Below are positions 1 through 63,378 of a stretch of 63,378 nucleotides of DNA, piece by piece. The notes under the pieces were generated by a model that was given only the letters and a program-made list of their open reading frames with translations, searched no databases and was not told the DNA's origin. Position numbers and translations under genes: made by a program. This stretch comes from Syncephalis fuscata (Eukaryota; Zoopagomycota; Zoopagomycetes; Zoopagales; Piptocephalidaceae), in NCBI GenBank assembly GCA_025786725.1, contig JAHLTZ010000068.1:1-63378 (forward strand), given 5' to 3'. Each line of letters starts with the position of its first letter. Position 1 is the stretch's first letter.

Positions 1-1850
1 TTCTATATTTTTAACCAGCTGATTTCCAAACTTGGATCTAAGAATAACATCTGGTGCCATGTAGCTAGTGGTACCACACATATTATCAAGCATGGGCGCT
101 TCTGCGTTAAGTTCACGCGCTGTGCCGAAATCCGTAATTAAAATAGACGGATACTTGACTGGACGCCGAACCAGGACATTTTCTGGCTAGTGAATGGTTA
201 GAATTAAACTAATATATATTAACATAGCTAATTACCTTCAAATCTAAGCGATGGCCATTGCAACAACAATAGTTTTGTTAGTTATGTAAATAAATACCAT
301 CTTTAATTTACCACAATGTACGATGCCTTTACTATGCAAATGCTGGTTTAGAGTTAGTAACAAATCAGTAAATATAGTTGTTGCTTACCTTGACTCCTTC
401 GAGCACTTGCTTGAAAATATGCTTGGCTTCCTGTTCGGATAGCGGACCATAGCGCACGCAATAATCGAACAGGTCGCCACCAGCTGCATACTCAAACATC
501 AAGTAGTTGTGCATTTCCGTATCGCATGCATCAACTAGCTTGATTATGTTCGAGTGGCTTTGTGCAGTGGTGATCGCGTCCTTTTCTTTATTGAAACCAT
601 TTAAAATGTTATTTTCTATTGCGTTTATAACTTTCTTCTTGTCGCAGATCTTAACGGCAATGGGCGTCTTATTGCCGCGTGTTTCCCCATAATAGACGTC
701 ACCAAAAGAGCCACTAAACTAAGTTATAAACAATATGGTTTAAATTAGACAAATACCCACCTGCCAAGCAACTGCTCTGTTACAGCATATTTGCTGTCGA
801 CGACCTAACATTGTGTTAGTTGTCAGAAATTATTATAACTAAATACTATTAGCTTACTGTGCCAAAATCACAACTCTTGTCGCTAATTCTCAATTCCAGC
901 TTATTGATTTTGTATACCATAAGTACTAGTATTAGTAATGGTTAGTCTTGCTTATTGTAGATTAATAAAACTTACTATTATTTTCATCAAGCCGGACATA
1001 GCTGTTATTATTTATAATGGTTGCAGCTCCTTGCTGAATTTCTTTGCCATCCACTAAATACATAGTCAGCGCTGTGTATAATTATTATTAATTATATTTA
1101 CCAATGATGTCATTGATCATCAAATTCTAATAACGTACTTAGCACTAGTATTGATTAGTATAGCAACTACTTACTCTTAATCTCATAGCATTTCCCTTCT
1201 AAATATGTGTTATGATTGTTATTACTATTTAATACAAATTTATATGCTACTTACCATGAATATGCAAAAGTATTCGGTTTTGCTGGCACCCTGACCTTCT
1301 TCTGTGCTAAATAACATAAACCATTATATCAGTAAAAGTTGTACAATGTTGTCTATTAGTGCTATATTGAATCAAACCATAATATAGCAATGAAAGTCCA
1401 TTATTATGCGCTGTATAGCTTACTTGTTATCTTGAGAAAGGGTAAACGGCTCGCTTCGTTTTAACAGGAACTCTTTAGATATATGGTTAATTTAACTATT
1501 CATTAATAATGTGTTTACTTACCCATGCCTTCAACGCCAAATACCTCAACCCAGCCTACTGTTTCTGCCTTCTCTGCTTCACTCATTTCTGCCCATGCAG
1601 TAGGGAGTCTTTCGTAAATATCTTCTACTGAATTGTTGGACGCGATAGATGGTGAAGCAAGAGTAGACAGTTGTGCTGTTGCTGTTGCTTGAGCCGCTAC
1701 AGATAGCTCACAAGCAACAGCATTTGTAGCGGAGTGTGTATCAGGCTCGGCTACAAGTGGTAAAATAGAAGATGGCAGTAAAATGTAGGGGAAATCATTT
1801 AAAGACGAAGTAGTACTGCTACAGCTAAGTGAATTACTTGGACTGTCCAT
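1..1850 (-). CDS. FHA-domain Ser/Thr protein kinase, Chk2/Rad53/Cds1-like (C-terminus beyond window)
   Basis: The N-terminal part of a checkpoint-type kinase, read from the ATG at 1850 leftward and cut by the window start. Exon 1 (1850-1523) encodes a Ser/Thr-rich leader. Many small exons then spell an FHA-like domain (…YLVDGKEIQQGAATI…, the part corresponding to the 'NGxxVNG' turn) followed by a kinase N-lobe. Visible motifs are the glycine loop GSGSFGDV, the VAIK-type lysine in IAVKICDKK, the catalytic loop HCDLKPEN (HRD changed to HCD), ITDFGTA, and an APD in place of APE. All exon joins I checked keep frame, with donors GTAAGT, GTAAGC, GTAAAT or GTGGGT. Two internal exons are only about 24-25 nt (near 1184-1207 and 1104-1128). 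FHA plus kinase is the Rad53/Cds1/Chk2 layout, which acts in the nucleus on DNA damage; the exact orthology is inferred. Confidence 0.85.
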
Positions 1851-2411
1851 GATGTATATAAGTTTAGATATTCAAGAATTGTTTAAATACTGCAAGATAA
1901 AGGCAGAATGTAAGTATAATATGATAAAGGCAAGTACAGCGTCTTTACAAAAAATGAAAAAGCTTATATAGTATTATATGCTTTCAACTGACGCACACAC
2001 TTTACTTTTGATAATATCGCTACACTAGCAAGCACTGCATGTGATTCAGAGCATATTTGCGAGAGCAATATTTGCGTAACTTTGATTGAGGGCATTGATG
2101 TATTTTAAAATTTTTAATTGGCTAGTATATGAAACATACACCACCAAGCTACTGATAGCTGGACTTGCGATTTTGTCCGCGATAACGCCATCGACCGATT
2201 AGGATACGAACAGTGCGCGCACATACACTAGCGCGATTTACCCACTTCCGGTCTCAACATTCTAACTATCATCTGCGCACCAATGATAAATTATTTGTAT
2301 CGGAGTTTGAATACCAAACAATTTTATGAAAATGTTGCAGATATAAGCAATACGAGACAACAGCTCATTTGAATATTAAATAGTGTTTATTAGTCTCATT
2401 TTGTAGCCACA
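1851..2411. promoter_or_regulatory. Upstream region of the FHA kinase
   Basis: About 560 bp with no coding signal on either strand. It should hold the promoter of the leftward kinase gene and possibly that of the small rightward ORF at 2412. No specific motif can be named with confidence. Confidence 0.3.
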
Positions 2412-2668
2412 ATGTGGCAGAATGCTTATATGAAGTTATATAAACATATACTATTGATGGTGTACGATAAATTGATTATGAACATGGACAATGTTGCAAC
2501 ATTAGTACAATTTAAACCCCGATTTAAACAGTTCGGCTTTTTGATAAAGAAAGTCGTCAGCTGGATGAAACTGTCCGTAAATGGACAGTTACACGTACTC
2601 GGAAACGCAATTTTGAAAAAACCCCAGAAATTTGGTTTATGAAAAATAAAGTGCTTGGTTTTATTTAA
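2412..2668 (+). CDS. Small hypothetical protein, reading frame probably broken at 2538-2542
   Basis: An open frame from the ATG at 2412 reads into VQFKPRFKQFGF. At a run of five T (2538-2542) the plausible coding sense continues in another frame as DKESRQLDETVRKWTVTRT and then …KRNFEKTPEIWFMKNKV to a TAA at 2668. The charged, Trp-containing tail looks more like real protein than the in-frame continuation. One extra T would join the two parts. I do not recognise the family; a small mitochondrial protein is a guess. The start is uncertain and an upstream exon is possible. It could also be chance. Confidence 0.3.
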
Positions 2669-4738
2669 GGTTACTAAATACCGGTTAATATGTCAGGTAT
2701 TAATTAATTTTAAGTTGATCATGCATATTCATCAACTGATGATGTTATAAGTAGCATAATTGTTTTTAAATTCTAATACACAACACACACAGTGTGCTAA
2801 TCTTTCTAATTAGCTTGTATATTTGCTGGCACTAGTATATGCACGCTCATTAAAAAAGGTGTTACCCCGATTCAAAAGCAGCTACCCTGATTCAGTTAGT
2901 TCCGCGATTGTACTACCATGATAGGCAACTCGTATCGGCATTGCCTGTCCACACACACTGAACAATTTTCCAGTAAGCTCTACATCCGCATTCGAACATT
3001 TTTTGTTTCGCCGAACCATCGCACGGTTCAATTGGATAAAGTGGCACTCTGTCTTGCAATGACGTGCTTTCTTAGTGAGTTAGCCATGTACGCTACACGA
3101 TATCACACAGCATTCCCTTCTTTAAGCCGGTTTATTCCGCTTTTTTGTCTGTCTCATTGTGACCGATGGATTCAATTCATTGGATGGTATTAAATGCCTG
3201 CTTTCGCACTAATACATACAATGGCCTATATAAAGCACTTGCATTACTCACTGAATCCACAGCCTCAACTACGCCTTCTATTTCTACACTATTCTTTAAC
3301 TAATTCCTTAACACATTCCGTCATTCTATACATTCGTAGACTGTAATGCTAAGTATTATTCAAATATTTATATGGCACACTGTAAACTGCTTGCCTGTGA
3401 AACCATACAATATGCAACTGCTCGGCATACTTAAGCTGTCTAGAAGGAGCACTCAGTCGTTATAAATTCTTGAGACCCTTGATGGTACAATGTCAAACAA
3501 CTTAATATATGCTGTAGACCACTATGTATATTGTATGGTGGTGCTTGTATATACATTCAGGTGTGCGTATATACATATCACTATTCCTTGCTTGTGGGTG
3601 GTGTTAAGCAGTTGTCATAATGGCATTGCTGTTTTAGCAGTTAAAGCGCCTTTACTGGCACAACTTTGGTTTAAGGTGCTATACTGTCTTGTGCCATCTA
3701 AGTTGTTATTTTCAACTGCGTAAAAATGGCGATGTGGTTGTGTTGGCTGTATAATATCGCAACAGTGTGCTATTGCACTGCTGTTATTGTATTTTAGATT
3801 TCTTGTTTGTGTGTAGATGGCCTAGACGTGGGTATGGGCTCAGTGTTATTGGTTGTTCGTTTCTGTTTATCTAGTCATGTATGTCGCCTGGATGAATAGT
3901 TTCTGATATTGTTTGTGTTATAAGCAATGGTAAAACTGCAACCACGGCACATCGTGATTATGATAGCTGAAGACCGTATAGACCGACGCTGATGGGTGGG
4001 AGTCTAGGTCGTCAACATACATCAAATAGACCATTCCTGGTGCAGTTGTTTTGCTATGATTGCATGTGTACTGTTAGATATTATAGATATTTATTTAAAT
4101 TTATCAAGACGACATAGTGACCATTATAAAGGTAAATACCATTGTGTTATACTGAACACTTGCTAATATGGAACAACATACATTGATGAATGTTTGCTAA
4201 ATTGCGATTATGAATACTGTACTAGTATACACAGGTTGTAAGAATCAATATATTACTAACTGTTCAGCAATCTAATATGATCACTGCTGGAAACTTGAGC
4301 CAACGTAAATTATGCGTTCTACTCAATACTACTTCAACTCTATTTACTTATACTGGAGATGTATATGTAAACTAGAATTATAGACTTTTCTTTTTCACCA
4401 TAGTCCATATCTTTATTAATACAATAAAGCTATTTTTAGTTATATTCTATAGCATCTGTAGACAATGTAATGCCACAATGCTACTTTGAATCATAAGTTA
4501 GCATGCTAGTACAACTACAAATATATAATCCAATTAGCAGTAATATCAGTAATTTATTTAGTTAGTTGTATTACTTATACTAATAAATGTGTGCTGTGTG
4601 CTATTCCTTTTAGTTGTAGTATAAAAGTGTGTGGACCATGTTATTTATTAAATTAAACGATGTACATGATACGTGATTAACATATTTATGTATGTTATCA
4701 TAAACTATTTTATACCATTTTATCAACTATTTAATGTA
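2669..4738. other. Intergenic, AT-rich, no supported gene
   Basis: About 2 kb. The ORFs here (for example 2918-3193 and 3490-3723) have no recognisable domain and no codon or composition contrast with their surroundings. Nothing else can be supported. Confidence 0.5.
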
Positions 4739-5700
4739 ATTTGGGAACAAATGAGTAAATATAACAGTATTTTGTTTAATTGAACTAAATATTTGTTCTA
4801 TTGAACATGGGGACGAATGGTGAGTTTTATTCAATGATCAAATCGCTTAATTATACTGTTTGTTTGGTGGTCAAACGGTTATTTTTAATAACGTTTAATT
4901 TATTGAACATGGAACTAGAAGTAATTTATCTCAAGGTCTAAAATACTCACCATTGCAGATTCATTATCCAGTATGCATATACTCAGTACGCATATATACT
5001 CTATTCAACTATATTATTTCTATTTCACTCCACATTATTATATATAATTTTATATATACTAGACGCATTTTAATTATTGTATGTTCCAATAAAGTTTTCT
5101 CTCTCCACTCATTACTCTGTATGCGCTATAGCTTCGACATCATTTATCATACACTTTTACCATATATTTATTTTATTCTATATCATTCTATACCCGCTTA
5201 GCCTCCTCTGTCTAATGTTATTTTTATTTTTGTTCTAACTTTAATATTAATAAACCTCGACTAATTTCGCTCACTGATCATGCAATATGCTCAATAACGT
5301 TAACATAGCTAATGGTCAGTCCAAATCGTATATTTTTTATGTTTTATATCGTTTTATTGTCTAATAAATACGCTCTACCTATTGCAGCTGTTGTTTTGTT
5401 CTAGTCTTATTATTAATAAATCTCAGCTCATCCATTTCATTCATTTAGCAAACTATATGTAATTGAAACCTATAAAAATATGATGTACTTCGTATAGCAT
5501 AGAATAATATATAACAGTATAAACATACACTATTGATAATATAGTTAAATAGAGAATATATGCATAATAAATAATAAATCTATGCTGATGAGTATTTGAT
5601 GACTAATGTCATTCACCACCCATCATCATGTTCAATAAATTGAATGTTATTAAACGTAGCCATTTGACCACAAAATCACATTAAATGTTTAGTATATTGT
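4739..5700. mobile_element. Non-autonomous TIR element, family 'A' copy 1
   Basis: Long imperfect terminal inverted repeats. The left arm (about 4739-4930) carries two successive motifs, each ending in TATTGAACATGG-like sequence. The right arm (about 5590-5700) is the reverse complement (CATCATCATGTTCAATA … GTCATTTGACC-like). The interior (about 5290-5440) is AT-rich, has no transposase ORF, and resembles 48.4-48.6 kb. The same ends recur at 31.3-32.1, 34.0-34.2, 49.5-52.4, 56.2-56.7 and 58.5-58.7 kb. This is typical of a MITE-like or foldback DNA transposon derivative. Boundaries are approximate and target-site duplications were not resolved. Confidence 0.75.
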
Positions 5701-5998
5701 ATAATAGTGTTAAACAGCACACGATATGTTATGTGCATAATAAGTGCTATTCAATTTTATAGATAAAGGTTAAAGTCTAAAGTTTGAAATTAAATGTTAA
5801 AAAATGAAATTGCAAACAGTATATATTTATTAGTACAATAACAATAACAAAAATAAATAAAACAGATAAATTAATTAATTAATAATATAACTGTAGCTCT
5901 ATTGAATATAACTAATGTAATATGTTATTATCTGTAAAACAGAAAGTTGCGTTTATTTAACATAAAGAAAATAACGATAATATTTATACTATACTGTA

Positions 5999-7423
5999 TT
6001 ATCCTACAAAGTTGGCATATCGACAGAATTCCGGATCTTTGCATAAACGATTCATTGAATCTGTATCCAATCCAATGAATACTTGGACACCATTACCATT
6101 TTGAGCTATTTTTTTGCTGTTGGAGGGTGGCGCTCTAATGATATAAGCACATACAGATAAAAGATCGCTAGGTAGACGGAATTGCATTGCTGGTCCATAA
6201 CCAAAATCAATGTCGTAAAAATCAAAACTTGTTAAATTTGTTATTAAAAAATCAATGCCCGTCAGCACTGCAAACGGATGTTGAATTCTATTTTCATCTG
6301 GCAAATCTGCCAAAAAGTTGATGGCCGACTGTAAAAACTCAGCATTTGCTGTTTCTTGTTGTTGTTTACGTAAAAGACGAGCAACATAGCCCAGTGGCTT
6401 ACTAATAAGATTTTCCACTTGATCCCATGCTTCATAGCCAAGTGAACCGTTGCCGAAATAGTTATTTGGAATAGGTGGATTAAGACGGCTACGAGCATTG
6501 ATGGGAATGCTAAGATTGGTAATTTGCTTTAAATTTAGCCTACGTGCGCGAATAGAAGCTCGCCATATTAATGCGCACAATGCATCGTTAGTAGATATCC
6601 ATGGTACATCATTATTTAGGCTTGAATCGTTGCTACAGTGGGTGGAAAAGTTTGTGTTATTGCCTCCTAATGTCAACGATGCTTCCGCTTTCAGCGTTGA
6701 AAGCTGATCACCGGTAATATTAAATAACACTAAGGGACCAAAATCATTTGGAGGATGCATCTCCTGCTCAAACCAACGAAACTCTGGATGGTTATGAGAC
6801 GGTGGGCCAGTAGCATGAATTAAATGCCGATCGAGGCATGGTAGTTCTGGCTGTGCTCCTCGTGTTATAGCAGCCCAAGTCTGCAAAAGAGTTTCAATAC
6901 TATTGCCGTCCATAACGGAGTGACGACCGGCGACTCCAATGATCACGCCTTGGTTATCACGCAGATATGTAATTCGTATTAATAAAGAGGGCGATGTCTC
7001 GTCTGGCAATATTTCACCAATAGGTTCTAATCCAAGTGGTGTGCGTGAGTGTGGCCAGTCTGGTCCAAAAACCTCGAAACCATAGGATACTTGAGTTATG
7101 TATACTGGAACACCATCTCCATTTGTTTTTCGTATTTCAAGTTTGCCATCGGGTCGACTAAATACACGACCATAAACAATTGGATACAGTTCAAGTGTTT
7201 GATGCAATGCTTTCACTAATTTGTCTACAGTCATAAATGGCTGCGACAGATTTTTGTTGCAGTAAAAATACAAGTGACGGATATAGCAACGTGGTACTAC
7301 CTCATCGGCCGGTGTAAGCAACAATGCCTTTGACAAATAGGCCGCTGACAAAGATTTCAGCATATAAGTTGGTTTGGGAATAGTTCCCGAGACTGGCATG
7401 CCAGAAAGATCGGTTATTGTCAT
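5999..7423 (-). CDS. BAHD-like acyltransferase (PF02458 transferase family)
   Basis: A single-exon protein of about 474 residues from the preferred ATG at 7423 (MTITDLSGMPVSG…). An in-frame ATG at 7468 would add 15 residues without family character. Both catalytic hallmarks of the family are visible: HxxxD as HSVMD (in GVAGRHSVMDGNS) and the structural DFGWG motif as DFGYG (in DFYDIDFGYGPAMQF). The mid-protein NNYFGNGSLG loop is also typical. Such enzymes move acyl groups from acyl-CoA to alcohols or amines. In fungi they include trichothecene 3-O-acetyltransferase-type and other tailoring enzymes, normally cytosolic. Length is normal for the family (430-490). The substrate cannot be read from sequence. 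The neighbouring P450 at 9.2 kb makes a small metabolic pair possible. Confidence 0.88.
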   Translation of the reverse strand: MTITDLSGMPVSGTIPKPTYMLKSLSAAYLSKALLLTPADEVVPRCYIRHLYFYCNKNLSQPFMTVDKLVKALHQTLELYPIVYGRVFSRPDGKLEIRKTNGDGVPVYITQVSYGFEVFGPDWPHSRTPLGLEPIGEILPDETSPSLLIRITYLRDNQGVIIGVAGRHSVMDGNSIETLLQTWAAITRGAQPELPCLDRHLIHATGPPSHNHPEFRWFEQEMHPPNDFGPLVLFNITGDQLSTLKAEASLTLGGNNTNFSTHCSNDSSLNNDVPWISTNDALCALIWRASIRARRLNLKQITNLSIPINARSRLNPPIPNNYFGNGSLGYEAWDQVENLISKPLGYVARLLRKQQQETANAEFLQSAINFLADLPDENRIQHPFAVLTGIDFLITNLTSFDFYDIDFGYGPAMQFRLPSDLLSVCAYIIRAPPSNSKKIAQNGNGVQVFIGLDTDSMNRLCKDPEFCRYANFVG

Positions 7424-7468
7424 GATACTAGTGAGAATGCAAATATCGTGGCAAACAATCCTGTGCAA

Positions 7469-9207
7469 CTGGGCTCTTTTTATTATATTAAATGCTAAGC
7501 TTTTGCATAATTTATTGTCGTCATTATGGCTGGGCTTTGTATTTTGTTAAGCAACAGAGACATATTGACAGTATGGCCGCTTAGCAAGTCATTGAATACA
7601 TTCTATCGATTATCATTTATAGTTATTCAATATCTATAGGTATATAGAATTAATAGGACCTAATGAATCTTATTGTAACTTTATTCATTTTGGCTCAATG
7701 GCAATATAATGTACTATTCATATGTATGTCCTGTGTATTTGCTGCAGAGTAAATAGCCAAACAATAACGAATGTTCCATTCAACATTATCATTCAAGGTC
7801 TATTAATAGCAACATATCCTGTAATCGACATTACTAAGTTGTATGGTTGTTGCCAATCCTTGTGTGTAGTGTTGGATACTCGATATGATCGTGATGCTGT
7901 TTGGCCGTTGTACGGGGAAGCACATTGGCTATGGCTATACTACTCCCACCTAAATAGCACAATAAAGCTTTTGAAATTGGCCATAGAATGAGTCAATACA
8001 CGGCTATGTAATATAAATGTATAAACACAAACACAACAAAGCATTTAAACAATAGTTTAGTAAACTGAGAAAGTACTATGAGAGAAACAAGTCAAAATCT
8101 ATAGTAAATATATTTAGAACTAAAAATAACTTAGTAATATTGTGTATTCCATATATAATGTGTATATTGTGATCAGAAAATAAATAATGTGAAATTGATT
8201 AATAATGATTGTTATAGAAAGATTGTGAATAGGTAAGTGCTAAATAAAAAATCATTGATTTATTATGCAATAATAATGCTTTTATAGCAACATTTACTGT
8301 CTAAATGCACTAGTTATATGACAGAAAGTATTCAGTAATATACAAATATACCACTACTGTCTCGCTAACGATACAAATAAAAATAAATGACACACTAATC
8401 ATTCTACTGAGTTTATCTAAGCTGATGTGTCCAGTACGCATCATGTTTGTGACAAATGTAAATCTAGGATATTAGAAAACACAAAAACTACTAGATTAAA
8501 GTGTAAATACATGCCGTAATTAAGTGGCAAACTTGCAATACGACATGGAACCGTGATGTGATGGCTGCCAAGAATACATATTATATTTTCACATACACAC
8601 ATCAAAAACAATGATGAAAGTCCGATTGGATTTAGACGTGAAGGCTGCCGACCTGTCAATTTCACCTTTTTAAAAGGTTGGCTATTTCTTCTATCATGAA
8701 CAGAATATTCCGTTTTTTGAGAAAAAGATTGGGTACTCTTTTCTTAAGGAAAGGAAAAAAAGGAGAAATAAAAATAGAATATCCAAGTAGTATTTAAATT
8801 GTTGTTAATATTAAGTATTTTAACTAACGTATTTATTTATAATATATATGATTGATATGATACATTCTTCATGTTGATTTGAGACATAACTGTAGCAAAA
8901 ACACCTCAATGGCATCTAAATGATCCGTTTAACTTTGGCCAAGTCCTCAGCAATGTTACACCAAACTGCAGCAATGACAGTGCAAATGAGACTGCCCAAT
9001 CACCGTTGACTTGTTATTTAAGGCACACACGGAAGAATTACGCCGACGACGTTGTTTATCATTTTAAAGCACCCTACGGCATATTTGTACCGACGACAAC
9101 AGGTTTTCTCCTATAGTGCTAGTGCAAATAAAGACTATTTAATCTTCTTTGCCTTCGTCTACTCTCTCTACCGATATAGGTATACAATTTTTTTTCTTCA
9201 TTCAACT
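7469..9207. other. Intergenic between acyltransferase and P450
   Basis: About 1.7 kb. It holds the divergent promoters of the leftward acyltransferase and the rightward P450. ORFs at 7722-7991 and 8441-8665 show no domain or coding signature. The 100 bp before 9208 are pyrimidine-rich, as before several other genes here. Confidence 0.4.
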
Positions 9208-11286
9208 ATGAGTTTACAGCTATATTCACTTGTTTCTGGCATATCATGGGGCGAAGTAGCAGCGGTGGCCGGTGCCATCTATTTAACACATGCGGTGCGT
9301 AGAAATAGTTTAGTGACTGGCAACCGTCTAATAAGCAATTGCTGTTGTTTATAGATAGTTAAACACGAGTTCCAAAGCCCGCTCGCCAAACTTCCCGGTC
9401 CACGGCCCATTATACTTGCCTCGATAGTGACTACAATTAAACGGCTGTTCAGCGAGGATCGTTCAAAGGTCATAGATATTCATAAGAAATACGGACCCAT
9501 TATCCGTACTGGCAAGTTCATTGGGCCACTAACCATTATATCTTACTAATTGTCTACTGTACATTATTAGGCCGAACTACCGTTTGGATATCCGATGCCA
9601 CGATGATCCGAAAGATACTCAGTTCACACAACTATAACAAAAGTCCCAACTATGACGTCTTTAACTTTGACGGCGATAATCTATTTGCTACAAGGTAAAT
9701 AGTACATATGTAATTCATTTATTGTTTAATAATGTATTGATTAGAAATATTGACTATCATCGCGTTCAAGTAAGTGCTTTATTAATAGATTAGTACGTAA
9801 TCCAACTTGATAAACTATAGAAACGTCTAATGTTACCGGCTTATACACCTAAAGCGTTAAATGATCTAGAACCGCTACTATACGATAAAGGCATATCCCG
9901 ACTTTCTGACAGACTACGTGCACATGCCATGCCGGTGACACCATTGATCTGTTGGATCTGTTGCAATGTATGACATTTGTAGGTATATAACTTTTACAAT
10001 GAATTACCATTTATTTTTCTCTCTATTCTAGGATGTTATTGGAGAGATAGGATTTGGTAAATCATTTGATTTACTACTGAGTACACACCAGCACCAGCAT
10101 CAACACCCAATCATGGAATGGATGGAAAAATCGACTGGATTAGGCGTCAAGGTAGGCAGTTTATTTAATAAACACTAGTTGCTTACACCAATTAGAAACT
10201 AATACTTGGCCCACTATTCATCCCTCATTCTTCGCTGATAAGGTTAAGGCTCAAAAGAGTCTACTTGATGTAATTATGACCAACCATCATCAAATAATTG
10301 ACTAACTAAATGTCATACTAGTTTGCCGCCCAAGCGGTAACTGAACGAAGAAAGCTTGGTAATAGTGATCGCAAAGACACGTTACAACAATTGATAGACG
10401 CTGTCGATGAAGAAACGGGAGCTAAAATGTCAGATAAAGATCTTGTAGCCGAAGCCATTCTATTAATGTTAGTCGAAGCTCTAGCAAGTAAATAGGCCAT
10501 GACTAATTTTATTATAATAATAGGATTGCCGGCACTGATACCACAGCACTTACACTTACATGGTAAGTTAACATATCATTTAAATACAGCGCAATAGCTA
10601 AACAAGTAACTTATAGGACAATGCATCAATTAATCGAAAATCCCAAGGCTATGAAACAGCTAGTTGAAGAGATTAAAACAGCCTATCCAGATCCAACTAC
10701 TAAAGTGGATCATGACACGGTCCGACACCTTCCGTATCTCGAGGCAGTATTACACGAATCGATGCGTCTACGCCCAATTCTACCACAAGGCTTGTCGCGT
10801 ATTGTACCCAAAGAAGGCATAACACTTGGTGGCTACTTTTTACCCGCCGGTGTAAGTATCTAATCCTATAATACATGCGCTATTGACTAATCTATTGGGC
10901 ATTAGACTTATGTTTATTCATCGGTGCAGACAATGCACATGAACAAAGAAGTCTTTCCTGATCCTGCTGCTTTCAAGCCTGAACGATGGCTTACAACGGC
11001 CGAACAATTAACCACAATGAAGCAGCACTGGATGCCCTTCTCAGTTGGTCCACGGGCCTGTTTAGGACGCAAGTAAGTGTTTATATTTGTTAATATACAA
11101 TTCATACTAATGAATATAATTAATGTCTATCATGGCTAGTCTGGCCTGGATGGAACTCCGTTTAGTTACCGTCGAATTAGTGCGTCACTTTACATTCACT
11201 GCACTCGAAATGATATGAGACCTGTTCATCGGTTTGTTCTACGACCCAAAGGTGGTCGATTCATGGTACAGCCTCATTGTGCCTAG
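9208..11286 (+). pseudogene. Cytochrome P450 with three apparent frame breaks
   Basis: Exons read clearly as a microsomal-type P450: membrane anchor exon (9208-9294), SPLAKLPGPRP hinge, RTTVWISDA, an I-helix AGTDTTALTLTW, an ESMRLRP (ExxR) K-helix, FKPERW, and the heme loop FSVGPRACLGRK ending with the ligand Cys. Introns are 50-60 nt; the one at 9512-9570 has a GC donor (GCAAGT). Three places need one extra base. They are near 9934 (GG, or a 5-bp CATGC tandem duplication at 9923-9932), near 10222-10224 (CCC, between GPLFIP and SFFADKVKAQ), and near 11208-11210 (AAA, before NDMRPVHRFVLRPKGG). As written the product is truncated in exon 5. It is either a young pseudogene or a correct gene with consensus errors. 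All catalytic motifs are intact, which favours recency or error. Confidence 0.85.
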
Positions 11287-11789
11287 TATCAATTAGACAT
11301 ATGGAACAAGGGCTGACCCGTGAATAGATGATAATAATAATAATAGACCATATATTGCTATTATTCAATTAGTATATAAAGTAATAATATACTGTTAGTT
11401 ATTATTTAATTAATACAATGTTATAATAAACTATCAATCTTTAATTAAATATAAATGATTTAGTAATGTTATTTATTCTATGTATTCAAAAGATAAAGCT
11501 AAACTCGTAAAATATAATTGATCATAAAGAGTATACAATACTATGAATACCTACTACTGTAGAATAGTAAACATACTGATAATAAACGTAACGAAAAGAA
11601 GAAAGAAACGTAAGAATACTAGTGTCCTATTACTTATAGGAAACAGTAGTCATTATAAATGTTATGGTGTAGAAGACAATATACCATCTCTATACTGAAC
11701 AATACAGCCATAAATCATGAATAGCTAGAATGCAAATAATAAAATAAAGGCAGCTATAATAAAGCAACGAATCAACCACATATATTAAA
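11287..11789. other. Convergent 3' intergenic region
   Basis: About 500 bp between the 3' ends of the P450 (+) and the RhoGEF (-). Very AT-rich with several AATAAA-like stretches (near 11742 on +). It probably contains both poly(A) sites. Confidence 0.4.
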
Positions 11790-14700
11790 TTATATAATAT
11801 GTGGCACATAGACCATAGAGCTTCGGGTATTCTCCATTTGTGCTAGTTGTAATTTAGTCACTAAACGGAATCTAGTTGGGATCATTGGATCGGTGGGAAG
11901 TGCATCCAGTGCCAGTCGTAAATATTCAGTCCATTGGCGGAAATTGTCCCAATCGTCTGCTTGGAAGATGACGGGCCATGCACCCGCCCTTAAACAGAAC
12001 ACATGGCGGAATCGGCCCGTTGATGCCTCGGACGCTGTCACTACAGTGCGATGTAGCATAATCGTCGTTTGATGTGCGTATTGATGTGCTTCACTCGTCT
12101 CTTTAGTCACCACGAGTCTATCGTTGAATAGGAAGCAGTGCATACGACCATTGGCTTGACCCGCTTTAGGATAGTAGAGTAATTCGCCTTGATGCAGTAG
12201 GCGTGAATCCATATGCAACAATGGTTGAGGCAAGCTAAGTAGGCGTCGTTGCACCGTAGCTACTTGTTCCAACACGGTAATCCTATCCAAATCTGGTGTT
12301 AAACACTCCAATAGACGGTGTAATTCATCGACTGAATTATCGGCAATCTTTTGGGCTAGACTGTTTGGTGGACATAAATCAGCCGCCACTTCTAGAAAAC
12401 CCACATAAGCACAGATACGCTCACGTGGCTTGGCCAGAATAGAGCGTAGATTAACGTAACCCGCTAAACGTTCACATTCTCGTAACTGTTTAGCAAATTT
12501 ACTATCACGACAGCACAAACGCTCTAGCGCTATTAATGCACGCGGGAATCGATCTACATAGTCGGCGTATAACCGAAGACCCCGTACACGCTGTTCAAAC
12601 ACGGCCACTACTTTATCAATAGGGCCATGTTCACGCTGTAGTGCTTGTAGTTCACTTGAAAAGTCCAAATGAAAGGCGAGTAGATTAGGTACAAAGGCAA
12701 ATATACCATCAATCTCTCTCACCATACTAGGTGTATCATTAGAAGTGGTCTCGGCTTCAATAATCTCCGCCATTCTCTGACCGCTTAAATGACTGATCGC
12801 ATCAGCATTGGCATTCAACGTTGAATCGTGTGACTTTCTTCTAATTGCACCGGTAGCAGTGGTCGATGGTCCATCCAATGTACTGATGTTAATGCCATCA
12901 TTGCTCTCAGCTATAGGCGGGCTTGATTCATAGATATTAGACGAGGAGGACGAGGATGCTGTGGTGGTCATACTGTTATTCCTTGATAGACTACGATGTT
13001 TAACGGTAAATGAACTGGCTCGTCTACCTAGCCATCCACTGAATGAACCATCGCGACTACAGTAATAGTCGTGTAAAGGTCGCCAGAAATCATCTCGCAT
13101 CACTTCAAGACTACGAACTAGAATACTTTCAGCCCGTGCCTGTTTAGATAGCAACACCATTAAACTCTGATGATTATCTAAATAAATATTGTATTAATTA
13201 GTTGATATCAATATCAATATATACTGTTATTATATTTACCTTCGGCTATTTGTTCATCGTCGGTTAGGTTATGCTTGTCATCTTCTATGTCACTTGGTGT
13301 GTCACTGTCCACTGGCTCTAATATTTGACTGGATCGGTTATTGATGATAGTGGTCGTTGTATTGGATGCAATAATCGATGTTGTGGGCTGTGACGATATC
13401 GATAGTGACCGTGAAGATCTAGTGGCCAGTATTTGTGTATCACTATCTTGATCGTCACCGTTTAATGAACCAGTACTATCACGATATCCGTCACGGGCTG
13501 CATACATAACTCGTCGTACATTCTTGGCCACCCATCCAGATCCAGGGGCACCAGTGACTGTATTAGTATCAGTGTCATTAGATGGTGTACTATTGGTATC
13601 ATTGGTATCATTATTAGATGTAGATGTAGCCACAGTAGTCACTTTTGGTGTAGTCACTTCTGGTGTAGTTGTATCATCACTCATCAAATATAATGCTGTT
13701 ATCTTGCGTCGAATTAAATGTAATTCAGCTGATAAACGAGCCACTCTTGGTGATTGTGGTACATTTGCCAATACAGTCTTTTTAGTTGTTGATGCAGCTG
13801 TTGTTAATGGTGTGGGCCGTGTCGTTCTACGTCTACCACCACCATCATTACTATTATTCGTTGATGCAGCACCTTCTCTGGATACACGTAGACATGGGTC
13901 ACGCCAGTTATTAGTATCTGCTTCGATATCAGCACTGAATGCTCGTCGATGATGTCGACCATTACGTTGTACACTATTAGTAGTAATATTACCTGCTGTA
14001 GTATCTGTATTTATAGACATCGATGGCTGCCATGATGTTCTCTGTGATGATCTAGAGGCAATTTGTTGTTGTTGTATAGACTCACGTCGACGGGCTGCAG
14101 CATGTCGATAATGATAACTTTCAATATCATTAAATGAAGGTGAATGGCTGCCTTCTTTACTAATATTAGATTCATTAGTTGATTCAATTGGATCTTGTTG
14201 AGATCGGGCCAATGTTACTTGTGTTGATGACTGTTCGTCATTGTTTGTTGGTACTAGTTCTTCTAGACTATCAGCTCTGAATCGTAGTGGTGTTTTGACT
14301 AATAAAGGATCGGCCATACCGTCACTTTCTTCATCAGTCAACAGTGTATCAGTTCTTAGCTTAACATCAATGTTATCAGCATCGTCAATGTCATCAATGT
14401 TAGTAGCAGTGGCTATAATTGATTCTTGATTGAATGAATTGGCATGTGATGTTTGACCAGAAGGTGTATTAGTAACATAATCATTCATGACATCAAGTGT
14501 GTCAAAATAGTGTGGCTGTATTAAAGGTGTATCATTTACGCCTTTAGGTTGAATATTATTATTACGTAAAAATGCAGCTGATGATGACATAATAGGTCGA
14601 TCAGATAATTGGTTGTTATCTGGTGCATTGTTGTTATCGGTGGGCCATTCACATACAACAGCGGCAACTTCTAATTCAGACAATTCACCTTCAGCTTCAA

Positions 14701-16941
14701 CTTGTTCAGCCAAATTCTGTAATGAAGTAGCCATTGCTAATATATATAGTTTAGTACTCATTAGTACTCATATTATATATATTCATATTATTGTTACTTA
14801 CCAGCCATGGATCCATCGCGGTGACTACGTGTTCTATAACTAGTTAGATTGGTGGTAGTATTGGCATCGGTACCAGATCCTTCACTGCTATTAGAACGGG
14901 ATAAAGTGGGACTGCGCCATGAGGGACGATGTGAACGACGTGATATATTACGCGTATTTCCAATAGATGATTCGTGACGTGTATGATCAGCTGAATACGA
15001 TGAATGATGTCGTGTACGGCGACCACGTGAGCCACGTCGTTGAAATGGTGCAGCAAACATTGATTTATATCGATTACGGCGGAATGGATCAGCTGCTTTG
15101 TCTTCGTCGCTTTCTTCACCTCCACTTGGCATCATAGAGTCATATCGAATACGGGCCATATTAAGTGGTAATTCAAAGTCGCTTTCATGTTCATTATCGT
15201 CATCTTCTACTTCATCACTTGGCTGATCTTCATGGTCATGACTAGATGGTGATGACAATAGTTGTTTATCTTTACTAGCAGATGAATCTATATTGATAGA
15301 TTTGTTTGATACATATAATGGATGTGGTGACTGTTGCTGCTTACCATCTACATCTACATCTACATCTGCATCTACATTTTTTTCCGCCTTTACTACTGAT
15401 GATGTAACTTCTTGTCGACTATGATTAACAATAGTACTGGCCGTCGATACATCAGTAGCACAAGAAATGGTGGAAACACGACGTGATCCATCACCATTAA
15501 TAAGTGGCTGTTGAGCTGTGGAATTGGCCGTAAAAAAGGACACATCCATAATAGTACTGCTGCTTTTACGTTTAGCTCTTAATGCTAGTGTTTCATCGTC
15601 CAATTGTATATCGGCATAGTGTAATGCAGAGGAACTAGCCGATGCACGTGGCAATGTAGTGATTTGTTGTGGTGTAGCCGTACTATGACCAGCTACTTCA
15701 TTACAATGCTGTTGTTCATTTGTAATGGAGCATAACTCATGAAGTGGCGGTTTGGGACTGGCACAGAGATTACGTGCAGCAGTGGATCGACCCGATACAC
15801 TTGTACGATGTCCACTATTGCCACCACTGCTGGTGGCAGTGTAAAGGGGAGTGGGTGTATGCAGTACAGTCGATGTACACGATTTAGAACGTGAATGGCC
15901 TCTACGACGAGGTGGACGAGGTGGTGGTGTGGTGGGTGGCGGTGTACGGGCAGAGTGAAATGTTACATCGGGCCATGTACCATCACGTGGAATAATACCG
16001 GCCGAATAAGGTTGACGTAAAAAGACGGGGCTGTCTACTGGTGACTGTCCAAATTGCTCGGCAATTGGCACGAGTGGCGGTGGGAGACAGCGGCGAGAAC
16101 GTGCATTCATAGTCAATGACGATCGGCTAGTCAATGCAGTTCGTGTATTGCCGGTGTTAATAGTAGTAGAACTAGAGCCTGGATGGGGCCATGTAATACT
16201 GTTGCTATTGGCATCGGCATTGACAAAGTTTGATGACAAGTGAGTGGGTAGATACTGCTGTAACCTATTGGGAAACTCGGGCGGTGTAGATGCCGCACGT
16301 GGTAATAGATAATGTGGTAACTGAATGGGTACCTGTGGTGACAACGCTGTATCATTAACAACAGCAACAGAAGGTTCTGTTACGGGTAGATTGACCAGTG
16401 TGATGACTGATTTTGTAACAGTCGATTCTGTTGGTGGTGGTGATAATGACGTAATTGTAGTTATTTCAGTATCTGTGTTTGTTGTGGCAGGTATTGATGG
16501 CGTCGATTTTGCTGTTGATGCATACGAAGGTACAGGATAGTGTAAATACGTCGGTGCCAATGTGGATGTTGACTTATTTGGCTTTTTTACGGAGTTCTTT
16601 TTCTTTGACTTTGCTGTATCGTCTGTTTTATTGGCCACTGAATCAGATGATGGCCAAAATTCACCAGATAATGGCCGAATACCTGCAAATAGAGATGATT
16701 TACTACTGTCAGCACGGCTATTCCTATCCGTCGGTAATGAACGGGTTGATCCAGACGATACTATGTAGTCAGTCGGTGTTTGAGCTGTCGCTGGAATAAT
16801 AGGTGAAGATATATTGTGAATTATTTCTTTCGATTTACGATGAGTACTAAACCGATGCCGCAACGATAAGGCACGCCGAAATATATTCGTCTTTGGCCGA
16901 TCCACGGCGGATGCCACCCCATTTGGTTTCAATTCGCCCAT
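11790..16941 (-). CDS. Large DH-PH Rho guanine-nucleotide exchange factor
   Basis: Three exons (about 16941-14802, 14736-13240, 13177-11790) join in frame over introns of 63-66 nt to give about 1,675 residues. The first two-thirds is low-complexity Ser/Thr/Asn-rich sequence with a Pro run (TPPPTTPPPRPPRRR) and many basic-Ser patches. The C-terminal exon holds a DH (RhoGEF) domain: helix 1 is AESILVRSLEVMRDDFWRPL, and then come IFAFVPNLLAFHLDFSSEL, the YVDRFPRALIALERL helix and ILAKPRERICAYVGFLE (CR3-like). A PH domain follows (GELLYYPKAG… CFLFNDRLVVTKE…). Such proteins load GTP on Rho/Cdc42-type GTPases at the cortex. About 100 low-complexity residues interrupt the DH domain after helix 1. 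Start: the first ATG in frame is at 16941. A splice-acceptor-like TTTATTTAG lies just upstream, so a 5' exon is possible. Confidence 0.85.
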
Positions 16942-17734
16942 ATTGCCTTCAAGTGCGCCTAACAAATACTAAATAAAATAATGTTAAAATTTGCCAATTA
17001 TACGGCGTACAAAACAAAAACAAATCCAAATTCGGTAATGATATAGGTCGTGAGAATGGCCGTCGTTGTTGTGATACAAGGCCCCTAACTATTCAAAAAA
17101 GAGCAGACGAAAGGGAAGGAGCGTGCAGGCGTAACAGAAGGCTTTGAACAGTCGATGGTTAGAGAACGAGGGAAGGCAAGTAAAAAGACGGTTCGATAAG
17201 GCAAAACTAGAGAATAATGGACAAGCAGAGAAGAAGCGGAAGAAGAAGAGGAGGAGGAGGAGGGATAGTAGCTGTAGTCAATAGCAAGCGGCAATGGCTG
17301 CTAAGCGTTGACGGTGCAGCGGAGATCGATAATAATAATAGCGGAGAAACGTAAAAACTAAGTAGTGGCAGTGACTTTAACTAAAAACATAGCATAAAGT
17401 AGAATAAAATAATATCGATCAAGATATGCAATCAAACGGATGCGCAAATGCCGAACAAAGAATTGTACACCGGTAAGTAATTGCTTTTAGTGAGCTTTGT
17501 TTCAATAACCAGTTCAAACCACTGCAATGAGATTGTTGTTGTTGTTGTTGTTCAGTTAAAGATAGTGCGAATATTGGTAAAAGTAGAACAAAATACAAAA
17601 AGAACTTGCCAATAAACAGTGACACTGCAAGCTTAACGAAAGAAGATAAAAGCGTAAAAGTAAATTGAATGGTGGTGATTATTCGTATTAATCAAAATAG
17701 CGTTGATGTTAAAAATAGTGAATTGATGTGCGTG

Positions 17735-17762
17735 TGTGTGAGTGTGTGAGTGTGTGTGTGAT
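17735..17762. repeat. GT-rich microsatellite
   Basis: A short run of GTGTGTGA/GTGTGTGT units in the RhoGEF upstream region. It is imperfect and interrupted by A. Confidence 0.7.
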
Positions 17763-18561
17763 AGTCGAATGGTCAAGTGGTGTGCGTTGTGTGATAAAAA
17801 AGTAGAGGAGAAAGAGTAAGAATGAGAAAGAGTGCGTGATAAGTGAAGGATGGCTGGTACAATGTGTGAGCGCAAAGGGTATCAGTAAAGCTATGATTGT
17901 GGAGTAGGCAGCATTAAAACAGCCAAGCATGAAATATGGCACGTGAAAAGTTTAGGACTATGACAGCCAAGAAATAAAGAAAGAGAAAAAGAAGTAGTAG
18001 TAAAAATGGTATATATGAATGGAGTCAAGATTACCGGTATTTACCGGTTTACTACTGATCAAGGTGATGATGGTAAAAGAAAAGGTATGTTTTTATCAAA
18101 TTAAGATTATAAAGCAAGTTACTATGTAAATGTTAAAGTTTAAGCCATATCATATATCAATCTATCGATTTATCAATCAATTCTAGTGTACTGTATCAAT
18201 ACACTAGATTGATAGATTGCAGTAATATGAATTATCATGTCATAAGATAATAAAATGGCTAGTGCTTTGTTCATTATCATTATTGTAAGTGCAATAAGCT
18301 TACAAAGTTTATCATTGGCATATCAAATATTTCTGCTTTAGTATCAGCATGAGTAGCCATTGATCATAAAGCAAGGCTGTATCATGGATGCGGGGTAACA
18401 AGCAGACTGTCCAAACAAACAATGCTTTGTATTGCTTACCTCTGGCATGCCTATCAATAATCACAAATAACAATTTATGTGCAGAATAAACAATCGTTCA
18501 ATAAACAAAAAAGAGATAGAATAGTCATCAATTATACAATCGTAACATACGGGGAAAAAGA

Positions 18562-18582
18562 AAGAGAGAGAGAGAGAGAAAG
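18562..18582. repeat. (GA)n microsatellite
   Basis: A short GAGAGA run inside a purine tract on the + strand, upstream of the RhoGEF gene. Confidence 0.8.
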
Positions 18583-21289
18583 TGGCGGAAGAGGGAGGAG
18601 CGTAACAACAGTGGCGGTTTATTCGTTCGTTATAGAGAAAATGATGGCATTCGACACGTGTTATGTGGCTACAACAACAGCAACAGCGACTTGAAAGACT
18701 CGTGGCAATAAAGGCGAAGGGGTGGCGAAGAGCGAGTTGGTGAGGTCCTTGATAGAGGCACAGACTATATAATATTTGCTGACCACAGATCATGACGGCT
18801 ATTGGTAGTTTAATCTATCGACTGTTCGTTAAACGTCCTATGAAGTGCATCGACGTTGTCCTATCATAATTGATTGTGGTACAACAATAACGGTAACGAC
18901 AAAGAGGCTAATGGTGACAGTGGCAACAATGACAACGATAACAACAAGTATTTGGGCCAGATACTCGGCCTGGAGACTATAGTTTCGTACCTTACTTGTA
19001 ACACCGCACATCATTTCGTGTATAACAAAACTAGATCAATCAATTACTAACTAGCAAGTCTGTGTATTGTACACACTTGAATGTATTTAGTTGAGCATTT
19101 TTAGTGTTTTACTAATGACTGTAGGCATTACGAATAGATTAAGCATCAGTAAATGAATTTAATTAAATAGTTATATATGTACTTGCATATCTATTAATAA
19201 TAGTGATAGTAATGACCATAAATACAAATATTACAACTAGCTTATTTTCAAGCCGTAGGTATTGATTTTGAATTACACCGGCTTGTAATAGTTCGCCTAT
19301 ACGCTTGCTAAATTGGCAGCAAAATGGTGTAATCTAAATAGGCCTTCAACAATTATTAGATAGGCAACGATAATAGCCGGCAATGTTCATGTGATCGTAA
19401 AGTTATAACTAGCTAACATCTATGTATTATGATGGAAAGGATTCTTATAATTGCTATAACGGTGTAGATAGGTCAGTCTATAGTATGATGGCCATTGCCT
19501 CTATGCCTTATTCCTACTAGATTTACACTGCCATTCTATACGGAATACAATATTTCTAATAGAAAGAATATTAGTAATAAAGGTGGTTAAAATAGATAGC
19601 GGCAGTGGCTATAGTCAGACAAGTATTGTGTCGTCATCATCATTGTCATCATTACTATTGTTAGGGGCAGCTGTCAATGGGCCTGGTCGCTACAAAGTAT
19701 ATGAGTTGCTGGTAGGACGCCATTGCAACACATGACTTTCAATGTAACCATTGAGCAACTCAGCTGTAGTAGCTGCAGTGTTGTACGAAGCATCGTTTAC
19801 TATGTGCAATTGCTATAGTCACGTAGTTTGCTATTTCATTCTCCGACTATACGCATCGTAGATATAGCTACGAAAAGATATTAAAAATCCGATAGACATG
19901 CATGATCTGCCATTAAGCATGACGACGATTGACAAAAGTGCAGGTCGATGCGTATAGCATAGCATTATTGGCTTGCTAATTATCACTAAAGCAGGACCAG
20001 TTGTCATACATCATTACTAATATAACTTTAGCTAATTAGCCAACGGCTAATAGTCTAATAAACGTTACCGCATGTTTTACGCCATTAATCTTTGTTTAAA
20101 AACAGTTTATTTAGCCGTTAATTGCATTCTAGTAATTTCAAATCTTTTTACTAAAAATAAAGCAAAAGAATTGTCAATAGCACATATCACAAGATCTTTT
20201 TTCTCAAGAACATAAGATCTATCAGCTGAGTTTGTTTCAGCACTAATGCACTATATGTACTAGTGCATGCTATCGGTATCGGCACATGTGTGCTCGCATC
20301 GAACGTTTAATTGAGGCTTGGCGGCAGCAACGACAGATACAATAAAATATAGTTTATTTGAAACAAAACGTAGACTACACGTGACAATTGCCACTAGGAC
20401 GCAAATACAAAGTACTCATTTTATCTGAACGTTTATCGTGTATTGCCATGGGAACAAAATTAGGCTATCACCAAAGCAGATGGACAGAAAGTGTGCGGCG
20501 GGTCTAAACATACCACGCGTAGCGAGTCCATTGCGAATAGTATGAAACAATTGGTGAACCGGTTATTCAAGTCCATGTGCTCATTCCCTAAATTGCCCTG
20601 TTCTTTGTTGCACGTCGCCGTCACAAACACTGAATTTGCTTGGTCCATAGTCTGAACCTGTTCGACTCGCTAATCATAATTGGTTAATTGCACGCCGTGA
20701 ATGACAAAAAATAGAACGCGACGAGTATGAAGACTATTTCCACAACTTACACTACAAGTCTCCACACAGCAACACCTATTGACCAATAAACACCAACCTT
20801 TGAAATAGTTTTGTTTTGCATTCCGTTTATTAGCTCGACGGCATTAAGCAACGACGTTGAGCTGTTGGCCAATTAATGCAATGCAGACATATTAAAAGTC
20901 CGCAGAATTGGTAATTATCCCGCTGCAGTACAGCTGCTTTGTAATTGCCTAGTAGCATGGACCAGGCGGTACAATCAATGCGTTTGTAAAGTAAGAAAGA
21001 GAAAAAAGGGACAGCTGAACGATTGAGCGGAGTGCAATGAGAAGGGAGGAAGGAAGGGAGAGCGAGCGAAGAGGTGGCGTACGCTTACAGTATTGGTTGG
21101 TATCATTTTTGTCGCCCAAAAAACCAATGGTGACCCGTCAGGTGCTACCGGCATAAGCTGTACCTTTGCGAACAGTCTCATCCCTTGAGCTATTTAGGTA
21201 GTAATAGCCATAGCTATTGTGGTAACAAATAGTGCAAAGTAGTAATATCGACAATAATGGCCATAGTCATCAATGATTCCGGCAACCAA

Positions 21290-24200
21290 TAGCTTATCGC
21301 TGGTTCGTTCACTCGCCCTCCCTTCGGTTTTAGTTGTTGTTACTGCCATGCCTATCACTGGCTTCATCCTTCCTTGCCTGATTGATTGCTCTTTTACTCG
21401 CTCTATTCGTTCTGTTTCTCATTGCCTTCCCGTCAACCAAAACACCGTCACACAAGCGATATCGCTTTGAATGGTCGGCCCGCATGTCTTTTTAAATCCA
21501 CACGTCGTCATCGTTCTCGAGTCATGCTTGCGCGTTCGTTGGTTATTTTTACACTTTATTCGCTTCAACTCACGGGCGCCATTGCCCTTTATCCCTCTTT
21601 CTCCTTTCCGTCATTTCATTGCTTTGGATCAACAAGCATTGATTTGTTCGTCCATAACACTGCTCTTTTACCAGCAGCTATATCGCTGCCTGTCAGCCTA
21701 CACCCATATATTGTACACTGTGATAAACTTGTCGTTTAACTACTGCCGCCAACGTGTAATATACAACAAACTGGCTTTATTGTCATATTTTGCCTACTAA
21801 TCTACTAGTAGTGTCAATATTTGGTAAGTGTTGGGTAGTAGATGGCTATTGAGAATGCGATATAATTGAATAGCACAGCGGAATGTCGTTTAATAATACC
21901 GTTATGGCTGCCATTATTAGCCATATCATTTATTGCCACACAGTGCAATAATCATTTTTGCTTATCGCTTTATCAGCAAATCTTTATTACTTGTTTTTTG
22001 TTAACAAAAAAAAGCAGCTTTTCATCTCCGTCAGTAACAGTCACACTTGTTATTGTTACAAACAGATGCAACTTTTTACTACAATGTTGCCATGCATCCA
22101 ATCTTTTACTGTGCATGACATGCCATCATTTGAGCACGCACACGCCTTGTCATTTATTATTGATTATTTGATTTTTCCTCGTTTGGCACTAGCGTCGAAT
22201 TTATCGGACCGTATTTTCTATGAAATTGAGTTCCTCATGATTTGACACCCGATATTTCTAGCCTGCCATCCAAAGATATAATTGTGCGGATGTTAATATT
22301 CCAGATGAATGATCATCCAAAACGGGTGGTTGTTTAGTTTCTGTCTAAGCACGCGGTTCTCAACAACACTCAACATGTACTAGTTGATATAATTGAATTA
22401 CTGCGAGTGAGTGAGTGAGTGGGGGTGGAAGTGAGTTTATGAGCGTTTGTACACCCATACGATTGTTTTTTCGTATCACCGGCCTCGACTACATTTGCTC
22501 CTTTCGTTTCAGCTTTTTGTGAGGCCAGCATTGTTCATGGCAAATGGTACAACTGATTGGCCATAGCCAAAGCATGCGCACTAGCACACAATTTCTCCAA
22601 GGTCAACAGAGCTAGCACTGTGTACAGGTGGATGCGTTGATGTAGGTTGGCGTGTGTATGGACCAACATCACGCTGCTGCTGTTTTCTATGTAAACCATT
22701 TGTTTCAAGTGTAATGTTGCGTCTAGCTTTTTTACCCGTTTAATTTGTGATCATGCGTTCAACATATTCACTTTAATTACTTCCATACGAGCAATACACG
22801 AGGTAATTGTTCTTTATTGTATCTACCTTTATGAACATCCTGTTATATTGTATTTTCCGTGCTCCCCTGCATTTTTTTCTTATGGTCGCGCGAATGTAAT
22901 GCGTGCTCGTCTTTTGATTTGCCTGACTGGTGCAATCCAATCTTGGCCATCATTATGCTTAGCCGCAGACTTGTTGGTAACACGCGTTTATTGGCGGATG
23001 ACAACGCAGCATGGCATTGCCAGCTGGGCATTCATTCTACAGTGTACCAATGCATGTCTGTGCCGCCATATATACCTGCATTACTTTACTCCGCCTCATT
23101 GCCGCTTTTTATCCTTGCTTCTCTCTTTTTCTTCACTGTTTGCTTTGCTCTTAGCAATAACATCATAACACTTGACCAGCCGGCCTGGTAACCCTCTCTC
23201 TCTCTCTATCTCTCTACACTGTTCACTCTGTACTTGTCTACTTTTTCGCCTCTTCTTTATATCCATTAACCTTTACGTTCGCTGGCCGTTCGTTTTTCAC
23301 CTCAAGACACTTACTCGCTCACTCTCAGCTCTACTGTGTTTAGTTCGACTGTTTTATATCTTTTATTCGTCTTTTTGTTTTGATCCATTATCAAAACAAA
23401 TACATTGACGATAGTAACACTCATCGCTGTAGTTACCCTTGATTAAGAATTAACTGTTTTTTACTTGATCTATTGTTTACTACTGCTTTTCCAGTAACAC
23501 TTGTCTATTCATCTTTGTTACATTGATTGGATTTATTGCTGTTACAATTGCTCAGTTCATTTGATTGGCCACACTACCACTACACTTTTGTATTTCTTTG
23601 CTTTATTACGGGTTTCCTGCTTGTACACTTGTATTGAACTTTTACGTCAAGCAAACGCTTTTATTTACAGCACACGTCTTGCGTGCCTTGACTTGTAGAA
23701 ACACTTGACATTACATTCCACTGTAGGCATTTTATTTTATTATTGCCATAATAATAATAACTGTGTAGCGACAACATTTGCTAACTATTTTTGTATTTTT
23801 ATTAATAGACAATTACAACCCACCTTCTGAATACTTTTCCAATAGCTTTATTGGTATTAGTATTTAGTATCCCATTCCTTTTAAACGGTCCATTGCCTGT
23901 CAATTCCAAGGTGAGTATCATTTGCTGCTTGTTGAGCACCAATCAAATCATGGTCCATATCAATCATTTTGCGCGCACGTGTTTGCATGCCTCTCGCCTT
24001 TGTTCTTGCCATTGCCCTTTCGTTCTTTCCTGGCCATGAAACTTGTTGTTGTTAACAACAATAACAATGTATCATGGTTGACTATGAGTATAACGATGGC
24101 TGCTACGTCATGTTAGGCCTTTGCTCGACTGTTTGTTGTAAAACATTGTTTATCTGCGCAATAACCATTGATCCTGGCAATGGTGATCCAGTGATAATTC

Positions 24201-27200
24201 GTGCAGCCATCACTGCAATAGCCGTTGCTGCAGTACCACGTTGAATTTCGAGTATGCGCGTGTAGTACACTCATATTTGATGGTTTGTCGTGGCACGTAG
24301 GCATCATTATCTATTGGCAGCACATAAGGCATTTCATGTTGAGCAAAGTGGATTTTGTCGGTCATAGTGATGGTGCGTGCGCGCGTGACCGCTTTCATGT
24401 TATTGGTTTAAGCAATGCAATGTCCATTTGCTTGCAGCAATACAACAACACCATGTCAATATCCCATTTACTATCGATATGTGATTAGTATTTTGTTGCA
24501 CTGCACTGCGCTGCATTACTGAACAACAACTTGACTGCATAGCGCACGCGCCACATGCTCATATCTATTCTTTGTAGCACTGTATATGTGTGTGTGAAAG
24601 AGAGAGTGTGTGTGTTTATGAGCTATTATTACTTTTTATTATGGCTTTGCTTTTACAGAATAGTCAACGCATTTTTCGTTTATTCTTTCGTTCTTTCATT
24701 TGATGTAAGTGGTCGTTTGCTTGATCCAATCACCATTGAGCGCGTGCCAAATGTAGACCTTGACTTTTTGTGCTACCACGTTGTCATGGCTTTTGCCTTT
24801 GACGTGTATCGCCACCGTTTCTATCACCATTGTTACTATGGTCATCACCATTATCATCATCATCATCATCATCATCGTCACTATCATCCAATGGTATGTG
24901 TGGATGTGTGGATGTGTGCGTGTATTGTTTGGTCACTTTTACGGATTCATTTGCAGTGACTGCTCATGTACTTTATGAAGAGCAAAGAAAGAAAGGAGCG
25001 AGTGCAGCTAGTCAGTAGTGAATAGCGTGCTTATCCTGTAGCATTGATTTGCCGAGTAAATCTGCAATCATTTTGCAATATACTTCGGAAATAAGATTCG
25101 CTATAGACTTTTGACGAGTACAGGATATGATACAGCTACAGCTATGCAGCTCATTAAAAAATTCCCGTTACTTAGCTCTCTTCAATGTGCGTGTCATTAA
25201 CACCGAACTGGATCCGCAAAGTTCACGCGCGCACAACTGCACGTAAACCAATTATTGTGCACCGTGCAACGATGACCCTACACACACGCACACACTATGA
25301 TACTTGCTTTCTACAAATGATCTTATAAATCCTATTGATGTCAATGATATGGCGGGGTAGTGGATAATAATAGAAGTCGATCAATTTTCGCTTATCTATC
25401 TTTAATACCAACAACAACACACTGTAATGGGTATTATAGTCATTCATTTACTACAATCACATCTTCTACGCACTTTTCTTAATCCAAAATACGGTGGCAT
25501 TAGAATAGATTTCAATGCACACGCACACACCACCTGTTTAGCCTATCGATATTTCTTTTTTAGTACATGTACATCAATTTTATTCTATCATTATTATTCC
25601 ACAGCTCGCTGCAGCTTGCTTGCTTGCTACTCGTTCTTTTCTTTTCTGGCGGCTTTTCCTTCTCTGCATGCCAACCTCTCCATCTTGCATATCATTCCCC
25701 CTTTTTTTCAAATATTATTGGTAGTACATGACCGCGATAGCCGCGTGAGCTATTCTTTTAGGATTAGTAGAGTGTTGTTTTAGTGGCCGTTGTCTCCGTT
25801 GTGGACACACGCATGCTCGCGTGTTCATTGGCGCTTACCTGTCACAAATCACTTGCACGCGCTCTGTCTGCCTGTCTATCTTTACTATCTGACATCCCGT
25901 CTTCTTCCTTGGCTTCAGTGGTTGGTGTTTATCTCGCCTTGCGCCGTGCCATCCGGTTTGTGTTTTTTCACTGGCCACGTAATGGGCAACGCTCACCAAT
26001 GATATGGACATGGTGCCAGCCCACCACCACTACTTGCCTTTCACTCGTAGATAGTGATTGTACTAGCAGTGTGTGGGCGCCAGAATAGTTCTTATTCATT
26101 TCGAGTCCCCGGCGCATTGGTTGGTTGCTATTGTTCCATGGTCGGCCTTTTCTCTCTCTCTCTGCCTCTCTGCCTCTCTGCCTCTCCGTCTTCCAGCAGT
26201 AGATGAATAGACACGTTCATTAGCAATGTTGTGTATGGGTGGCTTGTATCTATCACTTGACTTTTTTTGATTCCCGTGCCCTTTCTAAAATTGCTGCCTT
26301 CTGCCTGTCTCGCTTCCCCTGGCTCGCCTTGCGCAAACCACCTTCATTCGCTCGTATCACGCGCTTCCCATCGACTATCTCTCTCTCCGTCTTTTCATTT
26401 CCTCTCTGTCTCTCTCTCCCATCCTGTGTCTCATCCTTCATCCATCGTCCAAAGGTGTATGGGTCAGTAAGTGTGGTTGGCTGTAAGCAGTAACTACTTA
26501 TTTATCACTGGGCAAAGCCCGTTGTTGATCTATAATATTTACCAGCCTCTCCACGCTCACTTTTCTTTATATATCCACGCTACTCGGCCCTTCTTTTACC
26601 ATTACCTTACTTTTTACTGTATCCCTCTTCAGTAACCTAATCATTTTATTACCATCATCATCATCATCAGCCATATAGATATATTTATATTTATATAGTC
26701 ACAGCACTATATATCTATGCTATTACTATTGGCACCTTCTCTGTTTCTCTTTTTTGGTTATTATTGATTGGAGCCCTTACTCTCTCCCTCTCCCTTTCTC
26801 TCTCTCTTTTGTGTGTCTGTTATCTATCCACTCCTTTATTATATAGCGTGTATACGCGTTCCATTTCCTTTTTTTCTTATTCTACTCAGTAGGTTCTCCT
26901 TTCTATCCTTTTGGATTATTTACTATTGTACTACTCTTTGTGCGTGCAACACTTCTATTCTTTACCTATTTTGTCGGCACCCGTTTTTTGAACGGTGCAC
27001 ACACACGTCTCTTTGTAGTCTGTCACTACGATTAGCACGTGCGTGTATTTGTGTGTGTATACTTATTAGTGATCATTCATAGACTTTAATACTATTACTG
27101 TCTAATAAGCTACTACTTCTCTACACATATAGATCAATTACTATTGATTTATCAATTTACTTCTCCTTTTCATCTATTCTGTTTATTGATATTGTGACTT

Positions 27201-28000
27201 TCGCATTTTGTTTTTTGTAGTTTGCTATTGTCGTCCACTTGTAAACCGCTTATACGGATATTCATACTACTATTGCCGCTATTCAACTGGCAATTGTACT
27301 TTTTATTAGTTGTATCTGGTAGGTACAAGCTAGCCCATTATTGATCAATAAGCGCTATTGAATGACATCTCACTGCTTGCTCCGAGTTGCTTAAATGACT
27401 GCGTATTTGTTTACATGATGTGCATGTAGATATAAAGAGCAGCAGGCACATGCATATGCGCCAATGTTTATTGTGGTATGCTTGGTCAAGGTGCTACAAC
27501 ATCTTACTTTTAAAGAGTATTGGATACAGCTATTGTTGTATTGTATCTATCGTTATTGCTGTATAGAACACCAATAGATTGCTGTGTAGAAGAAACGTTG
27601 ATTCGATGCAACATTTTTTGTTCACGTGGTCCATCAACGACCTCATTGAACATGGTCACATTGAGATGGTCACATTGTGGATACATCGTGACTATTAGTA
27701 TAACATTAGTAGTATTTTGTTATTACAATTGCTATTTCTATTGCTTTATGACGATAATGGTAGATAAATGACACAATACGTACCTTACTTTTGATCCTTT
27801 ATCAATTCACCTGCAGTATTTGACTACTGTAATCGGTGCTTGTTTTTACCCCTTTTAATTGTTATTTGTGATGCTATAACGATTGATGTGGATGCATGTT
27901 AGATTTGTTTAACCAAAGCAAATTGCCTATTTTATTCTAGCCTTTTACTAATACGACGTTATTACGTTAACTTGTTGCTTACTACTAGTTTTACCCTGTC
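21290..28000 (+). promoter_or_regulatory. Long pyrimidine-rich upstream region / leader of the APSES gene
   Basis: About 6.7 kb without a supported gene before the APSES start codon. The + strand is strikingly C/T-rich, with many CTCTCT, TTTCTT and CCTTCC tracts (for example 23195-23220, 26150-26190, 26380-26430, 26780-26820). ORFs here are mostly Ser/Leu/Phe-rich translations of these tracts and have no domains. Known APSES regulators such as StuA and Efg1 have very long promoters and 5' UTRs with upstream ORFs. A similar arrangement is inferred here from position and strand bias. No single regulatory site can be assigned. Confidence 0.45.
24856..24880. repeat. (ATC)n microsatellite
   Basis: Seven or so tandem ATC triplets. 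They make a His- or Ser-rich ORF in each frame, which is not a gene. Confidence 0.8.
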
Positions 28001-30487
28001 ATGTCCAGCAGCCTATTGATTGCCAACCAAGCATCAGATTTCGCCGCTATTGGACATCCTTCGCCAGATAACTTTGATATTCTTTCCCCTTTTACCGAAA
28101 CCGATTGTGTTGCTGCTGCCGCTGCTGCTGTCGTCGCTGCTGCCGCCGTTCTCAATAACAACACCGTGAACAACACCCACAACACTATTATCAATCACAG
28201 CAACCTCGCGTCGCCCCCTGCTGACAACATCTTTGAATCTATTCACCATCCAGCTGCCGTTGACTTTCTACAAATGCCAGTTTATCCCGACGCCTTTACT
28301 CTACAGCAGAACATGATGTCGAGTGGCTATAGTGGCGCTGATAACACATCTACAACGACATCCAGCCCCGCCGGTCTATCGTCTATGTCCGCGCCTAATC
28401 CACTACTTGGTCTGGGCACAGCAGATGCTGCTGCCGCCGCCGCCGCCGCCGCTCGTTATGGCCATCAAACGACCTCGTATGCTAACGCAACTGGCTACCA
28501 AGCTACATCGGCCGGTTCACCACAGCATCCATTGACATTGCACCCACCCATTCAGCCTGGCTCAGCTGGCGGTATGTCGTATAACTTTGGTTCATCGGCT
28601 GCCGCTGCTGCTGCCGTTAATGCCATCACAGCAACGGCCGCTGGTCTTTCATCGACCATTGCCGCTGCTGGATCAAACTACTTCAACGGCTGGCCCCTTC
28701 ACTGGCCGGCTAATGGTGCCGGTGTCACTACTGCCACCGGTCCTATGAGCGGTGGTAATGGCGGCCATTTGATGGGTTTTATGCCAACGGCTTCACCTGG
28801 ATGGACCGCAACTGGCACACAGCGTCCACGTTTGACAACGACACTTTGGGAGGATGAAGGTACCATCTGCTATCAAGTCGATGCAGAGTCGGTATGCGTG
28901 GCCCGCCGTCAAGACAACAACATGGTCAACGGAACAAAGTTGCTTAACGTTGTTGGCATGACTCGTGGTAAACGTGATGGTATTTTGAAGAACGAAAAGC
29001 AACGCGTGGTCGTCAAAGTCGGTGCTATGCATCTCAAGGGCGTTTGGATTCCATTTGAGCGCGCTAAGGCTCTTGCTGAACAGCATGGCATTAGCGAAAA
29101 GTTATATCCACTATTTGCTGAAGATCCAAATCCACATCTATTGCAACATCCACCTACTGCAGCCACTAGCGCTACCGGTGTAGCAACACGCATGCGTGCT
29201 AACACTACTGGCAGCAGCCTTGGCCACGAATCAATGCAGGCTATGGCCGGTTACGATCTATCAATGCTAAATGGTGGTGGCTCGTTGCGTCGTCCTAATG
29301 GCCAAACTGCGTCATTCACGCATGGCTACTCGCAAAGTACCGGTACACTTTCGCCTGATGGTTTAACTGCGCTCGATACATCGCTAATGTACTCACGACC
29401 AACTGGATCAGCAATGGTAACAGGCATTGCCCGCCGCAATACGATCAGCTCATCGTACGGTTGCTATTCGGCCGATGCTGCCACTGCTGCTGATATGATG
29501 ACTACCACCGCCATTAACGGTGGCGTTACTACAGTTACTGGTGCTGGTGGCTCTCATGCCGCATGGAGTCCATTAACACCATCGATGGATGCTCGTCCCT
29601 ACTATGGTGATGCAACGACTGCTGCTGCTGCTGCCGCTGCTGCTGCCGTAGCAGCCAGTGGTGGCAATCCGTACACTAGCCCTGCTTCGATACACTATCG
29701 TGATCAGCAACCAAATTCGCCTTCAGCCATTGTCTACTCAAATAACAAGAAGCGTGGCAGCGACTATTTGACAGCAGGTAGCCAGTTCAGCAATGCACAC
29801 ACAGCCGGCATTGATGCTTCCGAGTTCTGCGGCTATGATGCCACAACAGCCGCCGCCGCTGCTGCTCTTCACATCTCACCGCGTATCGGCAATGCTACAC
29901 TTATGGGCACGCCAACGACCTATGGCACCTACTCCGGCATGCCTCTTTCTCCAGCTACATCGCCTTCATCGGCTACCTTTGACGGCCAGTCGATGGAACG
30001 TACCTACTCTGAAGTAGAGGATCGCCCAGCTCGTAAGCGTAGCCGGGTCAGTGTAACTGATGCATCCCAGCAGCCACCAACACCTACATCAAACAACGAC
30101 TCGATTGGCTCTGTTCGCAATCGTTCGCAATCGCACACGCTCAAGTCGCTAACGGCCTCGGGCATTGACACATCCATTGTCAACGATGACGGCTACGGCG
30201 AGAGCTTTGGTCTACCCGGACTCGACACAACTGGTCAGCGCACCATTGGCTTCTCCACTGGTGACTGCCCATCGCAGTCATCCGCGGCAGCTGGTGCACG
30301 CGATGGTCGTCGCGATACCAACAATGACTACCCATTGGCATCGCTATTCCAAAGTGGCAGCGGCAGCAACAACGCCGGCCACGGAACGACCTCACGTCAA
30401 GCTACGGCCGCCACTACTGGTGCATCGCTCCTTACGGAGGAAGCGGCCAACGTAGCTGCAGCCACCGCTGCCAACAGTGCCTGGTAA
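28001..30487 (+). CDS. APSES-domain transcription factor (StuA/Efg1 type)
   Basis: A single uninterrupted exon of 828 codons. The DNA-binding APSES domain lies at about residues 265-375. It starts [20 protein letters not shown], includes [19 protein letters not shown] and [13 protein letters not shown], and ends [20 protein letters not shown]. This matches the StuA, Phd1/Sok2 and Efg1 subgroup, nuclear regulators of morphogenesis and sporulation in fungi. A basic cluster ARKRSRV near residue 675 is a likely nuclear localisation signal, followed by Pro/Ser-rich sequence. Poly-Ala tracts (up to about ten residues) occur in at least six places on both sides of the domain. Codon use is more GC-rich than the surroundings. 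The start is chosen because [10 protein letters not shown] opens the frame directly after a pyrimidine-rich leader. Confidence 0.93.
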
Positions 30488-31269
30488 TGAATCGACTAGT
30501 AATCAAGTATAGCCTTTAGCTGTTTACTTTCTCTTTTCTTATTCCCGCCATCATGGGATGTGTACGAGTTTTTAGTATATATATATCCTATATATATAGA
30601 CCTTTTCTCTTTTTAGCCTAGGATTTGGTTTTTGTTGTTTCAATATGCGTTATTGGTGCAATTCGCGCGTTGGTGATTCTTTTTTATTCTTCTTTCATGT
30701 GCTGCTGTCTTGCTGGCACATGACATATGCTCCACTTGGTTTATTTGTTCTCTCTAACATTTCACTCTTTATTACCAAACAGCTTTATATTCTTGTTATT
30801 AGCTGACTTGCGTATAAAGATATTCATTTGATTCTTTCCTTTTCTTTCTCTCACTCTCACTCTAGTCGATTAGAGCGATGTTACGCATAGCGTAAACAAT
30901 ACTACAAGCATTCCAAGTACTATTTCATTCTTTTCGTATATTGTCATTACAATTGTTTCACTCTATCTTTCCTTTTCTCGAATATCTATTTCGCCGTCCC
31001 TTTCTCTCTCCCTACTGCCGCTTAAGCAAAAAATACTTGTTATGATGTATTCATAACCTTTGGTGTAGTGGCCATTAACAAAAATGAATTGTAAGCAAAG
31101 AAACGATAATACGATGTCGTTCTCGCGCGCTTCTCTTTCTAACTTATATAACTGTCTATTACAATGTTTAAATGTTTTATAACTACCCAATGATATACTG
31201 TAATCAAAGATAAATATTGTTTATTATTGTTTAATAAACTTAAGGTATGCTGTAATAATTAAATAAGAT
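30488..31269 (+). other. 3' region of the APSES gene
   Basis: About 780 bp. The pyrimidine-rich character of the + strand persists to about 31020, then the sequence turns AT-rich, so the APSES transcript may have a long 3' UTR. No gene is visible. Confidence 0.35.
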
Positions 31270-32125
31270 GGTTTTTTGTAAACATTAAACTATTTATTAT
31301 CATTTGGGGTCAAATGACTATTTTTTAGTAAGATTTGCGCAATTGAACTACACACTCAATCTATTGAACATGATGGTGGGTGGTGAGTGACATCAATCAT
31401 CAAATACTCATCGTAGATTCGTTATCCAGTACGCATATATCCAGTATGCGCGTGTATGCTCTATTCACCTGTATAGTTAACAATGTACGTCTATACTATT
31501 ATATATTATTTTATTTTATACTGAATGCATTATATTGCTATAGGTTTCAATTACATATAGCTTGCTAAATGAATAAGGTCAATAAGTCAGATTTATTAAT
31601 AATAGTTTTAAAACCAAAAAAAAACTACAATAGCTAGCATGTATTTACTAGATAATAAAATGATATGCAATATGAACAATATACAATATTAAGCGACGAT
31701 TAGCAGTGCTGAAGCTAAAGAGCATATATACATGATCAATGAGCGGAATTAGTCGACATTTATTAATAATAGTGCTAGGACAAAAATAAAAATAGTCTTG
31801 AATAGAGAAAGACTACGAGAGTATAGAATGATATATAAAATGATGAATATACAATGAGAAAGCATATAAAGCTATGGTAAAGTTACAGCGTGTATAAACA
31901 GTAATAAACTAAGTATATTGCCGCATATAAACAATAGAATGTGTCTAATATAACATAGAATGATATAAGTAAATGGTGGATATATGCATATTGAATAATA
32001 AATCTACAATAATGAGTGTTTGATGATTGATGTCACTCACCACCCATCATCATGTTCAATAGGTTGGATGTTATTAAATATTAGTCATTTAACCACCAAA
32101 TTACATTAAATAGTTTAATAAATTG
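31270..32125. mobile_element. TIR element, family 'A' copy 2 (both ends present)
   Basis: Left arm about 31280-31440 (TTTGGGGTCAAATGAC … CAATCTATTGAACATGATGG … GAGTGACATCAATCATC) and right arm about 31975-32120 in inverse orientation (GATGTCACTCACCACCCATC … ATTAGTCATTT). Arms of about 150 bp match with few changes. The interior of about 550 bp has no ORF with transposase character and matches the element at 56.2-56.7 kb. This is the cleanest complete copy of the shorter form. Confidence 0.8.
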
Positions 32126-34029
32126 TTAAGTACCAGTGTATTGAAGTAATACAAATAAGTCATTGATGTTATTGTTAAAATGAGTAGTGTGGCTGTAGTT
32201 GTATCAAATGTAACCAATTATGACATATTATTATTTGTAAAAAAGAAAGCTGCTTTTATTTAATTGATGAGAAATAGTATATATAAATATTATAATACAA
32301 ATCAAATAGCTAAATGACTTATTAAGGCTGTATCCTTATTGGGCATAATTGTTTCTCGAGTATATACCTACTTGGATTTATATTAGTAAAACTATACGTG
32401 CGAATTAACTATGGCAATGATGCTTGTTGCATAATTGCATTAAATAAAGAATTTGGAACAGTTATCATGCATAATTATAAAGCAGCAATTGTTGAGTAAT
32501 ATTAGTCGTAAAATATTGCTAACGAATAACGTCTTCATAATTATGCAGAGTTGACTGTTATCGCTGCTACTCTCATAACTGTATTACCATAGAAGCAAAT
32601 GTTTACGCTTTTGATAAACAATCCTTAACACTCCTATACAGCATGACAGCATCAGCGGCTGTCTAAACAACATAAAATTTGCGCCACCAAAATATTAAAT
32701 ACCAAAACCAAAAATTAGCGTTAAGCTGCAGCCTAAGCAATATCTTCGAACACAAACCTATGTTGTCTCAACAACCAAAGAAATTATACTAATGTAACCA
32801 TCACAAGCAAGCACATAGTAAACACCCATATTCACTAAACAGTATAGCCAATTAGCCATGTGATATTGAAACACCTTATGTAGCATATTGGAATTATGCC
32901 ACAATATTATATAGTTTTAGCCGACTATACGTCTAGGATGCCGTCAATCCACATAGCCAAAAGGCACAACAGCATTGCACCACACATATTCGTTTACTTA
33001 ACTTAGGTATGTAAACAATAATTAGCAGCGGTCTTGTGATTATTAAAGTCTAATAAGTGGAAAGTGTATTGAGCAATAGATAATGGCAAGAGAAGATAAA
33101 AACGTAATGCTTGGTTCGGGGATAAGTAGTAAAGTCAGCTTATGTGGGGAAACTGAAACTGGTGGGAGGCATTCGTGTTACACAGTTCAGCTGATTAAGC
33201 GTAGTGGATGGATACTGATATTTACGCATAGCAGTGGCAAAATCTAATTTATTTATGCTGTTTATAACTAACTGTACAAATAATATGATAATGCGCATAA
33301 GCTATATATCTATTTCTATATTTTCATAGTAATAAAATAAAATAAAATATTGCTTAACGGCAATTATAAAAGTACGTAATTGATAAAAACTCAGTCTAGC
33401 ACAAAATGAAACACTAATGGCCAAATTGGGCAGTTTCACTAGTATACCTGTGGTCGGTTAATAAAAGTTAAGCAATGTAGCTTCCAAATAGAAGCAAAGC
33501 CATTACTATGCCTAAAACAGCATTTTTGCGCTTTGTGGCAAAGCATTATGATTAGGATACATGTCGTTACATAGTTCCTTTGTTAATCTTTATTGGACAA
33601 GTCAAATATTTAAGTATCAAAAGCTTAAATCACATTAATATTCTAATAGTATATGCATAAAATAACATTGGCATTAAGTATTACACTAACTATTAAATAA
33701 TGCTCTGATAATAATCTATATTGTTTATTAGGCATCAAATAAGTCTTTCGTTTACAGCTATTTGTAGTAACAAATGCTAACACTACTTTTGGCTGGAGAA
33801 TGTGCTGGTAATGGGCGTTTGGGATAGTGCAAGAGCTGTGCTTACGGATTTTGGTGTAGCATAAACGACGTTATTTATGAAAAGATAAATATTGGTTTTA
33901 ATACACACATTTAGATATTAATAAACGGTTAGATGATAAAGATATTAGTGATTTATTTAGTTAATTGTCTTGTTTATTCATATTATTGTCATTACATTGG
34001 TATTTAATAATTTACTAACAATTATGAAC
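32126..34029. other. AT-rich intergenic between two TIR copies
   Basis: About 1.9 kb with no ORF above background, no tRNA-like structure and no strong repeat. I see nothing that can be annotated. Confidence 0.4.
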
Positions 34030-34200
34030 AAATTTACTGTGCTTTGGTGGCTAAATGACTAACATCTAATAACATCCAATCTATTGAACATGATGATGGG
34101 CGATAAATGACATCAGTCATCAAATATTCATTATTGTAGCTTTATTGTACAATATGCATATATACTCTATTATTTGTTTATCTGCTATGATTTATTTTAT
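34030..34200. mobile_element. Solo left end of TIR element family 'A'
   Basis: It contains the terminal motif TTTGGTGGCTAAATGAC, the ATCTATTGAACATGATGATGG block and the following GACATCAGTCATC block, in the left-arm orientation. No matching right arm is found downstream, so this is a truncated copy. Confidence 0.65.
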
Positions 34201-34818
34201 TTGGTTCAACTAACTTCAATATACGCTCTATATTACAACAATACATTTTAGCACCAGCTTTTTAAAAAAAATAACATTATAAAAGCACATCTCAATTTCA
34301 GCACAGTTTTAGGATTTTATGTTTAATGCGTAGTATGAAAGTAGTAACGCGTATAGTTATTTATGTATGTACAGCTGGCCATACGTATACACAACAACTG
34401 AATCACAAGTCGACCAACAAACAATGGTTAGTATTTGCTACGCGTTAATATACCGCTATATAGAGTATAAATAGCTGTGTATTATTTGTAACATGCTATT
34501 TAACAGTGATGTACCATTGCTTATTATCAGACAGTCCAGACAACAGCAATAAAGTATAACGCATTTATCAGCTACTACTAATTACATCATGCCAAATAGC
34601 TGAGTATGCTAAAATTTATATTAGCTTATTTTATAACATGCAATACACAGCTGGTGAATAGCAATAGCAATATATATATATATATATTCTGCAGGCCATG
34701 CCATCTCATTATATATATCAGTCACTTTATTTGCTAAACTATATATGTATCATTAAACGATAAAATAAACTAGTCAAATAATAAATAATAAATTGGATAG
34801 TTTATTTTATTAATAAAG
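34201..34818. other. Intergenic, 3' side of PPR gene
   Basis: AT-rich, with a short (TA)n run at about 34671-34687. A 32-codon signal-peptide-like ORF begins at 34337 but has no continuation I can support. Confidence 0.35.
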
Positions 34819-37800
34819 TTAATTAGCAAGCTGTAGTAAGCAGTTTGCCATTTTTAGTGCTTTTTGTGCATCAAGATGTTTATTTAACCGCTGCTGTTCA
34901 TTATAGCGTTCATCCATACTTGTATATCCGCTGATATTATTGACATATTCATCTTGTTCTTTAGCCAAAAGCGGTGATGTTGTACCGGTGGCGGTTGGGC
35001 CATATAAAGTAACGGCCATTTCTAAAGCAAGCTTGATTTCCATGGGCTGTGATGAATTGTTAAAAGACTGCTGTAATCTGGGAGTGACAAGAGATAAAAG
35101 ACGTGTGGCCAAATCAACACGTTCAGTTAATAAAGGTGGTATATAATAAGAACTGATAGCTGAATTGATATCATCATCATCATTGTTTGATTCTATATGA
35201 AATAAACCGCCACCAACAGAAAACAAATCTTTAAAGTACTTCAAATTTAAATGATCGATTGAAGGCGGATACGGCAGTAGTTTGGCAAGTAAAGCTTCTT
35301 CATCTACTTCATTCGCTTGTATATTTGTTTTTCGATACTGATCAAGTAGTTGTCGTCGAGTGTAGTTGTAACAAACATCGTCGGCTATTTGTGTTTCTAT
35401 AACCAAAGCAGCAAGCTGGACACCAGGTGTCACGCCATTATATTCATATAGCCGGAAATTGCGCGTTATTGCTCGTGCTAGCACTGCTTGTAAACTTTTT
35501 CTATTTGATTCATTAATAGCTTGTATTAAACGGTTATCACAGCTATTTAAATAACTACCAATATCATGATCCACCTTATTATCATGAGATGATATATCAA
35601 TAAAATCAGCACCTTGAATGGCCGCTATAGCAATTTGTCGCATCCAATGCAAATGCTGTGCAGTTACTCTGCCGCCTATATCATCTATTGTTGAATTTAA
35701 TGTAGCCGGCATATTCACTTGTCGCCATGATACACGCTGGCGTGAATTGCCAACTACATTTAATGGTAATAGAGCATATAAAGATCGTTGAACAATCGCC
35801 TTAAACATGCTTGCTGGCGGTGCCGGTTTACGAGGTACTACCCAGCGTTCACCTGGACTTAGTTTAGCCTTAAGTGCTGCTTCTTCTTCAGCCGTTAATG
35901 GTGCAGTTCATCAATAGCCCGGCCACCTCGTGCCAACAATGCCACAATTGACTGTGCGTTAATCATCATGCTACATTGAGGTGTAGCGCGTATTTCCGCC
36001 AGTGCCTCACATACAGCTGGCATATCGCCCATATCGGCCATAAGCGATAAATAAGCCCGTAATGTTGCTTCACGGAATGGACTGGTTTTCTGTCGTCGTC
36101 GGTTAAATATACGCTGTGCTAATTGCGCCAACAACCGGTCTTTACGCGCATAACGACAAGCGGCTTCAAGTATAACGTCATAACTTGGCTCAAATAAATC
36201 ATTAGTCATATATTCATTTTCTTGAGTTGTCTCTTGATGGATTTTGCTGCTGTTCTTGTTGCGACGATAGTTGTTAATTTGATGCTTTTGTAGTGTATTA
36301 TTACCATCCAGTACTTTGAAATAACCAACAGGTGCATCACGTCTAACACGTTTAAGAAATTGGACAGCATAATCGACACGGCCCCAATCGCAAATGGCCC
36401 GCGTCACATTGGTTAGACTATCACGCGATGGAACAATATCATCCATACGCATACGACACACGATTATCCATACAGCTGGGCCAAGATCGCCACGACGAGC
36501 CAGCATTTCCGCAATACGTCGATGAACCAGATCAGGCTGACGTGTACGAAACAAGTGCTGCATCTTTTCACTCGCTTGAATGCACATCAGTGCTGCCACA
36601 ATGTCACCAGAACGCGCGAACGCCCCAGCCAATTCGGCATACGAAACTTGCGTAGGTGATTGTAAACGACGACGCATGCGATTCGCTACAATACTACGCC
36701 GCTCATACGGATCTAATTGACTTTCAAATAGATTTGTAATAACCGACGATGGATGGGCAATGGCTGATGGACGTGTAGCTAGTCGTGCCGCTTGAGCTAC
36801 TGTTGAAAATGGCCCTTCAGCAAGAAATTCACTCATACCGGCTAGTAAATCAGATTTATTCTTTGGAATATCCGGTAACGATGCTGATGGCAATGGTGGT
36901 GGCGATGATGGCACAGGTAACTTATGACCACCCAAATCCATCCATTCAAACACATTTAATGCAGCTTGTGGATCACCACGTTCAGCCGCAGCCTTAATAA
37001 GCAGATTAAGCAGCGTTCTATGTAGTGACATACGTACTTCAGTCGGCGTCGATAAAAAAAGGGTCATGGCTTGTTCAAGATTGCACTCGGCCATTAGTCG
37101 ATACCATTCCGGCTGTACTGGTTCTGGTTTTATAGACTCGGTCGTACTGCTTATACCAATAGCATGGATTTGATTCGGCCGTTCCAAAGCTTCCAGTTGA
37201 TGCTGTACCTCAATCTCACGCTCAGCAAGTGCTCTTAGCATTGTACGGATTATCGATCGATTAGGCGACCACCCAGCCCGTGTTAAATCCCAATAAACTT
37301 CACTAAGCAACGAACAACTGGTGTACTATGATCGTGCAGCTCAGTAATTGCATCCATAACAATATTATACGTAAGCTGATTGCATAGTGGAAATAATGGA
37401 TGGCGTCGTGCCTGCTCCACCAATTCAGGCAGTATTTGAAGTTTGGTGGGTGGTTTAGGCAGTGGCAATGTTAATTGAATCGTCTTCATACGTTTATAAT
37501 GTCCAAGTACATCGGCTAATCGACCATGTATTTTCAGATTTGTTAAATAAATATTGTGTACTTTTGTTGGCACACTTCGTATTAACGCTGTTGATTGTTG
37601 ATTTATCGCTAACTCTTGTAAGTATTCACGTTCTTTATCCGTTAATTGTTCCCGCTGTTGTATAATAGTACTTGTATCCGTATTATCATTAAACGATACA
37701 TCGTCGTCTGCTTGTACTTTTTCTTTACTATACTTATCCTTAAATGTTGTTGCGATACTATTTGTTGTTGTTGTTGTTGTTAGATAACGCGACAAACTTT

Positions 37801-37936
37801 TGTATTGATAATTAAAAGAGTGCTCATTAGTATAAGCTACTAATGGCTGCCGTATAGATCTCACAACATAATATGAGCTTAGATAGTACTTTGTAGTCAA
37901 AGAAGATAGACTACGCCGTAAATGAAGAATCGACAT
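34819..37936 (-). CDS. Mitochondrial PPR-repeat protein, two apparent frame breaks
   Basis: Three overlapping frames form one protein of about 1,040 residues. Part 1 (37936-about 37300) begins MSILHLRRSLSSLTTKYYLS, a basic, Ser-rich mitochondrial presequence. It reaches a PPR helix A (LTYNIVMDAITELHDHS). Helix B (SEVYWDLTRAGWSPNRS) continues in the next frame (37310-35895), with further 35-residue-like helical pairs (PQAALNVFEWM, GDIVAALMCIQASEKM). Part 3 (about 35895-34819, LTAEEEAALKAKLSPGERWV…) follows in the third frame. Each join needs one extra base, near 37309 (TT on the coding strand) and near 35899-35907. PPR proteins bind organellar RNA for processing or translation. Continuity of the repeat pattern across both breaks argues that the protein is real and the breaks are recent or technical. 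Confidence 0.6.
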
Positions 37937-38443
37937 TATCGTACAAAGATCTATAGCTATAACCGTAATGAATAGATTTGTTCACTTGAATTTGTATATT
38001 AAAAGTCATATCACCAGCTTATGTTTAGTTTATATCAAGTTTATTTAATAATAGACCACTGTTTTATCAGTTATTAATGCAGAACAGTGATTATTATTAG
38101 ATGGATTCACTTGAAACATAGTTACCCGTTTGACTGCCGTTCTACTAACAACAACAACTACCACCACAACAACAGCAATACACCTCGAAACTGTCTAACC
38201 ACCAAACGACTATTAAGTCTAAGGATCTGCCATCACTTTTACCTCTTTTTTCTACCATTTCTTGGCTATTCAATATTTGGTTTTTCTTAAATACGAGGTA
38301 ATCTCTTTCACTTGCTATTCCTTTTTAGTAACTATTCCCACTCAACTTTACTGTGCCTAGTTTTATTTGGCAGTAAACAGCACTCCCCCTTCTCTTTATA
38401 CCTTCTCACTTATTACCACTTCCTAGTATTACTACCATAAACT
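37937..38443. promoter_or_regulatory. Shared divergent promoter of PPR and I9-inhibitor genes
   Basis: About 500 bp between two start codons facing away from each other. The side next to the inhibitor gene is strongly pyrimidine-rich on the + strand (38240-38440) with a CTTTATACC element near 38394, typical of a well-expressed fungal gene. Confidence 0.5.
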
Positions 38444-38904
38444 ATGCATTTGACAGCTATCTACTCTGGCCTACTTGTTGTGGCTTGTGCTTTATTTGTG
38501 ACAGCTGATGCGCAGCTCTATGATTCAGGTGCTATACAGCAAGTATTGACGGGTAAGTAGGCAACGACTCATCTAGCGCTTCTTTAATAACCGGCATTTC
38601 ATTTGCTTTTTTGTAATATTTAGATAAGGCAGCAGCAGTAAAGGAGCAGGTGGAGCAGAGTGACCAAGGCCGCAAATACATCATTATGTTTAAGCAGGCT
38701 GAGGTTACTGCGCAAAACTATGACGCTGCCCTTAAGTCTTTAAATGACGAAGGAGTCAAGGTTGAGGACCGTCTGCCTATCATTAACGGTGCCGTTGTCC
38801 GTATGACAGACGCAGTGAAGCAAATGGCGGCCAAGAATGATCAAATCGATTCTATTGAGGAAGATAAAGAAGTCCGTATTCCAGAGACTGGTTCTATCTA
38901 CTAA
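38444..38904 (+). CDS. Secreted I9-type (subtilisin-propeptide) protease inhibitor
   Basis: Two exons (38444-38552 and 38624-38904) over a 71-nt intron (GTAAGT…TAG) give 129 residues. A signal peptide (MHLTAIYSGLLVVACALFV, cut near TADA) precedes a short linker and one inhibitor-I9 domain. The domain runs from GRKYIIMFKQAEVTAQNYDA through GVKVEDRLPIINGAVVRM to IDSIEEDKEVRI. The domain is normally the propeptide of subtilisins and also exists alone as fungal proteinase B inhibitors such as Pbi2, which are cytosolic. Here it stands alone with a signal peptide, so a secretory or vacuolar role is inferred. There is no protease domain downstream. Confidence 0.85.
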
Positions 38905-39262
38905 ATGATAGATACTCTTTAGTACATTCATATCGTTAGCCTACTTTATGCTTATGTAGTTGTTGCTGTGTAATCCGATTTATATTAAATAAGTGAATAA
39001 TCATCCATATGCGTCTTTTAATAAGTGTTGTTGCATTGTTTCTACACTATATGCATACAGACATTTCTGCAATATATGCATATAGATATTTCTACAATAT
39101 ATGCGTACAAGCATTTCTACTAAAAGAGATATTGACGCGAAGAAAATACGCCGTCTTTTTCGCCTTTCTCGTGTCGAGTTCTTTTTTATCTTTTTATTAT
39201 TATTTTCTTCAAAAAGACATTAGTGTGATTACATACACCTATTTACGGCTTAGTCAACGGCA

Positions 39263-41280
39263 ATGACACTGCTAGACGATCCAATGGAAGTTGAAAGTAC
39301 AGTTGAAACAACGGCACTAAGTCTGCTTGAGACGTGGGTTATTGAAGAACAAAGATTGGTATGTTGTGGCTATATTAAATATTAGGATCAGTATTTACGT
39401 GTTATTTACTATATACTATGGCAGGTAACATTTAATATGTTGGCCACGCAACTATCTTTAGATGTCAATACGGCTAAATCGTAAGTCTTTATTGGTCATT
39501 GCTGCATAGACGAGTTAATTGGTAACTGGTCATTGTAGTCTACTATACACATTTGTTCAATCGGAAAAGAAGCGACATGAAACAATGAATACAGTTGATG
39601 CCGCTGATCGCGTATCAGTTGAATGTATTTATTGTATAAGTGGTCAAATGTCTACTAACAACAAAAATGCACTGGCTGGTCATCAATGGCAACAAGTATT
39701 TAAATTAGTGCCAGATCAGCAATTACAAGGTAAAATGATTAATTAAAAGTATACATTGCTTATAAATCATACTAATAACAAGAATGTTTTATCATTTATT
39801 AATATAGATGTACAATCACAGTTCAATAAAGTAACGGGCATTCATGTATACGCTGTGACACCGGGTCTAGTAAAAGATGCAAATACTATTGCTGCATCGA
39901 TGGTTCAGTATAATGTTAATATGCCAATGAACAACACAGCACCCATGTAAGTAGTGTAGCACTCTGACTATTAATGATCTAATTAGAAAGAATAGACTGC
40001 CATTCGTACAGAAAACACAAAAGATCACTATGGCTGTACATGAACGACGTGCGCCTACCGGTCAAGTATCTATGAAACCTGAATCTGAACGTAAATTACC
40101 TACCATGACCACTGTCACACGGACACCATCAAGGTTAGCATGATAGTAGAAAGAAAAGAAAGTAGAATTAAAGACCAATATGGTATGTTATAGTCAAACG
40201 CGTCCTACAACGGCAGCACCAACCAACAATACGGCAACTAAACTAGCAACGACAGCTAAATCACGCGATGCGAGTTTATTCTTTGCTGGTCATTTAAATC
40301 GACCAGCTTCTAAATCTACAATTGATACTAAACCATTATCAACTACTAGTTTAATGGCAGCGGCATCTAAAAATAAGAATAATAAATTAAATAAGCCCAC
40401 TAATAGTAATACGAGTCAGAAAGTAAGTTATAAGTACAATTTATTATAATATATTTAATACCGTTATTGTTATTTTATTAATAGTCGCGTAAAAGACGTG
40501 TTGTGATGAAGATTCAGATGAAGGTAGGTTAATTGCTATTATTGGTAATCATCTGCTTATATGTCTATTAGATGAGTTTGTTGCACCTGTGGAAGATAAA
40601 CCAGAAGAAGGTGTTGCTTTGGATAGCTTATTTGATACTGAAATGGCCGATATCCAACCTACACCTGACACTGCTACCATTGATAACCATGAGAATGAGA
40701 ATGAAAATGAGGATGAAAACGACATTACTAATGACACCACTAGCAATGACAATAGTAATGACGCCATTAGTAATCATAGTAATAACAGTCAGACTATTAA
40801 TAATATCGTCAATAATCCATCAAAACTTGATTCAACGGCAAATACAGCACTCAATACTGTCAAAGTCAAGGATGAAAAGCGAAAACGTGGTCGAAGACGT
40901 GTTACGCAACGTAAAACGTTTAAAAATGAACGTGGCTATATGGGTAATTAACTAATAGCTATTTTATTGCAATTTACTTAGTTCTAAATGGCCTGTTTCC
41001 TTTATTCTATTATATAGTTACTGAAGAAGTAGAAGCATGGGAGTCGTACTCGGAAGACGAGTCCGAAAGTACTCTAATGTCTTTGTCATCCGCCACACCT
41101 AAGCAGTCGCGACGTATTGAACCATCTAAAAAGATACTGGATGCTACAACAAAGAATGCACCACCTATCAGTGGTAATCAACGTAGTCTATTAAGCTTCT
41201 TTAAAAATAATTTACTTTTATATAAAGATTGTTTATTATTCTGTAATTGTGTATTAGTTGGTTGTACATTAACTCCATGA
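39263..41280 (+). CDS. POLD3: DNA polymerase delta subunit POLD3/Cdc27 with PIP box
   Basis: Nine exons (39263-39358, 39425-39480, 39539-39729, 39808-39946, 39987-40133, 40194-40422, 40485-40523, 40572-40943, 41018-41280). The N-terminal winged-helix region reads VTFNMLATQLSLDVNTAKSLLYTF. The C-terminal family motif KRKRGRRRVTQRKTFKNERG continues into GYMVTEEVEAWES. The PCNA-interaction box QRSLLSFF (QxxLxxFF) is near the end. POLD3 anchors polymerase delta to PCNA during lagging-strand synthesis. Two oddities: exon 7 reads out of phase with DEDSDEDEF unless one base is added (AAAA run 40491-40494 nearby), and the frame runs about 25 residues past the PIP box, although one extra A at 41203-41207 would stop it right after SFFKK, where this family normally ends. 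Confidence 0.87.
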
Positions 41281-41686
41281 TTATTGGTCATTGTCACGGA
41301 TCCAATCATTATTAAGGTGACGTATGTTTGCGTATTTCCCCAATCTATTGATTATCCACACACACACACACACTGCTTCATGCTTATAACCAGTTACTAA
41401 TCCACCTATACACACACAAATAGCTGGATGGGTGGGTGGCCACACACACACACACGATTCATACATACGTATGTACGTACCCACATCGACGCACTTGGCC
41501 GCATACATAGGCGCACGTATTCATTCAAAACGCACTCAATAGCACTCTCCACAGATAACAGCACCTACACGTAACCAGCTACTCTTACTCCACTCCTCTT
41601 TGTCCTTATTTAAACGCTTACTCATTCACTTCTTACTCAGTCTATTCTTTTCTTCTTGTTTTACTTTTTTACTTTATACCAAGACA
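41281..41686 (+). promoter_or_regulatory. Promoter and CU-rich leader of the G6PD gene
   Basis: Contains two AC microsatellites (about 41360-41371 and 41442-41453), a TTATTTAAACG element near 41607-41617 that could act as a TATA box, and a strongly C/T-rich stretch at 41575-41680 right before the ATG, as is common in highly expressed fungal genes. Confidence 0.5.
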
Positions 41687-43355
41687 ATGACACCTATTAA
41701 ACACCATCGCAAGCTATCATTACTGTCGCCGGAGGCCACAGGGCCAACGACTATCACCGGTAAGTATTGACGTGTTCATTATTCTACACGACGTCTACTG
41801 ACCAGCGTGTATATATATGCATATATGTCTATAGTCTTTGGTGCTTCAGGCGACTTGGCCAAGAAGAAGACGTACCCAGCCTTGTTTGGTCTATATCGCA
41901 ACCAATTCTTGCCCAAGGACACGCAGATCATCGGCTATGCGCGTACGAAAATGGAGCTGGCCGAGTTCCATAAACGCATTACAAGTTATATTAAACTGCC
42001 AGAGTCAGACAAGCCGGATGCCGACGAAGTGCGTGGCCAGCTCGACGCTTTCCTTAAGCGATGCCACTACGTAGTCGGTCAATACGATCGTGACGAAGAC
42101 TTTAACGCGCTGAACCAAGCAATTAAACAGCAAGAGGCCTTCCATGACAAGCCAAATCGTCTTTTCTACATGGCGCTACCACCGTCACAATTCGTTAATG
42201 TGGCTAAGGAAGTCAAGAACCACTGCTACATTGAAGACGGCGTCAATCGACTTATTGTCGAAAAGCCATTTGGGCATGATTTAGAATCATCGCGCGATTT
42301 ACAGCGCCATCTTTCATCGCTATTTACCGAAGAGGAAGTTTATCGTATTGACCATTATCTTGGCAAAGAAATGGTTAAAAATCTATTGACACTTCGTTTT
42401 GCCAATGTTTTCTTTGGCGCTATTTGGTCGCGTCAATATATCAGTAATGTACAGATTACTTTCAAGGAGTCATTTGGCACACAAGGCCGCGGCGGCTACT
42501 TTGACGAATTTGGTATTATCCGTGACGTTATGCAGAACCATTTGCTGCAGATTTTATCGATTGTGGGCATGGAATGTCCAGTCTCGTTGAACTCGGAAGA
42601 TGTACGCGACGAGAAGGTTAAACTACTGCGATTCATTCGTCCGTTAGAGACAGATGATCTGGTACTTGGCCAGTATACGCGTTCGGAGGATGGCAAGGAA
42701 GAAGGCTACCTTGACGATTCAACTGTGCCCAAAGGTTCAAAGACGCCAACATATGCCGTGGCCGTACTTCACATCAATAACGAGCGATGGGATGGCGTGC
42801 CATTTATACTGAAATGCGGTAAAGGTAGGCCGTAATAGTGATTAGTAAAATGGACCTATTTATTAATGTAACATAATAATGATAATAGCACTTGATGAAC
42901 AAAAGACAGAAATTCGTATTCAGTTCCGTGACGTGCCTGGCAATATATTCCCGCATCAAGTAGCACGTAACGAGCTAGTGATGCGTGTTCAGCCAAATGA
43001 GGCCGTTTATATTAAAATGATGAACAAGAAGCCAGGTCTTGCTCTTGACACAATTGTTTCTGAACTTGATCTATCTTATAACAAACGCTATGCGGATATT
43101 AAGATCCCAGATGCGTACGAGTCGTTGATCCTTGACTGTCTACGCGGCGACCACTCTAACTTTGTACGCGACGATGAGTTGGATGCTGCGTGGAAGATTT
43201 TCACACCCGTACTTGCTAAAATTGATGCTGGTGAAATCAAGCCGGTTCCATATGCATATGGATCGCGTGGCCCTGCTGAAGGCGACAAGTTTGTGCGTGA
43301 TATGGGCTATGCTCACCAGGCAAACTACGAGTGGCAGGATAAGGGCAAGCTGTAA
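41687..43355 (+). CDS. ZWF1: Glucose-6-phosphate 1-dehydrogenase
   Basis: Three exons (41687-41759, 41835-42824, 42889-43355) give 509 residues, the usual length. The first enzyme of the oxidative pentose phosphate pathway, cytosolic, oxidising glucose 6-phosphate with NADP+. The nucleotide-binding loop VFGASGDLAKKKTYPALF sits across intron 1. The active-site RIDHYLGKE, EKPFGHDL, and the C-terminal YAYGSRGPAEGD are all present. Both introns are short (75 and 64 nt) with GTAAGT and GTAGGC donors, and phases agree with the conserved sequence (…KCGK|ALDEQ…). No frame problem, in contrast to its left neighbours. An AATAAA lies about 25 bp after the stop. Confidence 0.97.
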
Positions 43356-44350
43356 ATAAATATGAGTAGCAGCTTTTAAATATAATAAAGTTGGATTCGG
43401 CTGCTTATTGTTATAATTGATGGTGCTAAATAATTATATTTAATCATATTAATTCTATTAAACATAGAGTTGAGTAGGGGGGAATACTAATAAACAAATT
43501 ATTATTTTTATTGTATACTCTTTATTTATTAAAAATGCCGCAGCGTTGCACTACGAATAACAAACATTACGCGACCAATACACAATGAAGTTTAATAAAT
43601 TTTTACCTAAAGTACTGGATATTGCACGATGAATGTAATGACATGTATAAATATGTCATATTCGTAAATTAAACGCGATATTCAATTTGCAACAATAACT
43701 ACAATGTCAAATTAAACACAGTCCTGTATTAGTCAGTCTATATCCATAATTTAAGAAATAGTATAGTTTACACACTACGATAGATATTTGTAAATAAATA
43801 CAATTTTACTATGTTAATGTTGTTGCTGTATTAATGTCAAGTACTGTTTTGAATGTGTGCAGATTTAAGGATTGAATTTGTCAATGAAAGTAGCAGTAAA
43901 GACGTAGCGATGCGCTATTGCTGTTGCTACAGAACTAATAAACTCCGTTTTGCATTGTACGACTAATCGTTTAATAGTGCTGTAAATACTGGCATATAAA
44001 TTTATATTGCATACATACTGGATCATTAGTATTGTCACCCATTTGTGTAGATCTCACAGAAATTAAAGTAAATGCATGACTTTACACCATCCTAACATTG
44101 ATATATTGGCAAACATATGTTTTAAATTGTCATGTGGATGCACTGCTATCAATTTACATTCCACATTAATGATATGGTTCATACAACACAGTATACTGAT
44201 ATCTCATTATATTTATAAACTTAAATGGCTAATGTAAGATGTGTAATTACCCGGTGTTATCAGCATTACAATCTGCTTTCTGCTAAACAGTTTATACTAT
44301 AAACCTTTACTTTTTATTCCATCTGTTTATTCCAACAGATCATTATTACT
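43356..44350. other. Intergenic, AT-rich
   Basis: About 1 kb between G6PD and the micro-exon pseudogene. No gene is supported. The final 100 bp precede the lost start codon of the pseudogene and would be its former promoter. Confidence 0.4.
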
Positions 44351-45440
44351 ATAAAGCTTTCTATTGCCATCATCTGCATCATTATTATACCGTTTATAGC
44401 CACTACAGTCATTGCGAATGCTAAGTCAGTTTCCAATCCGTTGCAATATGTTTCAATCAAAATAGATATTCCAACTGTTATATTCACTAACAATAGATTG
44501 GATTAATGATGCTACTAGATTGTAAGCTTCAATTATGAATTGTTGTTACAATAATTGGTACATCCTCATACATACGATAAATGTAATAAATACGTAAACA
44601 AATGGTAAGTTTGTTATAAACTAATAAAGCAAATATTGTATTTACAATACTAATATGATAAGCTAATATTAATAACAGGCAAGTAGTATTGTATGATGAT
44701 TAGCACTTTAGTTAAATATATTTTATTTATTAAACTAAAAAGAATAAAGTGTAAGCATTATTGTATATTAATCAATTATGCGCTCATTGCATGTAATTTA
44801 TTGTGCATCAGCAACTTGGTAGCAATAGGCTGCAAGTGATGCTGTAGGTTAAGTAGCTATGAGCTAATTACACGAAATGTACTGTGTGTATCGAAATATT
44901 AGTGCTAATATGTGGTGTCACTGTATAATGGTTTGTCAACGGTATTATATGTCAATTAGTTATACACTGATTAGATTATGTGTAATGTGCTTATCAATAA
45001 CTTCATATTTATAGCCGATAACTAGCATCTTATATTGATTGACTATGCGCTAATTGAACGCTTACTATGTACTTCAACAAATTAATACTAACAGAAAATA
45101 GGGGATACTACATACCAATTAACTATACACTTATTAGATAATCTGTACTGTATGTATCAACTGCTTGCTAGTAATAAACGGTAAGTGATATAGTATATCA
45201 ATTAGCTGTATACTAGCTATATACTATGTGTTGCGTGCATCAGCATTTTGCCATTAATAGATGTTAGGTGGCATTTAGTATTGATATTTTATACATTAAC
45301 TATATAGCATGTTTTGTATTTGCTTATAGACATGGAATAGCTAGTACATTCAAGATGTTGGCATTGGCAGTATAATTAAACTACTAGTTCAATATACTTT
45401 AAACATATATTCTGTGGGGAACAAGACCATCCTACAGCCG
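44351..45440 (+). pseudogene. Decayed paralogue of the micro-exon secreted-peptide gene
   Basis: Homologous along its length to the intact gene at 53080-54468 (-). The first exon (44351-44445) reads xKLSIAIICIIIIPFIATT then VIANA…NPL, matching MKLFIAVVC…FVATTAM…DANPTL, but the start codon is ATA. Intron 1 aligns base by base, with its donor changed from GTATGT to ATATGT. A TAG-ATT-GTAAGC micro-exon remains at 44519-44521. Further degenerate 80-bp units run to about 45290, with 3-nt gaps GCT, CCG, GGG and ATG beside partly destroyed donors. The terminal exon homologue starts at 45388 after CTACTAG, and similarity continues past the stop position. Loss of start and splice sites makes this a pseudogene, and the homology shows that the architecture is inherited. 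Confidence 0.75.
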
Positions 45441-47061
45441 CTGTTTAATCTATTAATATATCAAGTTTGGCCAATATCCCAATCTAGTCACTTTCTAGTG
45501 AATGGAATCATTATAGTACCAAATATGCACCTAGCTGCAATTATTTAGCTGTGCAAACTTTTAGTGATAAACGCATAATTACATATTGATTACATTTGCT
45601 CAAGCTATTATATCTACGTCTAGATATGTTTATATTCAGCAGTTAGCAACCACTAACCAAGTAAAAACAATAATATTAAATTTGTATAAGCCTTCTGTAT
45701 TGGCCTTAAACATAAATCAACGTGGCTATAACTATGTTGCTAATCAAGGCATGATTTGTATGTAACTATTTTAACAGCACATGCTAGTAATAGAATCTGC
45801 TGTATTTATGTGCAAGTATACCATGAATAGCATGAAAACTATCATAAGCATACAACCAGTGTAACATCATATTGGAATTGCTATAGCAGTTGTTTTAGCT
45901 TTCAAATACTGAACAGTGAGCTTTGTCATCTGTACTACTGTTAAGTAGACTAACAAGTGGAATGAATTTATAACAATAAAATTAACATTTGATTAGCATA
46001 ATATTTCTATTGCATTGCTGTTTATTTACGCACAACATAAATTACACATAGCCTAATTTCGAAATGATGTGCTAATACTAGTTTATCATTTGATGCGGCA
46101 ATGCATATTGTTATAAAGCAAGCAATACGACATTTAATAGTATATTATTTATTAAGCATTGTATAATTAGTACGTTATATTGCTAGATACAATTATATTC
46201 AGTTTAAGCGATTAATAAACTGTGCACTAGTCGATAATAAAGTTAAAAACAACTAAGCATTAACATAAGACAAAAGATGGCAAACAGCACATAAAACAAT
46301 ATACTTGAGAATAAACAACAAATATTGTTAAGAAAATGAACGACGCAAAATCGGTTGATATCATTAATTAATATACAGTATTATAATAGAATGGCAATTA
46401 TAAAAGCTGAACATAAGCTATATTAATGATTTAAGCAGAGTTTAATTAAAAACAAATAGAACAATGCCGCCATATCAATATGAATGATCATATTTGTACA
46501 TACATGGCGCAAACATAGAGCTATTGCATAATAATAACCTTAAGCTACACGACTGAGTTACTGTCAAAAAGATAGAAATTGTAATTTACGTAGAAATAGA
46601 CGCAATAAAAGCAGCTATATACCAAAATACTTGTTACTTTGAATTATTCAAACATACAATAGCAACTGGGATGTATATTTACTGTCTAAAGTATGTCGGT
46701 ATGTAGTATATTATATTTACAATACTAATATATGAATAATACGTCATAATAACAACCAAATAACTATACATGGTTGGACTGTTACTATAACTATTTACAG
46801 CTTAATAATTGTGAGTATATCATTGTAAGCATATGCGCAAGGTATACTGGATAGTTTAAAAGTAAGCGTCACGTTGTATGTATTCCATGTCAATCACATT
46901 ACTTAATGAATAGATAATACATCATTTTAAATTAAGCGATCTTTCTATTGAATTTGCTTACAAGTATATCATTTTGCTCATATTCATCCAGAATTACATA
47001 TTTGTCAATTTATAGCGACGACAGTATTAAAAGTGACATTTTTTAGAACAAATATAAGACC
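45441..47061. other. Intergenic before the CorA-like gene
   Basis: About 1.6 kb, very AT-rich. I searched it for the N-terminal exons expected for a full-length CorA protein and found none. An acceptor-like TTTTTTAG ends at 47046. Confidence 0.4.
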
Positions 47062-48190
47062 ATGATGGTACTGAGCATGCATAAAACAACTGACCAGTTC
47101 GCCGATCTACTATGTAAAGACCCGTTTTGGCTAGCTGTTACTGTGCCTACTGATACAGAAATGCGTACACTTAGTAAGGTAATGCCATAAAATAGTTGGT
47201 TAATTATAATTTTAACACATTGAATACTAAATACTCCGTATACATCCATTGACAGCTGAAGATATTATGACAGAGGACCCACGCGAGAAATGCGAGCTAT
47301 TTTGCAGCTACTATTTTATTTGCTTCCGTTCATTTGACGCTAATCCACATAGCGATACTTATTTGGAACCAGTATCAGTGTTTACAGTAGTAATGCGTGA
47401 AGGTATTATTTTAATCTATCAGCAACCAACACCACATACACGCAATGTATTGCGCCGTATTCGACAACTAACTGATTATGTTACCATATCGCCCGACTGG
47501 ATCAATTATGCACTTATCGACGATATAACTGATGGATTTGCACCACTTATTGGCAATCTGCAACTAGAAGTGGATAGTATTGATGAACTAGTACTGATTC
47601 TAAAGGAATCAGAGCAAAGTGATATGTTGCGTCGAATTGGATATGCTCGAAAGAAGGTAATGACATCAATGCGACTTTTTGGTAGTAAAGCCAATGTGAT
47701 GCGTGGATTAATTAAACGATGCAATGATTGGGCTGGTGATGAAATTGAATTATATCTTGGTGATATTCAAGATATTTATATGTATATTTGATATATGAAT
47801 ATAATAGTAACACTATGACATAGATCATTTAATTGCAATGTTACAGAATGTGGCACATTACGAAAAGATTATTGCTTGTGTACATGGCAATTATTTGGCA
47901 CAGATCGGTATTGAGTTGACACAGTCGTCCAATGCTACCAATGATATTATGTCAAAACTGACAGTTCTTGCTACTATTATAGTGCCAATAAACGTTGTTA
48001 CTGGTAAGTGTAGAATGCATATGTAGTAGCTATTAGTTTAACCAATTTGTTTACAGGTTTATGGGGAATGAATGTGCAAGTACCTGGTCAAGATGCTGAG
48101 GGGCTTGCATGGTTCTTTGGAATCATCGGTGGCATGGTAATATTAGGTATTATCTTATACGTGTATATGCGACGCAATAAAGTTCTTTAA
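47062..48190 (+). CDS. CorA-family Mg2+ transporter, N-terminus missing and splice sites damaged
   Basis: Four coding blocks: about 47062-47178, about 47222-47771, 47824-48003 and 48057-48190. Family landmarks are FWLAVTVPTDTEMRTLSK, IHPLTAEDIMTEDPREKCELF, YLGDIQD|HLIAMLQNVAHYEK, and the diagnostic GMN motif in VVTGLWGMNV at the end of TM1. A second membrane helix (AWFFGIIGGMVILGIILYV) ends the protein. CorA proteins are pentameric Mg2+ channels. Abnormal points: no AG acceptor lies before the conserved IHPL block, and the donor after IQD is AT instead of GT (47772). The usual long N-terminal domain is also absent upstream. It is a pseudogene in progress, a 5'-truncated copy, or affected by sequence errors. 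Confidence 0.75.
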
Positions 48191-48399
48191 TTATACTATA
48201 GACCAAAATATCGAATATTAATTGATTTTATTTTATCAAACTGATATAGCCATTTAAATATTGATTTGTTTTAGTAAAGATATTAAAGCATAGCAATATA
48301 TTGTATCATGAATACCGTGCCACTGTTTATTCTCATTGTGCTACTGTAGATACTTTGACTATATATTAGTAAACATGGCTATTTTAAAATAACTTGTCA

Positions 48400-48620
48400 T
48401 TTAGCATAATTGTAAATAAATACCGGCTTGCTTTGTTCATCCGCTCATTAGTCTATATGCACTATAGTTTAGTATAACTAATTGCTACTTGAGTTTGTAT
48501 ATTCTTTATACCTTTTATTGTTTTATTGTATAATAAATACGCACTATCCAACAATATTGTTTTCTTAGCTTTAGCATTATTATTAATACAATCCAGTTTA
48601 TTTTGTCTATGTATCTACTT
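48400..48620. mobile_element. Relic of the interior of a family 'A' TIR element
   Basis: The stretch with TTTTATTGT…AATAAATACGC and TTATTATTAATA closely parallels the interior of copy 1 at 5290-5440. No terminal repeats remain. Confidence 0.4.
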
Positions 48621-49477
48621 GTGCGAATATCCTTTATAACTTTGACAATGGCAACTGGCATGCCTTATATTGTAAACTTGTCTTGACATATAACGCATAT
48701 CATGTGTTAATTTATACAAATACTTATCTATTTGTTTATAGCTTCACTCATTATAACGTTTAACTTATTTTGTTGATTTGTTTATTGGTTGTCCATATTT
48801 ACTGTGTAGATATTGTAACCGTTTGTTACTTGTAGTAATCAATGATTATTCTTAAGTAATTGACGATTACGCTAGATTATATAATAATAAACTAGATAGC
48901 ACTAGTAATAAAACTAAAAAAATAACACAAATAATTACTAATGTTTATTTAAGATAATAAAAATATGTGCCCTTTTATACTGAAATGAGCCAAGTTTAAA
49001 AGATACTTGTAAAGGAAGAACTTGTTCGTTCCTTCTTTTGGTATTGTATACGGGTATTAGTTTACTTTAAGTAAATTAGTACCCATGTAATATGCTAAAT
49101 ATTAAATAAATTGGCAGGGCCCTTGTAAAGATTTTAAATTATTTACTAATATGTTAGTTAGAGTACTGGACCGCGTGCTGAGTAAAAGCTACACAAATGT
49201 TGTTTGACTAAGTCACGTGACTATATGTCATATTAATTGTGATTACCATATATGGAAATGAGGTATATAAAAATCATGTGATTAAATTATTATATTTAGT
49301 GTTCGTAACAAATTATTTACATTTTTTACATATATTCAGTTTATTGTATATTTTTACGCAACAATAATTACCAACACTATGCCACTTTAAGCAACTTGTC
49401 TGTTTTGCTTGTTCTAACTCGCTTTTTTTAGCCAATCAGCTTCAATGCGCAGTGTGACTGCTATATCTATATTCGTT
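48621..49477. other. AT-rich intergenic / element debris
   Basis: About 850 bp, no gene. From about 49390 the sequence becomes less AT-rich and leads into the duplicated element segment at 49478. Confidence 0.3.
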
Positions 49478-50160
49478 TTTGTACCACCTTCCTAATATGG
49501 AGTATTGCCGTGACTCGGTTTAACATTCAACTCCAGAGCCCGTAGTAATACAGCCACCCATTGGGCCATTTCCGGCTGACCTTGCCATTACTGTGGATAC
49601 GCATTGTTTTGCTTGATCAACACCAAAGCCATTGCTAATTGACAATTGCCGGCTTGTCTAGCAGACGGTTACAATAATTCGATTTGTTAATAATTAGCCT
49701 GGTGCAAAAATAAACATGATTTTGGATAGAGGAAAGATGGGCGATTATAGAAAACATAAAAAGCGGTGTCAAAGCTACAGTGTGTATAGTGGAATGAGTG
49801 GAAGGAGCAAAGTATATTGCCGCGTATAAACAATAAAATGTGTCTAGTGTATCGTAGAATGATACATAGTAGTGTGGGACAGAATGGGAATGATATAGGT
49901 AAATGGTGGATATATGCATACTGGATAACGAATCTATGATGACGAGTATTTGATGACTGATGTCACTCACCACCCATCATCATGTTCAATAGATTGGGCG
50001 TTATTAAATATTAGTCATTTGTCCCCCAAAAAAGCAATAAGTGTGATGATGTGACGATTAAATAAAACTCACCACTTGTCCCCATGTTCAATAGAGTGAA
50101 TGTGCAGTGCAATTGCGCGAATGTTATTAAATTTAGTCATTTGACCCCCAAATCACACTA
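49478..50160. mobile_element. Right part of a family 'A' TIR element (copy 4)
   Basis: Ends with two successive inverted terminal motifs (about 49965-50020 and 50070-50155; CCCCATGTTCAATAGA… and GTCATTTGACCCCCAAATCAC). The segment 49478-50126 is repeated almost base for base at 51730-52378; I see about two substitutions in roughly 650 bp before the copies diverge at GTTATTAAAT versus GTTATCAAAT. This shows recent movement or duplication. A 112-codon ORF on the minus strand is present in both copies but has no recognised domain. Confidence 0.75.
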
Positions 50161-50219
50161 CATGTAATAATGTAATGATTAAATAAACAATTATAAAAAT
50201 ATATATATTGTTATATACC

Positions 50220-50635
50220 ATTATATGACGGTGTAAGACGGCGTAAGACGGTATAAGACGGCGTACCGCTGCGTACCGCTCCGTACCGCGGCGTACCGCT
50301 CCATAAGACGGTGTAAGAAGGTATAAGACGGCGTAAGACGGCGTAAGGCGGTGTAAGGCGGTATAAGACGGTGTAAGACGGTGTAAGGCGGTATAAGACG
50401 GCGTACCGCTCCGTACCGCGGCGTACCGCTCCATAAGACGGTATAAGAAGGCGTAAGACGGCGTAAGACGGTATAAGACGGCGTAAGCGGTGTAAGACGG
50501 TATAAGACGGTATAAGACGGCGTACCGCTGCGTACCGCTCCATACCGCTCCATACCGCTCCGTACCGCTCCATAAGACGGTATAAGCCGGTGTAAGGCGG
50601 TGTAAGGCGGTATAAGAAAGTATATATCACTATAC
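50220..50635. repeat. GC-rich minisatellite of 10-bp units
   Basis: About 40 tandem units alternate between two sub-types, GTAAGACGGY-like and GTACCGCTCC-like, with variants such as TATAAGACGG. All three minus frames stay open because the units lack stops. They read as the same Tyr/Leu/Pro/Arg-rich decapeptides (RLTPSYTVLY), which is a translation artefact of a 10-bp period. The array is a GC-rich island inside AT-rich DNA. It lies exactly between two head-to-head TIR ends and is followed by TATACCAC-type AT repeats to about 50720. Confidence 0.9.
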
Positions 50636-50744
50636 ACCACTATACCACTATATATCACTATATACCACTATATACCATATATACCATTATATACCATTAT
50701 ATACCATTATATATCACATTATAGCTTTTTTTAACTAAAATCGT

Positions 50745-52380
50745 TTATTGCTTAGTGTGATTTGGGGGTCAAATGACTTTTTTTTGTAACATTCGCGTAG
50801 TTGAACTACATTTTCGTTCTATTGAACATGGGGACAAGTGGTGAGTTTGATTTAATCGTCGCATTATTACATTTATTGTGATTTGGTGGTTAAATGACTA
50901 TTTTTAATAACGCCCGATCTATTGAACATGATGATGGGCGGTGAGTGACATCAATTATCAAATGCTCATTATTGTAGCTTTATTATCCAGTATGCATATA
51001 TCCACCATTTACTTGCATTATTTCCATTCTGTTTATGCTGTACACTTTTATTTTATTAAATGTTGTTGTACATTGTTATACAGTATATTGGCCACACTCT
51101 ATCGGTTGGCGTTGTCCATTCGACTCTAGCTTTATAGTTGAATTGGCCCTTCATTACGCTTTTTCTGCTAATGACCATATTACACAGTCACAGTTGGGCA
51201 TATTGATAAAGTTAACAGTAAATTAACGAATATATATACTGCAAATCCGATTGGTTCTGCGTACTCGCATGACAATTCTGGCTATAATAAACCAATAAAA
51301 TAAAATGTCTAAATATTTATTGTTTTTATTTAGAATTGTATACGCATATCATAGCAATATTGGTCAAATATTGGTGAAAATCGTTAAATATAAATATAAA
51401 TTTGTTTATTTATCGCTATAATTTGTTTATTATGCTAGTTTGTCGATTGGTGTATAGTATACTGGCTGCTGGCTGCCAATCTGGCTTATTCTAGTGCAGT
51501 CATTGCAGTCATTGCAGTGCTTTCAGCTAATGACCACTCAGTATGGTCCTTGCAGGTCCTTACTCGTATATCAGCTGGCGTATTTTGTTTGTTTTACGCC
51601 GCGTATGCATCGATTGCATTGCCCGGGTTGTTTCTGGCTATTGAGCTATGTAGTGGTACGCTTTATTCGTTCTATTTCACTCATATTGGCCTCAATCTAC
51701 ACAGCACGCCACTACATCACTTCCGTTTTTTGTACCACCTTCCTAATATGGAGTATTGCCGTGACTCGGTTTAACATTCAACTCCAGAGCCCGTAGTAAT
51801 ACAGCCACCCATTGGGCCATTTCCGGCTGACCTTGCCATTACTGTGGATACGCATTGTTTTGCTTGATCAACACCAAAGCCATTGCTAATTGACAATTGC
51901 CGGCTTGTCTAGCAGACGGTTACAATAATTCGATTTGTTAATAATTAGCCTGGTGCAAAAATAAACATGATTTTGGATAGAGGAAAGATGGGCGATTATA
52001 GAAAACATAAAAAGCGGTGTCAAAGCTACAGTGTGTATAGTGGAATGAGTGAAAGGAGCAAAGTATATTGCCGCGTATAAACAATAAAATGTGTCTAGTG
52101 TATCGTAGAATAATACATAGTAGTGTGGGACAGAATGGGAATGATATAGGTAAATGGTGGATATATGCATACTGGATAACGAATCTATGATGACGAGTAT
52201 TTGATGACTGATGTCACTCACCACCCATCATCATGTTCAATAGATTGGGCGTTATTAAATATTAGTCATTTGTCCCCCAAAAAAGCAATAAGTGTGATGA
52301 TGTGACGATTAAATAAAACTCACCACTTGTCCCCATGTTCAATAGAGTGAATGTGCAGTGCAATTGCGCGAATGTTATCA
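50745..52380. mobile_element. Long TIR element of family 'A' (copy 5)
   Basis: Left arm about 50757-51010 has two terminal motifs in tandem (GATTTGGGGGTCAAATGAC… and GATTTGGTGGTTAAATGAC…). The right arm about 52195-52380 has both motifs inverted. The element is about 1.6 kb, longer than copies 1 and 2. The interior holds short ORFs (51494-51796 +, 51886-52224 -) without transposase motifs. The arms face copy 4 across the minisatellite and so create a large palindrome. Confidence 0.7.
51730..52378. repeat. Recent direct duplicate of 49478-50126
   Basis: About 650 bp shared with only a couple of differences, beginning at TTTTTGTACCACCTTCC in both copies and ending within GAATGTTAT. Low divergence means this is the youngest detectable event in the window. 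Confidence 0.85.
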
Positions 52381-52940
52381 AATATATTTATTTAATACCA
52401 GTCACATACATTGTCAATAAACTGTTTAGTATTAATTTAATAGCTGTGACATAAATAAGACAGTTAACTAAATAAACCATTGATACTACTCCTACATCAA
52501 CCAATCTACATATGTCATAAGTAGCCATCTGATAAGTTTATACAATTTAGTCTAGTTTGGCTATTATAAGGCTGACACAGTATCACTAGTAGTTTACCAT
52601 CTTTTTACATTTACGCTGACTTCTGGGTCTTTGCATTGTTTTCGTGCTTTCTTATCTTGCCTATGCTGTTTTTTAATGCACGCCGTTCTTTTTTTTGCGT
52701 TCATCACAAGACAGTATAGAAGAGATTGACAAAATCGATGGCCATCATCAACACATGCTTCAGCATTGATTGCTTGATCAAGTCATTATTCATATTAGCT
52801 ATTAACACGTGTATATCTATGTTAACCATTAATGTGGAATAGTTACGTAAGTATATGATTAATATTTTCTGATTGTTAAATACAAATAAAGCACGAGCAT
52901 AGCTATAATGAGTAATTAAATTAAATTAAATGGAACCATG
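52381..52940. other. Intergenic, 3' of the micro-exon gene
   Basis: About 560 bp, no gene seen; AT-rich. Confidence 0.35.
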
Positions 52941-52941
52941 T

Positions 52942-52947
52942 TTTATT
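52942..52947 (-). terminator. Candidate poly(A) signal AATAAA of the micro-exon gene
   Basis: A canonical AATAAA on the minus strand, about 130 nt after the predicted stop codon at 53080-53082. Confidence 0.4.
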
Positions 52948-53079
52948 ACTACAATTTTGCATAGTTGAGTAGGAACGGCCAATTGCAAGCTTGTTGATAA
53001 TATGCTGATACCATTGATTAAATAGTGAATAAGCCGAAGCATTGGCTAAAACTTGATGTATAAATAGACTGGACGGCAG

Positions 53080-54468
53080 TTATCGAATGGCCTTGCTTTT
53101 TGCCCAATATATACCTAAAGTTTGTTGAACTAGCAATTTGATTAGATTACCAATGCTAATGCCTTGAAAGTGTTGGTTATTTTATGTTTATAAGCAGATA
53201 TAACACATATCACATGATTAATATATAATTGGTTAATATACAACGCCACTTACAACCTATTAACACGAGTTATTAGACACACACAGTGCGTGTCATACAA
53301 TTAATATATATTTGGTTAATTAAAATTTTACTTACAGCCTATTATATAGGTCATTAGATGCACACAATGCATAGTATATGGTTAGTATATACCTAGCTAA
53401 TATACAATACCACTTATGACCTATTAATACAAGTTATTAAACACACAATGTATATGGTATACACTCAATATACAAATATTTAATATTCAATGCCACTTAC
53501 GACCTATTCATATGAGTTATTAGACACGCGATGTGTGTCATATGATTAACATATAGTTAGTTAAATTAATAAAAATCACTTACAAACTATTATATAGATT
53601 ATTAGGCACACACGATGTGCGGTATATGATTAGTATGTGGTTAGCTAATATGCAATGCCACTTACGAGCTATTATATAGGTCATTAGACACACACAATGC
53701 GCGGTATATGATTAGTATCTAGTTAACTACTATCCAATGTCACTTACGTCCTATCAACACAAGTTATCAAACACACAACATATATAATATATGCTTAGTA
53801 TATAGTTAGTTGATATACAATATTACTTACGACCTATTAATATGAGTTATTAGGCACACGGTGCGTGTCATATGATTAATATATAGTTGGTTGATTAAAA
53901 AATTACTTACAAGCTATTATATAGGTCATTAGACACAAGCGATGCGAGGCATATGATTAGTATATAGTTGGCTGATATAAAATGCCACTTACTAGCTAGC
54001 AAAGCCAATTTAGCAGCATAAACATTGTTTAGTTAACTAAAAACTAGTTAATGTTATTGCAATATACCTCCTATTAATATAGATTTGGTATATTAGCATT
54101 CTGAATGTGGCTTTTATTTATTGTTTTATGTTAAACGTACTCTTAGCTAATAATTCTATATTTATTTATTTTAATTAATGAGCAATGGTTAGCCAAAACA
54201 TCAATAATCATGTATGCTCAAAACTTACGGGCTATTTACGTGTGTTATAGCATTTATTATGTGTATAACAACATATAGTGAGTACCAAAACAATCATCCA
54301 TCATCACAACTTACCACCTAGTACCATTGTTAGTTAAACATAACACTTGAATATTTATTGTGATTGCAACATACCACGACGGGCTAGAGTTGGATTAGCA
54401 TCTACCATGGCTGTAGTGGCCACAAAAGCCATGATAATGGTGCAAACGACGGCAATAAAAAGCTTCAT
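53080..54468 (-). CDS. Secreted Cys/Arg-rich peptide built from an array of 3-nt micro-exons
   Basis: Exon 1 (54468-54375) encodes a signal peptide (MKLFIAVVCTIIMAFVATTA) and NPTLARR, ending in phase 1. Thirteen candidate 3-nt exons follow, each placed TAG|NNN|GTAAGT (or GTATAT, once ATAAGT). They are 54317-15 GTG, 54231-29 CCC, 54070-68 GAG, 53995-93 CTA, 53913-11 CTT, 53833-31 GTC, 53750-48 GAC, 53668-66 CTC, 53586-84 TTT, 53503-01 GTC, 53420-18 GTC, 53338-36 GCT and 53256-54 GTT. The final exon is 53129-53080. Introns are 57-158 nt, mostly 77-80. Spliced, they give 61 codons including the stop; the array encodes GARATCRPLCRRC, after a possible Kex2 site (ARR). The micro-exon bases are 56% GC (22 of 39) in strongly AT-rich introns. 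All exons are phase 1, so any subset remains in frame. Function is unknown. The alternative is one long intron with a minisatellite, leaving only the two end exons. Confidence 0.6.
53254..53995 (-). repeat. Tandem array of intron-plus-codon units (80-83 bp period)
   Basis: Ten micro-exon sites at intervals of 82, 80, 83, 82, 82, 83, 83, 82 and 82 bp. Each unit starts GTAAGT (one ATAAGT), usually has a TAYTAA or TTAATC branch-like block in the middle, and ends in CTAATRAC…AATAG-like sequence. Three unit sub-types by 3' end follow each other roughly as A-B-C, A, A-B-C, A-B, which suggests past duplication of three-unit blocks. The sequence just inside each intron is nearly invariant, while the three bases between introns vary (CTA, CTT, GTC, GAC, CTC, TTT, GCT, GTT). 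Confidence 0.85.
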
Positions 54469-54620
54469 GTTGATATTAAATTGTTAAGGCAAACAAATAG
54501 AATGAACAAAGTTTGGTAGCAGTGAGTATTCGGTAGAAAATGGCGTGTGATGATGACAACACTTGTTAGTTTTGCGTACACTGTGGCCTATTTAAGTCCA
54601 TGGTTATGCTAATATACCAA
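54469..54620 (-). promoter_or_regulatory. Core promoter of the micro-exon gene
   Basis: On the minus strand CTTAAATAGG at 54596-54587 resembles a TATA box about 120 nt before the start codon. The intervening leader is unremarkable and lacks upstream ATGs in good context. Confidence 0.4.
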
Positions 54621-56239
54621 TATACTGCGTTGCATGGACTATACCATTAAAATGCAATATAAATCAATAAGAACACGTCCATACGGTGGTTGAAGCACGT
54701 GCATACCAGCACACTGATGGTATGATAATTTGTAGTCAGGTCTTTATTCTAACCTGCTCAGCGTTGGCACGAATGATGTAGCAATATCATCATCTAATAA
54801 ATGTATGATAGAGGTTTGCGTAAAAACTAGTACTGTGCTATTATGCAATTCGACCATGTGACGCTAATTAAATCTATTGGTTCTAAAAAAACAGGGATGA
54901 TGTATCGTTGTGTCTTTGCTGTTGCTTTCAACGACAGCTTCAATCTTCAGTATTTTTATGTATTTAAAACAAACGTAAAGCATCAATACAGTAGCAACGC
55001 TATTGCATTAGGCCTTTGGTTCTTTACAGACATTTACTGTTGTGCATAAACTGATTATATTCTCTGAGCTATGAAAGTATATTGATTGGTTTGCATATGC
55101 GTTTAGCATTGTGGCTTGCCTACAGAAATGAATGGTTTATTTTTAGCAAAACATTATCAAATGCTAATGTAAGTTCTACTATTGATCAGGGTTTGTTTTT
55201 ATTTCTTACTGCCTGTTAATCATATACATGTTTGATAATAAATCATTACCTTCTATCACCAGTACCGTTTATTTCTCAGCACCAAAGCAACGTAAACTGA
55301 CCAAATGACATGTAGCTCTACATAAAGACATTGGGCTATGTCTATCAGGCTGCCTCAATCAGATACAATCAATGCTGAGTGTACAGCAGCAGTTCATGGT
55401 ATGTCAATCAGTACTCTCCTGTTGTGTAGATGATTCATACAGTAATGACTTGATTAAAATAACAGGTTTGCAATCTGAAGTCTGCGTTATGTGTTACACA
55501 CCCAGGTCATGTTTTTACAGCCCCAATTTAATAAAAATAATAATTGAGCAGATTATAGCTATTTCAGCAATACTATTACTAGTCGTACCACTTTCCAGTC
55601 ACTTTTCTGCTATAGCTATGTATATTAAATATTATTTGCTGAGTAACATGGAAATAAGCAATATTCAATAAAATTCAGTTGTTTATTCACCGTCATATTG
55701 TATACAACCATATTTACGATTAAAAACTTATAAAAAGTATTTATAATAAATAGCTGATCATTATACTTACTGCTTGTTATTGGTACAGCATGTATGCCTA
55801 TTGCTTTGTATGTGTCTGCTTATAATTGTCTATTTGCTATTACAATGTATCTCATATATATTACTTGCTAATGTAACTTTAGTAGAATAACTTTTATCAA
55901 CAAACATTAGCCCGATACACAGCATTATAATATATAGTCTATTCTTTACTTGCTTTAAATATTTTGAATAAACCGAGTATTTTTATCCATTATTTATTTT
56001 AAACAATCAAAGTTATAGCTATTATCAACTAATTCGCCCCTAATTAGCCATCAGTAATCAAAGTGCTAAATACTTTTAATAAACCAAAAGTTTACACATA
56101 CCTCTAATATTTGTTCTACCGATATAGCTCAATGTTAAGTGCAATGACCAAGCTTTATAGTAATAGAGCTGGAACCAAACAGACAACAGCACTAGATATC
56201 ACATAGCCAATATGTAATAAAATAGTATACATTATAATG
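54621..56239. other. Intergenic, no supported gene
   Basis: About 1.6 kb. ORFs at 54843-55049 and 55372-55671 have no domain, no homologous partner in the window, and ordinary AT-rich composition. They are left unannotated. Confidence 0.4.
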
Positions 56240-56700
56240 AGTATGCAATATTAAACGAGATTAGCAATGTTAAGTTATTGAGTATATATGCATGATCAAT
56301 GAATGAATTAGTCATTTACTAATAATAAAACTAGAACAAAAATAAAAATAGTTTTGAATAGAGGAAGGTTAGGCAATTATAAAATGATATATAAAATGAT
56401 AAATGTACGGTGAAAAAGCATATAAAATGAAGTTAAAGCTATAGAGCATACAACGCAATAAATGGGCTGAGTGAAATGTGTTGGTGTGTATAATAAATAA
56501 AGTGTGTCTAGCCTATCATAGAATGGTATATGATGACATGAAATAGTATAAAGATGATATAGCTAAATAGAGTATATATGCATACTGAATAATAAATCTA
56601 CAACAATGGGTATTTTGATTATTAATGTCGCTCACTGCCTAGTTCTATGCTCAATAGAAATGATGTTGCCAAATCTAGTCGTTTGACCCCTAATAGCACT
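56240..56700. mobile_element. Right half of a family 'A' TIR element
   Basis: The interior (AGCAATGTTAAG…GAGTATATATGCATGATCAAT) matches copy 2 at 31710-31900, and the end (about 56610-56700) carries the degenerate terminal motif with GTCGTTTGACCCC. No left arm is visible. Confidence 0.6.
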
Positions 56701-57010
56701 GAATAGTTAATAAAATGTTTTTTTTGCTATACTATAATATAAACACGCATTGTTACTTACTTTTTACAGTTTATCTATTCGCTATAGCTATAGCGTCCCA
56801 ATCAATGTGAACATTACTATAAAGCACCACTTGAACGCGTGGAGCTGCAATGGCCGCATGATTGGTGTGATTTAAGCACATGATTGCACAGCGTGACGCG
56901 GTATCAAAACGACAAATGCACAGCCCGCAGATACATACGCAAGCATCTTTACTTCTTTACTTATTTCTTCTATTCTACTGTAGCTATACCACCAATATTG
57001 TTTGTAAACC
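56701..57010. other. Upstream region of the divergent kinase
   Basis: About 300 bp. It contains an ORF from 56880 with a hydrophobic stretch (SLLLYLFLLFYCSY) that overlaps the kinase start in another frame. It could belong to a 5' exon, but no splice join is convincing. Confidence 0.3.
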
Positions 57011-58292
57011 ATGCGCCATAATTGGGTTCTACCTTCAATATGGGCAATTATCAATGCCAGTAACTATCTGGCTGTTGGTATAATGCCAACTTATTCACCA
57101 AACCATTGTCGTCTTTCGTTGACGTCTTCGTTGTGGCTTTCGGCAGAGTATGAGTCGCACTTTGAAATGAGCTCAACCAACGATTTCCTTCCATTTGCTG
57201 TATATAATCAAGAGCCAGAAGTTGGAGAGGAAGAGGCACTTGGTGTGCCAGGATTAGTATTTGATAGTGAACGTACTGGCGGTGGTGCCATGAGCGACTA
57301 CACGGCATATGTATCCTACAAAGACCAGCCAGGATTTATGAAATGCAGCTACCGAACCTTCTGCTACACTCGTGAAGTTCGTGCGCTAAAGGTAAATAGA
57401 TAACATTATATTGCTGCTTACGACTTATTATTGCTATTATTATAAATCAATTTAGAAAGTTAATAAATTAAATCCCCAGCTGCCTGTAATACCTGAATGG
57501 CCAGGCTATTCCGACCCAATGCCATTCAGTAGCTATGTCCCCAGTCTGCTGACCTATTTTCGCACTGGAGATGGGTTCGGATGTATTGTAATGTCATTGG
57601 CCAATGGTATTACACTTAAAGAATACACTAAAAGTCTTAGTTCGCTTCAAAAGGATGTAGAACTACGCGACGTAGTACGGCAATTGCTTATTAGTAAGTA
57701 TCTAGTATAGTTGGTTGATACAATGTCTAACCGATAACTATAGGTCTTGCCTATTTACATCGCTCCGAGTGGGTGCATGGTGATCTTAAGCCAGACAGTA
57801 AGTAGGCTGTGCAGATAAGAATTAAACTAATCTTGTACAATAGATGTTATGGTCCAAGTAACGCCACCAAGAACCGATGGCAAATCACGTGTTCAAGTAA
57901 CACTGATCGACTTTAATCTCGCATTTCCAACCATCAACGGTACTAGTCCTCCAGCAGGTCACACCGTCGGCTATACACCACCAGAGTTTTATGGATCAAA
58001 ACAAACCGTCTCACACTCATTTGATAGTTGGTCATTAGGTGCAACGCTTTATGCGTTATTTACAGGCCATGCTCCGTATGAGATTGATTATGACGAAAAA
58101 GGAACCACTGGTGTATGGTCATTGGAAAAGCGGAAAGAATTTATGCGCAGCATGCTTAAGCATCAGCAGCATAGCTATCAACAGCTAAACTGCAGCGAAG
58201 AAGCTCGTGAATTTATTGAAACTCTAATGGTAATTGACCCAGCAAAACGAGTTACAGTTGAAGAGATTATGTGGCATAAGTGGCTTAAATAA
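57011..58292 (+). CDS. Divergent protein kinase (HGD catalytic loop, DFN instead of DFG)
   Basis: Four exons (to 57391, 57456-57693, 57744-57797, 57844-58292) joined over introns of 46-64 nt, all in frame. N-lobe: GFMKC may hold the VAIK lysine and TREVRALKK the helix-C Glu. No clear glycine loop is seen. Catalytic loop: WVHGDLKPDN, with HRD changed to HGD but Asp, Lys and Asn kept. Metal-binding loop: LIDFNLAF, DFG changed to DFN. Then TPPEFYG, a subdomain IX DSWSLGATLYALFTGHAPY, and MVIDPAKRVTVEEIMWHKWL. This is a real kinase fold with atypical signature residues and possibly low or altered activity. The start is uncertain: ATGs at 57011 and 57083 are in frame, and a 72-nt intron before 57148 is possible. 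Confidence 0.78.
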
Positions 58293-59173
58293 CTCATGAA
58301 CCAATGAAGCTTTAATGGTAGCAGGTGATATTCTATACAAATAATAAATTAGAAAGGCGTGTCATTTTATCCAATGCTTATTATTATGCTAGTATATTTG
58401 GACACAACGGCAAAATTGCATTACTATTTACAAATATCTGATAGCATAAAGTGAAGGCGGTGTTAAGTGGATTGATTGAATAAAAATGTAATAAAAATTA
58501 AACAAATTAAAAAATTAACAAAAAGCTGTATTATATATAGCCTAATAAATAAAATGAATAAAGTGTGTTTATTATATCGCATAATGATACATATTAGCGT
58601 GGGACAGAATGGGAATAATGTAAGTAAATGAATGTGTAGGTCAATTACGCGAATGCTATTAAATTTAAGCATTTAATTTTAAATCGTATTAAATGGTTTA
58701 GTAATTTGTTTAATATTAACATAATAATAACAACAGATATTACTATTGAAATAGATGGTGTGGCTATAGATGCATCGAATGTAGCTAGTTGTAGTTTATT
58801 GCTATTTGCAAAAGAATACATTTATTAAATTAATAAATGAAATAAAGTATATGTAACAAGCTGAATAGCAACAGCTCCCTTGTCACGATAAATCAAGTGT
58901 TGGGATTATGACAGTATTAGTTACACCGCCTTCATTGCACTTTTATAAATAGCATTAGTGTGTAGCCGATGATCGCTTAACTATTTTTTGAAATAAAAAT
59001 CACACATTTAATATTTTAACACGATACGTTTACTAATAAGTATCACGACTATAAAATAGCTTAACAATACACGCTTTATAATGAAATATTATCTTTATTC
59101 ACAATCCCGTGTTTACGAATGTTACAGTATATATAATAATATTGTAACGCGAATCAAGCAACTAACTAACGTA
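58293..59173. other. Convergent intergenic region
   Basis: Between the 3' ends of the kinase (+) and TTL (-) genes. It contains an element fragment at 58540-58700 and otherwise only AT-rich sequence. Confidence 0.4.
58540..58700. mobile_element. Fragment of the right end of TIR family 'A'
   Basis: ATAATGATACATATTAGCGT then GGGACAGAATGGGAAT and AATTACGCGAATGCTATTAA match the 49.86-50.13 kb copy, with an internal deletion. Confidence 0.6.
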
Positions 59174-60419
59174 TTACATTGACTTATTTCTATCATATAC
59201 AAGTCGTAGACGATCGTCTTTTGGCAGTGTATCATCAAATGATGTGGATTGATTTATCGCATCGACAAACGGACAAACAGCAACCTTGACTGTTGCTTCA
59301 AACAGGCCCCGTACTAGGTCGCGTAGGCGGTGGCCTGTTTGTGCAAAATCAGGGAATGCATTGGCTTCAAGCAGCCATACATTGTGAGATTCATCGATAA
59401 GAAAATCAAATCCATAGAGTTCAAATGCATTTGGCATTGGCTGGAAGCCAATAGCATCCGATGATACTGCAGCAAAACATTCACCCAATACTGACGCACA
59501 CTGGTTGAATATCTGCTCTAATGTTGTAGCTTCAAGACCATGGTTTGTTAGATCCCAAAAAGCGCGTACAGCTTGCGCTTCATCAAATGCCTCATTGTGC
59601 TGCTGAAGGCATGTATTTGTAAGATGTCCTTGCAGCGATTCTATACTAGTAATATCATAGTCAGTGCCGGCAAAAGTGCCAGCATTTCGCGATATAAATA
59701 GACTTGCGTTCGTCCTACAGATAGTACATAAGCACGTAGATGGAATTTCCGTGAATCATTTGGTAAAAGCAACGGTTGCGCAATATATCGTTGAATGACC
59801 CATTCTCTCAAGAGCCATGCACTGCCCTGCTCGCTATCCGCATCTTCGTTGGCATCTTCTGCTTCGCTATCGCTTTCTCCAAAAAGCTCCTCTATCATTG
59901 TTTCCATGCCTGATAACGAATCTAGTAAATAGATGCCTACACCGCGTCCAGTCATTGAAGGCTTCATGATAAAGCGTTCAAGCTGTTTGGGATCATTACA
60001 TGACAGATTATTACGAAATCCACGCTCAACTTCCCAACACTCATTTAGTGCTTCATCAAGATAGTCAGGATGATCCAGACGGAATATCCACGTCTCTGGC
60101 ACATGCTGTTTTAGCAAGCTTTGGGGTCGCTTTGCGCAGTAATGCTGAAAGGCATTGGCCATTTGAATTTTACGAATTAAAGCTTTTCGTATGCAGTAGG
60201 AATTAATTAAGCTGCGTTCAGGATGCTTACTGGCTATATCCCAGTCAATCGATTCGTATTCGCGCCACTGTAAAACGGGTACAGTATTGCTACAAACGTA
60301 AGCATCTTTATTACGAGGTGGCCACTCCGAAACAATAGTCAATGCGGACATAATAGCGCTAATGTTTCTCGTACTAGTATATCCACATACGGATCATCAA
60401 GACGGACTACAGCCACCAT
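59174..60419 (-). CDS. Tubulin-tyrosine-ligase family protein, Pby1-like, two apparent frame breaks
   Basis: The start MVAVVRLDDPYVDILVRETL (ATG at 60419) runs into SALTIVSEWPPRNKD in the next frame at about 60351. The main block (60351-59641) has SLINSYCIRKALIRK, FIMKPSMTGRGVGIYLLDS and EWVIQRYIAQPLLLPNDSRK then FHLRAYVL, the ATP-grasp signatures of the TTL fold. After a four-T run on the coding strand (59674-59671) the frame shifts again into FAGTDYDITSIESLQGHL and ends with ELYGFDFLIDESHNVWLLEA and NAFPDFAQTG. This is the Pby1/TTL type C-terminus. One extra base at each site restores about 415 continuous residues. Family members add amino acids to tubulin or, for Pby1, associate with P-bodies; the precise role here is unknown. 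Confidence 0.75.
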
Positions 60420-61043
60420 AGACGAGTGAATATCGATACAGCTGTGGTGGCCATGATAAAAAACAACTTCTACGAAGCTTACGAGAAATAAAAAGTAAAG
60501 AATATGCTGAAAAAAAATGTGTAATGTAACAAATTTTCCTTCCACGCAATTTATTATTTCCTTATTTAGTAGTAATGTCGTGTATAACTAATAAAATAAA
60601 GTGAAGAAAATTCCGAGTTTTTTAAAAAAATAAAAAGTGAAGGCCAATATTTTATTATAAGATATAACAATGTTACTACTCCACATACTCAATAAATTGT
60701 TAGTAAAGCTTAAGTATATTGATTACTAAACATGGTAGTTCAAATCAATTGCTAATATTATCACATGATTTACACCACATTATTAACACCCATGATCAAC
60801 ACGCGACTAAACACCCGGTCCTACCGACTTCTAACAACAGCGTCAATCAATTACTACTCTTATCAACCATTCGAATCCTTTGTAAAAAACTTTCTAATTG
60901 TTATCAACCATTAAGAAAGCAACGAACAAACAATAAATTCAAGTCTTTCTTAGCTATTGCTAAAGGTCATTTGTTGTAAAATATCGCTACTATTTTGCTA
61001 TCTCAATTTTAAATTCACTTCATTGCTAAGTTTTGGACCTTTT

Positions 61044-61088
61044 CGTGCCATCCCAACCTATTAGTAATATTTAGGCTGGACTGGCACG
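61044..61088. repeat. Imperfect inverted repeat
   Basis: Arms of 17 bp (CGTGCCATCCCAACCTA against TAGGCTGGACTGGCACG, 14 of 17 paired) around an AT-rich 11-bp loop. It could be a transcription terminator-like hairpin, a small MITE end pair or a protein-binding palindrome. Confidence 0.6.
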
Positions 61089-61517
61089 TTTATTAGCTAG
61101 TTTTACACTAGCTATTCTATACTTTATTATATTTTTAATAAGGAATTAATCATCTTTTATTAAGGACCTAAGGTAAGCATTTATAATACTAACAATCTTG
61201 TTTCATAGGTTATTAAGATGAGTGTAGTATTAGTTATCAATTTATTACTTTCCTTTCAATAAAATAGCAACAATAAAAAACAGCAACATTCTTTTTGAAT
61301 TTAACATAGCATAGATATCTAAATTAAAAATTTAAAAAATGTCTACTTGTTACGAAGATAATTACGCGTTTTTTATTATACAAATACTTTATCGTAATTA
61401 TATTAATTTAATATCCGCAAATTTGTATTTGTTACGCAATTCTATTAAATAACAGCGATATTATTGATCTAAGATGGTTTAGAAAGTGTAATTATTTAGT
61501 ATCTCCATCCTATATGG

Positions 61518-61560
61518 ACTTGACAATAGCAAAGCTATTGTATACTTTGTTATGTCAAGT
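61518..61560. repeat. Nested inverted repeat
   Basis: Outer arms ACTTGACA and TGTCAAGT enclose an inner hairpin ATAGC-AAA-GCTAT. A cruciform-prone palindrome of unknown function. Confidence 0.65.
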
Positions 61561-62034
61561 ATTTCTCTATTTAAATATTAAATAAATATTACGCTTGTAT
61601 TACAATACAACATAGTATATGTACATATAACATAAATACATGCCAGCCGTGCAACTAACAGACTATATTATGCAATCACCATACTCATACCATTTACTCT
61701 ATCTGCCATAGTAATACTGTTTTGCCTTTAATTACATTGCTACAAGACAATGGTAATATTATTTATGTGTTATTAAAATTAAAATTATAAAATTATTTTA
61801 CTTGATCCGTAGCTATTGCTATAAAAGCACTGATTATACATTAAATTTATTTTAAAATATAACAATTGAAAATGCATGCATTTCGGTATTTTAACGTAAG
61901 CCTTTTAGCTATTTATGTTATAGTTTAGTGTATTGTCGAATAAAAACAAACATCAAATGACTAATAAAGCACTAATATATAATCCACACAATCAATTAGC
62001 TAGTACATTTTGTTCTTGACATTATCATAGCACT

Positions 62035-62618
62035 TTATAGCACACTGGGACGCTCCCAGCCACAGTATGGACAAAATCGCCAGCTAGAAGATCCAATGGC
62101 AGTACTGCAAGCACCACAGTGATCCATAGAGTTTTCGCCTGCTACTATATTTGGATCTCTATAAGCTTGTTCCGCTGCGGCCAACGTTGCTTTCTCGTCA
62201 CGATCCGGTAGATATGCAGGCGGCTTTTCTTGCTTTCTAACAGATGGAAATATTTGACGCTGTCTCTGAGGATGTGCCCCTGGTTGATCCACGTATCCAC
62301 AACGATGACATACCCACACTGCATGGCCTCGATATACCTAAGTATATAATCAAATTGCAAAATCAATTCGTATAAGTGCACTATTTTCGCTACTATATAA
62401 TTGCTTACAGGGAATAGAGGGACAAAGAACAACGAAAGCCGCTGATCGACTCGAGTTTGCATTAGTGCACATGCACCACATTGAGGACAGGTACGGGCCG
62501 TCTTCTGTAGCCATTTACGTTTGGGCGAAAGCCCGACTGATAAGCATATTATTAGTAATAGTAGTGGTATATATCATTTAATTAATAACTTACTGATAAT
62601 TAGAAAGAACTCGAACAT
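62035..62618 (-). CDS. Small double zinc-ribbon membrane-associated protein
   Basis: Three exons (62618-62594, only 25 nt; 62536-62409; 62337-62035) give 151 residues. The N-terminus MFEFFLIIIGLSPKRKW is a short hydrophobic anchor. The first ribbon is CPQCG … CHRCG with the characteristic LFFVPLFPVYRGHAVWVC between the Cys pairs, resembling the fungal zinc_ribbon_15-type family (PF17032, from memory). A second ribbon HCGAC … FCPYCGWERP sits at the C-terminus. The intron donors are GTAAGT and GTAAGC, and phases agree. The biochemical role of this family is not established to my knowledge. Confidence 0.8.
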
Positions 62619-63378
62619 ATAAAAGCAACCAAGTTAACAGTAGAATAAAATGTAGAACATCACACAATTGCCGTGTTTTTTCTTCAAATAAACCAGACTG
62701 TTTCACTATGGTCTTAGTCTTTGACTTGCTATCTTTTTTGCAGCCAAGGTAGCTTTGCTAATAACTGTGTGATCTAATATCTTAGAAGGCTTGTCTAAAT
62801 ATAATTGATAATATTCATGTGTATAGCTACGTCACTATATTACAACATATAACCAATAGCCAATGACTTGTATTATAACAAATTAAAGATTATTTATTTA
62901 AATCCTGTTGGATGTTCAATCTGTCTCAATCGACTATCGACTGCTTGTACAAGCTGTAAAGAAATTGGTATAGTCATTAATATGCCGTTAATGAACAATT
63001 GCCATTAATTTAATACCTAATAAATTATACACATTACTACTCTATTCATACTGTTTGAATCTACACTAATCTATACAAACAATGAATTGTACTTTTATAT
63101 ACGTTTAACATGACAAGTATAGCCATTTATCCATTCACTAGCCAACAATAACAATTAAGCAGTTGAGCAGTATTAACCAGTTAATTGTCACGTTTTAATT
63201 AAATAACCTTATTTCTGTTTTATTTTTATAGCATGTTTTAGTCCATATATATGTATTGTTTCATTTGAACACACATTATGCAAACTATAATTGATTAATG
63301 AGCATGCTTTATTTTAATAGATTAAATCAAAAGTCTATGACTGGTGGTAAACTGGCACATAAGTAATTACGAATTTCT
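62619..63378. other. Intergenic to window end
   Basis: About 760 bp with no gene visible on either strand; it contains the upstream region of the zinc-ribbon gene. Confidence 0.4.

What the first reader, a model, noticed from the sequence alone, without database searches (positions are those of the whole stretch)
53080..54468. A gene made of thirteen consecutive 3-nt micro-exons encoding a secreted Cys/Arg-rich peptide
Between a signal-peptide exon and a C-terminal exon, thirteen positions show TAG, exactly three bases, then a donor (GTAAGT ten times, GTATAT, ATAAGT and GTAAGT variants). Joined, they complete 61 in-frame codons (60 residues plus stop), including CRPLCRRC after a dibasic site. 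The first three (GTG, CCC, GAG) lie between unrelated introns, so the 3-nt spacing is not merely copied with the repeat. The triplets are 56% GC amid strongly AT-rich introns. Micro-exon genes for secreted peptides are known in Schistosoma, with exons of 6 nt or more; a serial one-codon design in a fungus is, as far as I know, undescribed. Splicing would have to be sequential, since a 3-nt exon cannot bind both splice complexes at once.
Basis: partly seen in the sequence, partly recalled or inferred. Interest (0 to 1): 0.97.

Follow-up and report, generated by a model that had tools for sequence, protein, structure and literature searches.

The report
Fungal genes with one-codon exons
A fungus that parasitises other fungi carries a large family of genes for small secreted-looking peptides in which introns cut part of the coding sequence into pieces of a single codon, so that part of the peptide would have to be spliced together one amino acid at a time.

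Summary
The window is Syncephalis fuscata. All 13 triplets are present; the genome holds 3,183 AATAG-N3-GTAAGT motifs against 54 with 4-nt spacing. Three tests say that the triplets are joined and translated. First, in the phase-1 frame set by exon 1, joined triplets give 0 stops in 432 codons; order shuffles average 24, minimum 12. Second, the peptide spelled by one-codon exons at L021 (CKCQDEDGNCTSC) matches intronless paralogues (CKCRDDDGYCTSC), reached by 0 of 2,000 shuffles. Third, splice sites hardly change between paralogues while introns and triplets do, and a decayed copy about 8 kb away has 0 intact motifs against 11. At least 150 places match the signal-peptide exon. Corrections: a 6-nt micro-exon was probably missed (54146-54141), adding a KR site, and the exon with the ATAAGT donor is probably skipped. 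No RNA evidence was available. Nearest kinds are schistosome micro-exon genes and aphid bicycle genes; my paper searches listed no description of serial one-codon exons.

The parts
54375..54468 (-). exon 1: signal peptide and RR site, MKLFIAVVCTIIMAFVATTAMVDANPTLARR + first base of next codon (phase 1); donor GTATGT
   Evidence: peptide matches 150 places in the genome at E <= 1.7e-6, no internal stops (150 of 313 candidates were scored, so a lower bound)
54315..54317 (-). one-codon exon GTG
   Evidence: TAG / GTAAGT
54229..54231 (-). one-codon exon CCC
   Evidence: TAG / GTAAGT
   Evidence: TTAG acceptor, GTACGT donor, introns 82 and 70 nt; same site in L029-L033; near arrays TTAG-N_L-G[TC]A[AC]GT occurs 22 times at L=3, 22 at L=6, once at L=9 and never at other L from 1 to 12, near-identical loci counted apart
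54068..54070 (-). one-codon exon GAG
   Evidence: TAG / GTATAT; same in the four aligned paralogues
53993..53995 (-). one-codon exon CTA
   Evidence: TAG / GTAAGT
53911..53913 (-). one-codon exon CTT
   Evidence: TAG / GTAAGT
53831..53833 (-). one-codon exon GTC
   Evidence: TAG / GTAAGT
53748..53750 (-). one-codon exon GAC
   Evidence: TAG / GTAAGT
53666..53668 (-). one-codon exon CTC
   Evidence: TAG / GTAAGT
53584..53586 (-). one-codon exon TTT
   Evidence: TAG / GTAAGT
53501..53503 (-). one-codon exon GTC
   Evidence: TAG / GTAAGT
53418..53420 (-). one-codon exon GTC with donor ATAAGT; probably not recognised
   Evidence: ATAAGT in window, L029, L030 and L031; GTAAGT in the aligned unit of L032, L033
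53336..53338 (-). one-codon exon GCT
   Evidence: TAG / GTAAGT
53254..53256 (-). one-codon exon GTT
   Evidence: TAG / GTAAGT
53080..53129 (-). last exon, FQQTLGIYWAKSKAIR and stop
   Evidence: by eye similar to the end of intronless L043
53187..53992 (-). ten tandemly related introns: nine of 77-80 nt and part of the last, 124-nt one
   Evidence: nhmmer with an intron profile built from 120 of 341 array introns: 10 hits here; lengths; TRF period about 83
44351..45440 (+). decayed copy of the same kind of gene: exon-1 remnant without a start codon (by eye), six intron-unit remnants (44751-45260), last-exon remnant; natural negative control
   Evidence: 0 [TC]AG-N3-GTAAGT against 11 in the gene; one relaxed site (TAG-GCT-GCAAGT) remains; blastn 69-80% identity in three stretches

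Best explanation
This is a protein-coding gene for a small secreted, Arg- and Cys-rich peptide. An exon for a signal peptide ending in RR is followed by thirteen 3-nt exons and one 6-nt exon and by a short last exon. The introns are in phase 1, so each 3-nt exon carries bases 2 and 3 of one codon and base 1 of the next. Introns of about 78 nt with nearly fixed GTAAGT...TAG ends are recognised one at a time (intron definition). Each splicing event joins one codon and leaves the next donor 3 nt behind the junction, so the mRNA is built stepwise, rather like recursive splicing but leaving one codon per step. The family grows and shrinks by duplication or loss of whole intron-plus-codon units, which adds or removes one amino acid without a frameshift. 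The product is secreted, probably cut at the RR and KR sites, and probably acts on the fungi that Syncephalis parasitises. Shown here by sequence: gene structure, frame, homology to uninterrupted paralogues, unit-sized indels. Inferred: splicing itself, its order, secretion, cleavage and the role.
For: Frame: 0 stops in 432 joined phase-1 codons from 17 loci (16 distinct arrays) against a shuffled mean of 24.0 (minimum 12 of 2,000), while the other joined frame has 45 of 432. Strict motif only, 26 loci: 0 of 342 against 12.1 (minimum 2 of 5,000), and Cys 39 against 25.4 (2 of 5,000 reach it). Intronless paralogues: L021's micro-exon body matches L036 and L045 with score 69, and L044 with 53; 0 of 2,000 triplet-order shuffles and 0 of 2,000 residue shuffles in each case. 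Among 408 body pairs, 9 were reached by 0 of 500 shuffles, where about one would be expected by chance; they include L059 with L062 and with P0123. Spacing. Exon-1 family; in an every-10th sample, 12 of 15 sites are followed by arrays and 3 of 15 by uninterrupted ORFs. Eight pooled paralogue pairs: substitutions at acceptor 1/600, donor 7/1,200, exon 1 11/752, introns 593/15,927, triplets 37/600, with some indels of one unit, 79 and 82 nt. A second size class of 6-nt exons, also codon-sized. Decayed copy.
Against: No RNA or peptide data. The public annotation does not follow the arrays: the search found 14 annotated family proteins, and the one that corresponds to L021 (P0127) departs from my spliced model near the start of the array (by eye). 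The validation set of 8 further loci is too small to be significant alone: 1 stop in 74 codons against 2.8 expected. Loose chains gave stops in 2 of 34 loci: in L060 near the end of the array, and in L063 one that disappears if a 6-nt exon is included (by hand from the sequence). Homology of L021 to L038 and L043 was not significant. A few motifs have other spacings (2 nt: 5 against 498 at 3 nt in 20 loci), some units look dead or need variant splice sites, and my automatic gene models differ between runs and sometimes skip exons or use 2- or 7-nt ones. One of the 13 donors in the window is ATAAGT.
Confidence: 0.92

Rival explanations
1. The array is a satellite-like tandem repeat inside one long intron; its TAG and GTAAGT motifs are decoys or binding sites, and only exon 1 and the last exon are joined.
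For: The units are clearly tandem repeats, 3-nt exons are multiples of 3 so that skipping all of them also keeps the frame, and no RNA data exist.
Against: It predicts neither the stop-free joined frame, nor the match of the spelled peptide to uninterrupted paralogues, nor triplets that vary between nearly invariant splice sites.
Confidence: 0.04
2. The genes were once spliced this way but most are now pseudogenes or unexpressed, the uninterrupted paralogues being copies made from spliced mRNA that took over the function.
For: A decayed copy exists (window 44351-45440), L046 and L031 have frame breaks in exon 1 (by eye), and uninterrupted paralogues exist (3 of 15 sampled).
Against: Splice sites are strongly conserved between paralogues while introns drift, and at 12 of 15 sampled exon-1 sites arrays with intact motifs follow.
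Confidence: 0.08
3. The introns are introners, mobile introns that inserted one by one into an originally uninterrupted gene.
For: Intron units are related in sequence across loci (nhmmer) and uninterrupted paralogues exist.
Against: Insertion would have to hit every third base exactly; in the 63-kb window the intron profile matches only the gene and its decayed copy (16 of 16 hits); some differences between paralogues are of whole units, as tandem duplication gives.
Confidence: 0.05
4. The array genes make families of peptides by skipping single micro-exons, so one gene encodes many variants. This adds to the best explanation rather than excluding it.
For: Nearly every micro-exon seen is a whole number of codons and the joined frame is phase 1 throughout, so that a skip keeps the frame; one window exon has a changed donor.
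Against: No isoform data. Phase uniformity also follows from tandem duplication alone.
Confidence: 0.35

Closest known systems
Micro-exon genes (MEGs) of Schistosoma mansoni
   Same: Secreted products; many tiny exons, mostly multiples of three; hard to trace for automatic annotation (PMC10526429, abstract and passages).
   Different: MEG exons are 6-81 bp, mostly 15 bp, 10-20 per gene, with introns of 0.1-5 kb (body text passages; the abstract says 3-81 bp). Here nearly every internal exon is 3 nt, up to 53 per gene model (L019), introns are about 78 nt and tandemly related, the host is a fungus, and the family search returned no schistosome protein (14 hits, all S. fuscata).
Bicycle genes of aphids (PMC9168663, abstract start and passages)
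   Same: Fast-diverging family of putative effectors with many small internal exons, nearly all in the same phase and starting at codon position 2 as here.
   Different: Insects, not described in the passages as one-codon exons, and no insect protein among the 14 hits of the family search.
Recursive splicing / ratchet points in Drosophila (PMC8605326, start of abstract in search listing)
   Same: Donor regenerated at or near the new exon junction, stepwise removal.
   Different: Ratchet points are juxtaposed acceptor and donor, so that no codon is left behind; here one codon is left per step.
Single 3-nt micro-exon of Drosophila homothorax (PMC7392893, title and start of abstract in search listing)
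   Same: A 3-bp exon that is spliced.
   Different: One such exon in a transcription-factor gene, not a series.
Xlr2 micro-exon of Trichoderma virens (PMC11121469, abstract and passages)
   Same: A functional micro-exon in a fungus.
   Different: A single 20-nt exon in a transcription factor; that paper states that functional microexons had not been described before in filamentous fungi.

Membership tests
Schistosoma micro-exon genes | many very short exons, mostly multiples of three | tested here: met
   Window: 13 exons of 3 nt and a probable one of 6 nt between 94-nt and 50-nt exons; together 45 of 189 coding nt
Schistosoma micro-exon genes | exons 6-81 bp and introns 0.1-5 kb | tested here: not met
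   Exons of 3 nt; introns mostly 75-80 nt (for the window, where only 55-90 nt were counted)
Schistosoma micro-exon genes | sequence homology to a MEG family | tested here: not met
   Profile search of 5.8 billion proteins with 14 family members: 14 hits at E <= 1, all S. fuscata; no direct comparison with MEG proteins was made
Schistosoma micro-exon genes | secreted product | tested here: inconclusive
   N-terminal hydrophobic signal followed by RR, judged by eye; no signal-peptide program or secretome was available
Schistosoma micro-exon genes | isoforms by exon skipping (recalled) | not testable with these tools
   No RNA data
Aphid bicycle genes | many small internal exons nearly all in one phase | tested here: met
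   Joined frame stop-free only in phase 1
Aphid bicycle genes | sequence relation to bicycle proteins | tested here: not met
   no insect protein among 14 hits; no direct comparison with bicycle proteins was made
Recursive splice sites | acceptor directly abutting donor (0-nt exon) | tested here: not met
   TAG-N0-GTAAGT: 1 against 498 for N3 in 20 loci, two of which overlap
Introners | the same intron family in many unrelated genes (recalled) | tested here: not met
   Intron profile hits in the window only in the gene and its decayed copy, 16 of 16; the rest of the genome was not scanned with the profile

The most novel reading that the evidence does not exclude
S. fuscata carries a secreted-peptide repertoire written codon by codon: several thousand one-codon exons in a family with at least 150 signal exons, spliced stepwise, with single codons gained, lost or skipped as units. 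Each gene could therefore yield a combinatorial set of in-frame peptides, and the family can evolve new effectors by adding single amino acids together with their own intron.
Probability: 0.35. Interest if true: 0.98.

Novelty: new variant of a known kind. Interest (0 to 1): 0.95.

Why it matters
A 3-nt exon can hardly hold two splice complexes at once, yet here dozens appear to follow each other in one gene. If RNA confirms it, this is an extreme test case for how introns are paired and in what order they are removed, and a natural system in which protein length changes by exactly one residue per duplication. It also suggests that a mycoparasite's secreted arsenal is nearly invisible to gene finders: the family search found 14 annotated proteins against at least 150 matching signal exons in the genome.

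Tried and rejected
A satellite without splicing was tested with order shuffles and homology to uninterrupted paralogues and rejected. Introners were tested with an intron profile in the window only. Homologues in other species: none among 14 hits. Pfam on 10 proteins: only L064 gave a family above its cut-off, SVWC (PF15430, 30.2 bits, cut-off 27); L019's weak matches are below the cut-offs. A helical-hairpin reading of CxxxC...CxxxC bodies (motif recalled) was followed with AlphaFold2 on the uninterrupted P0123 alone: three short helices in the body, mean pLDDT 66, body blocks 74-80; not used as evidence. Faster divergence of triplets than introns (37/600 against 593/15,927) hints at diversifying selection, but 19 of the 37 changes come from one pair with unit shifts (L047/L048), so I do not claim it. 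Homology of L021's body to L038 and L043 was not significant (159 and 55 of 2,000 shuffles). Papers: nine searches listed no paper on serial 3-nt exons or on fungal micro-exon gene families; they listed 20 of 26, 25 of 120, 3 of 3, 2 of 2, 3 of 3, 10 of 58, 1 of 1, 8 of 12 and 15 of 672 papers. Passages were seen in PMC10526429, PMC9168663, PMC11121469 and PMC10386755; the others only as listings.

Rows left out: one search used 17 loci; L010, L012, L015 and L025 were left out as near-duplicates, and L018 and L019 are two overlapping stretches of one gene, of which L019 was used only up to its overlap (one triplet is counted twice). One search used 26 loci, leaving out L010, L012, L015, L019, L025, L029, L030, L033, L048, L050 and L051 as duplicates or overlaps and L036-L039 and L043-L046; L031, nearly identical to the window gene, was kept. 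One search used 8 of the 15 sampled loci: L047, L017 and L019 had been used before, L054 duplicates L053, and L055, L062, L064 have no array. One search pooled 8 of 9 pairs, and its motif positions were defined on one member of each pair. Loci L009-L028 came from the first 100 listed of 236 hits, so they were chosen for arrays; L029-L045 were chosen for close similarity of exon 1 or for long open frames; the every-10th sample was counted by hand from the 150 scored exon-1 sites. One search estimated the share of strict motifs from 12 loci (194 of 287).

Full report
What the window is. The first part (336 aa) of the glucose-6-phosphate dehydrogenase ORF in the window is 90% identical to Syncephalis plumigaleata and 86% to S. 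pseudoplumigaleata. The family search returned 14 proteins, all named Syncephalis fuscata, with contig lengths equal to contigs of the window's own assembly (for example 819,655 = C278, 571,950 = C57, 541,153 = C68). The window is therefore contig C265 of S. fuscata. Zoopagomycotina are described as parasites of fungi, mainly Mucoromycota, and of microinvertebrates (PMC10386755, passages); a title in its reference list calls Syncephalis a genus of ubiquitous mycoparasites.

The observation. The 13 triplets, their TAG acceptors and their donors are as described. In the window TAG-N3-GTAAGT occurs 11 times, all in this array, and no other spacer length from 1 to 15 exceeds two on either strand. 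Genome-wide, AATAG-N3-GTAAGT occurs 3,183 times, with N4 54 and with N6 38; the same patterns read backwards occur 28, 50 and 19 times. In 20 fetched loci, chosen for arrays and two of them overlapping, the 3-nt spacer occurs 498 times and the next commonest of 0-39 nt (6 nt) 8 times. The strict motif captured 194 of 287 loosely defined micro-exons in 12 loci, so the genome may hold about 4,700 three-nucleotide exons, a rough figure that includes duplicated loci.

Are the triplets codons? If they are joined, they must have a stop-free frame. In 17 loci, 16 distinct arrays (464 triplets), the joined frame in phase 1, the phase in which exon 1 ends, has 0 stops in 432 codons, the other joined frame 45 of 432; single triplets read alone include 2 stops of 464. 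Shuffling the order of triplets within arrays, which keeps their composition, gives 24.0 on average and never below 12 in 2,000 trials. With the strict motif only and 26 loci, it is 0 of 342 against 12.1 (minimum 2 of 5,000), and cysteine codons are enriched, 39 against 25.4 (2 of 5,000 shuffles reach it). Eight further loci gave 1 stop in 74 against 2.8 expected, which is not significant alone; that stop, in L060, lies near the end of the array and may be the real end of the peptide. Loose chains gave stops in 2 of 34 loci, L060 and L063; in L063 it disappears if the 6-nt exon listed is included (worked out by hand).

Uninterrupted relatives. The signal exon (MKLxIAVVCT...VDAxPxxxRR) matches 150 places with E up to 1.7e-6, a lower bound since only 150 of 313 candidates were scored. 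Every tenth of these was read: 12 of 15 are followed by arrays with 5 to 22 AG-N3-GTAAGY motifs within 2.3 kb, and 3 of 15 (L055, L062, L064) by an uninterrupted, Cys-containing ORF. In those 15 loci the spacer is 3 nt 191 times, 6 nt 9 times, and anything else from 0 to 15 three times. One array gene, L021, spells GDTCKCQDEDGNCTSC with one-codon exons; the uninterrupted genes L036 and L045 read GACKCRDDDGYCTSC and L044 DSCECRNFEGYCASC in plain DNA. The local alignments score 69, 69 and 53, and 0 of 2,000 triplet-order shuffles reach any of them. L038 and L043 show no significant match to L021. Among 408 pairs of bodies, 9 were reached by 0 of 500 shuffles, where about one is expected by chance: the three above, L059 with L062 and with P0123, and four weaker ones. 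If the uninterrupted genes are copies of spliced mRNA they are a record of the splicing; if they are the older form, the introns were gained exactly one codon apart. Either way the triplets are joined.

Selection. In eight pooled pairs of paralogous arrays, acceptors changed at 1 of 600 sites, donors at 7 of 1,200, exon 1 at 11 of 752, introns at 593 of 15,927 and triplets at 37 of 600. Splice sites are thus held while their surroundings drift. Motif positions were defined on one member of each pair, which may favour conservation a little, and some pairs may be haplotypes rather than paralogues. Some indels between pairs are of 79 and 82 nt, one unit, which is one residue more or less; the models of L011 and L012 differ by one 3-nt exon. 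About 8 kb away in the same window lies a decayed copy (44351-45440, plus strand) whose exon-1 remnant lacks a start codon and which has 0 [TC]AG-N3-GTAAGT motifs against 11 in the gene, although its intron units are still recognisable; one relaxed site, TAG-GCT-GCAAGT, remains. It is a natural negative control.

The window gene in detail. Near arrays, the TTAG-type acceptor is followed at 3 nt (22 times), 6 nt (22) or 9 nt (1) by a donor and at no other distance up to 12, near-identical loci counted apart, so 6-nt exons are a second class. The gene then encodes 62 residues, MKLFIAVVCTIIMAFVATTAMVDANPTLARR-GAPKR-ATCRPLCRRC-FQQTLGIYWAKSKAIR. The KR parallels APLAKR in the uninterrupted L038 (by eye). 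The exon GTC at 53420-53418 has donor ATAAGT in the window and three near-identical copies and GTAAGT in two diverged ones. I expect it to be skipped, which keeps the frame and gives CRPLCRC.

How it most likely works. Short introns with nearly fixed GTAAGT and TAG ends point to recognition intron by intron. Because 3 nt can hardly carry two complexes, introns are probably removed in order, each step leaving a new donor three bases behind the junction. This is inference. Growth by tandem duplication of intron plus codon explains the related introns, the exact spacing and the uniform phase; later change of the triplets explains the varied peptides. The role as secreted effectors against the host fungus is inference from the signal peptide, the dibasic sites, the many cysteines and the life style.

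Novelty. Schistosome micro-exon genes (6-81 bp exons) and aphid bicycle genes (small exons in one phase) are the nearest kinds and work alike; I found no sequence relation to either. Single 3-nt exons are known, for example in Drosophila homothorax (PMC7392893, listing). A 2024 paper states that functional micro-exons had not been described before in filamentous fungi (PMC11121469). My nine paper searches listed no description of serial one-codon exons; they cover open-licence papers only, and some listed only part of the matches. No RNA data were available here.

Noticed in passing
window 44351-45440 (+): Decayed second copy of the micro-exon gene type, with eroded splice sites and no start codon.
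   Followed up: partly
L046 (C242:94000-96500, minus strand): A diverged relative with a series of 6-nt (two-codon) exon candidates; its exon-1-like frame is interrupted by a stop.
   Followed up: partly
C265 (window) and C268 (62,535 bp): The near-identical gene copy on C268 lies at almost the same contig coordinate in a contig of similar size; C268 may be an alternative haplotype or a duplicate of the window contig.
   Followed up: no
C1:475325/534399, C1:575k/610k, C2:520k/540k, C57:160k/190k, C278:118686/120334: Several copies occur as inverted pairs on the same contig.
   Followed up: no
L064 (C90:405026, +): The family signal peptide in front of an SVWC-like domain (Pfam PF15430, 30.2 bits, cut-off 27) in an uninterrupted ORF.
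   Followed up: partly
L019/L018 (C2:650.5-665 kb): A gene model with 53 three-nucleotide exons whose spelled peptide looks, by eye, like an amphipathic coiled coil rather than a Cys-rich peptide.
   Followed up: partly
window 50227-50717: Cluster of 10-bp minisatellites (GACGGCGTAA and others), overlapping a 157-aa repeat-encoded ORF on the minus strand.
   Followed up: no
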